In this document: in pieces, positions 1 through 64,000 of the stretch
How positions within the stretch are numbered: the stretch's first letter is position 1
Layout: the number at the start of each line of letters is the position of its first letter
DNA from: Pyxicephalus adspersus
Taxonomy: Eukaryota > Chordata > Amphibia > Anura > Pyxicephalidae
Reading direction: 5' to 3'
Length of the DNA: 64,000 nt
NCBI RefSeq assembly: GCF_032062135.1
Contig: NC_092861.1
Span: 137,184,078-137,248,077, forward strand
Made by a program: the position numbers and the translations under genes
Notes under the pieces: generated by a model
Seen by the model: only the letters and a program-made list of their open reading frames with translations
Database searches by the model: none
What the model was told of the DNA's origin: nothing

Positions 1-198
1 ATGCATAATACTCTTGGAATCCTGCGTTAAAGATGTTTGAAATAATCTATATATTTAAAAAAAAATCAGAAAACCTACTCAAAAATGGGTGCCAAGCTTT
101 TTATAGATTATTTATCATGTAGAAAAAGGCTCCTAATCAAATTACCATTCAGACTGTGCAGTTCCTGCATAAACCCTATTAAATTAAAAAAGAAAAAA

Positions 199-376
199 AT
201 TAGGGGCCTGTGTTGATGGGCAAATGCAGCTTGTTAAGGTGTTCATTCACATTTTATTAACAGGTGCATTTACCTTCGGCTGACACACCTCTGATCTGCA
301 TTTGACCTGTTTATAAGCATTCTGCTGTGTTTGCATTTCTAAAGCAAACAAAAAACCAATCAACACAGGCCCTAAC
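199..376. mobile_element. small palindromic MITE, PIF/Harbinger-like
   Basis: Inverted ends are visible: GGGGCCTGTGTTGATGG on the left matches the reverse complement of CCAATCAACACAGGCCC on the right, about 178 bp apart. The ends are flanked by TTA on the left and TAA on the right, which fits the 3-bp TWA-type target of PIF/Harbinger elements. No coding capacity. The superfamily is inferred from the flank only. Confidence 0.5.
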
Positions 377-579
377 AATACTAGAGAACAAAATTAGAAA
401 TCTGTATTTGTTAGTGCCATTCATGGTATTATGGTTATATAAATTCATATGTACTCGAGCATACACTGATTTTTTTGCCCTGATAATGCTCTTAGATAAA
501 GGATTTGTGTTTTTGCAGGCATGTTCTGGAGCAGCACTGCAATTAATCAAATTCCAGTAATAACTGCACTTGCCTCTGG

Positions 580-690
580 CAGCAGGGTTTGCAGACAAAT
601 GCAGTTATTAAAGAGTTTGTTACATACTTTACATGAGGACACAGTGCCATCTACTGGTGACCATCAAACATTGGGGCGCAAACACATCAT
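580..690 (+). repeat. dispersed repeat, copy 1 of an inverted pair
   Basis: Contains ACACAGTGCCATCTACTGG preceded by a TTTACATGAGG stretch and a GGTTTGCAGAC-type start. The same sequence occurs in reverse complement at about 5440-5540, nearly 5 kb away. Two diverged copies in opposite orientation indicate a dispersed short element. I cannot name its family. Confidence 0.55.
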
Positions 691-1061
691 AAACAACTAA
701 AAGGTGCAAAGTAATTTAACCTTTTGCAGTTTGCGGACCACTGCATCTACAGACCGCATGCGCAGTACAGAGTCCTGTGTCACTCAAAGTGTAAGAAACT
801 TCCCCCCGACCAACGTCATAGTGCCAGAACCTGCCCACTCTCCCATTGCTTTAAGTAGATTTTCCATTGCCATAAACTTGTATAAGAATACAAAACCCAT
901 TCTGTTAGGTCAAATGCCAATCGACAAAGATCCTTTTTTTTTTCCATAGCAGCATTGTTTTTGTAGGTAATAATCCGTGATCTTTATTTAAAGGGAAATG
1001 GCAAGTTAATACTAGAATATAAGCTGATTTTGCTCAGAGCCACTGGGTGTTCCCTCTGGGG

Positions 1062-1625
1062 CAGGGGTGTCAAACTCAAATACACAGAGGGCCAAAATTA
1101 AAAACTTAGACAAAGTCACGGACTAACCTTGAAATTTATTGAAAAAATTGAGGAAATATTTCCTTCTCATTAGATATAAACCCTTTTCATATGGAAACAA
1201 AGAGGTTTTACTTCACATTCAATCTGGAACAAGCTTAAAATAGAGAAGGATGAATAAAAAAATGTTTTAATTTTATTTATTTTTTTTTTTAAGAAAAAAA
1301 TCTTATGCCTCTTTCTTTATTTGTAGCCCTGTGAGTTGAATTTTAATAGTAACCTTTTTGCACAGGCTAACAATAATAATAACAATATTCTTCTATGAAA
1401 ATCCAACCATTCAAGTCCATTCCTTGGAGTAGCATTATTTGCGTCTATAAAACAGTCCAATGCGGGCTATGCATAGGCAGAGAGCCCGCTGGTCTATAGA
1501 CGCGAGTGATGCCAGGAATTGTAGTAACGGTGCGACTTCAATGCAGCCGCGGGTCAGCTGCAGTTCATATTTAGGATTCTTTTGATGGCCAGATTTGGCC
1601 CCCGGGCCAGAGTTTGACACCCCTG
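1062..1625. mobile_element. hAT-type MITE with terminal inverted repeats and 8-bp target duplication
   Basis: The left end CAGGGGTGTCAAACTC is the reverse complement of the right end GAGTTTGACACCCCTG. Sub-terminal GGGCCAAAA and TTTGGCCC also pair. Flanks CTCTGGGG and CTCTCGGG match at 7 of 8 bases, as expected for a hAT 8-bp target-site duplication. The 564-bp interior is AT-rich with no transposase frame, so it is a non-autonomous copy. Confidence 0.85.
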
Positions 1626-3499
1626 CTCTCGGGGTTTATCTATGGATCTTTTTTTTAACACTTTATTAACCATCTGCAAACAAGTTTGTGAATAGGCAAA
1701 AACCATTTAAAAAACCTAACATAGTACATTGAGTGATTTATGTGTAGGGCAGGATAACTAGGTCAAAATTACGGGAAAATGCCTGAAGAAAAGAAGACCT
1801 TACTGGGGGTGGATGTAAACCACATAAGAAACGTGTTTTTTATTAATTCCAGTGACCAACATCTGTGCATTTCCAGTCATTATACAAGAAAATACAGCTT
1901 GGATATTCCATAGGATTTATATATTTTTCTCGAATTTGAGACCAAATGAACATTATTCCATCCTGTGATTTATACATTTGACAGTCTGGGGTCTTGTTAC
2001 CTTAGACGCACTTCGCAGGATGGATGAACCAGAGAAAAGGCCTCCGTCATAGTTTATATTTCCTGTAATACTGACAGAGCTTTGGGAGTAAATCAGTTTT
2101 TTAGTTGGTAGTCTTTTTTTCTTATCCTTCACCTGGAATCAGCTAAAATTTCCTTCTGCTTCTCTGCAGATCAGAATCGGCTTCTTGAATTTCAAGGTGT
2201 CCTACATATTGCCTCTTGTCTCTGCCACAACTGTAAATTACCGGTATATGGACACCCTGGAAAGACGGTGCAAAAAATAAGTTTGAATTATGAGGTTGCA
2301 GTGATTAGGTCTGTAATTTTATAGGGCTTGATTAACCTCTTCCCTAGTGCATAAGGTAGATTAACAACGGTACAGGGAGATTTATTTTCCATCCCACCGT
2401 TAATCTGAACTAGAAGACAACTGGTATTAAACTGTAAAGCCACCCGATTGATGAGGTTCAGCCCAACCTACCACTGCCCTGTATGAAAACCATTCATAGG
2501 TTAAATGGGTATGGGAGCCTCATAGGAGTTTTGGACTGGCACCAATGCATCAGGATGACCGGCAATGAAGGATCTTTCACTCTTTCCTCCTTAAATCCTG
2601 AAACATTCAGCACATTGGTTCAGGTCTGTCCGATTCCAGTCTTGTTTTGTTTGATCCGCTAGATAGAGGAGAGAAGAGATATGTGGCTGTGGGAAGAGGC
2701 TATGCTAGGGAATTCTGTCCCCTTTCACTTTAGTGATTGCACACAATTTGGTAAGCCGCTCCCAGGAGTACAGCCAACTGCTGCCATGTGCCCAAGAGTG
2801 GCAAACCGGACCACAGGCCAAAATTTGAGCACACATGGCCCTTATGTTTGAGGTTGCAGTTCTTCCTTCAGAAAAGCAACCACATGGCCAGAAGTGATGT
2901 ATCACTTCTAGGATTTGGTCTGCAACCCAACCGCAAATGTGTGCACAAAATGGCTAAATTTCGTAGGATGGGTATGGTTGGGAGTATGGCTGAGTCTTCA
3001 ATACAATGCCGTGGTCAACCGCATCTGAAGGGGGGGGGGGGGGTCTTGGCCTGCAGTTTTTTAGGTTGGTGGCAGGGTGTCTTGAAAGTGAACCTGCCAT
3101 TTTGAACTTTTAAAAGTTAAAGCTCTGGCAAAGAGCAACCACCAAAATAAACCTATCCTTACTTTAACTAACCAGGAAAAATACCCTGTGTGCGCCTCTC
3201 CAAAAGTGGTTACTGGGCACTCCTCAACTGCCACTGCCCTTTTCAGTGAGAGTTTCCCTTTTGGCTACAGGACACTCATTGGACAGAAAGATGGGATTGG
3301 TAGAGGTTACCACTTAGGGCTAATTCACTTGTATGGTTGTGAAGTGTGGAGGTTACCGCTTCACAACTGCATGCCGGGCAATGCAAGAAGCTTTTGACAT
3401 ATGTGAGATTTCCTGGGATGGTTGAGAAATGCCTTCCAACTCCCTCTCAATGCCAGTGGTGGTGCCTGGCAGGATGTCAACTACATAAGTGACCAAAGC

Positions 3500-3860
3500 C
3501 TATTAACCACCAATGAACATTTATTTGTTTTGAATGAACATGGCGTTGGCAACTGGCCAGTTTATAAAAAGCCTAACCACCGCTGAAGGGCCATTAATTT
3601 TGAATGAACATGATGGGAGCTGGCAGGTTGATGGAAGCCCATCCACCACCAATGAACATTTATTTGGTTTGAATGAACATGGTAGTGTTGGCTGTCAACT
3701 ACCCAGATGATAAAAGGCAACCAATTACCAATGAACACATTTATTTTGAATGAACATTGTGGCATTCAACTTCCAGTTGATGAAAGTTTACAAAACACCC
3801 AAAAATTCTCATTCACTTTAAATGAACATGGCAGCTGGTAGGCTGTCAATCGCCCCAGAT
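3500..3860. repeat. degenerate minisatellite, about 70-bp unit, about 5 copies
   Basis: The motif AATGAACAT followed by TGGCAGG/TGGCTGTCAACT and TGATAAAAG/TGATGGAAG recurs about every 65-75 bases (near 3511, 3545, 3602, 3650, 3730 and 3820). Units are diverged by substitutions and small indels. A single related unit lies at 56141-56215, so the unit may itself come from a dispersed element. Confidence 0.7.
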
Positions 3861-5439
3861 TAACATAGCACTAGTTCCAGGTCATAAAACACCTCCCATT
3901 ACTTATGACTCCTACCCCTAGGGTATTGAATGCCACCTCATCTTTTCATTTTTGGTTTAGTGGCCTGAAACTGATGGGGTTAAATGGCTTGGTTGGATTG
4001 AACGAGCTGGAAATGCTCCCACTTCCCAGCTCTCCTTCCAAACATGCTAATTTAACGTAATCTAAAATCATGTTGCACGCACTAAATAAATTAATCCAAC
4101 ATCATCTTACATCTGGTAAAAGTTATGGCAATTCATATGTTCCCCCATAGTTACGAGGCATTGACACATGGAGCGGCACAGGCAGTGGACTCCACAATAA
4201 AACCTCCCGGCTGTAAGATCCGCTCAGACAATAGGAGGAAAGTGTAACTTGCTTTCTTATTGGATTTTCTAAATATTCGGCGTAGCTTAGTTTTGAATTA
4301 GATTTACATACTGCACACAGGGATTTGTTTAATGGAACACTTTATGAATCATAGATTGCAATACGTGACAGGAATTTTATTGTTTTTAATAGGATTTTTT
4401 TTTTTTTAAGACCACATACAGGAAATCTGTGAATTCAATAAGCAACAAATAAAGGCAATCAGTGAGCTGCTAATCCATAAAACATACAAAGTGTTCCAGG
4501 GTCTGCCTGGTTTGAGCTAACGTTTATGAAATCCACTGCAGCCCCATTCAGCAGATTTTTACAAAGTATTCGTAATGGAACTGCAGCCTCTTGTCAGATG
4601 ATTCCATTCTTCACCAGAGGGATGAATCTGCAGTAAATGTCTATTGACACATTGGCACATTCACTGATATTTGAAAAAAAACTTATTTTTATATTACTGT
4701 GTATCATAAATAATATGTTGTTTCTGTATAAATTGTTTTTGAAAATTACTATTTTTACATTTTGTTTTTAATATTCCTTATTGTATCCTAGTGCTGTGGA
4801 TCTTTGAAAAGATGCTTTTCTATAAACCCTGTAGTGATGGATGTAGAATATTTCTCCATTTTTCCAATGGTGACAAAAATGAGCCATATTTAAAAAATAT
4901 ATGCTGAATAGCCTCCTTGTATTCTCCATCCAAAGCTTATGTAACTGCATGACAATACAGAAGACAAAGAGTTGTCACCCTGTAACAGAAAGTGCCTTTA
5001 AAGGGAGATGTTTTGTAGTAACAAAAGATGTAAATGTTAACATAATGAAACTGACTGTCTTTTGGAGTGGCTATAGTTAGAACTTCTGTCAGGATGTTTT
5101 ATTACTGCCTGTGCAGGCATGTAAGTGATTCCCCCTTAATATTTTATTTTTGAGGACACCAGGACTTAAATAGAGGGATACAGTATACATCAATACTTTC
5201 TGAATATAAACTGAGTTAAAATCTTTGACTCGAGTATAAACCTAGGGCTCAAAATGCAACCATCACCAAAAAAAAAATGAATTTTTAAAATAACATTTAT
5301 GGTTTATTTTTTTAAAACATTAATTTATGTAAAACACATATGCTCAGCCTGTATATCTTCTTTTCCCCTTTTTTACAAAAGTATTTTGTCATTTTGAAAT
5401 AGTTTAACAAGTTGTTTGCTCCCAAATTAACTTTTGCGC

Positions 5440-5540
5440 ATGGTTGTTAGACACCAGTAGATGGCACTGTGTCCTCATGTAAAGTGTGTTACAAACAGCT
5501 GGTCTGATGGCTCTGATCTGTCAAACCAGAGATAAATGCA
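5440..5540 (-). repeat. dispersed repeat, copy 2 of an inverted pair
   Basis: CCAGTAGATGGCACTGTGT and the following CTCATGTAAAGTGTGTTAC are the reverse complement of the sequence at about 600-655. Similarity runs on through the CAAACC end. Family unknown. Confidence 0.55.
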
Positions 5541-6519
5541 GTTCCAGAACATGCCATTAGGCGTCATCTGACTATAAACCGATAATCTTTTTCTAAAGGC
5601 ATTGCTCATGAAAATGCATCCATAGCTCCCTCTTTAATACAAAGAAAGTTTTCTTTTGTAGAAGTAAATCTTCATAGTGCCTGTGGTTGGACCTGGACCG
5701 ATGTCACATGTTACATGCGATGTAGGGGGAGTCCCTTTCACCAGGATTCCCAAGTTTCTGCCCACAGATGACAATGGCATCCAATAGATGACATTTACTA
5801 GCAAAGGAGGCAATTCATTGGCAGTGCAGATGGGGAGCAGAAGGCTTGATGACACTAGTAAATGGAGCTTCTAATGTCCCAGCCAAGGTTCAGGCAGATA
5901 TAGGAGTTCCTGTAATCATCTATTCATGTGAAAAAACATAAACCGCATAAATTCAGTTTGTATTAGTGTGAAGGATGGCTTCTGTAATCTCCTACTGCTA
6001 CTAGAGATAGGTAGCATTAGGAGACAAACTCTGCTGCAGTGCACATGTGATAACCTCATCAATGTGCTGCCGCTCCTTCATTGCACAGTCAGCATTCTTG
6101 GGGCTGTCCATTAGAAATCTCTTAGTAGGTCGCACAGCTCACATATTTATATTTTAACTATGTGTTAAAAATGCTTGATGAAGCTGATGTTGTTTATCTA
6201 TTGATTGCATGTTGGGATAGAACTATACTTGTGTGTGTGCTTACACTTTTATATCACTTTAATCTGCGTTATTATTCCTTCCAATTTTCATATTACCATA
6301 ATCACAGCAGGTGATTCGACCCAATGCTTATTATCCATAGCAAAAAGGATTTATTAGCCAATTTATTAACATATACATTGAGTTTTTAAGTTTTTACACA
6401 TTTGCAAAGTTTCCTGAATAACTAAAAAAAAATTATGTATTGGCATATTTTACTGTAATTTTACAATTTTGAAACTTGTATTTTCCAAAAAATGAGCTTG
6501 TTGGTATTTTATGACGAGT

Positions 6520-6808
6520 TAATATTATCCAGTATTTATATAGCACCAACATATTACGTAGCACTTTACATAGACCATAGTCATGTCACGAGCTGTCCCT
6601 CAAAGCGACTCTAATGTCCCTACCTCAGTCGCATGTCATTACCTAAGGTCAATTTTTTGGGGTTAGTCAAGCTAATTGCATGTTTTTGTAATGTGGGAGG
6701 AAACAGGAGTACCAGAGGGAGAACCTGCAAACTCCATGCAGATATAGTCCTGGCTGAGATTTGAACCTGTGACCTAGTGCTCCAGAGACAGGAGTGCTAA
6801 CCTGCCCA
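6520..6808 (-). mobile_element. tRNA-like SINE, full-length degenerate copy, minus strand
   Basis: Read on the minus strand this has a degenerate tRNA-like head (box B region at about 6761-6772), a body with CTCCATGCAGATATAG and GTGGGAGGAAAC, and a tail matching TGCTATATAAATACTGG. It is the reverse-oriented relative of the copy at 7664-7965. Non-coding. Confidence 0.65.
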
Positions 6809-7469
6809 TATATTTAATAATATGTTATATATATTGCTAATAAATACATAAAAAGTTGTATACTATTTTATCAATTAAAATATATCATGCATTGGAAAGA
6901 ATATATCAGAATTATAATGTATACATGGTAATGTATAACATTCTTCTTTTAAGTTTGTCAATGAAGGGAGTGTAGGAAGGATCACCAATAGGTCATGTGA
7001 CCCTTATATCGAGGTACAGAAATGCTTTCCAAACACCAGAGCTTGCATTGGTCCACACTGGCTGCCCCAGAACTGTTTTTCTGAGAACCGCTGACCTCAA
7101 TGATGGCTTCCTTTACAGATAATAAAGTAGTAGAGGAAACCCTCCAACCTCAGGGATGTGAGGATAAATATTAAATACTACTCATGGTGAGAACATCTGC
7201 AAATGCCATTTGAAAACTTGCAATGATGCGTGTTTTATAATAAAAGGCAATTGTTAATGTTTCTAAATATAAATGGCTATAACCCACACCATTCTTGTTT
7301 CCCCATTGAATATTAAATTATATGAAACCTAAAGTGATGTTCCAAAACACTGGAAAACTAATAATTTTTACGTTTCTGTATTTTAATAACATATATATAT
7401 ATATATATTGGGTTGATGAAGCTAAATCTTTGTAGCCAAAAAAATGGCATCATATATGTATTTCATGTT

Positions 7470-7600
7470 AAAGTGGAACTAAATAGGCTAAGAATATGTC
7501 TCTTCTGCAATAAAATACTCTTACCTGCTTGATCACAATTTTTGAAATACACTTACCTTTCCCCGTTCCTTCGCAAAGATCGCCATTTTCTTCTCTTCCA
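7470..7600 (+). repeat. dispersed repeat fragment (TTAAAGTGGAACT family)
   Basis: Begins with TTAAAGTGGAACTAAA and carries TCTTCTGCAATAAAATACT then CTTACCTGCTTGATCAC. The same blocks recur at about 7975-8125, 12900-13080 and 39712-39920, which identifies a shared non-coding repeat family. The transposon class is not clear. Confidence 0.5.
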
Positions 7601-7663
7601 TGTATTTTGATCTTCAGTTATCTTGACTGGCATATCCCCATGTATAGTGACTTGTGCATGCTT

Positions 7664-7965
7664 AGGTAGCATGGTGGCTCAGTGGTTAGCAGCACTGGGT
7701 CCCAGGTTCGAATCTCAGCCAGGGCTCTATCTGCATGGAGTTTGCAGGTTCCCCCCGTGATTGCATTGGTTTCCTCTGGGTATTCCGGTTTCCTCCCACA
7801 TTCCAAAAACTGCTGACATGCAGTGAGGTTACTTGGCCTTAGACTGTAATAATGACATATGACTATGGTAGGGACATTGGTAACCCCTTTGAGGGACAGT
7901 TAGTGACATGACTATAGACTTTGTAAAGATATAATATGATATTTATTTATTCAGCAAACTGTATA
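7664..7965 (+). mobile_element. tRNA-like SINE, plus strand
   Basis: The pol III promoter blocks are intact: box A TGGCTCAGTGG at 7675-7685 and box B GGTTCGAATC at 7705-7714. The rest does not fold as a mature tRNA, and a non-tRNA body follows (TCTGCATGGAGTTTGCAGG, GGTTTCCTC, CTTAGACTGTAATAATGAC, CCCTTTGAGGGACAG). The tail degenerates into ATTTATTTATT. This makes it a SINE rather than a tRNA gene. Further copies lie at 6520-6808 (minus), 25797-25995 and 43405-43515 (partial). Confidence 0.75.
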
Positions 7966-7974
7966 TACAGGCCT

Positions 7975-8125
7975 TAAAGTGGAACTGAAATCTCACTTGG
8001 AAAATGACAACCAGGTAGGTGTTTATTGCAGAATGGGACAGGCAATGTTACTTCTGCAATAACTATTCTTACATCCCTGATTTGCCACCCAGCTGTCCGT
8101 TTTTGCTGAAAATGCATACTAAAAG
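7975..8125 (+). repeat. dispersed repeat fragment (TTAAAGTGGAACT family)
   Basis: Starts with TTAAAGTGGAACTGAAAT and includes ATTGCAGAATGGGACAGGC and ACTTCTGCAATAACT, matching the fragments at 7470, 12900 and 39712. It sits directly after the SINE at 7664-7965, so two repeat insertions adjoin. Confidence 0.5.
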
Positions 8126-8919
8126 TGTACTTTAAAAACTGTGCTCTGCAAACTATTAATTTTCCTTTGGATGTAGGGTAAGTGTGCTATGATCTCCACA
8201 TTTAAAATTCCAGTCTTAAAGTGTCTCGCTTGTACCTGTCCTCTCTTACATTTTCTTGCACTTTGGGAGCCACAAGGGTAAAGGCTGTGTGGGTGACACA
8301 AAATTGAGAATCCCATGTGTGGATCTGTGTATTTTATTCCCGATCACTTTTTATATTACTTGGATCCCCCCAATGTTAAACTATCTGGACTGCAATTTCC
8401 ACCAATGCCCAACCCCCACGTGCCATGCCATGTAGTTCCATTTTTCCTACTGTATTCAGAAGGGGCCTCAATTTTCCTGGTACATTTTCCTCAATGTAAA
8501 ATAAATAGATCAAACAAGAAGCGTGGCACCCGGTTTATGTAACGGATTGTTCTACATGGAGAAAAAAAATCTCTCCAAGGCAGAGTTCACCAACCAAAGC
8601 GTCTTCGTTGGAAGATTTCCCCATCTCCTTCTGTTTCATTGACAGCTGTAAACCATTGAATTTCCCGTCATTTTCTGTCCTGTGCCAAACTAAAAAAATT
8701 CTTTTGGCTTAAAATATACTTTAAATATAATTTCTTCTTGGTGGGCAGATGTGTCTGCCTCTTGCACAGTAAGCAGGGGAATCCCAAAACTTTATTCTGC
8801 TTGGCATGTCCTCCTCTATAGTGAAATGACATGAAGAAGTTTGAGCTGGAGAATTACAAACTGCTGTAATTATACAGTACCGCAGAAAACCACATTTGTT
8901 TGCCCATTCTGTTTTTCAG

Positions 8920-9002
8920 TTTCCATAGCGAGACGTGTACAAGATCCATTAGCTGAGCTTGTGAAAATTGAGCCTAAACACATTGGCGTCGGGATGTACC
9001 AG
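8920..9002 (+). CDS. srbd1: srbd1 exon (first visible): S1 RNA-binding domain protein 1, central Tex-like core
   Basis: The 83-nt exon lies between acceptor TTTTTCAG and donor GTAAGA. It starts with the last two bases of a split Val codon and encodes 27 residues, including [19 protein letters not shown] and ending GMYQ. This is a signature stretch of the Tex/SRBD1 family, in the YqgF/RNase H-like to HhH part of the core. SRBD1 is a metazoan protein of about 1,000 residues related to bacterial Tex, with presumed RNA binding through a C-terminal S1 domain; its cellular role is poorly defined. The exon ends in phase 0 and joins cleanly to the next exon at 32087. Everything upstream of this exon lies outside the window. 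Confidence 0.93.
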
Positions 9003-9742
9003 GTAAGACCACTGCTGATTGTTTTAAACTATTGACTTTTGAGTGGTACCATTGCTTTGCATTTTATTATATGTATATAGTGTGTATGTGTGTATATTGT
9101 ATTCTTGTATTAAGTGTGTATATATGTGCCCTCTGATTTTCCTAATAATAAAATAAGAAAAAACATAAACCAGGCATGCTGATCCAATGAAGCTAAATCT
9201 TACTCTAAAGAAGTATAAATAACAAAGCCTTCTGTATTTTTTTTTTTCGTATTGGTTGGAGTGACAATTCACAAAGAAAATTGAACTAGCTTAAGATTAG
9301 TATCTCTAGATAAATTATAGAACTGCCCTTGCATTGGGGCAATTCCCTATTTTTGCCTAGGGTGCCAATCAAAGCACTTTTTTCTCGATCCCCCAGTGGT
9401 CCTCTTGGCAGCTCTTCTTCCCTGTAATTCTCTAAGTTATGCACTGGCCCTCTGCAATGTCACATATAATAAGGACTTCTGGTCCTGCAATATAGTGATG
9501 CCATCAGGACCACAGCCGCCTAATGGAGCACCTTAGAGAAAAGGCTGCTGGGGACCAGGTGCATGGAGGGATAAGCTTGTAAGTGTGAGGGATAAGAGAG
9601 GTCAAAATCCTTTTACCGGTACTCTAGAAAAATTAGGCTTTAAAGCCTTGCAGTGAGCAGGGTGGTGCAAGGGTGGTTGTGATTTACAGTACCTGGAGTT
9701 ATTCTTTACTTAACAAAAATGGTCCGTTCTGTAAACTATGGC

Positions 9743-9748
<6 letters not shown>

Positions 9749-9784
<36 letters not shown>
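9749..9784. repeat. (CT)18 microsatellite
   Basis: An uninterrupted run of 18 CT units sits next to the CR1-like remnant. Confidence 0.95.
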
Positions 9785-9788
<4 letters not shown>

Positions 9789-9819
9789 TCTACTTTAAAG
9801 CCCTAATACCCAGTTACAT

Positions 9820-10300
9820 TCTGTGCTTTAGAAATCATCCAGCTTTTTATTAAAGCAATCTATAATAGTTGCGAAACTACTTCCTGAGGGAGCCGATTCC
9901 ACATTTCCACAGCCATTACAGTGAAGAATCCCTTCCTTATCCAGGGCTTAAACTTCTTTTCCTCCAGACGCAAAGAGTACCCTCTTGTTCTTTGTAATGA
10001 TCTCAAAGTAAATAATTGGGAAGAGTTCACTATATAGACCACTTATATATATTTATCTTTTCAAGGGAGAATATTCAGTTCAGTTTGTCTGCACATAACT
10101 GGGTTTCTCCATTTCTTTTATTAGTTTTTTTTACCTCTCTCTTCACTCTCTCCAATTCAACAGTCTTTTTTGTGAACTGGTGCCCAAAACTGGACTGCAT
10201 AGATGTGGTCTGACCAATGTTTTGTACAGGGGCAGGAATTTGTCTGCAGTCTATTCTGCTTTTAATAAAAGTGTAAAAAGAACCTTTTGGTGATAGGTTC
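9820..10300 (-). mobile_element. CR1-like LINE remnant, C-terminal end of ORF2, minus strand
   Basis: On the minus strand, two short frames give RTRGYSLRLEEKKFKPWIRK followed by WNRLPQEVV, and further upstream SSFGHQFTKKTVELERVKR. These match the conserved C-terminal tail of CR1/L2-type non-LTR reverse transcriptases (…ELERVQRR… and …WNRLPREVV…). Stops and frameshifts break the frame, and the catalytic RT core is absent. It is a truncated dead copy. Clade assignment is from memory of the motif only. Confidence 0.6.
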
Positions 10301-10999
10301 ACTTTAATCTTGCCCCTTGCCTACTAATGGTGGTATAAAAACAGAATGGAGCCACAGGAGACAATTGTACAAGTACAATGGCTACAATGCTGGTCATTAT
10401 AAAATGGAGAATGTCTATATAAACCATCACATGGTGATCCTACCGCTGGAGAAAATGATAATGCTCTATCCTAATCTTCTAGTTGAGGGAAACTCCTAAA
10501 CAGACCACCAGTGACTATTTGAATACACATCATGAAGGGACCCTTCCAGAAATGCCATGCAACCATCCCTGGAATCCATATAGGCAGGGGCAAAAAAGCT
10601 ACGGCACTGATTTGCAACAAAGTTTTAATTGTTGATTCCAGTGAGTTTAGCTAAATGACAAACATACATTTAAAAAAAAAAAAAAAAAAACTTTATAAAA
10701 TATAATCTGGTTTGCTCTAACAATTATAACTAATTGCTCTAACTTATTCACACCATCCACCATGAGTTAATGCTTACATTATGCATGCTGCAATCTATTC
10801 CTAAAACTCATTGCAGTGCTTCTTTTCCCCCAAACTTTCACATATTTTTTATGCATTGTAGCACATTGGAATGCCAATTTCAAATGCAAAACATGAACTA
10901 CTTTTTTACAACTGAAACCTTAGGACATAATTGTGTTGGGCATTGTCGTCGGTGTAAATGAACCCTAAATGCCAGTCAATTACAGTTAACATCTGCCTA

Positions 11000-11950
11000 C
11001 ATTTCTGGAAGAATGTATTAGCAGGTTTGATCTTTCACACTGGGTGTGTTGCACATAGAAAACTATTTTTTCCCTCTGAATGTGTCTAGAAACCCAGTTC
11101 CAAAGGGCGAGCCCTCGCTTCTAGTTTTCAATTTGTTCTTGTCTAATTCTGGCCACAACCATACATTTTTAGCAACCGTAGGAAATATTGTTTTTGAAAC
11201 TCAAATCGTATTTTATTAGATAATGATTAATATCTATGACCTTTCCCTGCATCTGCTCTATAAATACACAATGGTCGGTGTCAGTCATTGTCTAAGGTTT
11301 CATCTCCGACCCGCTTTCCATGACATAGCCTGATTTATACGAAATCAATTTAATAGCTACCCCAAGACAAAATTAAAAATCTCTTAATCCAGACTTACGT
11401 TGTTTGCTTTCACAACTGTAAGTCATAAGTAATTAATTTTCTTTGGAAAATTAGTTCGGTTAGCATTCCCAGTAGCATCATTTGTTGACACAAGGTTATA
11501 GATAGGTTAATATTTTTCTTCTGCGTATTGGCCTCAACTTTGCGAGACCTTTAATCAAAACAAATATACATTTGCTCAACTGCAAATAATTCAGGCTTAT
11601 TTCAGATGAATGTTGTCTTTATTTTTATCATCCAAATTATGATGCTCGGAGTGACGCGGAGACCTCAGGATTGAACTTCCAACCCGCTCGGAATTTTATT
11701 TTTCAAACTAAGTTAGAAAAGGCCACAGAAATCTGTGAGTTAAGGCTTTAATGCAAGCTTTCCACGTGTTTGTTATTTTAGGGTCTTTAAAGTTTACATC
11801 GCATTTGTTTTGGGGCTTAATGAACGAAATGGGTGCTGCTTGCCCATCATCACATCCCGAAATGTTGCAGGCTTCATTATGAATATAGAGAAAATGTGAG
11901 CAGTATGTGGATTATTGATGTCACCTGAACACACTTTATTGGTAAATTCA
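11000..11950. promoter_or_regulatory. candidate conserved non-coding region inside the large srbd1 intron
   Basis: Nearly 1 kb of high-complexity sequence without any repeat I recognise in this window. It has dense homeodomain-type TAAT/ATTA cores (for example GTAATTAATTTTC near 11430) and no open frame. This appearance is typical of vertebrate conserved non-coding elements. Conservation was not tested, so function is inference. Confidence 0.3.
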
Positions 11951-12899
11951 TTTTTTTAAAATTTAATTAAATTTGACTGTAAGGTCTCTGGTTCGACTTC
12001 AGCTTTTAAAAGCTAACTGCTGCATTTGGCACACAGGAATTGTGGGGGAGAAAGAAATATCTTTAAACCCCTGTGTGATTTATTACACTAAATTATAAGT
12101 TTTGAACTCTGACATGAAATTAACCCCAAAATCATCAGGCCCATTGATACCTCACCATGTGCACCAAGGTGTTACACTTTACTGTGCATTGCTGGTTTTA
12201 TCATACAGCCATGTTTTAAAAAGTTAATAAAGCTCAAAATCTGTATAATTACTTTTGTTTCTAAAGAAAATTTTTGTGTGAGTGACAACAAAAATGCTGT
12301 TTCTGAGGCAAAACCAAGAAACACAGAATAATTGTAGATTGTAGTCCAATCATCCAGAGCTGGAATACCTGTTCACAGTTGCCAGAAGTTGGTCGACTCT
12401 ATGCAACACTGATTATACAACTTAACATTAGTTCACTGATTCAAAGGAAAGCGAAATCTTGAAACATTTTTCAATTTTTTACAGAGTTTTTTTTTTTAAA
12501 AAATGCACGCATTGCTATTATGTAGAACAGTCTTATATTCCCATTTCTTCAGTTAAGGAATAACACACAGTTGATACATTTTTCTTCATGTTTTGTAATA
12601 GAATGTACAGTGTCCCCAATGCATTTGTGTGTAAAAGCTATTATAAAGATTTTGAGCTTGTTTCGATTTTTAAAACACACGTCTATTATCCTTAACACAG
12701 CTGTATATGTGCTGTTATTTATTTTAACCATTTCGGCTCTCAACCCTTTTTACAACTTATGGACCAAAGAAATGTTTACATTTCTGCTGAGGGTCTGTTT
12801 ATTCTGCAAAATGTTTTAAAATACATATACAAGATAACGAAGTAATACACATATTGTGTTTTAATTTAAACTTAAGTAAGAAATGCGAGCAGCCAGGTT

Positions 12900-13080
12900 C
12901 CTAATTTAGAAGGGACAGGTCATATTTCTTCTGCAATAAATTGAACTTGCCTTTTCGCAGTCGTTTCCTTAATGTACACTATGGTAGGCATTCACGGCAT
13001 GTAATGTGTACAATCTCCGCATAGCTGGCTGCTAGAAATGAATGAATTCCTGTGCGCATGCGTGGTACCTATGTCATTCC
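12900..13080 (+). repeat. dispersed repeat fragment (TTAAAGTGGAACT family)
   Basis: Carries AAGGGACAGGTCATATTTC, CTTCTGCAATAAATTGAAC and CTTGCC, in the same order as the copies at 7975 and 39712. The 5' head is missing or too diverged to see. Confidence 0.4.
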
Positions 13081-13544
13081 AGCCTGTAAAATCATGCTGA
13101 GTTGTGCTACATTGCAAGAAATTTACTATCATTTATTTGACTATATCTATAATTAACTAGAAGTATTGGCAGTTTGCTGGTCTGGAGCATTCAGGTGTGT
13201 GTTAACACAATGACAAGGAAAGACATCAAGTTTTTTTTGGAGAAGCAATTTTGGCTGCCTATCAATCCAAAGTGAGAAAAAATATTTAGAAGCTGAAAAC
13301 TTTAGGACAGTGGCCCATCTTTTCAGGAGTGGACATCTCTGCAAATTCGCCTCAAGGTGAATGCAATGATCAAAGGGCTTCAGTTATCGTTGTAAATGTT
13401 AAAGTTCATGACAGTACAATTTGAAAAAGACTGAACAAATATGGCTTGTTTGGAAGCTTTCCCCGGAGATGGTCTCTTCTCTCTAAAAAGAGCTTGGCAG
13501 CATAGCTTAGGTTTGCAAATATCACAGATCCCCGGAGAACCAGG

Positions 13545-14040
13545 GGATCTGTGCGTGTGTCTGTAGCACTCACCTCACATTCCTCTGCAGCCAGCAGCAG
13601 CTCTGTTCAGGAATCCTGTCTGCTTGTCACTTCCTGCTCTGAGTCACATGATCCCATGCGTGGTGCCCCTTTACCCCAGAGAACCAGAATATTCCGCAGA
13701 ATCACTCCATCTGCTGGCAGAAGTGCCAACACCACCTGAGCTGCCTCTGCTCCCTTTTATTGTGGGTTCTCTTACCTGCAGGTCATGTGATTTCCATCTG
13801 CATTATGACTTCCCCTATAAAAGGAAGTCACTGGCAACAGGAAATTGCCTAAACAAAGAAGTTTCTTTGGCTCCGCTAACAGGTTCCCGTTGTTCCAGTT
13901 TGTGTCTCTTGTTCCTAATTGTTTGTGTACCGACCCTGGCTTGACCTTGACTACTCTCCTGCATGCCGCCAGCCCTGACCTCTGGCTTGTTTGACCTTGA
14001 TTCTGTATGATGTTCCTGCACCTCTCCTAATTTAAACGGA
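13545..14040 (+). mobile_element. possible solo LTR or other TATA-containing repeat
   Basis: This block is more GC-rich than its surroundings. It holds a TATAAAA box at 13816-13822, preceded by AGGTCATGTGATTTCC and followed about 100 bases later by GTTCCCGTTGTTCCAG and ACCGACCCTGGC. The layout resembles the U3-TATA-R-U5 order of a gypsy-type LTR, and similar text is familiar from frog repeats. No partner LTR, primer-binding site or gag/pol is present. The boundaries are uncertain. Confidence 0.3.
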
Positions 14041-14059
14041 GCGTCCAGCAAAGTTGTAT

Positions 14060-14490
14060 GTGAAAACTTCTAGAACAATTCCCTTTGGACAAACGAGTGG
14101 AGATGTTTGTCCACGATGCAAATCACCACAGATGTATAACCAAACCCCATATTTCAGAACAAACACCTGAACTGTCAAGCATGGTGGTAGGAGGGGTAAT
14201 AATTTGGGCCTGGGCACCTTGCATTTATTGACTCAACTATGAGCTTGTCTGTATATCAATTGTGAGGCTAAAAGCTTTGCCAAATTTGGGTCATGCAACA
14301 GAACAATAATTCCAAACTCAACAGCAAATCTATAGCAATGATCCAGTCAAAGTCCTGACCTAAACCTTATTGAAATGCTGTGGCTTTACATTAGAAAAGC
14401 TCAATGAAGTTAAGCAATGTTGGAAAGCAAAGTGAGCCAAAAGTCTTTAACAAGAGTGCAAGAAACAAATAAAGTCACATAGAAATAAAC
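14060..14490 (+). pseudogene. Tc1/mariner transposase remnant
   Basis: In shifting plus-strand frames the sequence reads as a decayed Tc1-like transposase. AAGCATGGTGGT corresponds to the KHGG motif that normally precedes the catalytic region. QSPDLNLIEMLW is encoded at 14348-14383, close to the family's QSPDLNPIEMLW signature before the last catalytic residue. Multiple stops and frameshifts separate these pieces. The terminal inverted repeats are not evident. Confidence 0.75.
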
Positions 14491-14956
14491 AACTTATTTT
14501 AACTTATTGGTGCTAAATGCTCTGCAAGCTATCGAACAATAGGGTGTACTTAGATTTTCACACATGGCGTCTCCATTTTGGCTTCAATTTAGTTAAAAAA
14601 AAAAAAAAAATTATATTACATATGCAATCATATTTAAATGGAAATTGTGATGAGTTTTTATTAGGAAATGAAACTGGTAATGCTTCTGCTTTTCTTGTAA
14701 TAGAAAGGTTATTTGAATTCCACAGTAAGTATATCCAGAAAATTTTCATATTGTAGCTGATTTAAAAGAAATGTTCACTTATCAAGGTGAATTTTCTTTT
14801 TGCAATTTACTTACCTTAGTGAATGTGTTAACAATTCACATTGCAAAGGAATAGCCAATCACCCAGTAAAACAAAAAACAAAGGATTTTTGTTTGCATAT
14901 GATTGGATAGTTAAAGTCAGCTGATCTTTATCTCATTTACAAAGCCAAGTGATCTG

Positions 14957-15223
14957 AACCACAATCGTACACACGTCAGATGATTTTCGTTCGATTATCA
15001 CTAGTATCCGACAAGAATCGTGTGTACAGCACTTGTCCGACGTCATTCATATATCTGTCCTGGTGGATCCATGAACAGCGAACGACTGCAATACAAGTAA
15101 AGGGGAGAGAGTGCAGCGCTCATCTCCCCTCTCCATAGAATATAGTGCTTGTATCTTTCAGTGTTTTGTCGTTGGAAAGGATCATGAAAGACAAAAGTCT
15201 AACGTGTGTACACAGCCTAAGTC
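14957..15223. mobile_element. TTAA-type MITE, diverged copy (CGTACACACG family)
   Basis: The left end ATCGTACACACGTCAGATG pairs with the right end, whose reverse complement reads TTAGGCTGTGTACACACGTT. The interior has ATCGTTC-type words shared with the clean copy at 31270-31710. The target site is decayed. Confidence 0.55.
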
Positions 15224-15511
15224 ACCTTGCCATGTGATTCTTTTTGTAAATCAATCCAATTATATTAAAAATGCTAATATTTAGGAGGACTGAGGGACAC
15301 TTACTGCCTTTTGGTGTAGCCAATAGTTTACCAAAACTACATCTCTTGAGAGTGCTTTACCTGTGTGCAATATGCTGGCAACGTATCCTGAGACAAGACA
15401 GCTGAATTGTTTGCTGGGAAGGAAATCAATGCATGCAGGTATAGGCATGGTTCTGTACACAGCGGAGGAGAAATCGGGCCATGATTAGAATACTTCTTGG
15501 GATCACTATTT

Positions 15512-15572
15512 AATGTACAGTGCTGCATAATATGTTGGAACTATATAAATACTGTTTAAATTTAATAATTTC
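15512..15572 (+). repeat. SINE 3'-tail fragment
   Basis: TGTACAGTGCTGCATAATAT followed by GAACTATATAAATACTG and a TTTAATAATTT run matches the tail seen at 42345-42440 and 46498-46641. Confidence 0.5.
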
Positions 15573-18473
15573 TTTAAAGCAGTATTATCAGCCAAGTATT
15601 TGGGACAGCACCTAATTTCTGGCAAGATTAACAGTTATTTTTCTGTACTTGCAGAATGTAAAATGATAAAACATACAGAAAATGTACTTACAGAGATGTA
15701 CTGCATATGTTTTTTATTTCTTTTACTCAGACATGCACTTTAAGAGCCAGCGTGCACCTTTACCATAACAATTTCACCTAATTTTAGGTAAACGTGTCCT
15801 TTGAGCTTGCCAGAAGTCTGGTGTTTCCTTTGCTGATTGGAGAATTTTTGATTAGGTATTAAATGCAAATGTTTGAACACTCATGGATTTAACATAATTA
15901 GCAGAAAGATAATGCAAAAGAACATAAGCTAACAAGTGCCCCATAAGACAGATTGTTGGCCAAGCAGAGGCCACCAAGAAGTCTATTATAACTGACACTT
16001 AACTGACTATAACTGTGGAGTTTTCCCTCTTCAATCCTTAAGTCAATCTGAGTCCATAGACAAAGCCAAGTGAATACCAGTTTCCCCAGCACGGGGGCTA
16101 TTTTTGCAGGGAATCTAATACAATCCAGATGTCATGCGGAGACCCAGAGTTTTTTTGCTGCCAAACATCTCTTCAGAGGTCAGAGTTCTGGGCTTGGTGC
16201 CCTTCTAAAATTCTTTCACAAATTGCTATTTGCTGAGGTTTTTAATCCTAATGGAAAGAATAATGTGCTTGTAAAATCTGCAGTTATTAGAAACACAGCA
16301 AAGGTAGTGTGGACATCAAATCAGCACATATTTCATTTCAATAAACAAATTGCTGATGAACTCTTCTAGGTATCAGTGCATCATGTGAATTGCAGCATTA
16401 TCACTGCTGGGTGACTCCCCTGTAGGTCAACTAGAGTGTAGACCCTGCATGATTGACATTATCGGGGATTAACAATTGCTCCCATTGTGTCTGGCTTAAC
16501 CGGCTTCACCACAGGCTACAAGCTATATGTGTATCTACAAAGTATAAAAAAGTATATAAAGCTATGAAAAAAATTGGATACAGTAAGGAACTAAAACCTC
16601 TATGGGAAATTCATTGCTTTTTCACAATCCATCCCGCACCTGTACCTTTGGTGCCATTAGCCAACAAATAGGTACCCAGCCTATGGTGATGCCACGCAAA
16701 CTCAAATTTAGAAAACTGATGACTATTCGTCACCTTGGAAGAAAAAGGGACTTGTGCGTAAGACCTCAATAAAATGGCTAGCCACAAGAAAGATTCACAC
16801 TCTCCAACATTCCTAATGACTATGGCCACAGGGCTGGAATTCCAAAAATCGGAGTTGTCATTAGAACTGGAATAGAGGAAATAAAAAATGATAATGTGGA
16901 CACTCTTTCCAGGGACAGCTGTCTAATAACAGACGTTCCTTTTTCACTGTCTACAGGACGGGAAGTGAAGGTAATTTTCCCCAACAGCTAAAAGCTAAAT
17001 ATGGTCTTAACCACTTCCTACTTTTTACACAAAAAAAAAAAGAGAGACACTGGATATATACTTTAAGGACAGGTGCAGACCTGCCCCTGATCGAGTTCTG
17101 GCGTTGGCATCTTGCTGGTGGCAGTGATCCGCTGTACTGTACCATTCACTGCCGCCCTCGTTCAATTTCTATGGGACTGCTGCGAGGAGAAGCTACATGT
17201 AGGCATGTAAGGCAGCAATTCACTGGTACAAGGAATCGGTAACTGCACCACAACCTTGTAGCTAGTTTGACTATAGTGAGAAGATCAAGTTGCCTTATTA
17301 CTTAACTTCTATGACAACCTATTTAGGCACCAAGTCCTCCGACTCACATGAACATTGTCTACAAAAAAGAATACCAAGTTAAGAATCATAAAAATCCAGG
17401 GCTGCCCTTTTCTTTTAATGACTTTGGTTTCTTTCTTTTAATATTGTCAGTTACAGTAATGTATTGGAATTCGGTCAGCTTAATAGAAATATTTCTTAAA
17501 CTCATAGAAATGGTTCCAAAAGGTCTCCTGTTCATTCACCAGACAGCTGTCTTCTTGTATACAGTGGAAATACTTAGGCTGCCCACTCATCACAATTTCA
17601 CACAATGTTGTGCATTTCAAAGAAGCTCTATTACAGAGCAAAGGCGGACAGCTTTTGTCTACAGTGCTGAAAGAAGGTGTTAATAAGGAAAAACAGAAGG
17701 AAGTTTCAAATGTTAAAATTTATAGAGTTCCTGCAGGGGTTATGATGATGAAAAGTTGCAGAGCATTATTGGTGATCAGGTGATTTTATTGAAATTCTTT
17801 TTCTGTATACTATGTTCAGGGACTTTGTAATGAACTCAAACAGTCAAGTTGGTGGCTTTAAAAACAGTTTTTTCCCAATTGTAATTTTTTACTATTTGGT
17901 TTTAAAACCAAACACATTACAAGTATTAACAAAAATGTTTATCTAAACAGAAAAGGAACACGTGAAGCTCACACAAATAAAAGGACTTGGCAGAAACATA
18001 GACATGTTCTATAGACTAATAATTAGACCTAGTAATGTCCTGATGCCATGTCCAATAGCATCCTTGATGGTCCTTGGCTTTTATGGATATTAAATGAAGA
18101 ATTTGAAACTTACCTGTATGCAGAAGATGCTTGAACAGAAAAAAAAAGTCCAAATAGGCTTTCTATTTTAATGGAAATGGCCTAGCATTCCTCGTGATAT
18201 AATGTCCAAAGGATCCCTCATGATATACCCTGAATATAATTTAACTGATCACTAATTGAGTTGTATCTTCTTGAGAATTGTAGAGGAGTCACACAAGTCT
18301 CTGCAGTCCAGACACCACACAGCCAACTCTAAAGGCTTCTACTTGGTGGTTTGTACAATACCATCAGAGCTCTGCAAAGTAGCAGATCAAAAGCTATAGT
18401 AGCATGTCCGGTAGGTAAATCTTTGTGCCTGTAAATTATGTAGTTATAGTAGAGTTGTATAGGTGTCGTAAGC

Positions 18474-19186
18474 CATTGATCACCAACCAGTTGTCCGTGG
18501 ACCTCAGGTGGTCCGCATGAAAATTTTGGTAGTCCATAGAAAAATTTGGACATTATTTGCAGTTTTTATGTTTTATTATTAATAAAACAAAAATAATATT
18601 CTAATTAAGATGACAATTTGCACTAAATTCATGAATTGTATTAGAGACGGAAAGACAAAGGAGGCGCAGCGTGACGTCAGTGTAGTAATAAGTTGTATGA
18701 GGCGTTGCCGAGTCGTACGCTTCAGTATTGTTTCCACCATTACAACAGTCACCCCGCTCCGCGAATACCGATTCTTATCCAATTGTTTTATTTTCTTTAT
18801 TTCTCAGATGCTCTTTTGCAAGTATGACCTTAACTGTGTATTTTCTTTACCTGTTATATTTAATGGCATCAAATAGTTAGACTTTGATTTCTTGTTTGGT
18901 TTTAGATTCGAATGAAATAAACCCATAATGAGTGAGAAAAATGAATATTTTGCATTTCTTTAGTAATACTAAATATAATGCAACTAATGATAATAGTAAC
19001 AATAGTAATGCCTAACCGTGAGCTGATTAATGAATCAGAGCCTCCACAGTCCTTGTCAAGAACCATTAAGAAGATCATTTTTTTGCAAATGAATTTTATC
19101 TTTTTAAAAAATTCATAAAAATGGTCTGCGGGATTTAAAATTTTGAATTTAGTGGTCCATGAGGTTCAAAAGGTTTGCGACCACTG
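18474..19186. mobile_element. hAT-type MITE, older copy
   Basis: The left end CATTGATCACCAACC pairs imperfectly with the right end, whose reverse complement is CAGTGGTCGCAAACC. The sub-terminal GTGGTCCGCATG and GTGGTCCATGAG also correspond. Flanks TCGTAAGC and TTAAAAGC agree at 5 of 8 bases, a possible decayed target duplication. It is about 713 bp long with no transposase. Confidence 0.65.
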
Positions 19187-19899
19187 TTAAAAGCCATTCA
19201 TTTACTTTTTTACGCTTCTTCCAGAACTTTGTTTTGGACTTGTTTTAATAGTCCATGGTCTTCATAATGATAATTTTGACCATTTTAGTAGCAGGTGTAT
19301 TTTTGTTGAGGTTGTTTGTCAATCTAATTTAACACAAGCGGACATCAATTATCTATTTATGTGACTACTGAAGGCATTTGATTACACCAGAGGTTTCATA
19401 GTAGTGGGGCTGAATTATTGTGCAAAAAAAAAAAAAAAAAGGATTTTTTACAATTAATGAATTGTTTTCGAACTTTACCATTGACTATTTAGTGTAGACC
19501 AATGACTTAAAATCTTATTAAAATCCATTTCATTATAGTTTTTAAACCTTGAAAATGTAGAAAAGTGTGATTACTAACAACGGTATTTGTTGATTTTTTT
19601 GTTGCCATTGGGGAGATTATCCCCCATTTCTTGTCCTAGTGACTAATGGTATAAGAAAGTAAAGTGGTATCAGCAATGAGAACAAATCAGCAATAAAAAA
19701 AAACCTAACATTTTTATTGTAGAGTGGTTTACTTAAAATCCGATTGGTTGCTGTGTCCTAAAGTCTTAGTTTTCCACTGCTCATATTTTAAGTCACATTG
19801 TGCCAACCTGTGAACCTTAGTTCATTAAGAGGGTAGCTTGTTCTCCAATTACTGAATTATGATATGTTTATTTATTTGAAAGCAAAATGAGAGCCTTAT

Positions 19900-20150
19900 A
19901 TTTTCTCTCCACCCCCAGTTTTAAGAATTTGACCAATTTACGAGATAATTGCGAAGGGCCCAATTGTGGGCAGCTTGTTAACGGCAGGAATAAGTCTCCA
20001 TTTTATTTGCCCATAGATTGTAATTGGCGATTTATGAGTGGGTTCCTTGTAAAGCATTAGGCAAAAATTGCATAACTTAAGGGATTCTTTTTCTATTACA
20101 GTTACAAAATTTCCTGCAGCTTTTATACACATCTGATTTCTGCATCACAT
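19900..20150. promoter_or_regulatory. candidate conserved non-coding element in intron
   Basis: Unique sequence without repeat similarity in the window, with homeodomain-like cores such as TGTAATTGGCGATTTATGAG. No splice-bounded frame is present. Conservation is untested. Confidence 0.25.
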
Positions 20151-21599
20151 GTGGAATTTCTTAGTTTATGTCTGAAATATGTTTTGCAAATCTCAATTTT
20201 TTTCTATAGTGAAATCAGCTCTCTGAATATGAAATTTCCGAGTGTTTTTGCAGACTGTGTTTTTTATTTAAAATGTTTTTTTCTAGTAACCCAATTACTA
20301 TAATTTTTTTTTCAAGTGACCAAAAGTCTAAAAGTAAACATTCATATGAATGGCCCAATGAAATGAAAACAAAATTTTATTTTGAACATAATTATACAAT
20401 TAAATAATTGTATCCTATTATAATTTTAGCTTTTGGTAGTTAGATGATATCGAAGCTTTCCACATGCATCATGAGCTTAATGTCACCAAGTTCTTTCTAA
20501 TCTCTCCCGCTCACTGAGCAAAAGTAGGATAACCAAAGGTGTCCCAATGTGCATCAATGCTAAGATGAATTGCTATAACCTTCTTGGATCTCGTTCTGCC
20601 TGTAAAAATTTTAAAGCCAAGTTAAACTTTTCTGAACTTACCTGTCTCCAGTCAGTCCTAGGGCGCTGCTATCTTTTTGCCTTTTGAGATCTTTGGTCAT
20701 CTTGATAGACCACACCAGGATGATGTAATTACTGTCTATCCTGGTGCCTTGCGCTAACTCATTTGCATTAATGTGTATTTCATCAAGGCAGCTCATTCAA
20801 GTGAATGGGTCACTATCACTCAAGAATAGGTAAAAAAACAAACATTCACAATTTATATATGACGCAGCATACCACAAGACATGGTAGTGTGCTGTAATGC
20901 ACTGCAACACACATACATTGATATGTGCTGCCTCGGGGCAATGGGTCCCATTTAGAATGTTTGAAAAATCATTCTCTGTCCTATTTTACTTTATTTAGAC
21001 ATCTTTTAGGTTGTTTTACATGCACTGACTGTTTGACGTCTACCTCAAGATTTTCACTAAATGCTGAAAGTTACACTTTGCACATAAAGAGGTTCTAAAC
21101 GCTAGAAGTTGTCTCCCCGCCCTCCCCCCCAAAAAAAAACAGGGATAAGGCAAGGGATCCAATGTCTCCAATGATTTCCATTCTTTGTTGGAGGCATCCA
21201 TCTTGCTTCAGGCAGGCCTTTGCTTCCTCGTGTCAGAGCCTCCAGCAAGGATAACCCAGAACAGCATCAAATCTCCTAAGACTAGGCAAGGGCCCCAAAG
21301 TCTAACATGTATACAGCTATGAAGCTTTAGGTATAGTGGCTTTAAATGTCAGACAAAGAATACAGGTGCTGTAAAGGCACAATTTACATTTCACATTTTT
21401 TTTTTAATACAGGGCATCTTCACATTTTGAGTTTAGTTAGAATTTAACCCGACTCTATTTAATGAAGCTTTAGTATTATATACAAATATGTGTTTGATGT
21501 ATGGCTTATTTTACACTTTATCTTAAATTACTCAGGACACCATGTTATAATTACATGTAGTATAATGATGAACTCAATATGTTTGACGTAGGACTTTAT

Positions 21600-22060
21600 T
21601 ATATAAATATATATATTTATATATAAAATATACTATAGTTCAAAATCTCAAGTGTTTATACTTGACGTGTTACATCTCTATACATATAGACCGTCAAGCA
21701 CGCATTAATATCTATCCCTGAGGAGGGCCCTACGTGGCGAAACGCGTCGGATCATTGCGCGCCGCGGCACGGTCTATTCAATGTTTTTACAGTTACCTTT
21801 ATAATTTCTTGATGAAATTCACTATGTATAGTGTGTACAATTATTCTGTGTTGTGAAATATTAACAGGACAGAATCTGACGTAATTTTATATGTTAATGT
21901 GTATTTGATTATGTATAAAATATTAGCTTAACCAATAATATAAATAACAATAAAATAACCAATCAATACACTTCACCTTTTGCATGAAAAACCCCTGAGC
22001 CTCAAACCTCTTTCTTTCTTTTTCTACCTATTTATTTGTATACAACACCTGGAGGTGGCT
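21600..22060 (+). repeat. dispersed repeat carrying the GGCGAAACGCGT block
   Basis: Contains CCCTGAGGAGGGCCC and TACGTGGCGAAACGCGTCGG (block GGCGAAACGCGT at 21736-21747), then a CG-rich GCGCGCCGCGG. AT-rich, unstructured arms lie on both sides. Related blocks occur in reverse at 30289-30328 and more diverged at 51251-51290. I recognise the motif as recurrent in frog DNA but cannot name the element. The outer limits are guesses. Confidence 0.5.
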
Positions 22061-22269
22061 CACTGTAACCAAACTACACAACTAAAACAGTGAGGAAGAG
22101 TAGAACACATTTATACTATAATATACAAATATATTTTTCATTATTTCGCATAATACTCCATAATCCCGTGTTTGCAGATACAAACACTTATTCTTTATTA
22201 TTCACTTTTATTCTGTTGGCAGTTGCTTTTGCTTGTATCTGTTTGAATCAATATTAATTCAAGTACCTA

Positions 22270-22800
22270 TATGCGATTTTTGCCCCGTTTTGTCATTGAT
22301 GTTCTGAAAAAATGTCCATCTAATATTTCACAAATGAAAAAAAGATCTCGTTCAAACATCATTTGTGTTTCCACTTTCCGTAAAGGGGAAAAAAAAACTG
22401 TTTTTCAAACCTGCAGCTGGTTATGTCTGCAGGAGTTCCCACTTATGGCCGGCTTTGATTGACATCTTGAAATGGCAGCTTTTCATGAATAGCTGTTAAC
22501 TTGTAGAATTCACTTATGGCTCTAAGACAGACTGACTTTGTTCTACTGTTGGGGGCTGTCCAATATAAACAGGACCTTGCATCTGAATTTAATAATGCAG
22601 CAAAGTCCGGAGAGAGCACTTTTTTTTACACTTCGACTTGTGATGCGTTTTTGAACCTGATCTTGCAGAGATTTAACCTAACGTGGACGCTCAATAATTA
22701 CTTTCATTTTTCTATCCATTTTGCTGTATTACCAATGTACTGTTTACCCTCAACCTCTTTAGTTGGGGGATTTTTGTAGTTTTTCTCTCCAGGTTGTGTT
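22270..22800. promoter_or_regulatory. candidate conserved non-coding region in intron
   Basis: High-complexity sequence with no repeat seen. It includes TGATTGACAT at 22456-22465, one base from the Pbx-Meis decamer TGATTGACAG, and TTTAATAATGCAGC. Open frames of 60-90 codons here have no recognisable protein content. Function is inferred only. Confidence 0.25.
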
Positions 22801-23871
22801 AACAAGATTAATAAAATGTTAAAGGGTGGTAAATATGAAAGTTTGCTTGTGTATTTTCTATGTTTACCACTTGCAGGCAGCAAGTCGAGTCCTTGATAAC
22901 AGGAGCTTTAGGAAGGATTCTTTTTCTACTTTTGTGTTCATGTTGCATTTTCATGGTGTCGTCTCCTTAGCAGTTGCCATGTGTGATATCAGAAGGTTCA
23001 ACTTCATTCCATTCACTGCCAGTCCCTTTTGGGTGTTGGCTGACTATGCTTTGGGAAGGAGATTCTCAACTTTAGAACTAGTCCCAATCATGACTTTCTG
23101 GAAGTATCTTCAAGCCCAAATTGTGCGTAATAAAGTAGAGGCCAGTGATATGAAAGTTACAAATCTGAACTTCAAATTTAATATATTTCTAACACCATGT
23201 GAAGGTATCATCAAAACTGATCTGACCGACAGGCACACCCACCTCTCTCCCTTCTACCATTGACAGAAATGCCTTGAAGAAGGACAGATTTTGTTTTATT
23301 GTGGTAGAATTTATTGACTTTCCTAAGCCATACATATGCAGATAATTGTGCATGCGTAAGGCAAAGTGCATGCGTAAGGCATCGGTCTTCCTGACCCGAC
23401 CCAATGAAGATTGTCCCACCATGGAGAAAATGGAAGCAATGACATTGCGGGAGAGCTCAGACATTGCCCATTAGTGGGGACAGTTTGCGTTTGTAGTTGC
23501 ACATTATAATGAGAGCTCCTTGGGTCCTCAAAGTTCCGTTTACAAATTCATTATCTGGTATTTAGCACAGCGATCTTTGCAAGCTGAGAGCTTTAAAAAG
23601 GCTTTTTAATACATTGACTGTGTACAAAAAGGATTTTATACAATTACCTGAAAATATATAAACCATCAGTTGGGTGCATTTTTTTAAATAAAATTTTAAG
23701 GAATTTATGTTCCCTTTAAAACAACTCTTATCTCTACAGAAACCACTGCATATAATGAACTATGCAGCAGATAAACAAACTACCAGTGCATAATCAGAGA
23801 ACAAAAACTACTTAATGTGCCCCTCTCTCCCCAATAACCAATTATTCCTCAATGGGCTCCGCCATCTTGCC

Positions 23872-24240
23872 TTAAGCTTTGTACACATGCCAGAATGGTC
23901 ATGTTTTGTCTCTGGAAAAAACCATACCCTGGCAGATTAATGAACTACCACTGTACTTTCCTATTTAAGAAAGCCCAGCGGGATGCAGCTCACTTGTCCC
24001 CCCCCCCCCTTATCATTGAACAGAGCAGCAATGTGCGCAGATCACCCCGGTCACTGGAAAAGATAATGAAAGATTGTTTCCAGCATCAGAAATCTGACAT
24101 TCATCTGATATCTATACAGTATATAGTATAGTATTAACGGACTGTCAATCATTGCCTTCCTGTCAGTTACTGCACTCCTATTCCTGTAGTAGTCTATACA
24201 CTGCTCTCTGCTTCAGCCATTGATGGTGCAGCCCATTCTT
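23872..24240 (+). mobile_element. partial TTAA-type MITE, left end only
   Basis: TTAAGCTTTGTACACATGCC at 23872 matches the left terminus of the element family seen at 31270. The matching right end is not visible, so the 3' limit is approximate. A C10-11 tract lies at about 24000. Confidence 0.4.
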
Positions 24241-24587
24241 TAAAGTGGACCTATCCTCACATTTTCATCATATAAACATTACATAATAAAAATATATATA
24301 TGCACCTTGCAGTGCACCCTCTGTATTTACTTTCATGCAGTCTTCTCTTTATGGTAGACTTGGATATCGATAATTAGTTTCAACCTGGGTTCGTCCAAAG
24401 ATTGCTGGAGATTCCAATGAGCAGGTTGATTAATGAGCAGTTTGGAAATCTCTGGTCAGTTAAACAGATTCCAATGATCTTTTTGTGGTGAGGGTAAATT
24501 CATCCCGTTGGCCAGCAATGTAAGAGCCATTTTTCCTTCTTACCCCCACTCCAATGCATTGTGAGCTGTGAATAAAGTAATTATAGC

Positions 24588-24660
24588 AGGGGTTTCCTGA
24601 GGACTTGAAGTTATTTCAAGGGTTCCCCATGGTAAAAAGGTTAGGAAACAATGCTCGATA
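24588..24660 (+). repeat. dispersed repeat fragment (CAGGGGTTTCCTGAGG type)
   Basis: GCAGGGGTTTCCTGAGGAC and TTATTTCAAGGGTTCCCC match, in reverse complement, the GGAACCCTTGAAA and CTGGGAACCC words at 43078-43125. The end looks hAT-like, but only one terminus is seen. Confidence 0.45.
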
Positions 24661-25303
24661 ACATAGATATATTTAGATTTACACAATATGAGTAACACCC
24701 TTCTTAAATAAATCGAAGTTTGCTTGTGCCAGAGGTAAATATACACAAATAGAAAAAAAATAAGACTTGGTCCTGCACAGACTTATTATTAATATTAGTA
24801 TTATATACTACAGGTCATTTTCTTCATTTATAGCTTTATATTTAAAATCCTTTTTCTTTCTGATTTGAACATTTGTTATCATTATTTTACATTGATACTT
24901 TGACAACAACCACTACAGAAAGATGACCTTTTCTTTAATATTTTTTTACTCCCCAATTACCTTTGGTAACATCTATAACCACTTTATTATGACCACTTAA
25001 TTAAATTCATGGATAGAACCATAACCACAAATTAACTATATACATAATTTACTACCTGAAAACACATTATTAAAAACATTCATCTATCATGATACAGCTG
25101 ATTGATTGACACTTATTTGTTATTACTATTTGTGTATAGATATATTTACTTTTTAATTCTGCTAGTCTATTTATTTTTTCCTACTTTCTTTAACAGGGTG
25201 ACCACGACATGCATTCTGAAATGGTGCTGCAGTGTTCTGTGGACAGGGTTGTCTTAGATATAGATATAAGATATAGTTTAAATTCAATTGACAAACAAAT
25301 GAA

Positions 25304-25671
25304 ATTAGGCTTCGTACACACGTGCAAAAATTATTGTTGGAAAATAAACGATTAGCGACAGATCAGCGATTATTTATAATTATTTTGAACGATTGTACAG
25401 TGCACGATTCTGTACATGCTGTAATGATAAGATTGTTCAAAGATAATCCACCAATAATGTACATTATGCATGAAGTGACACGTACCAAAGAACAATCCAC
25501 GATCACTCAGCGTACTGTACACACAATAGATAGCGAACGATCATCGCCCAATCAGACCTGCCGGGGTGGTCATTCGTTTCCAGTACCATTGCCGTTTTTC
25601 AGCATTGTTGGCCTGACGTTGCTCAACGATTATCCAACAATCGATCGCTAGTCGTGTGTACATAGCCTTAG
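25304..25671. mobile_element. TTAA-type MITE, diverged copy
   Basis: The left end TTAGGCTTCGTACACACG pairs with the right end CGTGTGTACATAGCCTTAG. The interior is full of ATCGTTG/CAACGAT and ATCGATCG words, as in the clean copy at 31270-31710. Length is about 368 bp. It is non-coding; the 109-codon frame across it is a by-product. Confidence 0.7.
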
Positions 25672-25796
25672 TTACAGAATCTGTTTATTTTTTTTTTCTT
25701 TTGGAAAAAGAATTCAAACCGTGGATAATAGCAGCACAGATTCTAGCGGCTAGTACTCTGTCTTTTGCGCACTAGAATCTGTAAAGAGTTTGTGTG

Positions 25797-25995
25797 GGCC
25801 AGATACTTCAGTTTCCTCCCACATCCTAAAGACATGGTTAGGTTCCCCAAATGGCCTTAGACTGTATTAATGACATATGCCTATGGTAGGGACATTAGAT
25901 TGTGAGCCCCTTTGAGGGAAAGTTAGTGACATCAATGACTATGGAATTTGTAAATCGCTGCGTAATATGTCAGCGCTATAATAGAAGATAATAGT
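25797..25995 (+). mobile_element. tRNA-like SINE, 3' portion
   Basis: Starts inside the body (GTTTCCTCCCACATCC) and runs through CCTTAGACTGTATTAATGAC, TAGATTGTGAGCCCCTTTGA and CAGCGCTATAATAG. The tRNA-like head with boxes A and B is absent, so it is 5' truncated. Confidence 0.65.
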
Positions 25996-28900
25996 AAATG
26001 TTGAGCGTTGTAAAAACACCAGGGATTGGTATATGGTTTGTGCCACAAAGGTTGGTTTGCATGGAAATGTGCAGGACATTATCTATACAAAGAAAGGGAA
26101 TTAACAAATGGAATTTATATACCAAATACTGTTAGTATAGGTTTTAGCCCAATTCACATAAAGGGATACAATATTTTTCACTGTGCTCCTTTAAAGTTAA
26201 ACTCCAAGTCTACATTCAGTCATTTCCTGTACTGAATTGCTTACTCTTACGTAAGTTGTATTGACTTTGTTCCGATGACATCTGTCCAAGAGGAAGTATC
26301 CTCTTGCTTCTCTTTCTTCCTTTTGTGCTTTTGGGTTACAACATGAAGGAAAGTCTCCCTGATGGAATGCTGGAAAAAAACTTGATAGGGGTCTTTCTTA
26401 TTCCCTAGCATATCCAAGGAAACAATAAAAGTTTGTACACTTTAACCAACATTATAAAGGTTACAATATTAAAGAAAAGCTGTCCTTTGGGAAACAGGAG
26501 GCTGCCATGGTTGATCTCTGTCTAATATTTCTATTTAGCATTCATATTCATCCTATTACTTAAAAGACTTCAACTCAAAATCCTAAATTATTCTGTTCCT
26601 TCAACCTCCCAACCCACTCCATGTGAGCAAACCAGGCCTTTTCCTTGTCCGTTGTCCAGCTCATTTCTCAATGTTAGGGGGCCAATGCTCTATCAGTGTT
26701 GATGACAATAGGATCTGGACGCGTAGGATGTTATATAGACACCCATTGAAGGACCCAACAGAGGAACATAGAAGATCAGGTTGAAGGTACACATGGCTAT
26801 GACTTTTGGTGAGTAGTTGTATTTTTTTGGGGGTGACATATTTGGAGATCAACTTTTAATACATTTAGGCCAATGGCCTAGAACTGACTTTTGTGATCTG
26901 CATACTTGTTCCTAGACAGTGACGCAAAAGAATAAGCATGAAAGTCAGGCCACTACTTTAACAAGGAGAACAACAGCTCCTGTAATTTTCTTTTAAACAG
27001 TTTACTTTTAACGTATCCGTTTTGCAAACATAGTGAGAAACCGGTAAAAAAAAAGACCTTAGTTTCCTAACAAAACCACCATTCATATAAATGTCTAATT
27101 AAGAAAATAACACAAAGGTAATAATAAAAATAGATTTGATATTATTACATATGATCTGAATTCATAAAACTCGACAAGCTGTGTGGTATTAAGCCATGAT
27201 CCTGCCGACGCACCTTTTTCTTGGTATTCCTAGGGAAATAGAATTAGGCTGAAAGAGTGAGTGCAATCTTGTGTCTGGTCTGTGCATTTCATGGGTCACT
27301 CGCCATGTGCCATCGCTGATTAGTGCTTTGAACTCCCACATGCCAATCCACATGAAGAGGATTTTTTATACCAGAAGAAGAACAGAAGAAATACTCTTTA
27401 TTTGCCATTGCATGTGCTTTCCATGAATCTTCTCCTGATGTCAGCTCAGATTGGTTTATTCTTTTTGTAGCCTCCAGCTATTGTTGTTGATAAAGTGGTT
27501 ACATGGGGGTAAATTTGTCTCTTTTTGAATTTTCAATGCGAAATTCCGAGCCAAATTTCTTCAAACCGGAATGCCCAGGGTACATGGTGAGGGCAGTCAG
27601 GTGGGATGAGTATCACCAAGCATTGCAGGATGCAGATGATTTTGGCAGAATTAAACATTTAACTTTATTTCTATCTGGAAGTTGTTTCTTGCTAGTTTAA
27701 ATCAATATTAGTATTAGGATCCTGAAACTCCAACTATTTCTCCAAAAGTTATGTGGAGTTAGTGATGTCATTATACTCTTTACCATCAGTTGGTTTAAAT
27801 ACACTCTCCATTTCTCTAAAACTTTGGGATAAAAATATTAAACAATACTGTTAGGAATATGCAAGGTTTGACTGTATGTAGAGGACAGTAACACGTCAGG
27901 TCAACAGCATTTGGGGTCTTTGATGGGCAGTTCATCATGGACAGCTTGGCTGTTATTTGTGTGTCGAGAATGGGTGGAGGGGCTTCTTCAGTTTTAAGCA
28001 ATGTTCTAAACCAAAGGAGGAGCCAGACAAGGTTTTTTTATTTCCTAAAACTTTTTTTCTTTTATTGATTGTTTTCTAGTAAATTCCAGTGCAAAACAAA
28101 GATTGTACCTGCTAATGAAATTTCTGAGCAGTGTGGTCTCTGTCTTCTGGCCTTTCGTACAAGTAACCTCTGTCAAAAATTGAATACTATTGTTTTGAGT
28201 TGTTTTCTGCAAAATAATCACTCGAGCTCAGACAATGGTATACTTGTAGCTTGTGTTTATTCTAGTCACGGCTGTTGCTGCATTGAAAAGACCACATTGG
28301 TATACTTATAGTGGAGAAGACATGTTTGCCTGTGACCCTGTCAAGCACTGCTTTTTGATGTCATGTGCCATGGAGAACATTTCCATTCTTGCCCTAAAAT
28401 CTTTAGTTCTCCTTCTATCCTTTTAGGTGTCATTAAACTGATCTCATCATTTTATTTCACATGTGGATTATCATGTTGATTGTGCTGTCTTTGTAAAAGT
28501 AAACTTCAGAAGTTGAGTTTGGGTCCACACTTACCATCTTTAGTACCTTAATAATTGATCCATTATTGATAGTGTAATGCTTTGACAGGGTAGAAATTAT
28601 AAAATCTACATTGACATTGGACCCAGAATTGCCGTAGGACCTAAAAGGTAGTTGAATGTGCAAGCAACTTCCACTCTTCGGTGGATATCTACGACATCTT
28701 TATTCACACATGTATGGAGGTTTATTCCTATATAGGATCAAGCATCTTGTGTTTGGTGAAAATTCATTGGACAGGAGTTTGGAATCTTTTTCCAGAAGAT
28801 TGGTTGGCTGGGGGATCTTCTGGTGCTGAAAAACTAAAGGTGTGCATGATGACAGAATCTTGCCCCAATAAACTTGTCCTCATTTTTTTTCTTTTTTTGA

Positions 28901-30288
28901 TTTGTTTTTTGGATTCTTTCACCCCATATCTGGGGATAGATCCAGAATAAATAGGTATGGATGGGAATAGGTGGAGATTCTGTCCCAACACACACAATAA
29001 ACACAAGACCATTTGCAGATATCAGCCAAGCAATTCATCTTAGCCAGCTTTACAGAATTATTCCAAATTAATGCAAAAATGTGCTTGGTACTAATGGGCA
29101 GGAAACAACATATGCAACATATATGCTCACACCTATTTTACAATAAGCATTTACAGAAAATACACCAAGGTTTGCACATATTCTCCTCTACCTTCATTTA
29201 ATTCTGTCCATAAGCAAAACTTTCAACTGCCATTTTTATTTTTTGTTAGCTGGACCCCATGCCAAAATACAGTCTGAAAAATACAAAACTATTAATTAAA
29301 TGCAAATATTTGCCAGATGTATAAACTTCTCTTTTTGGGAAGCAAGCAGGCATGTTGCCAAATAATGCCTTTTTTCCTTCCGCCAGTTTCCACGTGTAGA
29401 CTGCCTTAGACTATTGAGCATGAGTAGACAGAAGAAAGTGCCTTCTTTACGCTCGGCTTGCTTATAAACATTGACATAGCTGATTTTAGCATCTTTTGTT
29501 GAGTGATGTGTGAACCTCTGTCGGGAAGATGGTTAAACCCAGACACAGCCGCCCGGTTGTTTTCAGGTGTTGTAAGGTTACGTTGATGATTGAGACTGGT
29601 TGATCAAAGAAAGTGTTGTTCCCAGATGTCTTGATGGCGAGAAAATGTTTGAATGTATATGTTAGAACGTTGTTGAGTAATATATGTATGCAAGTGTGCC
29701 AACTAGCCTATTAGTCCTGTTGTACTGAGGAATGCATATAATTGAAGCCTAACGTGAGCCAGGAAAATTTCTGAATCTCTAAGTTTACATCAAAATCTAC
29801 ATCATCACTGGGGAGGTTTTTCCCTTGTGTATCTACAACAGGAACATGGGAGGACCTCCCCAGTTGAGAAGTTTTCACCCTTCCCCTACCAAACGTACTT
29901 TGAGTTCTTGGAGAGACTCTGCTTATTTCTGGTTTCTTTGAAAGTAAGGGGGGAATAGGTTAGTAAAATATGGAGTAGTGGTTCTATTTCAAATAGGAAG
30001 GTTGTCCTAGAGGACTGTATGCCAACCCTTATAGTAAAGGTAAAAAATAAAGGACAGGAGAAAGCAGGGTTTTGGCAAACAAGGCGTATTGTGTTCAATG
30101 ATACTTCTCATAAATAAAAATACAAGACATCATTAGTTTCAGTGAACCTCAATAGAGACTTGTGGTTTACAAAATACTAATTAGGCCCTAGAGGGCGCTA
30201 TACATACCACATCTAGCATAGTGCACACAAATATAACCATATGTATTGTAACTTGCGGAACAGGATAATAGTTTGTGTCGACTGTTGT

Positions 30289-30328
30289 ACCCAACGCGTT
30301 TCGCCTTATTAGGCTTTCTCAGGGGTAG
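30289..30328 (-). repeat. GGCGAAACGCGT block, minus-strand copy
   Basis: CCAACGCGTTTCGCCTTAT followed by AGGCTTTCTCAGGGGTAG is the reverse complement of the block at 21713-21751, with the same spacing between the CCCCTGAG and AAACGCGT parts. Confidence 0.55.
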
Positions 30329-31269
30329 CGGTGCGTCAGCGAATTTTTTACACATGCAGTTAATGTATTTGGTTTTATTATGTGGCTTGATTTTGCTAGT
30401 TTGAAGAAAACAAGAAATAATCCTCGATTTTTACGGGCAATATGTAGATTATTGATAGTGGTATTATAACCAAATAAACACTGTAAGACAAGCCAGTGCA
30501 GACCCCCAAAGATTCTCGTTTTGGAATCTGTAGTAGTTCCTTGTTTGTTAGAATTTCCTTCTATGCAGAGGATAGCGTAGCTGCTGGCGTGCAAGGGAGC
30601 AGGAGAGGAAGGGGGGAATAGAGACAGAGATAGCAGAAAAGTCTTACCCATCCTGCTTTTTTAGGTTTGGAATTACGTGGTGAGAGATAGTCCATCTTCT
30701 CTATCATGGGAGAACTTGGATGATCTATTTGGTAAATGTTGTAAATCTTGGACCAGATCTATGTAAGGTTTGCTGGATCACCCATATTCTCTAATGATGG
30801 TCTTCTGCAGGCTTTGAGAGCTTTAATAAATCAGGCCCATAGAATCATTGTCATGTTTGTATTGCTGTATTGTGTCCCTATTACAAATATTTGTCCTCTC
30901 CATCACCATTGTCACCAGGAATAAATGCAAGAATAATTCAAAAAATCGAAAATGCCAGCGTAGCAGAAACAGGAGAATGTTTCCAATGGGGCAGAGCTGT
31001 TGCCTGTACACCCATCATAGTCTCATTGCAAAGTTATCCTCCAGCTTTATGTTGAGTCAATAAGACAGTAAGTGAAGAAAAAACTCTCTCACCAGACACA
31101 AAGCACTCTATCCAAAATGTAAACTGCGTTAGTTATACTTCAATTTTTATTTTTTTTGCAATTTCTGTAGGTAAATTTTTGTTCAGACTGCTTCCTCACA
31201 ATCCTGAACCATGCCCTTGGATAAGACTACATTTGGCATCCCACCCATAGATGAATGGGGTAGACGGTG

Positions 31270-31710
31270 TTAAGCTGCGTACACACTTCCAATTTTTATC
31301 GTTGGTAAATGAACGACGAACGATCCTGCACGATATCTGCGAACGATCGTATGGCACCGATCCTGTACCTACAGATAACGACACGATCGTTCAAAGATAT
31401 TGTACACACGATAGATGCGATCGTTTGAACGATACAGGAAGTGACGTGCACCACAGGAAGTGAGCGAACGTTCGTTCACCGCGCATGCTCAGACCATGGA
31501 CGATCACTGAACGACCGTACACACGATAGATGGTCAACGATCGTCGTCCAATCCGATCCGCCGGTCCGGTCGTTCATTTCCAACGACTATCCTCGTTCGT
31601 CGGCGTCGTTGGTTACTTTTTTTATGAACGATTTTTGGCCAATCGGTCGTTCGTTGTTCGTTCGTTGTTCATTTCCAACGATAAAAATTGGAAGTGTGTA
31701 CGCAGCTTAA
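31270..31710. mobile_element. TTAA-flanked MITE with a perfect 36-bp terminal inverted repeat
   Basis: TTAAGCTGCGTACACACTTC begins the left end. The first 36 bases are exactly repeated in inverse at the right end, and similarity continues with a few changes. TTAA at both edges fits the piggyBac/Kolobok-type target. The interior is dense in CGATCGTT-type palindromic words and CpG, in contrast to the AT-rich intron. No transposase is present. The intact ends make this the youngest-looking copy of a family that includes 14957, 23872, 25304, 46130 and 47670. Confidence 0.88.
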
Positions 31711-32086
31711 GAAATTTGGTTCTGCCCAGCCAGCTGCTGGGAGCTGTACCGGGACCGCTGTTCCCGCCACCAGTCTGAACATAGCCTTATGCATATCGCT
31801 ATTAGAATTGTGTTATTAATTGAAACAATATGGCTTCCCTTTTAGTAAAAAAAAAATTATTATCAAAATGATTTCAGATATCAAGCGGGTATACATGAAT
31901 GAAAACGGCAGAATGAGAATAAAGTCAAACAAACATTTTTTTTCCAGCTTCTTGAATACAATAATAATTCAGTAGCTGCCTCAATCGGTTTGTTTCATGG
32001 AGTTGTTCTTGTAGGGTTAAATTTGCAGGTTGATTTTAATTGTCTATATAATGCCTATAAAATTATTCTGTACTTTTCTCTTTCAG

Positions 32087-32193
32087 CACGATGTCTCCAA
32101 CGTGCTTCTGAAAGGCACCCTGGACAGTGTGGTGGAGGAGTGCGTCAGCTTTGTAGGGGTGGATATCAACATCTGCTCTGAAACTCTATTGAG
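32087..32193 (+). CDS. srbd1: srbd1 exon: Tex-like core
   Basis: A 107-nt exon after acceptor TCTTTCAG and before donor GTAAAC. It begins in phase 0 and encodes [20 protein letters not shown], then [15 protein letters not shown], and the first two bases of an Arg codon. This block joins the upstream MYQ end without a gap and is strongly conserved in SRBD1 and bacterial Tex, just before the helix-hairpin-helix motif. The next family segment (the HhH repeat, normally about 55 residues) is not found between here and 36478 in the resolved sequence. Confidence 0.93.
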
Positions 32194-33809
32194 GTAAACA
32201 CAGCTTTGTACATTGCTGCACCATTAACCTCACTTTGTAGTTGTCTGCCTGGAGAACGTCACACACAGAACGCCGCGGTGCTGCCACCTGCTACAGAGCT
32301 CTGCTATTCATACCGCACAATGATGCACTGTGTGTTCCTCTGGTTATTAGTTTAATTATGTTTGTCTTCCGTCCCAGTGTACATAACATAAAGGGAGAGC
32401 ACACAGATACTGCTTCGCCCGCTGTTCTTTTGTTTTTAAATGTATTTACATACAAAATGTTGGTTTGATGCTGGCAATAATAGTTTACTGCATTAAATGA
32501 CATTTTGGTATTATAGCGGTAAAGCACACCTGTGCTTCTAACACGTTCCACCTTTTATATCTTTTGCCTGGAGCCCTATTCTGCCTTCTGGATTGTTCAA
32601 AATACCTGGAGGTTGTTACTTAAAATGTGATTTATTCCCCTTCTCATGTGACAGCAATGGGTCCTTAAATATTGGAGGAGCTATGATTCTGCATGGTGGG
32701 GGAAATCTCATAAATATGCCCAAGTGTAAAGAATGGCCATCCCCTTTATTAGGAAAGGGCCACAGTTTTATGCCAAAATCCCAATATTTTACTTGCTATT
32801 CATAAAATAGAGAAACATCCAATGTGACATAATAGCATGAGAACAATACATACAATATTGGATATTTCTTTAAGTCCATGAGTAGGGCAGTAAAGAGTCT
32901 CATCTTCTGACGCTTTTTGCCTCTATAGATTTCTTCAAGGGAGTTTGTAACAGAGATTTATCATGCAAACACTCATATGGCTTGTATAAAGAAATGTATA
33001 GATGTTAGGTTTCTCCACGAGTATCCAATAATGGGAATATCCACTTGATATATTGGTAGTCCTGTGCGATTATACAGGTGATCTAAGCTTGACCGTCCTG
33101 ATTTAGATGAGAAAGGAGTTGTGCCTCAAGTTTTTAAGGGAAATCACTGTGGGTCAGGCGTTGTAGCACGTATGTACAATACTTGTTGTTTTTGGTGCTT
33201 GCAGTAGGACCTTTACACACCCTGCTCCCTGCTGCTGCTTGCAATGTAGAGCCACATATTGGCCACCAGATTTAATGATTTCTAACCTACCGCCCAAAGC
33301 AAGTATGACTATCAAAAAATTGATAAGGGGGAGCTATGCCAGGATATCAACTTTATGTTACTCTGCGTTCAGAACAGCAAAGCAAAAATACATTGAACAT
33401 AGTTAGAAAATATATGGTGTCTGTAATGAGCATCTCTTTTAAGCAAAAATTAACTGCAAATGTGAAAAAGACCCTCCTTTATTTTTCATAAACTTATCTG
33501 AAATTTGCTGATTACTCAGTGAAATTAATAGGGAGAGTGACGTTCTCTTCCCTTAATTTTCCATGGCTGGATGACGTAGCTTAATGTCAATCATGGTAGT
33601 AAGCAACACATATCCCAAAGCATGCACAGTGATCCTGGCCATGGCTCCCTTATCATAGCTTCTATGTATACAAAGGTTGTGTAAAGGGAAGGATTGGCAG
33701 GTGGGTGGTTGCAGAGAGTCACCTCCTGGCTTGTGATTCAGACAGAACTGATAAGCAAGAAGCAATAAAATTCACAGATAGGACTGCAAATGACATGTAT
33801 GTACAAATA

Positions 33810-34606
33810 NNNNNNNNNNNNNNNNNNNNNNNNNNNNNNNNNNNNNNNNNNNNNNNNNNNNNNNNNNNNNNNNNNNNNNNNNNNNNNNNNNNNNNNNNNN
33901 NNNNNNNNNNNNNNNNNNNNNNNNNNNNNNNNNNNNNNNNNNNNNNNNNNNNNNNNNNNNNNNNNNNNNNNNNNNNNNNNNNNNNNNNNNNNNNNNNNNN
34001 NNNNNNNNNNNNNNNNNNNNNNNNNNNNNNNNNNNNNNNNNNNNNNNNNNNNNNNNNNNNNNNNNNNNNNNNNNNNNNNNNNNNNNNNNNNNNNNNNNNN
34101 NNNNNNNNNNNNNNNNNNNNNNNNNNNNNNNNNNNNNNNNNNNNNNNNNNNNNNNNNNNNNNNNNNNNNNNNNNNNNNNNNNNNNNNNNNNNNNNNNNNN
34201 NNNNNNNNNNNNNNNNNNNNNNNNNNNNNNNNNNNNNNNNNNNNNNNNNNNNNNNNNNNNNNNNNNNNNNNNNNNNNNNNNNNNNNNNNNNNNNNNNNNN
34301 NNNNNNNNNNNNNNNNNNNNNNNNNNNNNNNNNNNNNNNNNNNNNNNNNNNNNNNNNNNNNNNNNNNNNNNNNNNNNNNNNNNNNNNNNNNNNNNNNNNN
34401 NNNNNNNNNNNNNNNNNNNNNNNNNNNNNNNNNNNNNNNNNNNNNNNNNNNNNNNNNNNNNNNNNNNNNNNNNNNNNNNNNNNNNNNNNNNNNNNNNNNN
34501 NNNNNNNNNNNNNNNNNNNNNNNNNNNNNNNNNNNNNNNNNNNNNNNNNNNNNNNNNNNNNNNNNNNNNNNNNNNNNNNNNNNNNNNNNNNNNNNNNNNN
34601 NNNNNN
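33810..34606. other. srbd1: assembly gap (797 N), probable site of the missing srbd1 HhH exon
   Basis: A run of N. In SRBD1 relatives a helix-hairpin-helix segment of about 55 residues lies between the LLR end of the 32087 exon and the part encoded from 36478. I did not find it in the flanking resolved sequence. Both flanking exons are compatible with a phase-2/phase-2 exon, so its absence leaves no frame clue. Confidence 0.6.
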
Positions 34607-34754
34607 TTCAGATTTCAAACTGTTATACATGAATGACGTGTTTTTTATACCTGTTCTTTATATGTTGGTGTCTTTTACATTGGTACAGCAAAATGATAGT
34701 TAAGGAGCCTGCGACTCTGGTTTGGTAAAACCAGTATAGTCATTTCTTAGCTTT

Positions 34755-35197
34755 ACCTACTTATCGAAAAGAGAACCATTCTGGTAGCTTTCCCTACACA
34801 TTGAATGGAGGACAAGTTTTTGAGTCTTTTCTATCAATTGATGGGATGACAATTATCAAAGACTTCCCTAGCAATTGAAGGGAGAACTATTCTCTGAATA
34901 ATTCCTACCCATTAAAGAGAGAACATTTCTTTGATCCTTCACTGCCTATTGAAAGAAGGACAATTCTGTGAGTCTTCCCTAAAAGGTAGACAAATTTTTG
35001 AGTTTTCCAATCAGGTAAAGGGAGAACAATTCTCTAATCTTTTCCTACCCATTAAACGGGAGAACTGTTCTGTGGACCTTTCCTACACCTTGAAAGGTGG
35101 ACGGTTTCCTGAGTCTTTCCTACCCAATAAAGGTAGGGCAGGTCTCTGAGCCTTCTCTACGCATTAAAGGGAGGACAGTCCTTTCTACCTTCCTTCC
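34755..35197. repeat. minisatellite, 37-bp unit, about 12 copies
   Basis: Units follow the pattern CCTACCCATTAAAGGGAG then GACAATTCTCTGAGTCTTT, repeated about every 37 bases with substitutions and small indels. Copies start near 34755, 34792, 34828, 34864, 34901, 34938 and onward to 35160. It is adjacent to the assembly gap. The 72-codon frame across it reflects the absence of stops in a few units and is not a gene. Confidence 0.85.
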
Positions 35198-36477
35198 TTA
35201 CTTTATTAAATAGAAGATAAGACTGCTTGAGGTCTAGCTAAGAAGCTTCTTGCTATCGGGGCTCGCCATATTTTTCTGTGAGGATATGGAAAGGAGCACT
35301 GTTGGGTATGTGGTGATGACATACCATGGCATGGTAAACACCAGGACATTTTTTAAATTTGATCTCACAAAAAATCGATTGGATCGGATGTATTTTCTTA
35401 CCTATTGTAACTAATTGATGTTCCTCTCCCTGATTAGTTATGAAACTGTAACTGCATAAAATGTATGATCAGATCATCCAAGGTAAATGGAAGAAGCCAG
35501 CCACACTCCTCAATGGCCCGACTTTTGCAAACTCTAATTTTCACCAAGAGTCACCAAAATAAGCCTCTCTGAAACTCATGTTCATATACCAATGGTGATT
35601 CCAAAAGTTCAACTGTAACATAGCAAATTAATTAGATTCAATGTTTCCATGGAGAGGACACATACATAACCTTTGACATCAGAAGATTTCCCCTCCATTA
35701 TTTTGGGTCTGCAGTAATTATTAGCAGTATTGGCTTCTGGTTGCTGGGATTTGCCCAGCTATGGTATAATCCTTGGATTTCATATAGAATATACTTCTAC
35801 CCACTATTACCTCCATAAAAGCAGTGTATCGCTTACACCCAGATTAATGTAGTGGGCCACATCAGCGCGTCAAATATGTCATCCACATTACATACAATAT
35901 CTGAGAGGCTGTAAAAGGCATTGGCTGCACCAGAGTTTTCCAAATGCATTAAGTGCAGGCTTTACAGAATATCCGGCAGCTCTAAAGCAGGTTTTATGTA
36001 TTGTGTTGTACGAATCCTAAAATAGAGCAGTTTTATTGTGTATATATTACAGCCCTTTACTGTTCACGAAACACATGCTGCTTTACATTAGATGTAAGAA
36101 GTATAAACACAGGTATGAGATCTGTTCTGCAGAGACCTCTTATCTCAAATGATCTGAAATACAGAAAGGCAAAATGGTAAGTAATTGCTTTTTGTTTTCT
36201 AAGAATGTTATACATTCAGATGGGATTTCCTAGACTCTCTACTGAAGCTTAATTGTTAAAGGAGAACTACCCTGAGCACAATTACCTAAAGCTGAACTCC
36301 AGGCAAATTGCTTAATACACAGATGAAATTCATATGTGGATCCTTTTTTACCTGCAATATGATTCAGAAAAAAACTACTTTTTATGGTCTCATAGTCTGC
36401 ATGAAAAATGTTTCTTTTTGGTTTGTCTTTTTGTAATTGTTATGGTGTCTTAGAATTTGTTTTTTTTTTTTTCATAG

Positions 36478-36642
36478 GGACCAAAAAGCGGATCAGAATT
36501 CCAATATATCAGGATCAAGTGCACCAACTACTGCGCCCAAACAAGGCAAAAAATCTGCAAAATCTGCACTCAACATACCTGCCAAGGCAAACCCTTTGGA
36601 TCAGACATGTATTCACCCCGAGTCATATGACATAGCAGCAAG
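36478..36642 (+). CDS. srbd1: srbd1 exon: linker between HhH and the conserved [10 protein letters not shown] block
   Basis: A 165-nt exon after a T12 polypyrimidine tract and TTCATAG, before donor GTAGGT. It enters on the third base of a codon and leaves after two bases of the next. The first part is a low-complexity linker rich in Ser, Ala and Lys ([20 protein letters not shown]), and the second is the conserved [17 protein letters not shown]. The linker is variable in the family, and the HPESY block is the diagnostic part. Confidence 0.92.
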
Positions 36643-38329
36643 GTAGGTCGAGTTACACTACAATGAGGCTGAATTCAGCCTGAAGCCAAATGGGTATCAG
36701 GCCTTATCTCCACTGGCAGCAAACAGAATGGTTTTTATTCATTATTCCACCATTACATCATCTAAAAACTGCCTTTGGACAACCACGATTGTGTAATTAA
36801 TGTCACCATATATGAGAATGTGTTTGCCGCTATACATTGAGTTTAAAAATGAAACCTTTTACTCTTACTCTTTTTGAGTGTGGGATACACTTTACCATTT
36901 CTATGAATGCAAAAATGCATTTTAAAAGGTTTTGATAGCAAAGAAGTTTTAACACTAGTAGGAAACCTTAGACTCTGAAAATGCTTCCTTGAAGTTTCAG
37001 CTTAGAAAGACACTTCTATTGGGATCACTACATATATGATGTTTGCACCCTATCATTAAACCTGGAGGTATAGCTGGAGCTTTGCAGAAAACAAATTATG
37101 TATTCTATGGTACGTACAGCATCATCAGCATGGACTTCCTGATCATATGGTGTAGGGTACAACGTGTGGCTAAAGGGAGGAAGCATGGACCATTCAGTAT
37201 GGAATGCTGGCCAGGGATTCAGGTTGATATATCTTTGTATGCCCAGGTGGAATGGAAAGATTCTCACAAGATCTTAAATGAAAGATTCTACACCGTGTGC
37301 TGTACAAAATATCATCAATATCTTTGTAAGCAAAGGCAGCAGAGAGCACTGTAAATGCAATACACCAGTGCAGAATCTTAGCCTTTGTTTAGTGCACAGG
37401 GCAGAATTTGGTGACAGGGTCTCTTTAAACCTATAAAAAAAAACAATACAATACAAAGCTCATTATAACACAACAATTTGTGGAAAGGAAAAAAAGTGCT
37501 AACGTTTAGATCCCTCTGTGTTTTTGCAGTGGCTGGTGGTAATATTGCTGCATGTGGTCTGTATGTTTTCATGAATGAGCACAAGAATTTACTTTAGTCC
37601 AGGCTTATAGAGGACATCTGGACTGTTAAGTCTGTGTGATGGGGATTCTGGCGTGTCTGATTGAGGAAATGTTGTAAAATGAATGCAGGCCCAGGGAATA
37701 CCATTGGTTAACCTGGGCAAGTTCCACTGTCAGAGCAAAAAAAAAACTGCTTTCCTTTTATGGAGGCGAATGAGGGTTTTGAGTTTCTTTTTTTTTTTTG
37801 AAAAACAGCCATAAAGGACGGACAGCAGCTGGTGCTGCAAATATGCTCCTGAAAATGTCAGTTGACTGGCTATTATATTGGTCCACTGAGCCATTGTGCC
37901 AATGATCTTCTTGCAAAGCATGGTTTATATGGAGAAGCAGTGATTTGGGAAATTATCAAATCTTTTCTGTGTTGTATTGTTACATCATCAGAATAAAGGT
38001 TTCCATCCAATTCAAGCCTTTAATTGTACTTTAAGCTTTCGCTTACTTTTGAGCAATAGTCATTATAACAAAACTGCACAAATATAAAATGTCCTATTTT
38101 ATCTGCAGTGGTAAATGTGAGTTAGAATATATTTTGAGATTGTTTTTCTTGTTTTAGGTTTTACTAACCCTTTACAGATTTGTATCTCTGTTTTTAAGCA
38201 GCTGTTAATGAATTACTGTATTCCGGGCCCAATAACCCAAACTTGTTTTTACTACTTTTACTGTCATGTTATTTTTCAGTGTTTTTAATTTTGCACTGAT
38301 AGCTCATACATATTTAACACTGCATAACA

Positions 38330-38545
38330 GCATATAATGATTTTTGTTTTGTTTTCCAAGAGCTAATGTTGCACCGCCATTAATCTCGGGGTATTGGAAC
38401 AGAATGTAATGGGGTATCACATTGCAGTGCTGTAACACATGATACTGTTTACTCCTGAGTCGGGTTTCTGAGCGTACCTTTCATTGCACAGGATAACCAC
38501 ACAACGATCTGTAATGTTAACCCCTTTTACTGCATCATTTAAAAT
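38330..38545. promoter_or_regulatory. candidate conserved non-coding element in intron
   Basis: Unique, complex sequence with CCGCCATTAATCTCGGGG and AGGATAACCACACAACGATC, unlike the surrounding simple AT-rich DNA. There is no frame and no repeat relation in the window. Conservation is untested. Confidence 0.2.
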
Positions 38546-39711
38546 GTATAGAACGATGATGGATGGAAGGTGAACAACACTTAGATGTGATCCAATAATT
38601 TCCTTATCTTCTGCATAGATTAAGTCATTGTGAGAAAAATTTGTAGGAGAGGATTACTTTTTCTAGAATACTGTATGCCTGACTGTCATGGCTATGCAAT
38701 GATTAAATTGTAAGTGAACCTCAACAATTAATTCTCTTTGCTCCCTTTTATCTTCTTGATATGACACACAAGTGTTTTAAACCCAGGAATCCGACACTGC
38801 ATAAGTGCTAACCACCATTCTTTTCAGAACTTTATATGTTTAAAGCAAGATAATTATTATAAAAGCTTTGATTGTCTTGGTAAAAACCTATACAAATTTC
38901 CATTTAACCAACTTTGCATGATTTTTATTTTTTCTTACATAAGGGAAGCACTACTCCCTTAAAGACTGAGCCGGGTGGTCTCTTACAGGCCCTTTGTGTT
39001 GATGTGGCTATTGCATTGTGTACGTAATGCAAGCAATGAGGTAGACAGCAAAAGATAAACCCCTCCTTTACATAAATGAATATCAGCTAATGCTCTTCTT
39101 TATTCTTTTTTTTTCATTGATTGGCACAACTATTCTTTTCTTCTTACTGCTTAGTGTGCCAAAACTTCCTGCCGACTGGCAGCTAATACAGCCAATTATG
39201 TAATGGTAAGGAAAAGCCAACTTTTATCAGCAGCACTATGTTTCTAGAACTTTGTTATCTCTTCTTATTCCCCAACCTTTTCTAAGCTGCCCCTTATCCT
39301 TTCTCATCTCTGCTTTTAGAAATATCCCTTTACTTAAGGGACCCAGGGATTGGTTTCAGGACAGACATCCTTTAACTTCTGTCCATGGGCCAGTTGCACT
39401 TCAGTTGTTCAGTTCCATCCATTGGCCCTTGAAAGACGTCAAAAAAAGAGCCTGGAACTGTGACAAAATATCTTTTTTAGATGAGTGAGTGCTATAAACT
39501 ATTAAAACGAAACTAGTAGATCCCCAACTGTAGGATTTAGCATGGATTCCCAGCATTGTGGCTGCTCTTTTTGATTCTTTGGATGACAAAACATGATTGA
39601 ATTTGCAGTGACAGCTAGAAATGTATTGATTGCCCAACACTGTTGTACATGTATTACATTGTTTCTAATTAAGACTGAATGTCAAATGGAACTAGAGTTC
39701 CATATTCATGA

Positions 39712-39920
39712 ACACATGATCATGCAGGTAATCATTGCAGAAAGGGACAGGCAATGACCCTTTTGCAATAATTCCTTAACTTGCCTGATCGCTCTAGGTT
39801 TCTGGCAAAAAAGCTGAGCTGCATGCAGCATGGTTGGCATAATTCCTGACATTCCCAGCTTCCTCTGCACATTTTGGGATTGATTGAGCACCCATGCGTC
39901 TACGCGGGATCAGCCCAGCC
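39712..39920 (+). repeat. dispersed repeat (TTAAAGTGGAACT family), longer copy
   Basis: Carries CATTGCAGAAAGGGACAGGC, TTTTGCAATAATTCC, CTTGCCTGATCGCTC and a GC-richer 3' part ending near CCAGCCAATTAAGATGGCC. It shares block order with 7975-8125 and 12900-13080. Confidence 0.5.
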
Positions 39921-41495
39921 AATTAAGATGGCCAAAGATTGCAAGGAGGAAAGGAAGAAAGAAGAAGATGGTGGCACACTGCAAGGGAATGGGGACAGGT
40001 GGGTAACACACAGTTTCGTTCCACTTCAGGTAGATCCAGTTACACTATCGAGTTATGTAAAACACTATCCAAGTTATGTTCACTTTTACACTTATTTTTC
40101 CATACAACATACATGATAGTACCTGAATCTAATTTTGTGTTTCCTCCGGTAGTCCCCAGCTTAGCGGGGAAGAGAGCATGTTGAGCCAACTTTATTTAGC
40201 AGGGGCAGACTTTACAAGTGATGCCCTTTCCATTCTGCAGACTAGGGGCTATGTCTGTGACCATAACGCTTTAATGTTTTATTGCAGTGGCAAAAAAATA
40301 ATAGTCAGTATTCTGACTATGCTGTCTGGCAGATGTATATAAATCACAAAAGAACAAAATTGCCAAACCTTTGGCAGGTGAAAAAAAAATTCTTAGTTGG
40401 ATAGGGAGGTGAATGAATGACTTTGTTTACTGTTCAAACTAAATGTCTATTTACACATATATGCTGCTTTAGTGCCTGCTCACATGTTCCCATTGCACAT
40501 TCCCATGCACTGCATTAGGGCATCCCATTTATTGGAAAGGATCTACACCGTTTTCAAGATGGCACCACAACGCAATATAGTGTGCTGTCCTGTAAAGTAG
40601 TTTATTGCACTATCAAGGAGTACTGAAGTGCCATTGAGGGAACCCTAGGACCTCCTGTGTAAACTAAAATTGATATTTAAGCAGTTTTCTTTTTAATTAT
40701 CTGCTCACCTTGAGCTACATCATTTAACTTCCTTCTTAGCAATGACTTTTAAAAATAGAGGCAATCAATACAATGCATTATCACAAAAGCATAACACTGT
40801 GCTACGTATTGATTGCTCTCCTGTCTTCAGCTTTATCCTGGGCATCCTCAATCCGTGTTTGAACAGAAACTGGATACGCTATCTCCAGCCCGATTAAGTA
40901 CTTCAAAGTCTGGTAACAAGGAAGACTTGGCAGTCCTACATCCTGTTTTAAACTGGACGGTCCTGTTGGTAGTAATTTTGCAATCGATAGGCGCGTATTA
41001 GGCTGCTTTCCCCTGTTTAAAAATATGACCCTGTTTGAAGGTGGATAATCACGTTAGGTAAACACTGTGTCCGGCTTTAAAACTGGCATTTAATAAAGCA
41101 AAGGAGGGTTTTCAAAGGCTTATCCCGGTGTTTTTACTCCTGATGTGTAAAGCTATTTTAAGGACATTCTAGAATCAGGATTTTCATTGATGTTTTCCTG
41201 GACATGACGGCAGATATAGCTTTCCGGTAGTTTGGTTTCAGCACTGACATCTCATAAGTGAGTCAAATATACTTTTTTTTAAAACTACATTCTCAGTTTT
41301 CATTCTTCTTTAGTTGTGGTTATGTTGGAGTCATCTTTTGGTAATACTTATAACCTTATAACGGATGACTAAGATTAAGTCAAGTTCTCAGACATATCAT
41401 GCAAAGATTAGAATATTTTGTTCAGGGTTAGTCTGGACAGAAGTGATAAATCATATATGTGTTTTAGTTTTGTATGATAACAGTAGCTCCCTAAA

Positions 41496-41506
41496 GTGTG
41501 TGTGTG

Positions 41507-41567
<61 letters not shown>

Positions 41568-41578
41568 TGTGTGTGTGT
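41496..41578. repeat. compound (TG)n(TA)n(TG)n microsatellite
   Basis: About 20 bases of TG, then about 38 bases of TA, then TATG/TG units. It produces false open frames on both strands. Confidence 0.95.
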
Positions 41579-42344
41579 TTACATACATAATGTGTGTTTG
41601 AAAAAAAAACCAGAAATGCACTTCTTTTTTTGTAAACATAATAGTGTCAGCCTTCTCCAGCTCTCTTTTGGTGAATTACAAAATCCCACTTTAATGCTGC
41701 AGTTTAAGAACTACTTGTTCTGCAGTCTACGATAACAACTGAAGGAGTTAATTAGACCTTTTTGTGATAACACAGGGAGTGTAAATAGGACCGCTCCTAA
41801 AGCAAAAATGTCATTAAAAAAAAAGAACACCTTTTACTTTAGAAGTAAGAGCCCTCAGTCACTCCAGAATCCAATTCCAGTAGATCTAACTCCATCCCGG
41901 ATTCCTTCTTCCTACCAGTGCAGACTGTACGCCGGGTGTCCCCATCTTCTTCCGGTTTCTTCTTATATCACCTGATCCCGCACTGTGCAGGTGCTGTTTG
42001 GGTGATGTTTCTTCCTGAAAAAAAAAAGGGGGCCAATCTTACTGCAGATGCGAGGTCTGGTATGCAAGGTTCCCCAGATACTTGACATATGTATGCCAGG
42101 AGGTTGTGGGTTTCCCGTTCAGTCTTTACCACTACGATGATGATGGAAAAAGGAGGGTAAAAAGTATTTAAATTTAAAATTTAATTTGAAAGGGTTATCT
42201 ACACTTTTATGTGATGTTAAAATGTGATGCTTTAATTGCTTCCATGATCAACTGTTAGTTTGCACTTATTGATCAGATGTAATGAAAAGGGGTTCATTGT
42301 TAGGATTTATATACACTATGGAAGCGGACTGTTTGCTTAAATGT

Positions 42345-42440
42345 AAGCTCTTTTGGGCAGGGTCCTCTCCTCCTCCTGTGTCATTGTTTGTATATGTAAT
42401 GCTTATGCTTTATAAATACAGTTTAATAATAATAAAATGA
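42345..42440 (+). repeat. SINE 3'-tail fragment
   Basis: TAAGCTCTTTTGGGCAGGG, TCCTCTCCTCCTCCTGTGTC and TTTATAAATACAGTTTAATA end in an AATAATAA tail. The same order is found at 46498-46641. Confidence 0.65.
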
Positions 42441-42862
42441 AAGCTGTTTTTTTTTTTGTTTTTCTGTGTCCTCTCCCCCTTTTCAAACCTGCTTACACTT
42501 GTAGGTGTAAAAAAATATATACTTACCTTGTCTACCTCTTTTCCAGACATGACATTACATCCTTCCAAGAAAATTCCCAGTGAATGCCACTAATGTATTT
42601 TCAGACCACATACCATAAACTGCTATATTACGTACACTGCGCTATACATTATATTATGCAGACTGCTGTAGTCCGTGTGCTATGCTGTACATTCATATTA
42701 CTAGGACAGAGGCCTTAATCTTTCCCCTACTCAAAAAAACACACACATTTTGAGCTTTATAAACACATTTTAACACTGTTGTCTTATCTCAAAATATGTG
42801 CTTGCTAAAAATGCAGAATTTTCCCTCTAACACTTTATACCGTTACTTTTGATTGCTTGTAG

Positions 42863-43047
42863 TTTTTTGAAACTCGTGGGTGGAAGTACAGATAGCATTG
42901 GAACGGAAAAAATTCAGAAGCAAATCAACGAGTTCGTCCTAAGGGAAGGAATTGATAAGTTGGCTGAGAAGCTGAAGACAACGGTGCACACGTTACAGCT
43001 AATTATTGACGGTCTCTGCCAACCTGAAGGCCACGACATTCGTACAG
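42863..43047 (+). CDS. srbd1: srbd1 exon: helical segment before the S1 domain
   Basis: A 185-nt exon between acceptor GCTTGTAG and donor GTATGG. It enters on the third base of a split codon and leaves one base into the next. It encodes FLKLVGGSTDSIGTEKIQKQ, then INEFVLREGIDKLAEKLKTT and VHTLQLIIDGLCQPEGHDIRT. The block corresponds to the conserved region of SRBD1/Tex just N-terminal to the S1 domain. The junction codon with the previous exon reads AG+T (Ser), where mammalian SRBD1 has Arg. The donor is followed by a 3.8-kb intron. Confidence 0.93.
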
Positions 43048-43077
43048 GTATGGAGGAAAGCAGACATTCTCTACCTT

Positions 43078-43125
43078 TCTTATCCTTTAGGAACCCTTGA
43101 AATTTTTTTTAGGTCTCTGGGAACC
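43078..43125 (-). repeat. dispersed repeat fragment, reverse of the 24588 type
   Basis: GGAACCCTTGAAATTTTTT and GTCTCTGGGAACCCTT match the reverse complement of 24588-24660. Confidence 0.4.
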
Positions 43126-43404
43126 CTTAAAATATTTACTCTACTACTGTAGAGTCCCCTTGTCTCTTGTTCACCAACTTCAGCCTTTTAGGTTGTTCAC
43201 CTTGGTTTGTCTTGGGCTTGAGCTCCTCTCCCCATAACTGCACAGCCTACATGGCAAGGGAGGAGGAGATTCTTTTTGCCAGCTGCTTCCCTACTGGAGG
43301 TTGTCTTCGCATCATCTAAGTTGACTCAAATCCAGTCTAACTTCATCCGCTGAACCTGACGGAACCCCTGGGGAACTCTCATGTAACCCTCTTAGTTGAG
43401 ATAC

Positions 43405-43515
43405 GGTGGCTCACGAGTTAGCACTCAAGAGTGACACTAAGTCACATGTTCAAATCTCGGCCAGGACACTATCCGCATGGAGTTTTAAAGTTCTTGTGTT
43501 TGCTTGGGATTGTGT
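43405..43515 (+). mobile_element. tRNA-like SINE, 5' portion
   Basis: GGTGGCTCACGAGTTAGCAC preserves a box A-like start, and GTTCAAATC is a box B-like block. These are followed by CCAGGACACTATCCGCATGG. The copy breaks off after about 110 bases, so the SINE body and tail are missing. Confidence 0.6.
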
Positions 43516-43639
43516 ACTGGATATAAATAATACTCTGGTATAGAGTGTTTAGTGCAGCCTACCAAAACTCAATCTATACAATGCTAAAAGAGACTAGATG
43601 AGTTTGCCTAAATGGGCAATGTGACAGGTTCTCCTAAAA

Positions 43640-43992
43640 TATGATAAGATATGGCCTAGCCGATTAGTTCATTCCGGCCTAACGCCCCCTGGCTGATCCG
43701 GCCTAATGCCGACCAGCAACCCGCTGCTCCGGAGCCAGGGGTTGCCAGCGGATCAGCCAGGGGGCATTAGGAACTACCAGGACCGCCCTCTTGCACTTAC
43801 TCCCCTATTTACAGCGGCCGGCATTGATACTTCTGCCGCCACGGTAAATAGGGAAAGCACCCCGAAGGTAAATTCCTCTCCGCAATGCATACGGAGGAGG
43901 AGAGGTATTTCACTTCAGGGGGCGTTCCCTGGTGGTTGGCTCCCGCCCACCCCATAAATGGCCTAGTGGTCATAAAACTTTGCCGACCCCTG
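43640..43992. mobile_element. hAT-type MITE, perfect 8-bp target duplication
   Basis: TCCTAAAA flanks the element exactly on both sides (43632-43639 and 43993-44000). The right end TTTGCCGACCCCTG is a typical hAT terminus (CAGGGGTCGGCAAA in reverse). The left end lacks the expected CAGGGGTC and starts TATGATAAGATATGGCC. The GC-rich interior (CCTAACGCCCCCTGGC, TTTACAGCGGCCGGC, GGGGGCGTTCCCTGG) matches, in reverse, the element at 61936-62344. It is non-coding; open frames in it are incidental. Confidence 0.85.
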
Positions 43993-44398
43993 TCCTAAAA
44001 AAACAACTTCCAGTTCGTGATATTTAGCTTTTCTGTGCTATTCAGCTGCTCTGGTCGGTTGATCGAGCCACTAGGAAACACTTGGTCCGTCCATTTATAT
44101 GAGAGCAAATGACAATATTCTGTGAAGTAGTAGAAGAACCTCTGACATCATTTGACAGGGAGCTTAAAGTGGGTTAGGACCCTCAGGGGTGACAAAGCAT
44201 CATAATCCTTTAAAAACTATTACTGCATCTACTGTCACTATTAATACTGCTACCTTCGTCTTACAACTGATCTGAAATAATGTCCTTAACGCTGCTCCTA
44301 ATTACACTTAATAGTTGTTGAGATGTCCAATGTGTAGTATGTTTAGTTTTGGGCCATAATTGTGTGGATTTATGTTTTGTATGTGATTTTTTTTATGC

Positions 44399-44455
44399 CT
44401 GTGTGTGTGTATATGTGTATGTATGTGTATATATGTATGTATAAGTGTGTGTATG

Positions 44456-44544
<89 letters not shown>
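44399..44544. repeat. compound GT/TATG/TA microsatellite
   Basis: GT units, then TATG and TGTA units, then almost pure TA for more than 60 bases, ending at ATTAAGC. It creates false tyrosine/isoleucine-rich frames on both strands. Confidence 0.95.
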
Positions 44545-44547
<3 letters not shown>

Positions 44548-44939
44548 GCAAGTATACAAAAAAAACTTTTAACCCTCTTTATTTATTCTCCCCATTGCTC
44601 AATCCACTGCTACACTATTTAATATTGTTTGTATATAGTAATGGATACTTATCATTCTATTGGATTATACAGAAGTTCTGTAACCTTTTGGAAGTGTGTG
44701 TTAAGTGTATTTCTTTCCCCATGGAGACAAGCGTATTTAGATTGCCTTTGTAGCTACTGTATAATAATGTATATAGGGTGTATTTGTCTTTCATATATAC
44801 AAAGGGATCTTCTCAGCAGTGCAGTTTGGAGTAAAGTCATTTTTCAAGGGAAGCTTCAAAAGGAACATGACCTTACACAAAAATAATAATTCCTATTTTA
44901 ATGCCGGCCTTGTAGGTTTACACCATCTCCTCTCTATCT

Positions 44940-45460
44940 GAACCTTTACAAAGATTTTGATTGAAGAGACAGCTGAGCAGTGCATTTCTTTTTTTTTCGA
45001 TCGGGCTCATAAATCAGCCATTTATCAGATTGTATGCCGAGCCCTCCCCAGGAATAACATTTACTCCTAGAAGTCTGCCCTGTCATGATCTAACCGCAGT
45101 CTTCCCTGCGTCTCTGGTGGCTGCGTTTAATAAGTACGCGTTTTCTTGATTCACAATTTATACGGCATATAATTTATTTTCAGATTTGAATTCATTTCCT
45201 GAATACGCGGTCGCCCGACCACAAAAATGAGTCATTTCACAGCACAACCTTCTCGCCTGGTCTCTTTATTATTTGGCTTTCTTTACAGCTGCTCCCTTGA
45301 TGGCTACAAAGGCTTTTTTCTTTCACAGAATTTATGATCACTATTGTGCCGGCATTAATATTCGATTTCTGCTAAGGGGAAATGATGTGGCCGAAAAGAA
45401 ATAATTTCTCAGCACTGCAACTTTCTCATTTATGTTGGGATTATAATAGGATGTGTTGCT
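44940..45460. promoter_or_regulatory. candidate conserved non-coding region in the last srbd1 intron
   Basis: About 500 bases of complex unique sequence with many short homeodomain-like cores (GGCATAATTTATTTTC-type, GCCGGCATTAATATTCG) and CpGs kept in an otherwise AT-rich intron. No repeat relation or splice-bounded frame is seen. Regulatory function is inference from appearance only. Confidence 0.3.
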
Positions 45461-46129
45461 GCTTCATCTGATCCTTTAACAATTTACATTACTTGTGTTT
45501 TAGTACAAAAACATATTCCCATGTAGACAGGTGGGTAGATAGGATAGAAACATTTTTAATTTCTAAAGGAATGTTCACTGAGGTTATTAAATAAAATAAA
45601 GCTGCGATTAACTTCAATCAGCCAATCGGGTGCTAGCAAAACTAATACTATTGGGTATTAAACATAAACACACGTTATCATCCACTTTGCTAAGTGAATT
45701 GCCTCTTCTCCTTTTAATAAATAAACCTCCTACAAATCAAAATCCATCATGTGCAGACAATTGTATTGGAGGTCCTCTTTTACAGGGCAGTAAAGTACAA
45801 CAGCATGAGAAAACTAAACTTGAGAAAATGGTGAACAAATTGTTGTCATTCAAACAATTTTGTATTTCAAACCTTTTTTATTTTTCAGTATATCTTGGTA
45901 AGAAATAAAATCACCTTTATCAAGGAAAAAACCATCTGGCCCAAAATGCTGGAGCTCAGTGAAAACATTTACAGACAAAATCATTATCTTAATATAACAC
46001 AATGGGGTCTGTTTTATAGATGTTTTCACAATTTTTACCAAGGATTTACATATTTTTTCAATTGTTTTCAGGTGAAAATGTGTGAAAAGTTTTGGTAATT
46101 TGTTAATAGAATATATATTTACAGCACGT

Positions 46130-46215
46130 GTCATGCAGTGCAGCTTTTTGTTGTTGGAAAGGATCATGAAAGATCCTTTCCAACGACAAGAATTGCACGT
46201 GTGTACGCGGCTTAA
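46130..46215. mobile_element. short hairpin derivative of the TTAA-type MITE
   Basis: GTTGTTGGAAAGGATC and GATCCTTTCCAACGAC form a near-perfect inverted repeat around a short loop. The right edge GCACGTGTGTACGCGGCTTAA is the family's terminus in reverse. It looks like a deletion derivative that keeps little more than the two ends. The left edge is diverged. Confidence 0.6.
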
Positions 46216-46497
46216 CTGTTGCTGGATACAATCTGTTGTGATTGTTTCAAGTGACAGATGAACGAATGAACAATGTACACACACCATTGTTCTGTTCTAT
46301 GGAGAGTGGATGGGGGAGGACAGCCCCGCTGTGTTCTCTTCCATGGAAATGCACAGCATTCATTCCCAATCAGTTTCTCATTTCATTTCATGCGACAATA
46401 ATTTGACATGTGCATGCAGCATTAGTCTCCTCGCAGACTTGCTGTTTAAATTCATGCTTTTAGTCACTCCTAGCCACCCCTCTTCAACTACTTTCTC

Positions 46498-46641
46498 TTA
46501 GATTGCAAGCTCTTCTGGGCAGGGTCCTCTCCTCCTCCTGTGTTATTGTTTGTATCTGTCTGTCATGTGCACCCCCTATATATTTTGCAGCACTGTGTTT
46601 TATGTTGGCACTGTACAAATACAGTTTTTTAAATAATAATT
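46498..46641 (+). repeat. SINE 3'-tail fragment
   Basis: GATTGCAAGCTCTTCTGGGC, TCCTCTCCTCCTCCTGTG, CAGCACTGTG and TGTACAAATACAGTTTTTTA, then AATAATAA. Same block order as 42345-42440. Confidence 0.65.
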
Positions 46642-46877
46642 TGTCAACTGCAGACAACCGCATTGTCATGTCAAAATGACCCAAAGGGAACACATAGTTA
46701 TTAAAACCTTATTTATGTAAAGGAACAGATTTGTATTATTTATTTAAATTTATATTAATGTAGGATTGTGAAAAATAGGTTTAATTATATTCATATTCTC
46801 CTTTACTATGATCATATACTGTTGTTATGTATTTAATACTCACATTTGTCCTAATTGAAAACTTATCAATTTTCCAG

Positions 46878-47170
46878 AGTTTGAGAAAACAGATTTCAAG
46901 ACCAATATTGTCTGTTTTGAAGATCTGAAGCTTGGAACCATTCTAACTGGGAAAGTGGAAAACGCTACATTGTTTGGAGTTTTTGTGGACATCGGAGTGG
47001 GAAAAGCTGGATTAATTCCCATGAGATATATAACAGAAAATAAACTCTGCAAGGAAAAGAGACGGAGGAGTCTGGGGCTTGGACCTGGAGAGCGTGTAGA
47101 AGTTAAAGTCATAAATATTGATGCACGACAGACTAAAATAACTCTGGATCTTTTACGAGTTTTAAAATAA
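46878..47170 (+). CDS. srbd1: srbd1 terminal exon: S1 RNA-binding domain and stop
   Basis: The last exon follows acceptor TTTTCCAG and completes a split Glu codon. It encodes [20 protein letters not shown], then the S1 (OB-fold) domain: [28 protein letters not shown], a basic insert [19 protein letters not shown], and the final strand [12 protein letters not shown]. The hallmark S1 residues (G.V…FG.FVDIG.G..GLIP, and GERVEV.V) are all present, which supports single-strand nucleic-acid binding as in the family. TAA stop at 47168-47170. The length and C-terminal position match SRBD1, where S1 is the last domain. Confidence 0.96.
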
Positions 47171-47262
47171 TGGTGGATGGACTCTATAGATAATGGTTTT
47201 GTTTTAAATGTGTTAAGTGTAAGTGCCTTCCTCCTTTTTTCAGGATCCCATTCAGGAATAAA
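47171..47262 (+). terminator. srbd1: srbd1 3' UTR with polyadenylation signal
   Basis: A canonical AATAAA at 47257-47262 lies 87 bases after the stop codon. A TTTTATATCTTTATCTGAC stretch follows about 30 bases later and could serve as the downstream U-rich element. A more distal site cannot be excluded. Confidence 0.6.
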
Positions 47263-47669
47263 CTGATAAGGAAAAAATTGCTTTAGCAATAGTTCTTTTA
47301 TATCTTTATCTGACTTTTCTAATCTTTTTGCAGTTATTCTTTTTCATAAACAATAGGTAAATGTTTTTAGTACAACATAGATAATGATGAAAAAGGCAAA
47401 CACACAAGAACACCCGTCCTCTTCTCTATAAATGTCAATCCAATATTTCCTCAACAAAACTGGTCAGCACATTAGACATAAAAAAACAAAATTAAAATGG
47501 TCACTATAAGAAGAGTCTGTGACAAAAGAAAAAAAACAAGTGTGGTTCAATCTTTAAACTCACCTGATAAGGGACAGCAGCAGAAACAATGCATTGCAGA
47601 ACAATAATGTGAATTTAGAATAAAAAGAATCAAAAGACAAACAATACTCATTATTGTCCATGGATAACA

Positions 47670-47872
47670 TTAAGGCTATGTACACATCAGATGATTCTCG
47701 GCCGATACAAGCTATCTGTCTTGTCTCAGACGAGAATCTGAAGTGTACAGAGGTCATCTGACATTGTTAATGGACCTATGAACGAAGGATGAACAACCAC
47801 AATGGCAATGAAGGTAGGAAGGCGCAGTGGGGTGCTGCTTGCAATATTCCAGCATGTGTATGTAGCCTAAGG
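47670..47872. mobile_element. TTAA-type MITE, diverged copy
   Basis: The left end TTAAGGCTATGTACACATCA pairs with the right end TGTGTATGTAGCCTAAGG. The interior TCTCGGCCGATACAAGC and CGAGAATCTGAAGTG resemble the other copies. It is about 200 bp, and the right flank immediately adjoins the TA microsatellite. Confidence 0.65.
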
Positions 47873-47888
47873 CCCTTAGAGGTATTCT

Positions 47889-47891
<3 letters not shown>

Positions 47892-47944
<53 letters not shown>
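47892..47944. repeat. (TA)n(CA)n microsatellite
   Basis: About 40 bases of TA followed by about 12 bases of CA. It accounts for the isoleucine/tyrosine-rich false frames on the minus strand. Confidence 0.95.
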
Positions 47945-48019
47945 TATGTATGTTCCTGTTTGTAATAGATTTGCACCAATAAATCAATATCAAACATTTA
48001 AAATCTGCCCGTTATTTTT

Positions 48020-50770
48020 TTTTTTTAATCATTCACCTTCAACTGTCTTATCAATCACATTTCCCAAATCATTGCCAGTACAAGTACTGGACTCCCTTAC
48101 TCCCAGGGCTGATACTTATTTTATAAGGTTTCCATTTGGCGTAAGATGTTCACATTAGCTTCTCTGTATTCTCAGAATCTCCAACCCACCGTAGCGACCA
48201 CACAATATTTAAATGGTTTGAAAATCTTTGCTGAAGGTACCATTGTTGTAGGAGGAGACCTCAACTTTGCTCTTGACCCACCGATAGACACCTCATCGAG
48301 CAAAACCCAGGTCCCATACTCCAAACTGAACTCTTTCAGCTTTAAGCTAAATGATTTCAGACTGTTAGATGTGTGGCGTACTTTGCATCCCACGTCTAAT
48401 CCTCACCGCATGTATTCCCGGACTGATTATATCTTGGTCAGCCACTCCTACTTGGATTGGCGCCCCTTGTCTGTCATAGACTTATGCCCTTGGTCGGATC
48501 ACTCATCAGTTTCAGTAACCTCAAGTAATGTCCCTCAAGTTAATTATAGAGGATGAGCCTGTAAATGAAACGATTCCTTATTTAAAGACCCATTATGTGC
48601 GAAGGCAGTAGTAGAAGCTATTACTAGTTTTTGAGGGAATTTTTTTAAAATTTTTTTTTAAAAAAAGTTTTTTAAGCTTTATTCCCTCAATCTTGTCTCC
48701 TTTTTAACAAAGGTCTACAACTCTGTATCTGATATCACACCCTTTCCACCCCAAAGCCTAGAGGCTTATATCACAGTCCTTCTGAAACCCGGAAAGGACT
48801 ATAGGGTTATATTGGACTATCTGATTAGTTAATGTGCATGTTAAATTATTTTCTAAACTCATAGCCAACAGGCCCTCACCACATGCCTTACCCAATACAT
48901 AAAGATCAGGTGGGCTTTATCCCTGGAAGGAAAGCCAGAGATAACACTCTTAAAACTATCCTATTAACTCAACACGCAAAGACTTTAGGGGTGCCCATGT
49001 GTTTGCTGTCTGTAGATGCAGACAAGGCCTTTGAGAGGATTAGCTGTCTCTTTATGTATGAAGCGCTACGGCAGGTAGGATTAGGGACTAGCATGATCTC
49101 CAAAATAACAGCTCTATACTCTTCCCCGTCTGCCAAGATGAGAAATAATGGCACCTTATCTGATCCTTTTGAGATATTTAATGGTACCAGACAGGGCTGT
49201 CCATTGTCACCGTTGGTATATGCTTTGGTCATGGAACATCTGGCTGTAGCACTACGGAACAACCCGAATGTCAAAGGAATACAGTTAGGTGACACCCACC
49301 CTAAACTATCATTATATGCTGATAATCTTTTGCTATATATCACATCCCCACACTCTTCTATTTCGCCCATATATTGGGAATTTGAAAATTTTAGCCCCTA
49401 TAGCAATTTTAAGGTAAACTTCTCTAAATCAGTTCTTAATGTTTCACTTAAAGCCGCTCAAACAATGTCAATTACCAATACCACCTCTTTCAGTATATGT
49501 ACTGAAGCAATTAAATATTTTGGAATATACATCCCCTCGGACCCCTCCAGGTTATTTGCTTGTAATTATACTCCCTTATACACCAAAACGAATTCTGATT
49601 TACAGAAGTACGCCACTTTGCCCCTTTCATGGTTCACGAGAATTAATTCTATCAAGATGGACGTTTTTCAATGCCTATTGTATGTATTCCAGACGGTCCC
49701 TATCTTTCTATCTATCCTTCACTTACGCAAATTGCATAGGTTATTCTGGACCTTTTTATGGAAAACAAAATGTCCATGCAAAGCTTACCGCACCTTAGCT
49801 ACAGCTAAGTCCATGGGGGGATGGGGGTCCCGGATTTGACTCCATACTATAAGACATCTTAATGGTCCGCATGATCGACTGGTTTCACAATAGGGAAAGG
49901 AAATGCTGGGTCCTTATTGAAGAACACATTTCTCAGGTAGATCTCAGGTCCCTCCCATAGATAAACTGTTCAGTCTTACACCCATCCATCTCAATGCTCA
50001 GCCTCACGACTGATCTTTTGCGGATTTGGGACAATCTTGTTGGGGGTGGTGCAAACTTTCCTCATGCCTTGGCCCCTTGACTCCTATTTTTGATAACTCA
50101 TTCTGGAATCAGGGTGGGCTCCCTGGTTTGAGTATGGGCAAATTGTGTCATATGAATTCTCCATACCGGATATATCCGGGATAATGAGAAATCTGATGGG
50201 GTTTGAGGACTTGTTGAGGACTCCTCATCGCCCAAGGCAAGTAATCTCCCTAATATATAGTCTCCTGCACCAGGCCACTGTTTAACGCACCAGTGTACAC
50301 AAGGTATTGGGAATTGGATCTGGGTGTAAAAATAATAGATGAGGACTGGGAAAAATCCTTTACTCTAACACACAAATTAACTCTTACCTGCAAAGCCAAG
50401 GAAACCAATTACAAGATCTTGTCCAGATGGTACCTATGTCCGGTGTAGCACCACCAAATTTCACCTGATATTTTAGATACTTGTTTGCGTTATTTTGCCT
50501 CAAGGGGATCCATGTTACAAATGTGGGGAATGTCCAACAATATTCCATTTCCGGGACACAACATTTCAGTTATTTATTGATTGTATGGGCTCACATTCCT
50601 AAGAACCCACAGTTGGCCCTTCTGTCCATTTTCTTACTGTCGCCAGGGTAATTATACTATTAATTATAGAAATCCAAAGAAAAGGTGTCCGAGGATACCA
50701 CAGGACAACTTTAAAGATTTTGCGAAGTCTATGCCTTCACAGTTCAGGACTGTTTTAATGGCATAAAGGG
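48020..50770 (+). pseudogene. Tx1/L1-clade LINE ORF2 remnant (endonuclease and reverse transcriptase)
   Basis: A 5'-truncated non-LTR retrotransposon. At 48146-48556 the endonuclease part reads GGDLNFALDPPID and later SRTDYILVSHS and WSDHSSVSV, matching the catalytic blocks of L1-type APE endonucleases. Around 48740-48810 FPPQSLEAYITVLLKPGKDY marks the RT entry. An intact 318-codon frame at 48883-49839 carries DQVGFIPGRKARDNT, LSVDADKAFERI, GTRQGCPLSPL and the catalytic box. That box is YADN (49315-49326), not YADD, so a metal-binding Asp is lost. Several hundred bases between endonuclease and RT are deleted. Beyond 49839 frames are broken, but C-terminal traces continue to about 50765. Assignment to the Tx1-like branch is by recall. 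Confidence 0.88.
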
Positions 50771-50904
50771 GAACCTACACAATATTAGCCAGATGATTTT
50801 ATTTTCACTGATCAATGTACTGTGTTCATGTGATATTTAGCTTTAATAGGGTTGCTAGTCAAGGAAGGTGAGCAGACATTCATTATAGTCACAGCATTTG
50901 TTAG

Positions 50905-50990
50905 TACAGTAAAATCTTTGTTATCTGGTACCCACAAATTCCAGATAAATGTAGTTTCTGGTTGCTTGAGAGTTACGATTAAAAATGGAT
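50905..50990 (+). repeat. possible Tigger/pogo-like transposon end
   Basis: TACAGTAAAATCTTTGTTAT and the following CTGGTACC with a nearby inverse CCAGATAAATG resemble a Tigger-type terminus (TA target, CAGTA start). Reverse-oriented GGTTGAGTGCTGGTTGCTTG and ATACGG-type ends at 51735-51800 and 53141-53205 could be related termini. The pairing is not clear. Confidence 0.3.
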
Positions 50991-51250
50991 TTAATGAATT
51001 CTATACACCATACTAGAAACTCTATGTTGACTTAATTTTAAAATAGTACAATGAAAAGGATAGAGGAAAGGCTTTTGTGGCTAGAGTTCATACAGATAAA
51101 AGTATTTATTTGGATTAGTAAACAATACACAAATTTCACAATATGTACAAAGATTCAAAGAAATTACATGGTTTGTTGGGCTCATTTTAAATATAGCATG
51201 AGACCCATGTTCAAGTGTCATACATTGTTTTAGTATCATAAAGGTCAATC

Positions 51251-51290
51251 TCCCGGCATGTTTTGCACTTATTGGCTTCCTCAGGGGATG
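51251..51290 (-). repeat. diverged copy of the CCCCTGAG/AAACGCGT block
   Basis: TCCCGGCATGTTTTGCACTT and ATTGGCTTCCTCAGGGGATG follow the same order as 30289-30328, with the CpGs of AAACGCGT decayed to AAACATG in reverse. Confidence 0.4.
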
Positions 51291-51395
51291 TGGAGGGGAT
51301 GTGGTTTCCCAAATTTTATCCTCCTCCTTGGAGTTATTTGTAGTAAAAATCAATCTGGTGATTGTCCTCTTGTCTGGTAATGTTTTCTTTATAAA

Positions 51396-51560
51396 GAGAA
51401 GGATTGATATACTTCTAGCAGCTGGCTGCAGACATCCTGCTGTTCTCCACGTATCACCAACGGTTAATGATCCCTAGAAACCTAGATTCCTATTAAACTA
51501 CCTTTGATATGAATTTTGTCATACAGTTTTCCATTCTTGGAAGTATATCAATCCCTCTCT
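51396..51560. mobile_element. short MITE with inverted ends
   Basis: AGAGAAGGATTGATATACTT on the left and AAGTATATCAATCCCTCTCT on the right are inverse, with one mismatch. The 9-base word GATTGTCCT occurs on both sides (51360-51368 and 51566-51574) and could be a target duplication, although the left TIR does not start at its edge. Superfamily not assigned. Confidence 0.55.
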
Positions 51561-51734
51561 AATCAGATTGTCCTTTAAAAAGCATAGTTCATTATATAGG
51601 TCCTTACCCAATTGTGATTAGCCAGGAAAGCAGTAGAGCTCCTAAATATGAACTTTTGGACACATGGAAGCAGGATGGAATACATGAAGCATCAGCTTAC
51701 TTTGGGCACTGTGTGAGATCATACTTCTTTTTTT

Positions 51735-51800
51735 CTGACCAGGTTGAGTGCTGGTTGCTTGAATTCCGTATTACGGAAGATTTACCGTATAGAAGTAAAT
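51735..51800 (-). repeat. dispersed repeat end, copy 1
   Basis: CCAGGTTGAGTGCTGGTTGC then CGTATAGAAGTAAATAA. It is clearly similar to 53141-53205, including the T-rich start TTTTTTTCTG. Possibly a pogo-like terminus. Confidence 0.45.
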
Positions 51801-52405
51801 AATGTTTGATTGTATCTATGGCAGTATATTAAAGCAAACCTGTTTGTACATCACCAGCTGTTTTAGAGATGTAACACGTAAGATATTGAGTATGTGGATT
51901 TGTGCACATCATCTCCTAAGATATCTAAGGGCGGTGTCTATTTGAGCAAGTTTTCCATATGCAACCATATGGCTAAAGCCAACTAGCAAACGAAAGCTAG
52001 TAAAAGCCTTGGTTAGTCCAACAACTTACTACTAGAAACTCATCTAGTAGTAAGTTAGGAACCTTTGTGTTTTTTTTCTCATGTGTGGGTAAGAAAACTA
52101 AAACATTTAAATATTATGAGTTCCTAAATTTACATCAATATTGACTTGAATAATCCAGTTTTGCAGAGACCTCAACATCAGAAAAAGTTGAAAGCTATTA
52201 CCCGTCCTAATTTTGTCCAAAACTAAATTCCATGTCCTTTGGGGGGAGGGGGGGTTGAGTCCACCAAGGCCTAACGGGCTCTTTCTTTTAAACCCAGGAT
52301 TTTAATTGTGTGAGCTATTTAAGTATTTTGTAATATTAAGCTTATTCAAACACTCCACTTGTTTAGAAAATAGTTTCAACAGGCTCTAAAAAGTGAACAT
52401 TTCAC

Positions 52406-52647
52406 TTAACCTCCCTAGCAGTAAACCCGAGTGTGACTCGGGGTAGAAAAAAAGTTGCTAAAAGCATATTTTTTTAAATATTTGGATTTTTTAATTTATT
52501 CAATTTATTATTTTTACATGAATTTGTGTTTCAAACTTTATTATACTCATACTATTATATTATACTGTAAAATAAATTTTCATGAAAAACAATGTACCGC
52601 TTTTAGACACATAAAACCGGAAAGAAATGAACCGCTAGGGAGGTTAA
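52406..52647. mobile_element. TTAA-flanked MITE (CCTCCCTAGC family)
   Basis: The left end TTAACCTCCCTAGCAGT pairs with the right end ACCGCTAGGGAGGTTAA with one mismatch, and TTAA is present at both edges. The interior is very AT-rich and non-coding. I recognise the CCTCCCTAGCGGT terminus as abundant in frog DNA. The TTAA target suggests a piggyBac/Kolobok-type origin, different from the CGTACACAC family. Confidence 0.85.
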
Positions 52648-53140
52648 CTATGAAGAAAGTTTACAAAAACTTAAGATTATCCTCAGACATCTTACCAATA
52701 ATTTCTAGGTCTTAGGAAAAATGTTTATCTTTTACACTTGTAATTTGGTTCTCTGTGTTGATTTTTTTTTTCTCCCATAATAGAAATTATCTTCTCTTTT
52801 GCTATATGTGAATAATGGCAAAAGTCACATTTATTTTATTTTTTCAGATTGCAATAAGAACTTTGCATTTGGCACCCATGGCAATGACCCCATCTTCATC
52901 CAGAAATCAAAACCAATCCTTCCCATCCATATGCAATTTGAAAATAAGCCATTACATTAGTAATATTTGGTGGTCCAGAGCTGCAGTTCAGGTGCTTTCA
53001 TTTCTGCCTTTCGTCATGATGTTATAATGCCACAGCTGGACTCTTCAGAATTTTATGGGCGTTAGCCAGTACTGACATTTTTGGCAGCTGAGAACGCATG
53101 GGAGCTGGAAGCGAAGCATGACGCATTTTTTTTTCTGTCC

Positions 53141-53205
53141 AGGTCGAGTGCTGGCTGCTTGTGTTCTGTATAACTAGAAGTTTACTATATAGAAGTAAAT
53201 AAAAC
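53141..53205 (-). repeat. dispersed repeat end, copy 2
   Basis: CCAGGTCGAGTGCTGGCTGC then CTATATAGAAGTAAATAA, matching 51735-51800. It lies directly left of the direct repeat that starts the orphan element at 53231. Confidence 0.45.
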
Positions 53206-53230
53206 AGGTCAACATGTCACTTTCATCAGA

Positions 53231-53380
53231 TATAATTTTATGTGGGCTCTGTAGTATTTTTGGTGTAGATTTCAAATCTGTTTTTAGTTTTTCCTCTAGC
53301 ACCTCTAGTTTTTGTGATGCAGCTAATTATATACTGTGTGAAATTCATTACAAATAGCTTGTTAAATGTTACAACATTTA
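53231..53380 (+). repeat. left direct repeat of the orphan element
   Basis: TATAATTTTATGTGGGCTCT, then GATTTCAAATCTG, CTCTAGCACCTCTAG, TTTTGTGATGCAGCTAATTA and GTGTGAAATTCATTAC. The same blocks in the same order and orientation recur at 55279-55434. The left copy ends about 58 bases before the start of the orphan frame. Confidence 0.8.
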
Positions 53381-53438
53381 ACAACAGTTTTCTTTTTTAA
53401 GGTTAGAGACCGCACTGTGATGAATTTTATTAGTCATC

Positions 53439-55131
53439 ATGCCTAAAAATTGCCTTAATGATCCAGACGGTTTCAGTTACGTGTGTGGTTTATTCACGAG
53501 GAAAGCACAACGTCGCCAAATTGCCACAGAACTTAAAAAGATATACAAGTTATATTTTGGCTGTCCACTTGGTGACCAGGATAAATTTTGGCTCCATCTC
53601 TCATATGTACCAGTTGTTCCAACGGACTGGGTGACTTGGCTAAATTGGCATGAAGCAGCAATGACATTTGCAATCCCGATGGTGTGGAGAGAACTGTGAG
53701 ACCATCTAATCGACTGCTACGTCAACAAAAGTGGATTCTCAGGTAAAACTAAGCACAAAATTGTATATCCCAGCCTTGATTCTGAAATTAGGCCTGTTCC
53801 CCATGATGATTCATTGCCAGTTCTGGTACTGCTACATGATGGACTTGCTTCTGTAGAAGGTGATGAGGAATGCGCTGGACTTGCAGCCAGTTACAACCCC
53901 GAACCATCTGATCCTGACTACTTGGCCGATGGAGATTCAGAACCAGAGACCTTTACACAAGCAGAGCTGAATGATCTCGTCCGTGACCTAAATCTCTCCA
54001 AAGACAAAGCAGAACTTTTTGCTTCAAGGCTTAAACAGAAGCATTTGCTTGCAATGGCTGTAACTGTACTATAACTCACAACAAAAAACGAAATCATAAC
54101 TTGACAACGTTCTTCACTAGTGATGGCTCACTGTGCTACTGTCATGATATAAATACACTATTTAACAGTTTGTCACAAGAGCATGTTCCATCTGAATGGC
54201 GTATCTTCATTGATTCCTCTAAAAGAAGCTGGAAAGCAGTCTTACTGCATAATGGTATTTCCAAAACAAGTTTACCGATTGCCCATTCCATTAACCTAAA
54301 GGAGTCCTATGACAATATGAAGATACTACTTGAAGTAATACAGTATAAAACTCACCAGTGGAACGTCTGTGGGGATCTAAAGTTCATTGGCTTGCTGATG
54401 GGAATGCAAGGATTATTCACTAAATATTGCTGTTTCCTATGCCTGTGGGTGAGCCAATCTATGGGAGACCATTATATCAAGCGTGATTGGCTACCAAAAA
54501 AATACCTATAAGCCCGGAAAAAGCATTGTCAAGTTTCTGCCTCTGGTTGATGCGCATAAAATATTTCTGCCACCTCTCCATATCAAGTTAGGTTTGAGGA
54601 AGAACCTTGTAAAGGCCATGGGTAAACCAAACTCCATGGGTTGTCAGTGCCTTGTTGAGAAGTTTCCAAACATAAGCACTGCAAAAATAAAGGAAGGGAT
54701 ATTTATAGGGCCACAGATCAAGTCTGTTCTGCAGGGTGATGTTTTCAAACAATCTCTCTCAGCAGCTAGAAGCTTGGGATGGATTCAAGTGGATGTGTGA
54801 AAATTTCCTGGGCAACCAAAAGTCTCCTGCATACAAGGAAGGAGTTCAGAATCTGCTTGATTCATACCAGAAACTGGGTTGTCGCATGTCATTAAAAATA
54901 CATTTCTTGCACTCACTTCTAGAATTCTTCCCGGAAATCTTGGTATGGTGAGTGATGAACAAGGGGAACGTTTTCACAAGGCCATTCAGTTAATGGAGCA
55001 CCGCTACTAAGGTTTCTGGAATGAAAGTATGATGGCTGACTACTGCTGGATGCTGCACCACGACAATCCAAAGAGTACACAAGAAAATTATACTCTAAGC
55101 ATTTCTGAAGAGACAATGGTACCTGACTGAC
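53439..55131 (+). pseudogene. decayed orphan protein of a widespread multi-copy family, possible transposase
   Basis: A reading with one in-frame TGA (53697) and several frameshifts (near 54066, 54505, 54760 and 54945) gives one continuous protein of about 560 residues. Recognisable blocks: MPKNCLNDPDGFSYVCGLFT at the start, LGDQDKFW, FAIPMVWRE, ELNDLVRDLNLSKDKAELFA, SEWRIFIDSSKRS, WNVCGDLKFIGLLMGMQG, CCFLCLW, KIFLPPLHIKLGL, KEGIFIGPQIKSVL, MSLKIHFLHSLLEFFPE, SDEQGERFH and MMADYCWML. I recall near-identical uncharacterised proteins in insects and other invertebrates and in amphibians, often in many copies. Conserved Asp at 54212-54214 and 54374-54376, a Cys-x2-Cys after it and Glu at 54966-54968 would fit an RNase H-like transposase core; this is inference. 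The N-terminal part of the family usually has more Cys than this copy. Confidence 0.8.
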
Positions 55132-55278
55132 ACTGTTCAGTAGATCTATATCACAGTGTGCCTTTTTTTGCTTCACACTGAAGATGTATTAACATTCACT
55201 TCAATGGTGCTTACGTTTTAGTACAAAATACATGCACGTACAATGTTAACTATAATAGTACTCAAACCTAAGGAACTG

Positions 55279-55434
55279 TATAATTTTACGTTGGCTTTGT
55301 AGTATTTTTGTGGCAGATTTCAAATCTGTGTTCAGTTTTTCTCTAGCACCTCTAGACTAGCAGCCTTTTGTGATGCAGCTAATTATAAATTGTGTGAAAT
55401 TCGTTATAAATAGCTCTAACATATTACAGCATTT
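55279..55434 (+). repeat. right direct repeat of the orphan element
   Basis: TATAATTTTACGTTGGCTTT, GATTTCAAATCTGTG, CTCTAGCACCTCTAG, TTTTGTGATGCAGCTAATTA and GTGTGAAATTCGTTAT. It differs from the left copy by substitutions and an insertion of about nine bases after CCTCTAG. Together the two copies bracket the pseudogene at 53439-55131. Confidence 0.8.
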
Positions 55435-56140
55435 GCTAATTATGTATACATATGTAAGTGTTTACAATATGTTACCATTTTCCACTTACCACAATACCAA
55501 TTTTGTATTTAATTTAAGACAAATTATACCCCATTAGAAAGTAGCTTGGTTATTTAGCAATATCTTGCTCTGAGTGGACAAAACATATCAAATAATTTCC
55601 TCAGGAAAGTGTAGCATGGTGACAGCTTATGTTTAAATATTCAGATTAATTGAAATGGAAATTGTCCAAAACTTTACAATTCATTTCATTTTTTCAGATG
55701 AACAGTTCCAGTCAGTTGTTTTCATAAACAAATTGTTGAAAGATGATTTTACAGTTGTAAAAATTATGGCTTATGCACTATTGGTGTAATTACCGCTTCC
55801 TTACTGCAAGTAACTATGGCCAATAGGTGTATACTGCAGCTACCCTATAGAGAAGCTTTTGCTAATCATTTTGTTCCAAAGAAAACCCCTATAAAATTTT
55901 CAAGTCTCAGCAAGAACTATTGGTGGCCAGTGTAAAAGTGGCCTTCCATGGTGAGTGGAATAAATCCCCACCTTTCATTGGAGGTCATCATGTCATCCTC
56001 TGTGCCATGCTGGTTCTGCCAGTATTGGTGTGCCCAGAACTATGCAGATACTATTAGGTTGAAGGTTTGGTTAGTGACAGCTAAAGGAACTCTAGCAAAC
56101 TCTGGAAGTTTAAGAATGACTGCTATCAAGAACAAAGATC

Positions 56141-56215
56141 ATTCTGAATGAACATGGGTGGTGGTGGCTATTCGGCAGTTGGCCAGCTATCAGCCAACAG
56201 AAGCCACTTGAAAAA
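56141..56215 (+). repeat. single unit related to the 3500-3860 minisatellite
   Basis: TTCTGAATGAACATGGGTGG, GCAGTTGGCCAGCTATCAGC and CAACAGAAGCCACTTG correspond to one unit of the minisatellite (AATGAACATGG, TTGGCAACTGGCCAG, AAGCC). Confidence 0.45.
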
Positions 56216-57207
56216 TGCCCAGAACGTAGTCTTTCTTTTCCCCAGTGGTTAACTATGTGATCTTATGTAATTTTGACCATTAATGAGCTTGTTTTTAATC
56301 TAAATTGCTTCAATCTTCCTCATTTTTTGTAAAAGCCAACAGTAGGGCTAAATAAAAAAAAACTTTAGGTTTGTACTTGAGCGTATTCAAATATAAGCCA
56401 AAATGTACCAAGATATTGCTTTCAACCTTAAGGCCAATCAAGGTTTTCAAACCTGTGTTCAGCTTTCTGTAGCCATGTGTATGAATAGATCACTTTATGT
56501 GTTTTAAAGTGTTAAGGGTGACGTGAGGAAACCTTTGACACTTCCAATAGGAAATTCTATAAAACCATTTCATGGGGGGAAAGGACATAAGCTAAGCAAA
56601 GGCTTCTTTGTATCTTGCTCGCTCAACAAGTTTTCTACTATAAAACATTTTTTATTAGAGGATTAGTAGATGTGACAAGTCGCCTCTGCAGGAATAAGGT
56701 TAAATATAACTGTAAAGGTACAAGAAAACAAAACATGGGGAATTACTTTATATTTTCTACAAATGGCAGCTTAAAATAAAGAACACCATTAAAAGGTGGC
56801 TTTTTGGGCTCATAAAACAGGGAAACTGACATTCCCTCATACATTCCCTTGTGGGAATCTTCCAAGTGCATGTGTTTCAATTTCAGTAATTGATTCCCAC
56901 CAGGGAATGTCAGATTCCCTGTTTTATAAATAGAGCCCTTTGTGTTTACTCTGTGGGTGTTTGCCAGTAGCAACCCAATCACATTTCTGGGCTGTCACCT
57001 GGAACAGGTAATTTCAAAAACTTTTTCTAGGGAAACATTTTTAATATTTTAGTTTAGGGTAAATCTTAATCATTCATTGTGTTTAGAGAAAGTTGTCATT
57101 CTGAAACATTGTCGTACAGCGATAGGGCCCAATAAGCATTGCTTGTAATCAGGGCAGGGCCAAGGGTTAGCCAGAAGAGAAGGCCACCTTGGGTTCTTCA
57201 GCAAGTG

Positions 57208-57664
57208 NNNNNNNNNNNNNNNNNNNNNNNNNNNNNNNNNNNNNNNNNNNNNNNNNNNNNNNNNNNNNNNNNNNNNNNNNNNNNNNNNNNNNNNNNNNNN
57301 NNNNNNNNNNNNNNNNNNNNNNNNNNNNNNNNNNNNNNNNNNNNNNNNNNNNNNNNNNNNNNNNNNNNNNNNNNNNNNNNNNNNNNNNNNNNNNNNNNNN
57401 NNNNNNNNNNNNNNNNNNNNNNNNNNNNNNNNNNNNNNNNNNNNNNNNNNNNNNNNNNNNNNNNNNNNNNNNNNNNNNNNNNNNNNNNNNNNNNNNNNNN
57501 NNNNNNNNNNNNNNNNNNNNNNNNNNNNNNNNNNNNNNNNNNNNNNNNNNNNNNNNNNNNNNNNNNNNNNNNNNNNNNNNNNNNNNNNNNNNNNNNNNNN
57601 NNNNNNNNNNNNNNNNNNNNNNNNNNNNNNNNNNNNNNNNNNNNNNNNNNNNNNNNNNNNNNNN
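57208..57664. other. assembly gap (457 N)
   Basis: A run of N. The flanks are AT-rich intergenic sequence without clues to its content. The long frames drawn across it are artefacts of unknown bases. Confidence 0.98.
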
Positions 57665-59259
57665 AGTTTTTATATAAGACATAGATGCTTTTTTGAAACA
57701 TTCCTTGGTGGATAATTAATCATTGACATTGAAACATACTGAACTGGATGATGCTCCACCAGGAAATGCTTCTGTGAAAAGTCAGATTCACGGCTTTATA
57801 AGTAGATCTCATAAGTCTACTTTTCCAAAAACAACACTGCTTTCAATGTGTGCTATCAGAATATGCTAGGTGCAGATTTTCAGTTGTGCAAATTCTTGGA
57901 GAACGCCCAGTGGAGCCACATGGCAAAATAATGTCATTCCTATACCCTTGTGCAGGAGTTACTTTATCAGTAGCTGCCCAATGGTGGAGCTGGAGAAAGA
58001 TGGGGAAGAGATTTCAGTGGGTGTGGATGGAACGGCAAGGGTTTCTGGACCTTTGGAGAATAAGCATGTCATATATTAGTAAGTGTGTGCAAGTATTCTG
58101 AATTGAAATTTGCGCATTATGGCAAGAGCTCCAATGACCTACAGTGGATTGCGGTTCTTGCGATTTTGCTGTAATATGCAAAAAGCTTTCCAGATCTTCC
58201 TATAAGTAGGTCCAACCCATGAATTCGGCAATATAGAAGCTACCAATATAAAACTTAGGCCCTTGCAGACTTGCGGTTGAAACCCCCCACTGTTAAGCAT
58301 CTCTGAGCCATCCCTCTTCTTTACTGTGCAGTTTACTTATGCGGCTGTCCTGACCACAGTTCAGCCTCAGCCAGTTCCAATTTAGATTTGCTGCACTTTG
58401 ATGTTTTAAAGAAGTTGATATATAAAAGGAAGCAACCACTTTCCAAGTGCTGTGAGCTGAGGTTGAAGAAGGTTGTAGTCAAGTTATGGAAGCAGCTGCT
58501 GTACAATGTGGTTCCCAACAACTCCAACTTAATTGAATGGGAACAGTAAGCAGAGTGATTGAGCCTACGACTGACTGTTGTTGTCAACCACAGGCCTGAA
58601 ATTAGCCTAAACTGGACAAAACCAAACATAATTTTCATATATGTCAATCAAGCTGGAGATGAGTAGTTTAACATTCAAGAATGATTTTAGGTTGTGATCA
58701 CCAGCCATTAATTTAGAGCTGTAATGTATTCTAGCTTTTATTTAGTCTATCCATCTTTTCAGTGTCTCTGTCATCCTTCATTTTTGGGCATCTGCCAACC
58801 GTCCTTGCTGAAAACACATGCTTGGCATTACCCTAGAATCCTTGGTTCTCTCAGATACCTGCATTCAGGTAGTTATAGCAAACATGGAAGTGGAAAAAGT
58901 GCATCCTCTGGAGTCTCAACTTTCGATTTTACTGCCTGCTTACCCAGTTCCCACCTTTGCCTAGTTTAAAATCATATTGCTTCCACATATGGCCAAGCCT
59001 GTGCCACTCCTCCCTATCTCCCACAATGATGTTTTTAATAATTAGGCAGCAAATAAAGACTAACATTGTCACATAGGAGATGGACATGATAGGGATCAGT
59101 GTATGCAAAAAGATCAAAGGGTTAGTTAAGGCCTTGGAAGGTGCCCAGTACCCAGTTGGGTTCTTTTCCCCTTTAAAGCTGACAGGTTTGCTTTAAGACG
59201 GAAGTAAATTACACTTTTCATGTTGTCCCGACACGCTGGTTTCAATTTCTTTCACATAT

Positions 59260-59500
59260 TGCTTTGTATAATCATTTGCCCCAGCAGGCATACAATTGTG
59301 CTCTCCCAAGCAGCCCTCCCAGCTGCCGGAGCTGATTGACAGGCCCTTACGGGTGGAGCCGTTGCCAGATTCCAATAAAGAAGGGTCTTGGGAAAACGGT
59401 AAGGTAATTATTGATGGGCTGCAATCCACTAATCAGACAATTTGCAAAATGAATCCCATATTCCCTCACTATATTAGCTCTCTTTCTTGTTTATGTTTAT
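59260..59500. promoter_or_regulatory. candidate conserved non-coding element with a Pbx-Meis site
   Basis: A complex unique sequence containing TGATTGACAG at 59333-59342, identical to the Pbx-Meis/Prep composite consensus. It also has GGTAATTATTGATGGGC and CCACTAATCAGACAATTTGC. No repeat similarity in the window. It lies about 12 kb downstream of srbd1, on the side where SIX2/SIX3 lie in mammals. Enhancer function is a hypothesis. Confidence 0.35.
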
Positions 59501-61935
59501 AGGGCACATTTACAACTTCAGTAACCTCCTGTTTCCCCACAGTCCAATTAAAGCTCTCGAAGGGTAATACATTAAAGGAAAGAAATATTGGAAGTGGCTT
59601 GTAATTAGTTTTGCTCTTGTCGTTGCTACATTGGCTGGCTGGTTGAGTTTTATACTACGATAAAAAAAAAGAAAAAACCTGGAATAAAAGGTAATGGAGT
59701 GTTTTACAGTTTGAAGGTAGAATATTAACATGTTGTGGTTTTCTTTCTGGTTCCTAAGCATTTTATTTATAGATTGTTTAACAAGGCTACAGCTTCCAAT
59801 ATTCTGGAGTCTGAAGCTGAGTAATTCCAACAAAGCCAGCTCAACTCTTTGCTATTAAAGCGTTGTTCCAGGCAGTTGTGTAGAAAGTGTTTTGCTTTGT
59901 GTTTTCACTATCTCTATTATTCCCTACACACCGGCTGAATTCAAACCTGACCCATAAAGAGGAATTCTGTGCAGAATTTCCACTAAAAGTCTGCTGAAAT
60001 TCAGCCATATGTAAAATTATTCTAATAGGTGTCCAAAGGATTCACTCATATGCATTTTCCCCCCAATGGTTTCCACTGAAATAAATGGGAATGCATCCAA
60101 ACTTATATGAACATTGGTGCACATCCAATGTAAGCAAACATTGCAATGTGTATCGTGAGGGACAATTGTTACGTTGCAACGACTGACAATGTTACCTTGT
60201 TGCACTACCATTGCAAAGAAAACCCCTTAGTAATGTACTGACCAAATTTGGTGGCCCAATTTAACAATATTATTGCAGTGGATGGGATCTGACATTTTAG
60301 GATGCAGTTGAAATTGAAGGGAAACTCTGTGCTTAATAAAATTACCACCTCCTACAACTTTAGGTTTAACATGTATTGACCATGGTAATTAAAGAATGTA
60401 TGAAGAGTCCCTCACCTGGTATTCGTTTTATTTTAAATATATATATAGTTTTATGTTGGTAACCAATGGCATTGCCCAGTTCCCCATGCGTTTTTTACAG
60501 TAGACCTCCCAATAATACTACAAAATGATATTCTGTACATTCCACCTAGGACATTAACTACAATATATTCTGCCATTCATGTTTACATTTCTGTAGAATT
60601 TGGTAACTCCATTAATCCCTAGCTCTTTAGCCAAGTCCGATGACATTTAAGCATTAAGTTGTGCATCTCTCTTAGTAAACTCTGCATCCAAATTCTGGCC
60701 TCCACCTTGCCCCTCCTGTTCGATTCTGTGCCCTGTTTCCCATTTTGTGGGGTCTGTCACTCCCCATAATCCTGCTGGAACCCTGATTTAGCTATCCTTT
60801 TTTGCTGAATCCTTATCCATACTAACCTTACCTTTACTGTTGTCTTCTATTTGGCCCTGTGCTTGATTTGGCTTCCTTGTAGTGGAAATAATAATGGGGT
60901 GTTAATTTAGAAGAATAGTTAAAGATCATTTAAATGTAATCTACTTATATTTTACCTTTCTATATTGCCTCTTTACCCCTTATCAATTTTTATATAGAAC
61001 CTTGCTGTTTTCATTACATGGACTTCTTGCTTTTCCATGTAATCCAGGCAGGAAACAATGAGTGGAAAAGGATGGTAGGGTGCTATGCACGGCTTTCTGA
61101 AAAGATCACAGCACCCAGTCTCAAAACTCCTTAGGAGCCATCAGCCCCAATTGAAGCAGCAGGCTGACTCTTGGGCTAAGTTATTCAAATAATAAAACAA
61201 GTGATTACCTTGGTTAGTACTTCCTCCTCACACAGAAGTGATCAGGTAGCTTTACAGCTGCTCCAAAGCCCCCGCACAAAATTGTAGTTTGATTGAACCC
61301 TTTCAATGCCGTAATGTGTACCAGCAAATGGGTTAAATGCAGCAATAGAATATTATATCAGTCGGCATCAGCATATCAAATTACAACAGCATATTATATC
61401 CAACTGCAACAGTAAATTCTATAACTCAATGAGTGAAAATCAAACTGCAACAGCAAATTATATCACGCAGCAGCACATCCAACATGAGAAAATTATATTA
61501 CCAAATCCTATAGTAACTTTAGCATATATACACCCCACCACCACCCACCCATCTATTAGAAATGTTTGACTCTCAGCAGCAAATTCTGCCATTTCTCCAA
61601 AATATCAACTACCCCAAAGTAGAATTTTAACCCAATCCAGTGGCATGTTGCCCCCTCCTGAAGACTATTTAAAACCCCACTGTTGAATCTCCTCTACTCC
61701 AACCTCATCAGCAGTTACCACCACCATTACCCCCTTCCCCACCCAAATCACTTGTAGCACTCCAACTACAAAGCATCAATAGCCCTTCACCATCCATCCA
61801 ATGAACTTCTCCACAGCAGCAATATATTATCACCTCCACCTACTCTACGTCTCAAGATCAGAAGCAAATTATCTTCCAGATATCTTGGTTTCCCAGCATA
61901 AGAACAAGTATAGACAACAAAAGGAATGTATAGGC

Positions 61936-62344
61936 CAGAGGTCAGCAGACTTTCTTGGCCACTAGGCCATTTCAGGGGTAGGCAGGAGGACACTAGGCCG
62001 GACTCTCTCCCAAGTCCCACCCTAATGGCTCCGCCCCCACCAGGAACGCCCCCTGAAGGGAAATACGCATGCATCGCGGAATAGAGGGAATGTTCCCTAT
62101 TTACTGCGGCTCGCGTTAACACTTCTGCCGCCGGGGTAAATAGGGGACATTCCCTCTCCTCTGTATGCATTGCGGAGTAAGCCACCACACGGAGGCTTGA
62201 GTCGCATGTGGCTCTGGCAGCTCCATCAGTTTTTTCCGGCTCTGCCGTGGGTTGCCGGCCAGCATTAGGCCAGTTGGGCCAGGGGGCATTAGGCTGGAAC
62301 AAACTACCGTATCTGGCCTAAAGGCCTGAGTTTGCTGACCCCTG
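61936..62344. mobile_element. hAT-type MITE, second copy, reverse orientation
   Basis: The left end CAGAGGTCAGCAGACTTTC pairs with the right end GAGTTTGCTGACCCCTG. Flanks GTATAGGC and GTATAGGG match at 7 of 8 bases. The GC-rich interior (GGAACGCCCCCTGAAGGG, TTTACTGCGGCTCGCG, AGGGGGCATTAGGC) is the reverse of 43640-43992. The 171-codon minus-strand frame over it is an incidental GC-rich frame. Confidence 0.88.
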
Positions 62345-62869
62345 GTATAGGGGAATGCCCAGTGTAAGGGACAGAATACAAAAAAATACCCTTCCCTGTT
62401 CAGTAGTCACCATACTAGAGCAAGGCATGCTGGGCCGTCATCCCTCACAACACAGGATAAAAGATTAATATATATTTTTTGCAGGATATACGATTAGAAA
62501 CTGTGCTTAGAATCTGTGATCCCCTAACTACACTTTGTATTCCTATTCCAATGATGGCATTGTACAGGAGTCAAAGGGACACGTAGCGAATTGGAAAAAT
62601 ATCCCCAATGGTGTCAAAATTTGAACTTTTTTACCAATCCAAAAAACAAATAATTTGGCTGAGATGAAGAACTCCTCACTTGCCTCTGTCAAATTCCACT
62701 CCAATCAATAAAAATGGCCACCTGCATTCTCCTTCAGAAAGCAAAACATTTACAACTTTTGATTCTTTGGTCCCCTGCAGCACTTTGTGGATTCTCCAAA
62801 TGTGAATTTTAAGACTAGGGCCACTTTAAACATGACTTGTAAATCCCATCAAGTAGAAATGCTCCTTAG

Positions 62870-63270
62870 CCTTCTGCCATTTTCCATGAGTAAATACAGA
62901 AACATGTCAGCGTCTTGTTAAAATATCTAAACATCATCGAGTCTCTGCAGTTGTCCACCACAATCCATTAGACATGGGGAAGGAATGCCTGCTATTGAGT
63001 GACATGCAAATTTATGTTATCATATTTTTTATTTTCCTGCTAATAAAACGCATATCCAAACTGTAAAAAATGATTAAAGCTGACAGCCCTTAAGTGATCT
63101 AAATAGTAAATATTAAAATGAATTCCTGGGGGGTTGCAAGGCATCATGGGAAGCCTGAGGCAGCAATAAGGATTCTGCTTTCACTGTCTGTCTTTAGGGA
63201 GAAAAGAAACGCATTTCATTTGAAATAATTAATCCCTGAATCTAGTAATTGATCCAGCAGACAAAAAAGA
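62870..63270. promoter_or_regulatory. candidate conserved non-coding region
   Basis: About 400 bases of unique sequence with an octamer-like ACATGCAAATTTATG, AAATAATTAATCCC and GTAATTGATCCAGC (TAATCC- and TAATTG-type homeodomain cores). No frame or repeat is seen. Conservation is untested. Confidence 0.3.
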
Positions 63271-64000
63271 ATAAAAAAAATCATAAAATATTTGTAAAAG
63301 CAGCCATAACTATATGGAAAATGTGTCATATAAAATGTATGTAATTACGGATTGAAGCCTATTGTTTTATGTTAGCTGCCATTTGTGGCATATGCACAGT
63401 ATATATGAAGTTGTTGACTAAATTACTCTATTACATTCTAAATATGTAAATTAGCAAATATTGTTTTGTGTATCTACATAAAATCACTTACAAATATTTC
63501 TTTACTTTTTTTCATGGATCATGTGACCAGACTACCCTTGCCCATCTCTCCAACCAAATGCTGGGGGCATATATGCAAGGGTGGTGGGGATGTTGTGATC
63601 CAAAATGAAGTTGTTTTAAAGGATTCTACTGTGAGTCACTTCAAATTAGTAGGAAAGGGTGGTGGGCGTCTCAGACAGTCCGACTATGGACTATTAGAAT
63701 GCCGTAAGCAAGCACAGCTTTCAGCATTCAAAGAACTGCAAAATGCAACTGACCAAGCCAGCACAAGTCTGCGTCTATGCTTGGCATGTTAAGAAGGTAG
63801 AATGAAGCAATGGGCACTGGAAGGATCACCTAATATTTATTGTGGTTGCAAATTACAAAAATAAAATACAACAAATGTAGGGATTAGTAGGGATGGAAAA
63901 ATGAACTAAAGCCTAACTCGACCTAAAACTGTACAAGGTAAATTCTAATAGCAAACAGGTTAATAGGTGAATACAAAAAACATGTATGCAAAGTGGGCCA

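Follow-up and report, generated by a model that had tools for sequence, protein, structure and literature searches.

Positions 53,231 to 55,434 of a 64,000-nucleotide stretch of Pyxicephalus adspersus DNA, here called the window, contain a decayed reading frame between two similar sequences in the same orientation. In a sequence-only reading, this arrangement was proposed to be a discrete mobile unit with terminal direct repeats and, should other copies share the repeats, a poorly described class of mobile element. The question is whether these repeats are the ends of the element, and to which class the element belongs. The locus very probably holds a Chapaev3-type cut-and-paste DNA transposon copy that is dead and truncated at its right end, the class being assigned here by anatomy and motifs. 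Its features are collected in Table 1.

Table 1. Coordinates of the element, its ends and its related empty site in the window
Feature	Position	Strand	Remarks
Paralogous empty site	51728..51802	+	84% identical to 53128-53202 (76 columns)
TAA, left half of the 3-bp TWA target-site duplication	53200..53202	.	Preceded by A (53199); same position TAA/TTA in 27/33 copies
Left terminus AACAGGTCAAC	53203..53213	+	Family form CACAGGTCAAC; first base differs in the window copy
Left subterminal region (left "direct repeat" of the sequence-only reading)	53231..53379	+	Within the left end of other copies
Decayed transposase frame (pseudogene), about 560 codons	53439..55127	+	Translation and tblastn pieces, stops, frame changes
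Last stretch matching other copies	55221..55280	+	About 110 bp before the normal right terminus
Second left-end fragment, direct orientation (right "direct repeat" of the sequence-only reading)	55279..55434	+	At the broken right end; foreign to the normal element

The unit and its copies in the genome

The two repeats are real: they agree in 81.6% of 158 aligned columns, at a BLASTN E of 1.5e-36 within the window. The extent of the unit emerges from its other copies. A search of the organism's own genome (1.44 Gb) gave 53 aligned pieces and 40 scored places, namely the window and 39 others, whose main matches to the window are 84-90% identical. Since these 40 were scored from 1771 first-look candidates, the true copy number is probably above 40. 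In copies with both ends, the match to the window runs from about 53189-53204 to about 55280; some copies are truncated or interrupted. When the flanks are aligned, the unit is seen to stop sharply, at CACAGGTCAACATGTCA to the left and at GTTGACCTGTG to the right, and it measures 2045-2200 bp in 23 of the 28 copies with both ends scored (range 1960-2948). Of the 39 copies, all but six have a scored left end and all but seven a scored right end; CAC starts 29 of the 33 scored left ends and GTG finishes 30 of the 32 scored right ends, counts that lean towards the motif because mismatches were allowed when the end motifs were located.

Target duplications, which the sequence-only reading had suggested looking for, were found in the aligned flanks. 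Both 3-bp flanks are identical, and always TWA, in 18 of 28 copies, and not identical in the remaining 10. When the right flanks were shuffled among copies 10000 times, a mean of 9.0 identical pairs and a maximum of no more than 17 were obtained, against the 18 observed. The outer three bases are TAA or TTA at 27/33 left and 24/32 right ends, the base before the duplication is A in 30/33, and the base after it is T in 30/32. An earlier, looser scan had given 19 identical flanks among 31 accepted copies, three of which were removed by a stricter right-end pattern; an exact 5-bp flank match at the CAC/GTG boundary occurred in none of the 31.

The window copy of the element starts upstream of the left repeat, at 53203, and the right repeat is foreign to it, so the repeats do not bound the unit as had been supposed. 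The match between the paralogous empty site and the sequence left of the element breaks off precisely at the border of the element: AAATAA is followed by TGTTTG in the paralogue and by the element in the window, which fits insertion into A-TAA-T. Two heptamer-like sequences considered as ends, CACTGTGAT (53413) and ATCACAGTG (55150-55158), were rejected because the other copies place the ends elsewhere.

Pairwise K2P distances among 30 near-complete units (29 copies and the window) average 0.107 (0.080-0.151; 435 pairs), and this narrow spread would suit one old burst. A one-piece, stop-free match to the protein relative P0001 was found in none of the 39 copies nor in the window; every one is broken.

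The surroundings contain further features. A TTAA-flanked repeat at about 52428-52650 has the ends CCTCCCTAGCAG ... CGCTAGGGAGG and looks like a piggyBac-type MITE, of a kind known from frogs; this repeat and the frog hit among the protein relatives both point to an amphibian source. Downstream of the element, a 26-bp inverted repeat (56812-56927) is 96% complementary with 64 nt between its arms. A third repeat copy at 56445 was dismissed, as its best score of 61 is exceeded by the 73 that was reached among 200 shuffles; the 18-base core at this place is above chance when taken alone. Rfam at gathering scores returned no match in the whole window.

The transposase and its N-terminal domain

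The decayed frame of about 560 codons described in the sequence-only reading is confirmed, and is broken by in-frame stops after codon 86 and near 55008 and by frame changes near 54070, 54508, 54750, and 54940. P0001 aligns to the window copy in three tblastn pieces with five stops, which cover 546 of its 559 residues. The read-through window query has 1888 relatives at E<=1e-3 among 7995 scored candidates, these being the ones with most words in common. The closest relative among the matches listed shows 68% identity at 98% coverage. Organisms named among the best 120 of the 1888 relatives are the frog Eleutherodactylus coqui (62%), Oratosquilla oratoria, Uroleucon formosanum, and Mythimna loreyi. 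Most of these best 120 (P0001-P0120) come from metagenome or read-archive contigs about 2.0-3.3 kb in length, which is what a high-copy unit of about 2.2 kb should give when assembly breaks at the unit ends.

Eighty relatives from the best 120 of 1888 were aligned (first row 559 aa). The Asp, Asp, Cys-x2-Cys, and Glu noted in the sequence-only reading, together with the LH and H(4)H residues, are present in 80/80, except C332 in 79/80. In P0001, the core residues are D259, D313, E509 or E512 as the candidate catalytic Glu, C332/C335, and H490/H495; the latter two pairs are likely zinc ligands. The predicted model of the transposase has a RAG1/Transib-like RNase H fold, which, with the D/D/CxxC/E residues, bears out the suggested RNase H-like core. 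A widespread, mostly unnamed protein family thereby receives a likely function and a name, that of a Chapaev3-type, RAG1/Transib-like transposase.

The viral structure library gave nothing at E<=1e-3, and the PDB, searched by sequence profile with queries A1 and A3, nothing at E<0.1. For the five broken frame pieces, Pfam at E<=10 returned Fe_hyd_SSU alone, an identity dismissed because its 17.4 bits lie below the cut-off of 24. With query A1, IMG/VR contigs gave 34 pattern matches and GTDB contigs 32, none of which was confirmed by tblastn. Phages (window DNA as query), plasmids (P0001 as query), and a literature search with the peptide VSDEQGERFHQD yielded no match.

The N-terminal part has Cys pairs conserved in the aligned relatives and a modelled domain; the second pair is absent from the window copy. 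Passages of PMC4411706 describe the Chapa domain as the N-terminal complex zinc finger of Chapaev3, for which the present domain is a candidate. Residues 1-132 of P0001 (window frame from 53439) weakly resemble the ZAD of insect C2H2 regulators, with a ZAD (zf-AD) match of 12.3 bits against a cut-off of 28 in one member and a best Foldseek E of 0.15. In Drosophila C2H2 regulators and ZNF276, the ZAD heads C2H2 fingers, whereas the domain here is attached to a transposase. It is conceivable, though less likely than not, that the Chapaev3 N-terminal zinc domain is homologous to the ZAD of the arthropod ZAD-C2H2 family and vertebrate ZNF276, in which case the domain may have passed from one group to the other, possibly from a captured transposase. 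A literature search on the ZAD domain, transposase, and RNase H-like gave no match, and the two transposase passages of PMC9810180 concern THAP.

The broken right end and rival readings

At the joint, 55279-55280, the element ends at 55280 and, with a 2-bp TA overlap, is followed by a second left-end fragment that begins 28 bp in from the left terminus. In 34 of the 39 other copies (not L034, L035, L041, L043, and L044), it is the left-end region that the window's right repeat matches, and in two of these, L016 and L033, it is additionally matched in inverted orientation at the right end. Furthermore, 36-46 bp of the normal tail align to this repeat on the minus strand in all five tails tested, so that the family has partly inverted ends. 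In L033, positions 3060-3138 of the oriented locus, the right end is an inverted left-end copy, a further case of rearranged ends within the family.

A new class of mobile element ending in direct repeats of about 150 bp would account for both repeats being real and flanking the frame in the window copy. Practically no weight is left to it by the other copies, which rule out terminal direct repeats as element ends. A direct left-end copy right of the frame is present in 0/39 of them, and 36/39 (not L013, L043, and L044) carry a different right tail of about 111 bp, ending GTTGACCTGTG, that is absent from the window; the left terminus and the duplication lie outside the left repeat. The discrete multi-copy unit of the sequence-only reading stands, but terminal direct repeats do not define it. 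The sharp joint could also mark a separate sub-lineage whose mobile form carries a direct duplicate of the left end on its right. This is very improbable, although slightly less so: the arrangement occurs in 1/40 examined copies, a search 3' of the second left-end fragment found no right terminus in the window copy, and a genome search with the right repeat returned 12 loci, the window and 11 others, where the match is to the element left end in 11/11. These counts rest on 40 of 1771 and 40 of 827 candidates scored. The direct-repeat arrangement is private to the window copy among the 40 examined.

The TWA duplication is known also for PIF/Harbinger, and an element of this type would explain it. 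The chance of such an assignment is slight, lying between those of the two previous readings, as the CAC/GTG ends, the C(2)C, LH, and H(4)H motifs, and the RAG1/Transib-like fold point to Chapaev.

In the reading as a Chapaev3-type transposon, the full unit is about 2.15 kb long and runs from CACAGGTCAAC to GTTGACCTGTG; its subterminal repeats are partly inverted, and its single gene encodes a transposase of about 559 aa. The N-terminal zinc domain may take part in end binding, while the RAG1/Transib-like RNase H core would cut the CAC ends. The cut ends would then be joined to staggered A-TWA-T targets, the repair of which would leave the 3-bp TWA duplication. The window copy lacks its right 110 bp or so and carries the second left-end fragment, in direct orientation and with the 2-bp overlap, at the break. 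In the simplest view, the joint may have arisen by aberrant (gap) repair or by later rearrangement with another copy; ectopic recombination and nested loss are other candidate routes.

Comparison with Chapaev3, Transib and RAG1

Chapaev3 was reportedly named in a 2008 Repbase report. Its hallmarks, according to passages of PMC4079192 on Merrow, Garfield, and Conan, are CAC/GTG termini, a TWA duplication between A and T, and a transposase with DDE, C(2)C, LH, and H(4)H motifs; one example is a 2,289-bp element with a 556-aa transposase. Passages of PMC12730594 likewise describe shared C(2)C and H(3-4)H motifs. The family described here has these termini, this duplication, these motifs, and a comparable size (a unit of about 2.2 kb, a transposase of about 556 aa), and no tested hallmark differs, the likeness being one to the published description. 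It is an ordinary finding of a known kind, Chapaev3, and the proposed new mobile-element class falls away.

The target-site duplication of Transib is 5 bp long, whereas that of the present family is the 3-bp TWA. According to passages of PMC4411706, the wider Transib group, including RAG1, takes in Chapaev3, and Chapaev transposases are distant from other Transibs. The hhalign comparison with an alignment of 50 Transib relatives, out of 120 listed, was not significant (probability 2.5%), which might be expected from this published distance. The transposase is a distant cousin of the RAG1 recombinase, and its predicted model lends structural support to the published view that the Chapaev3 catalytic core is common to RAG1 and Transib.
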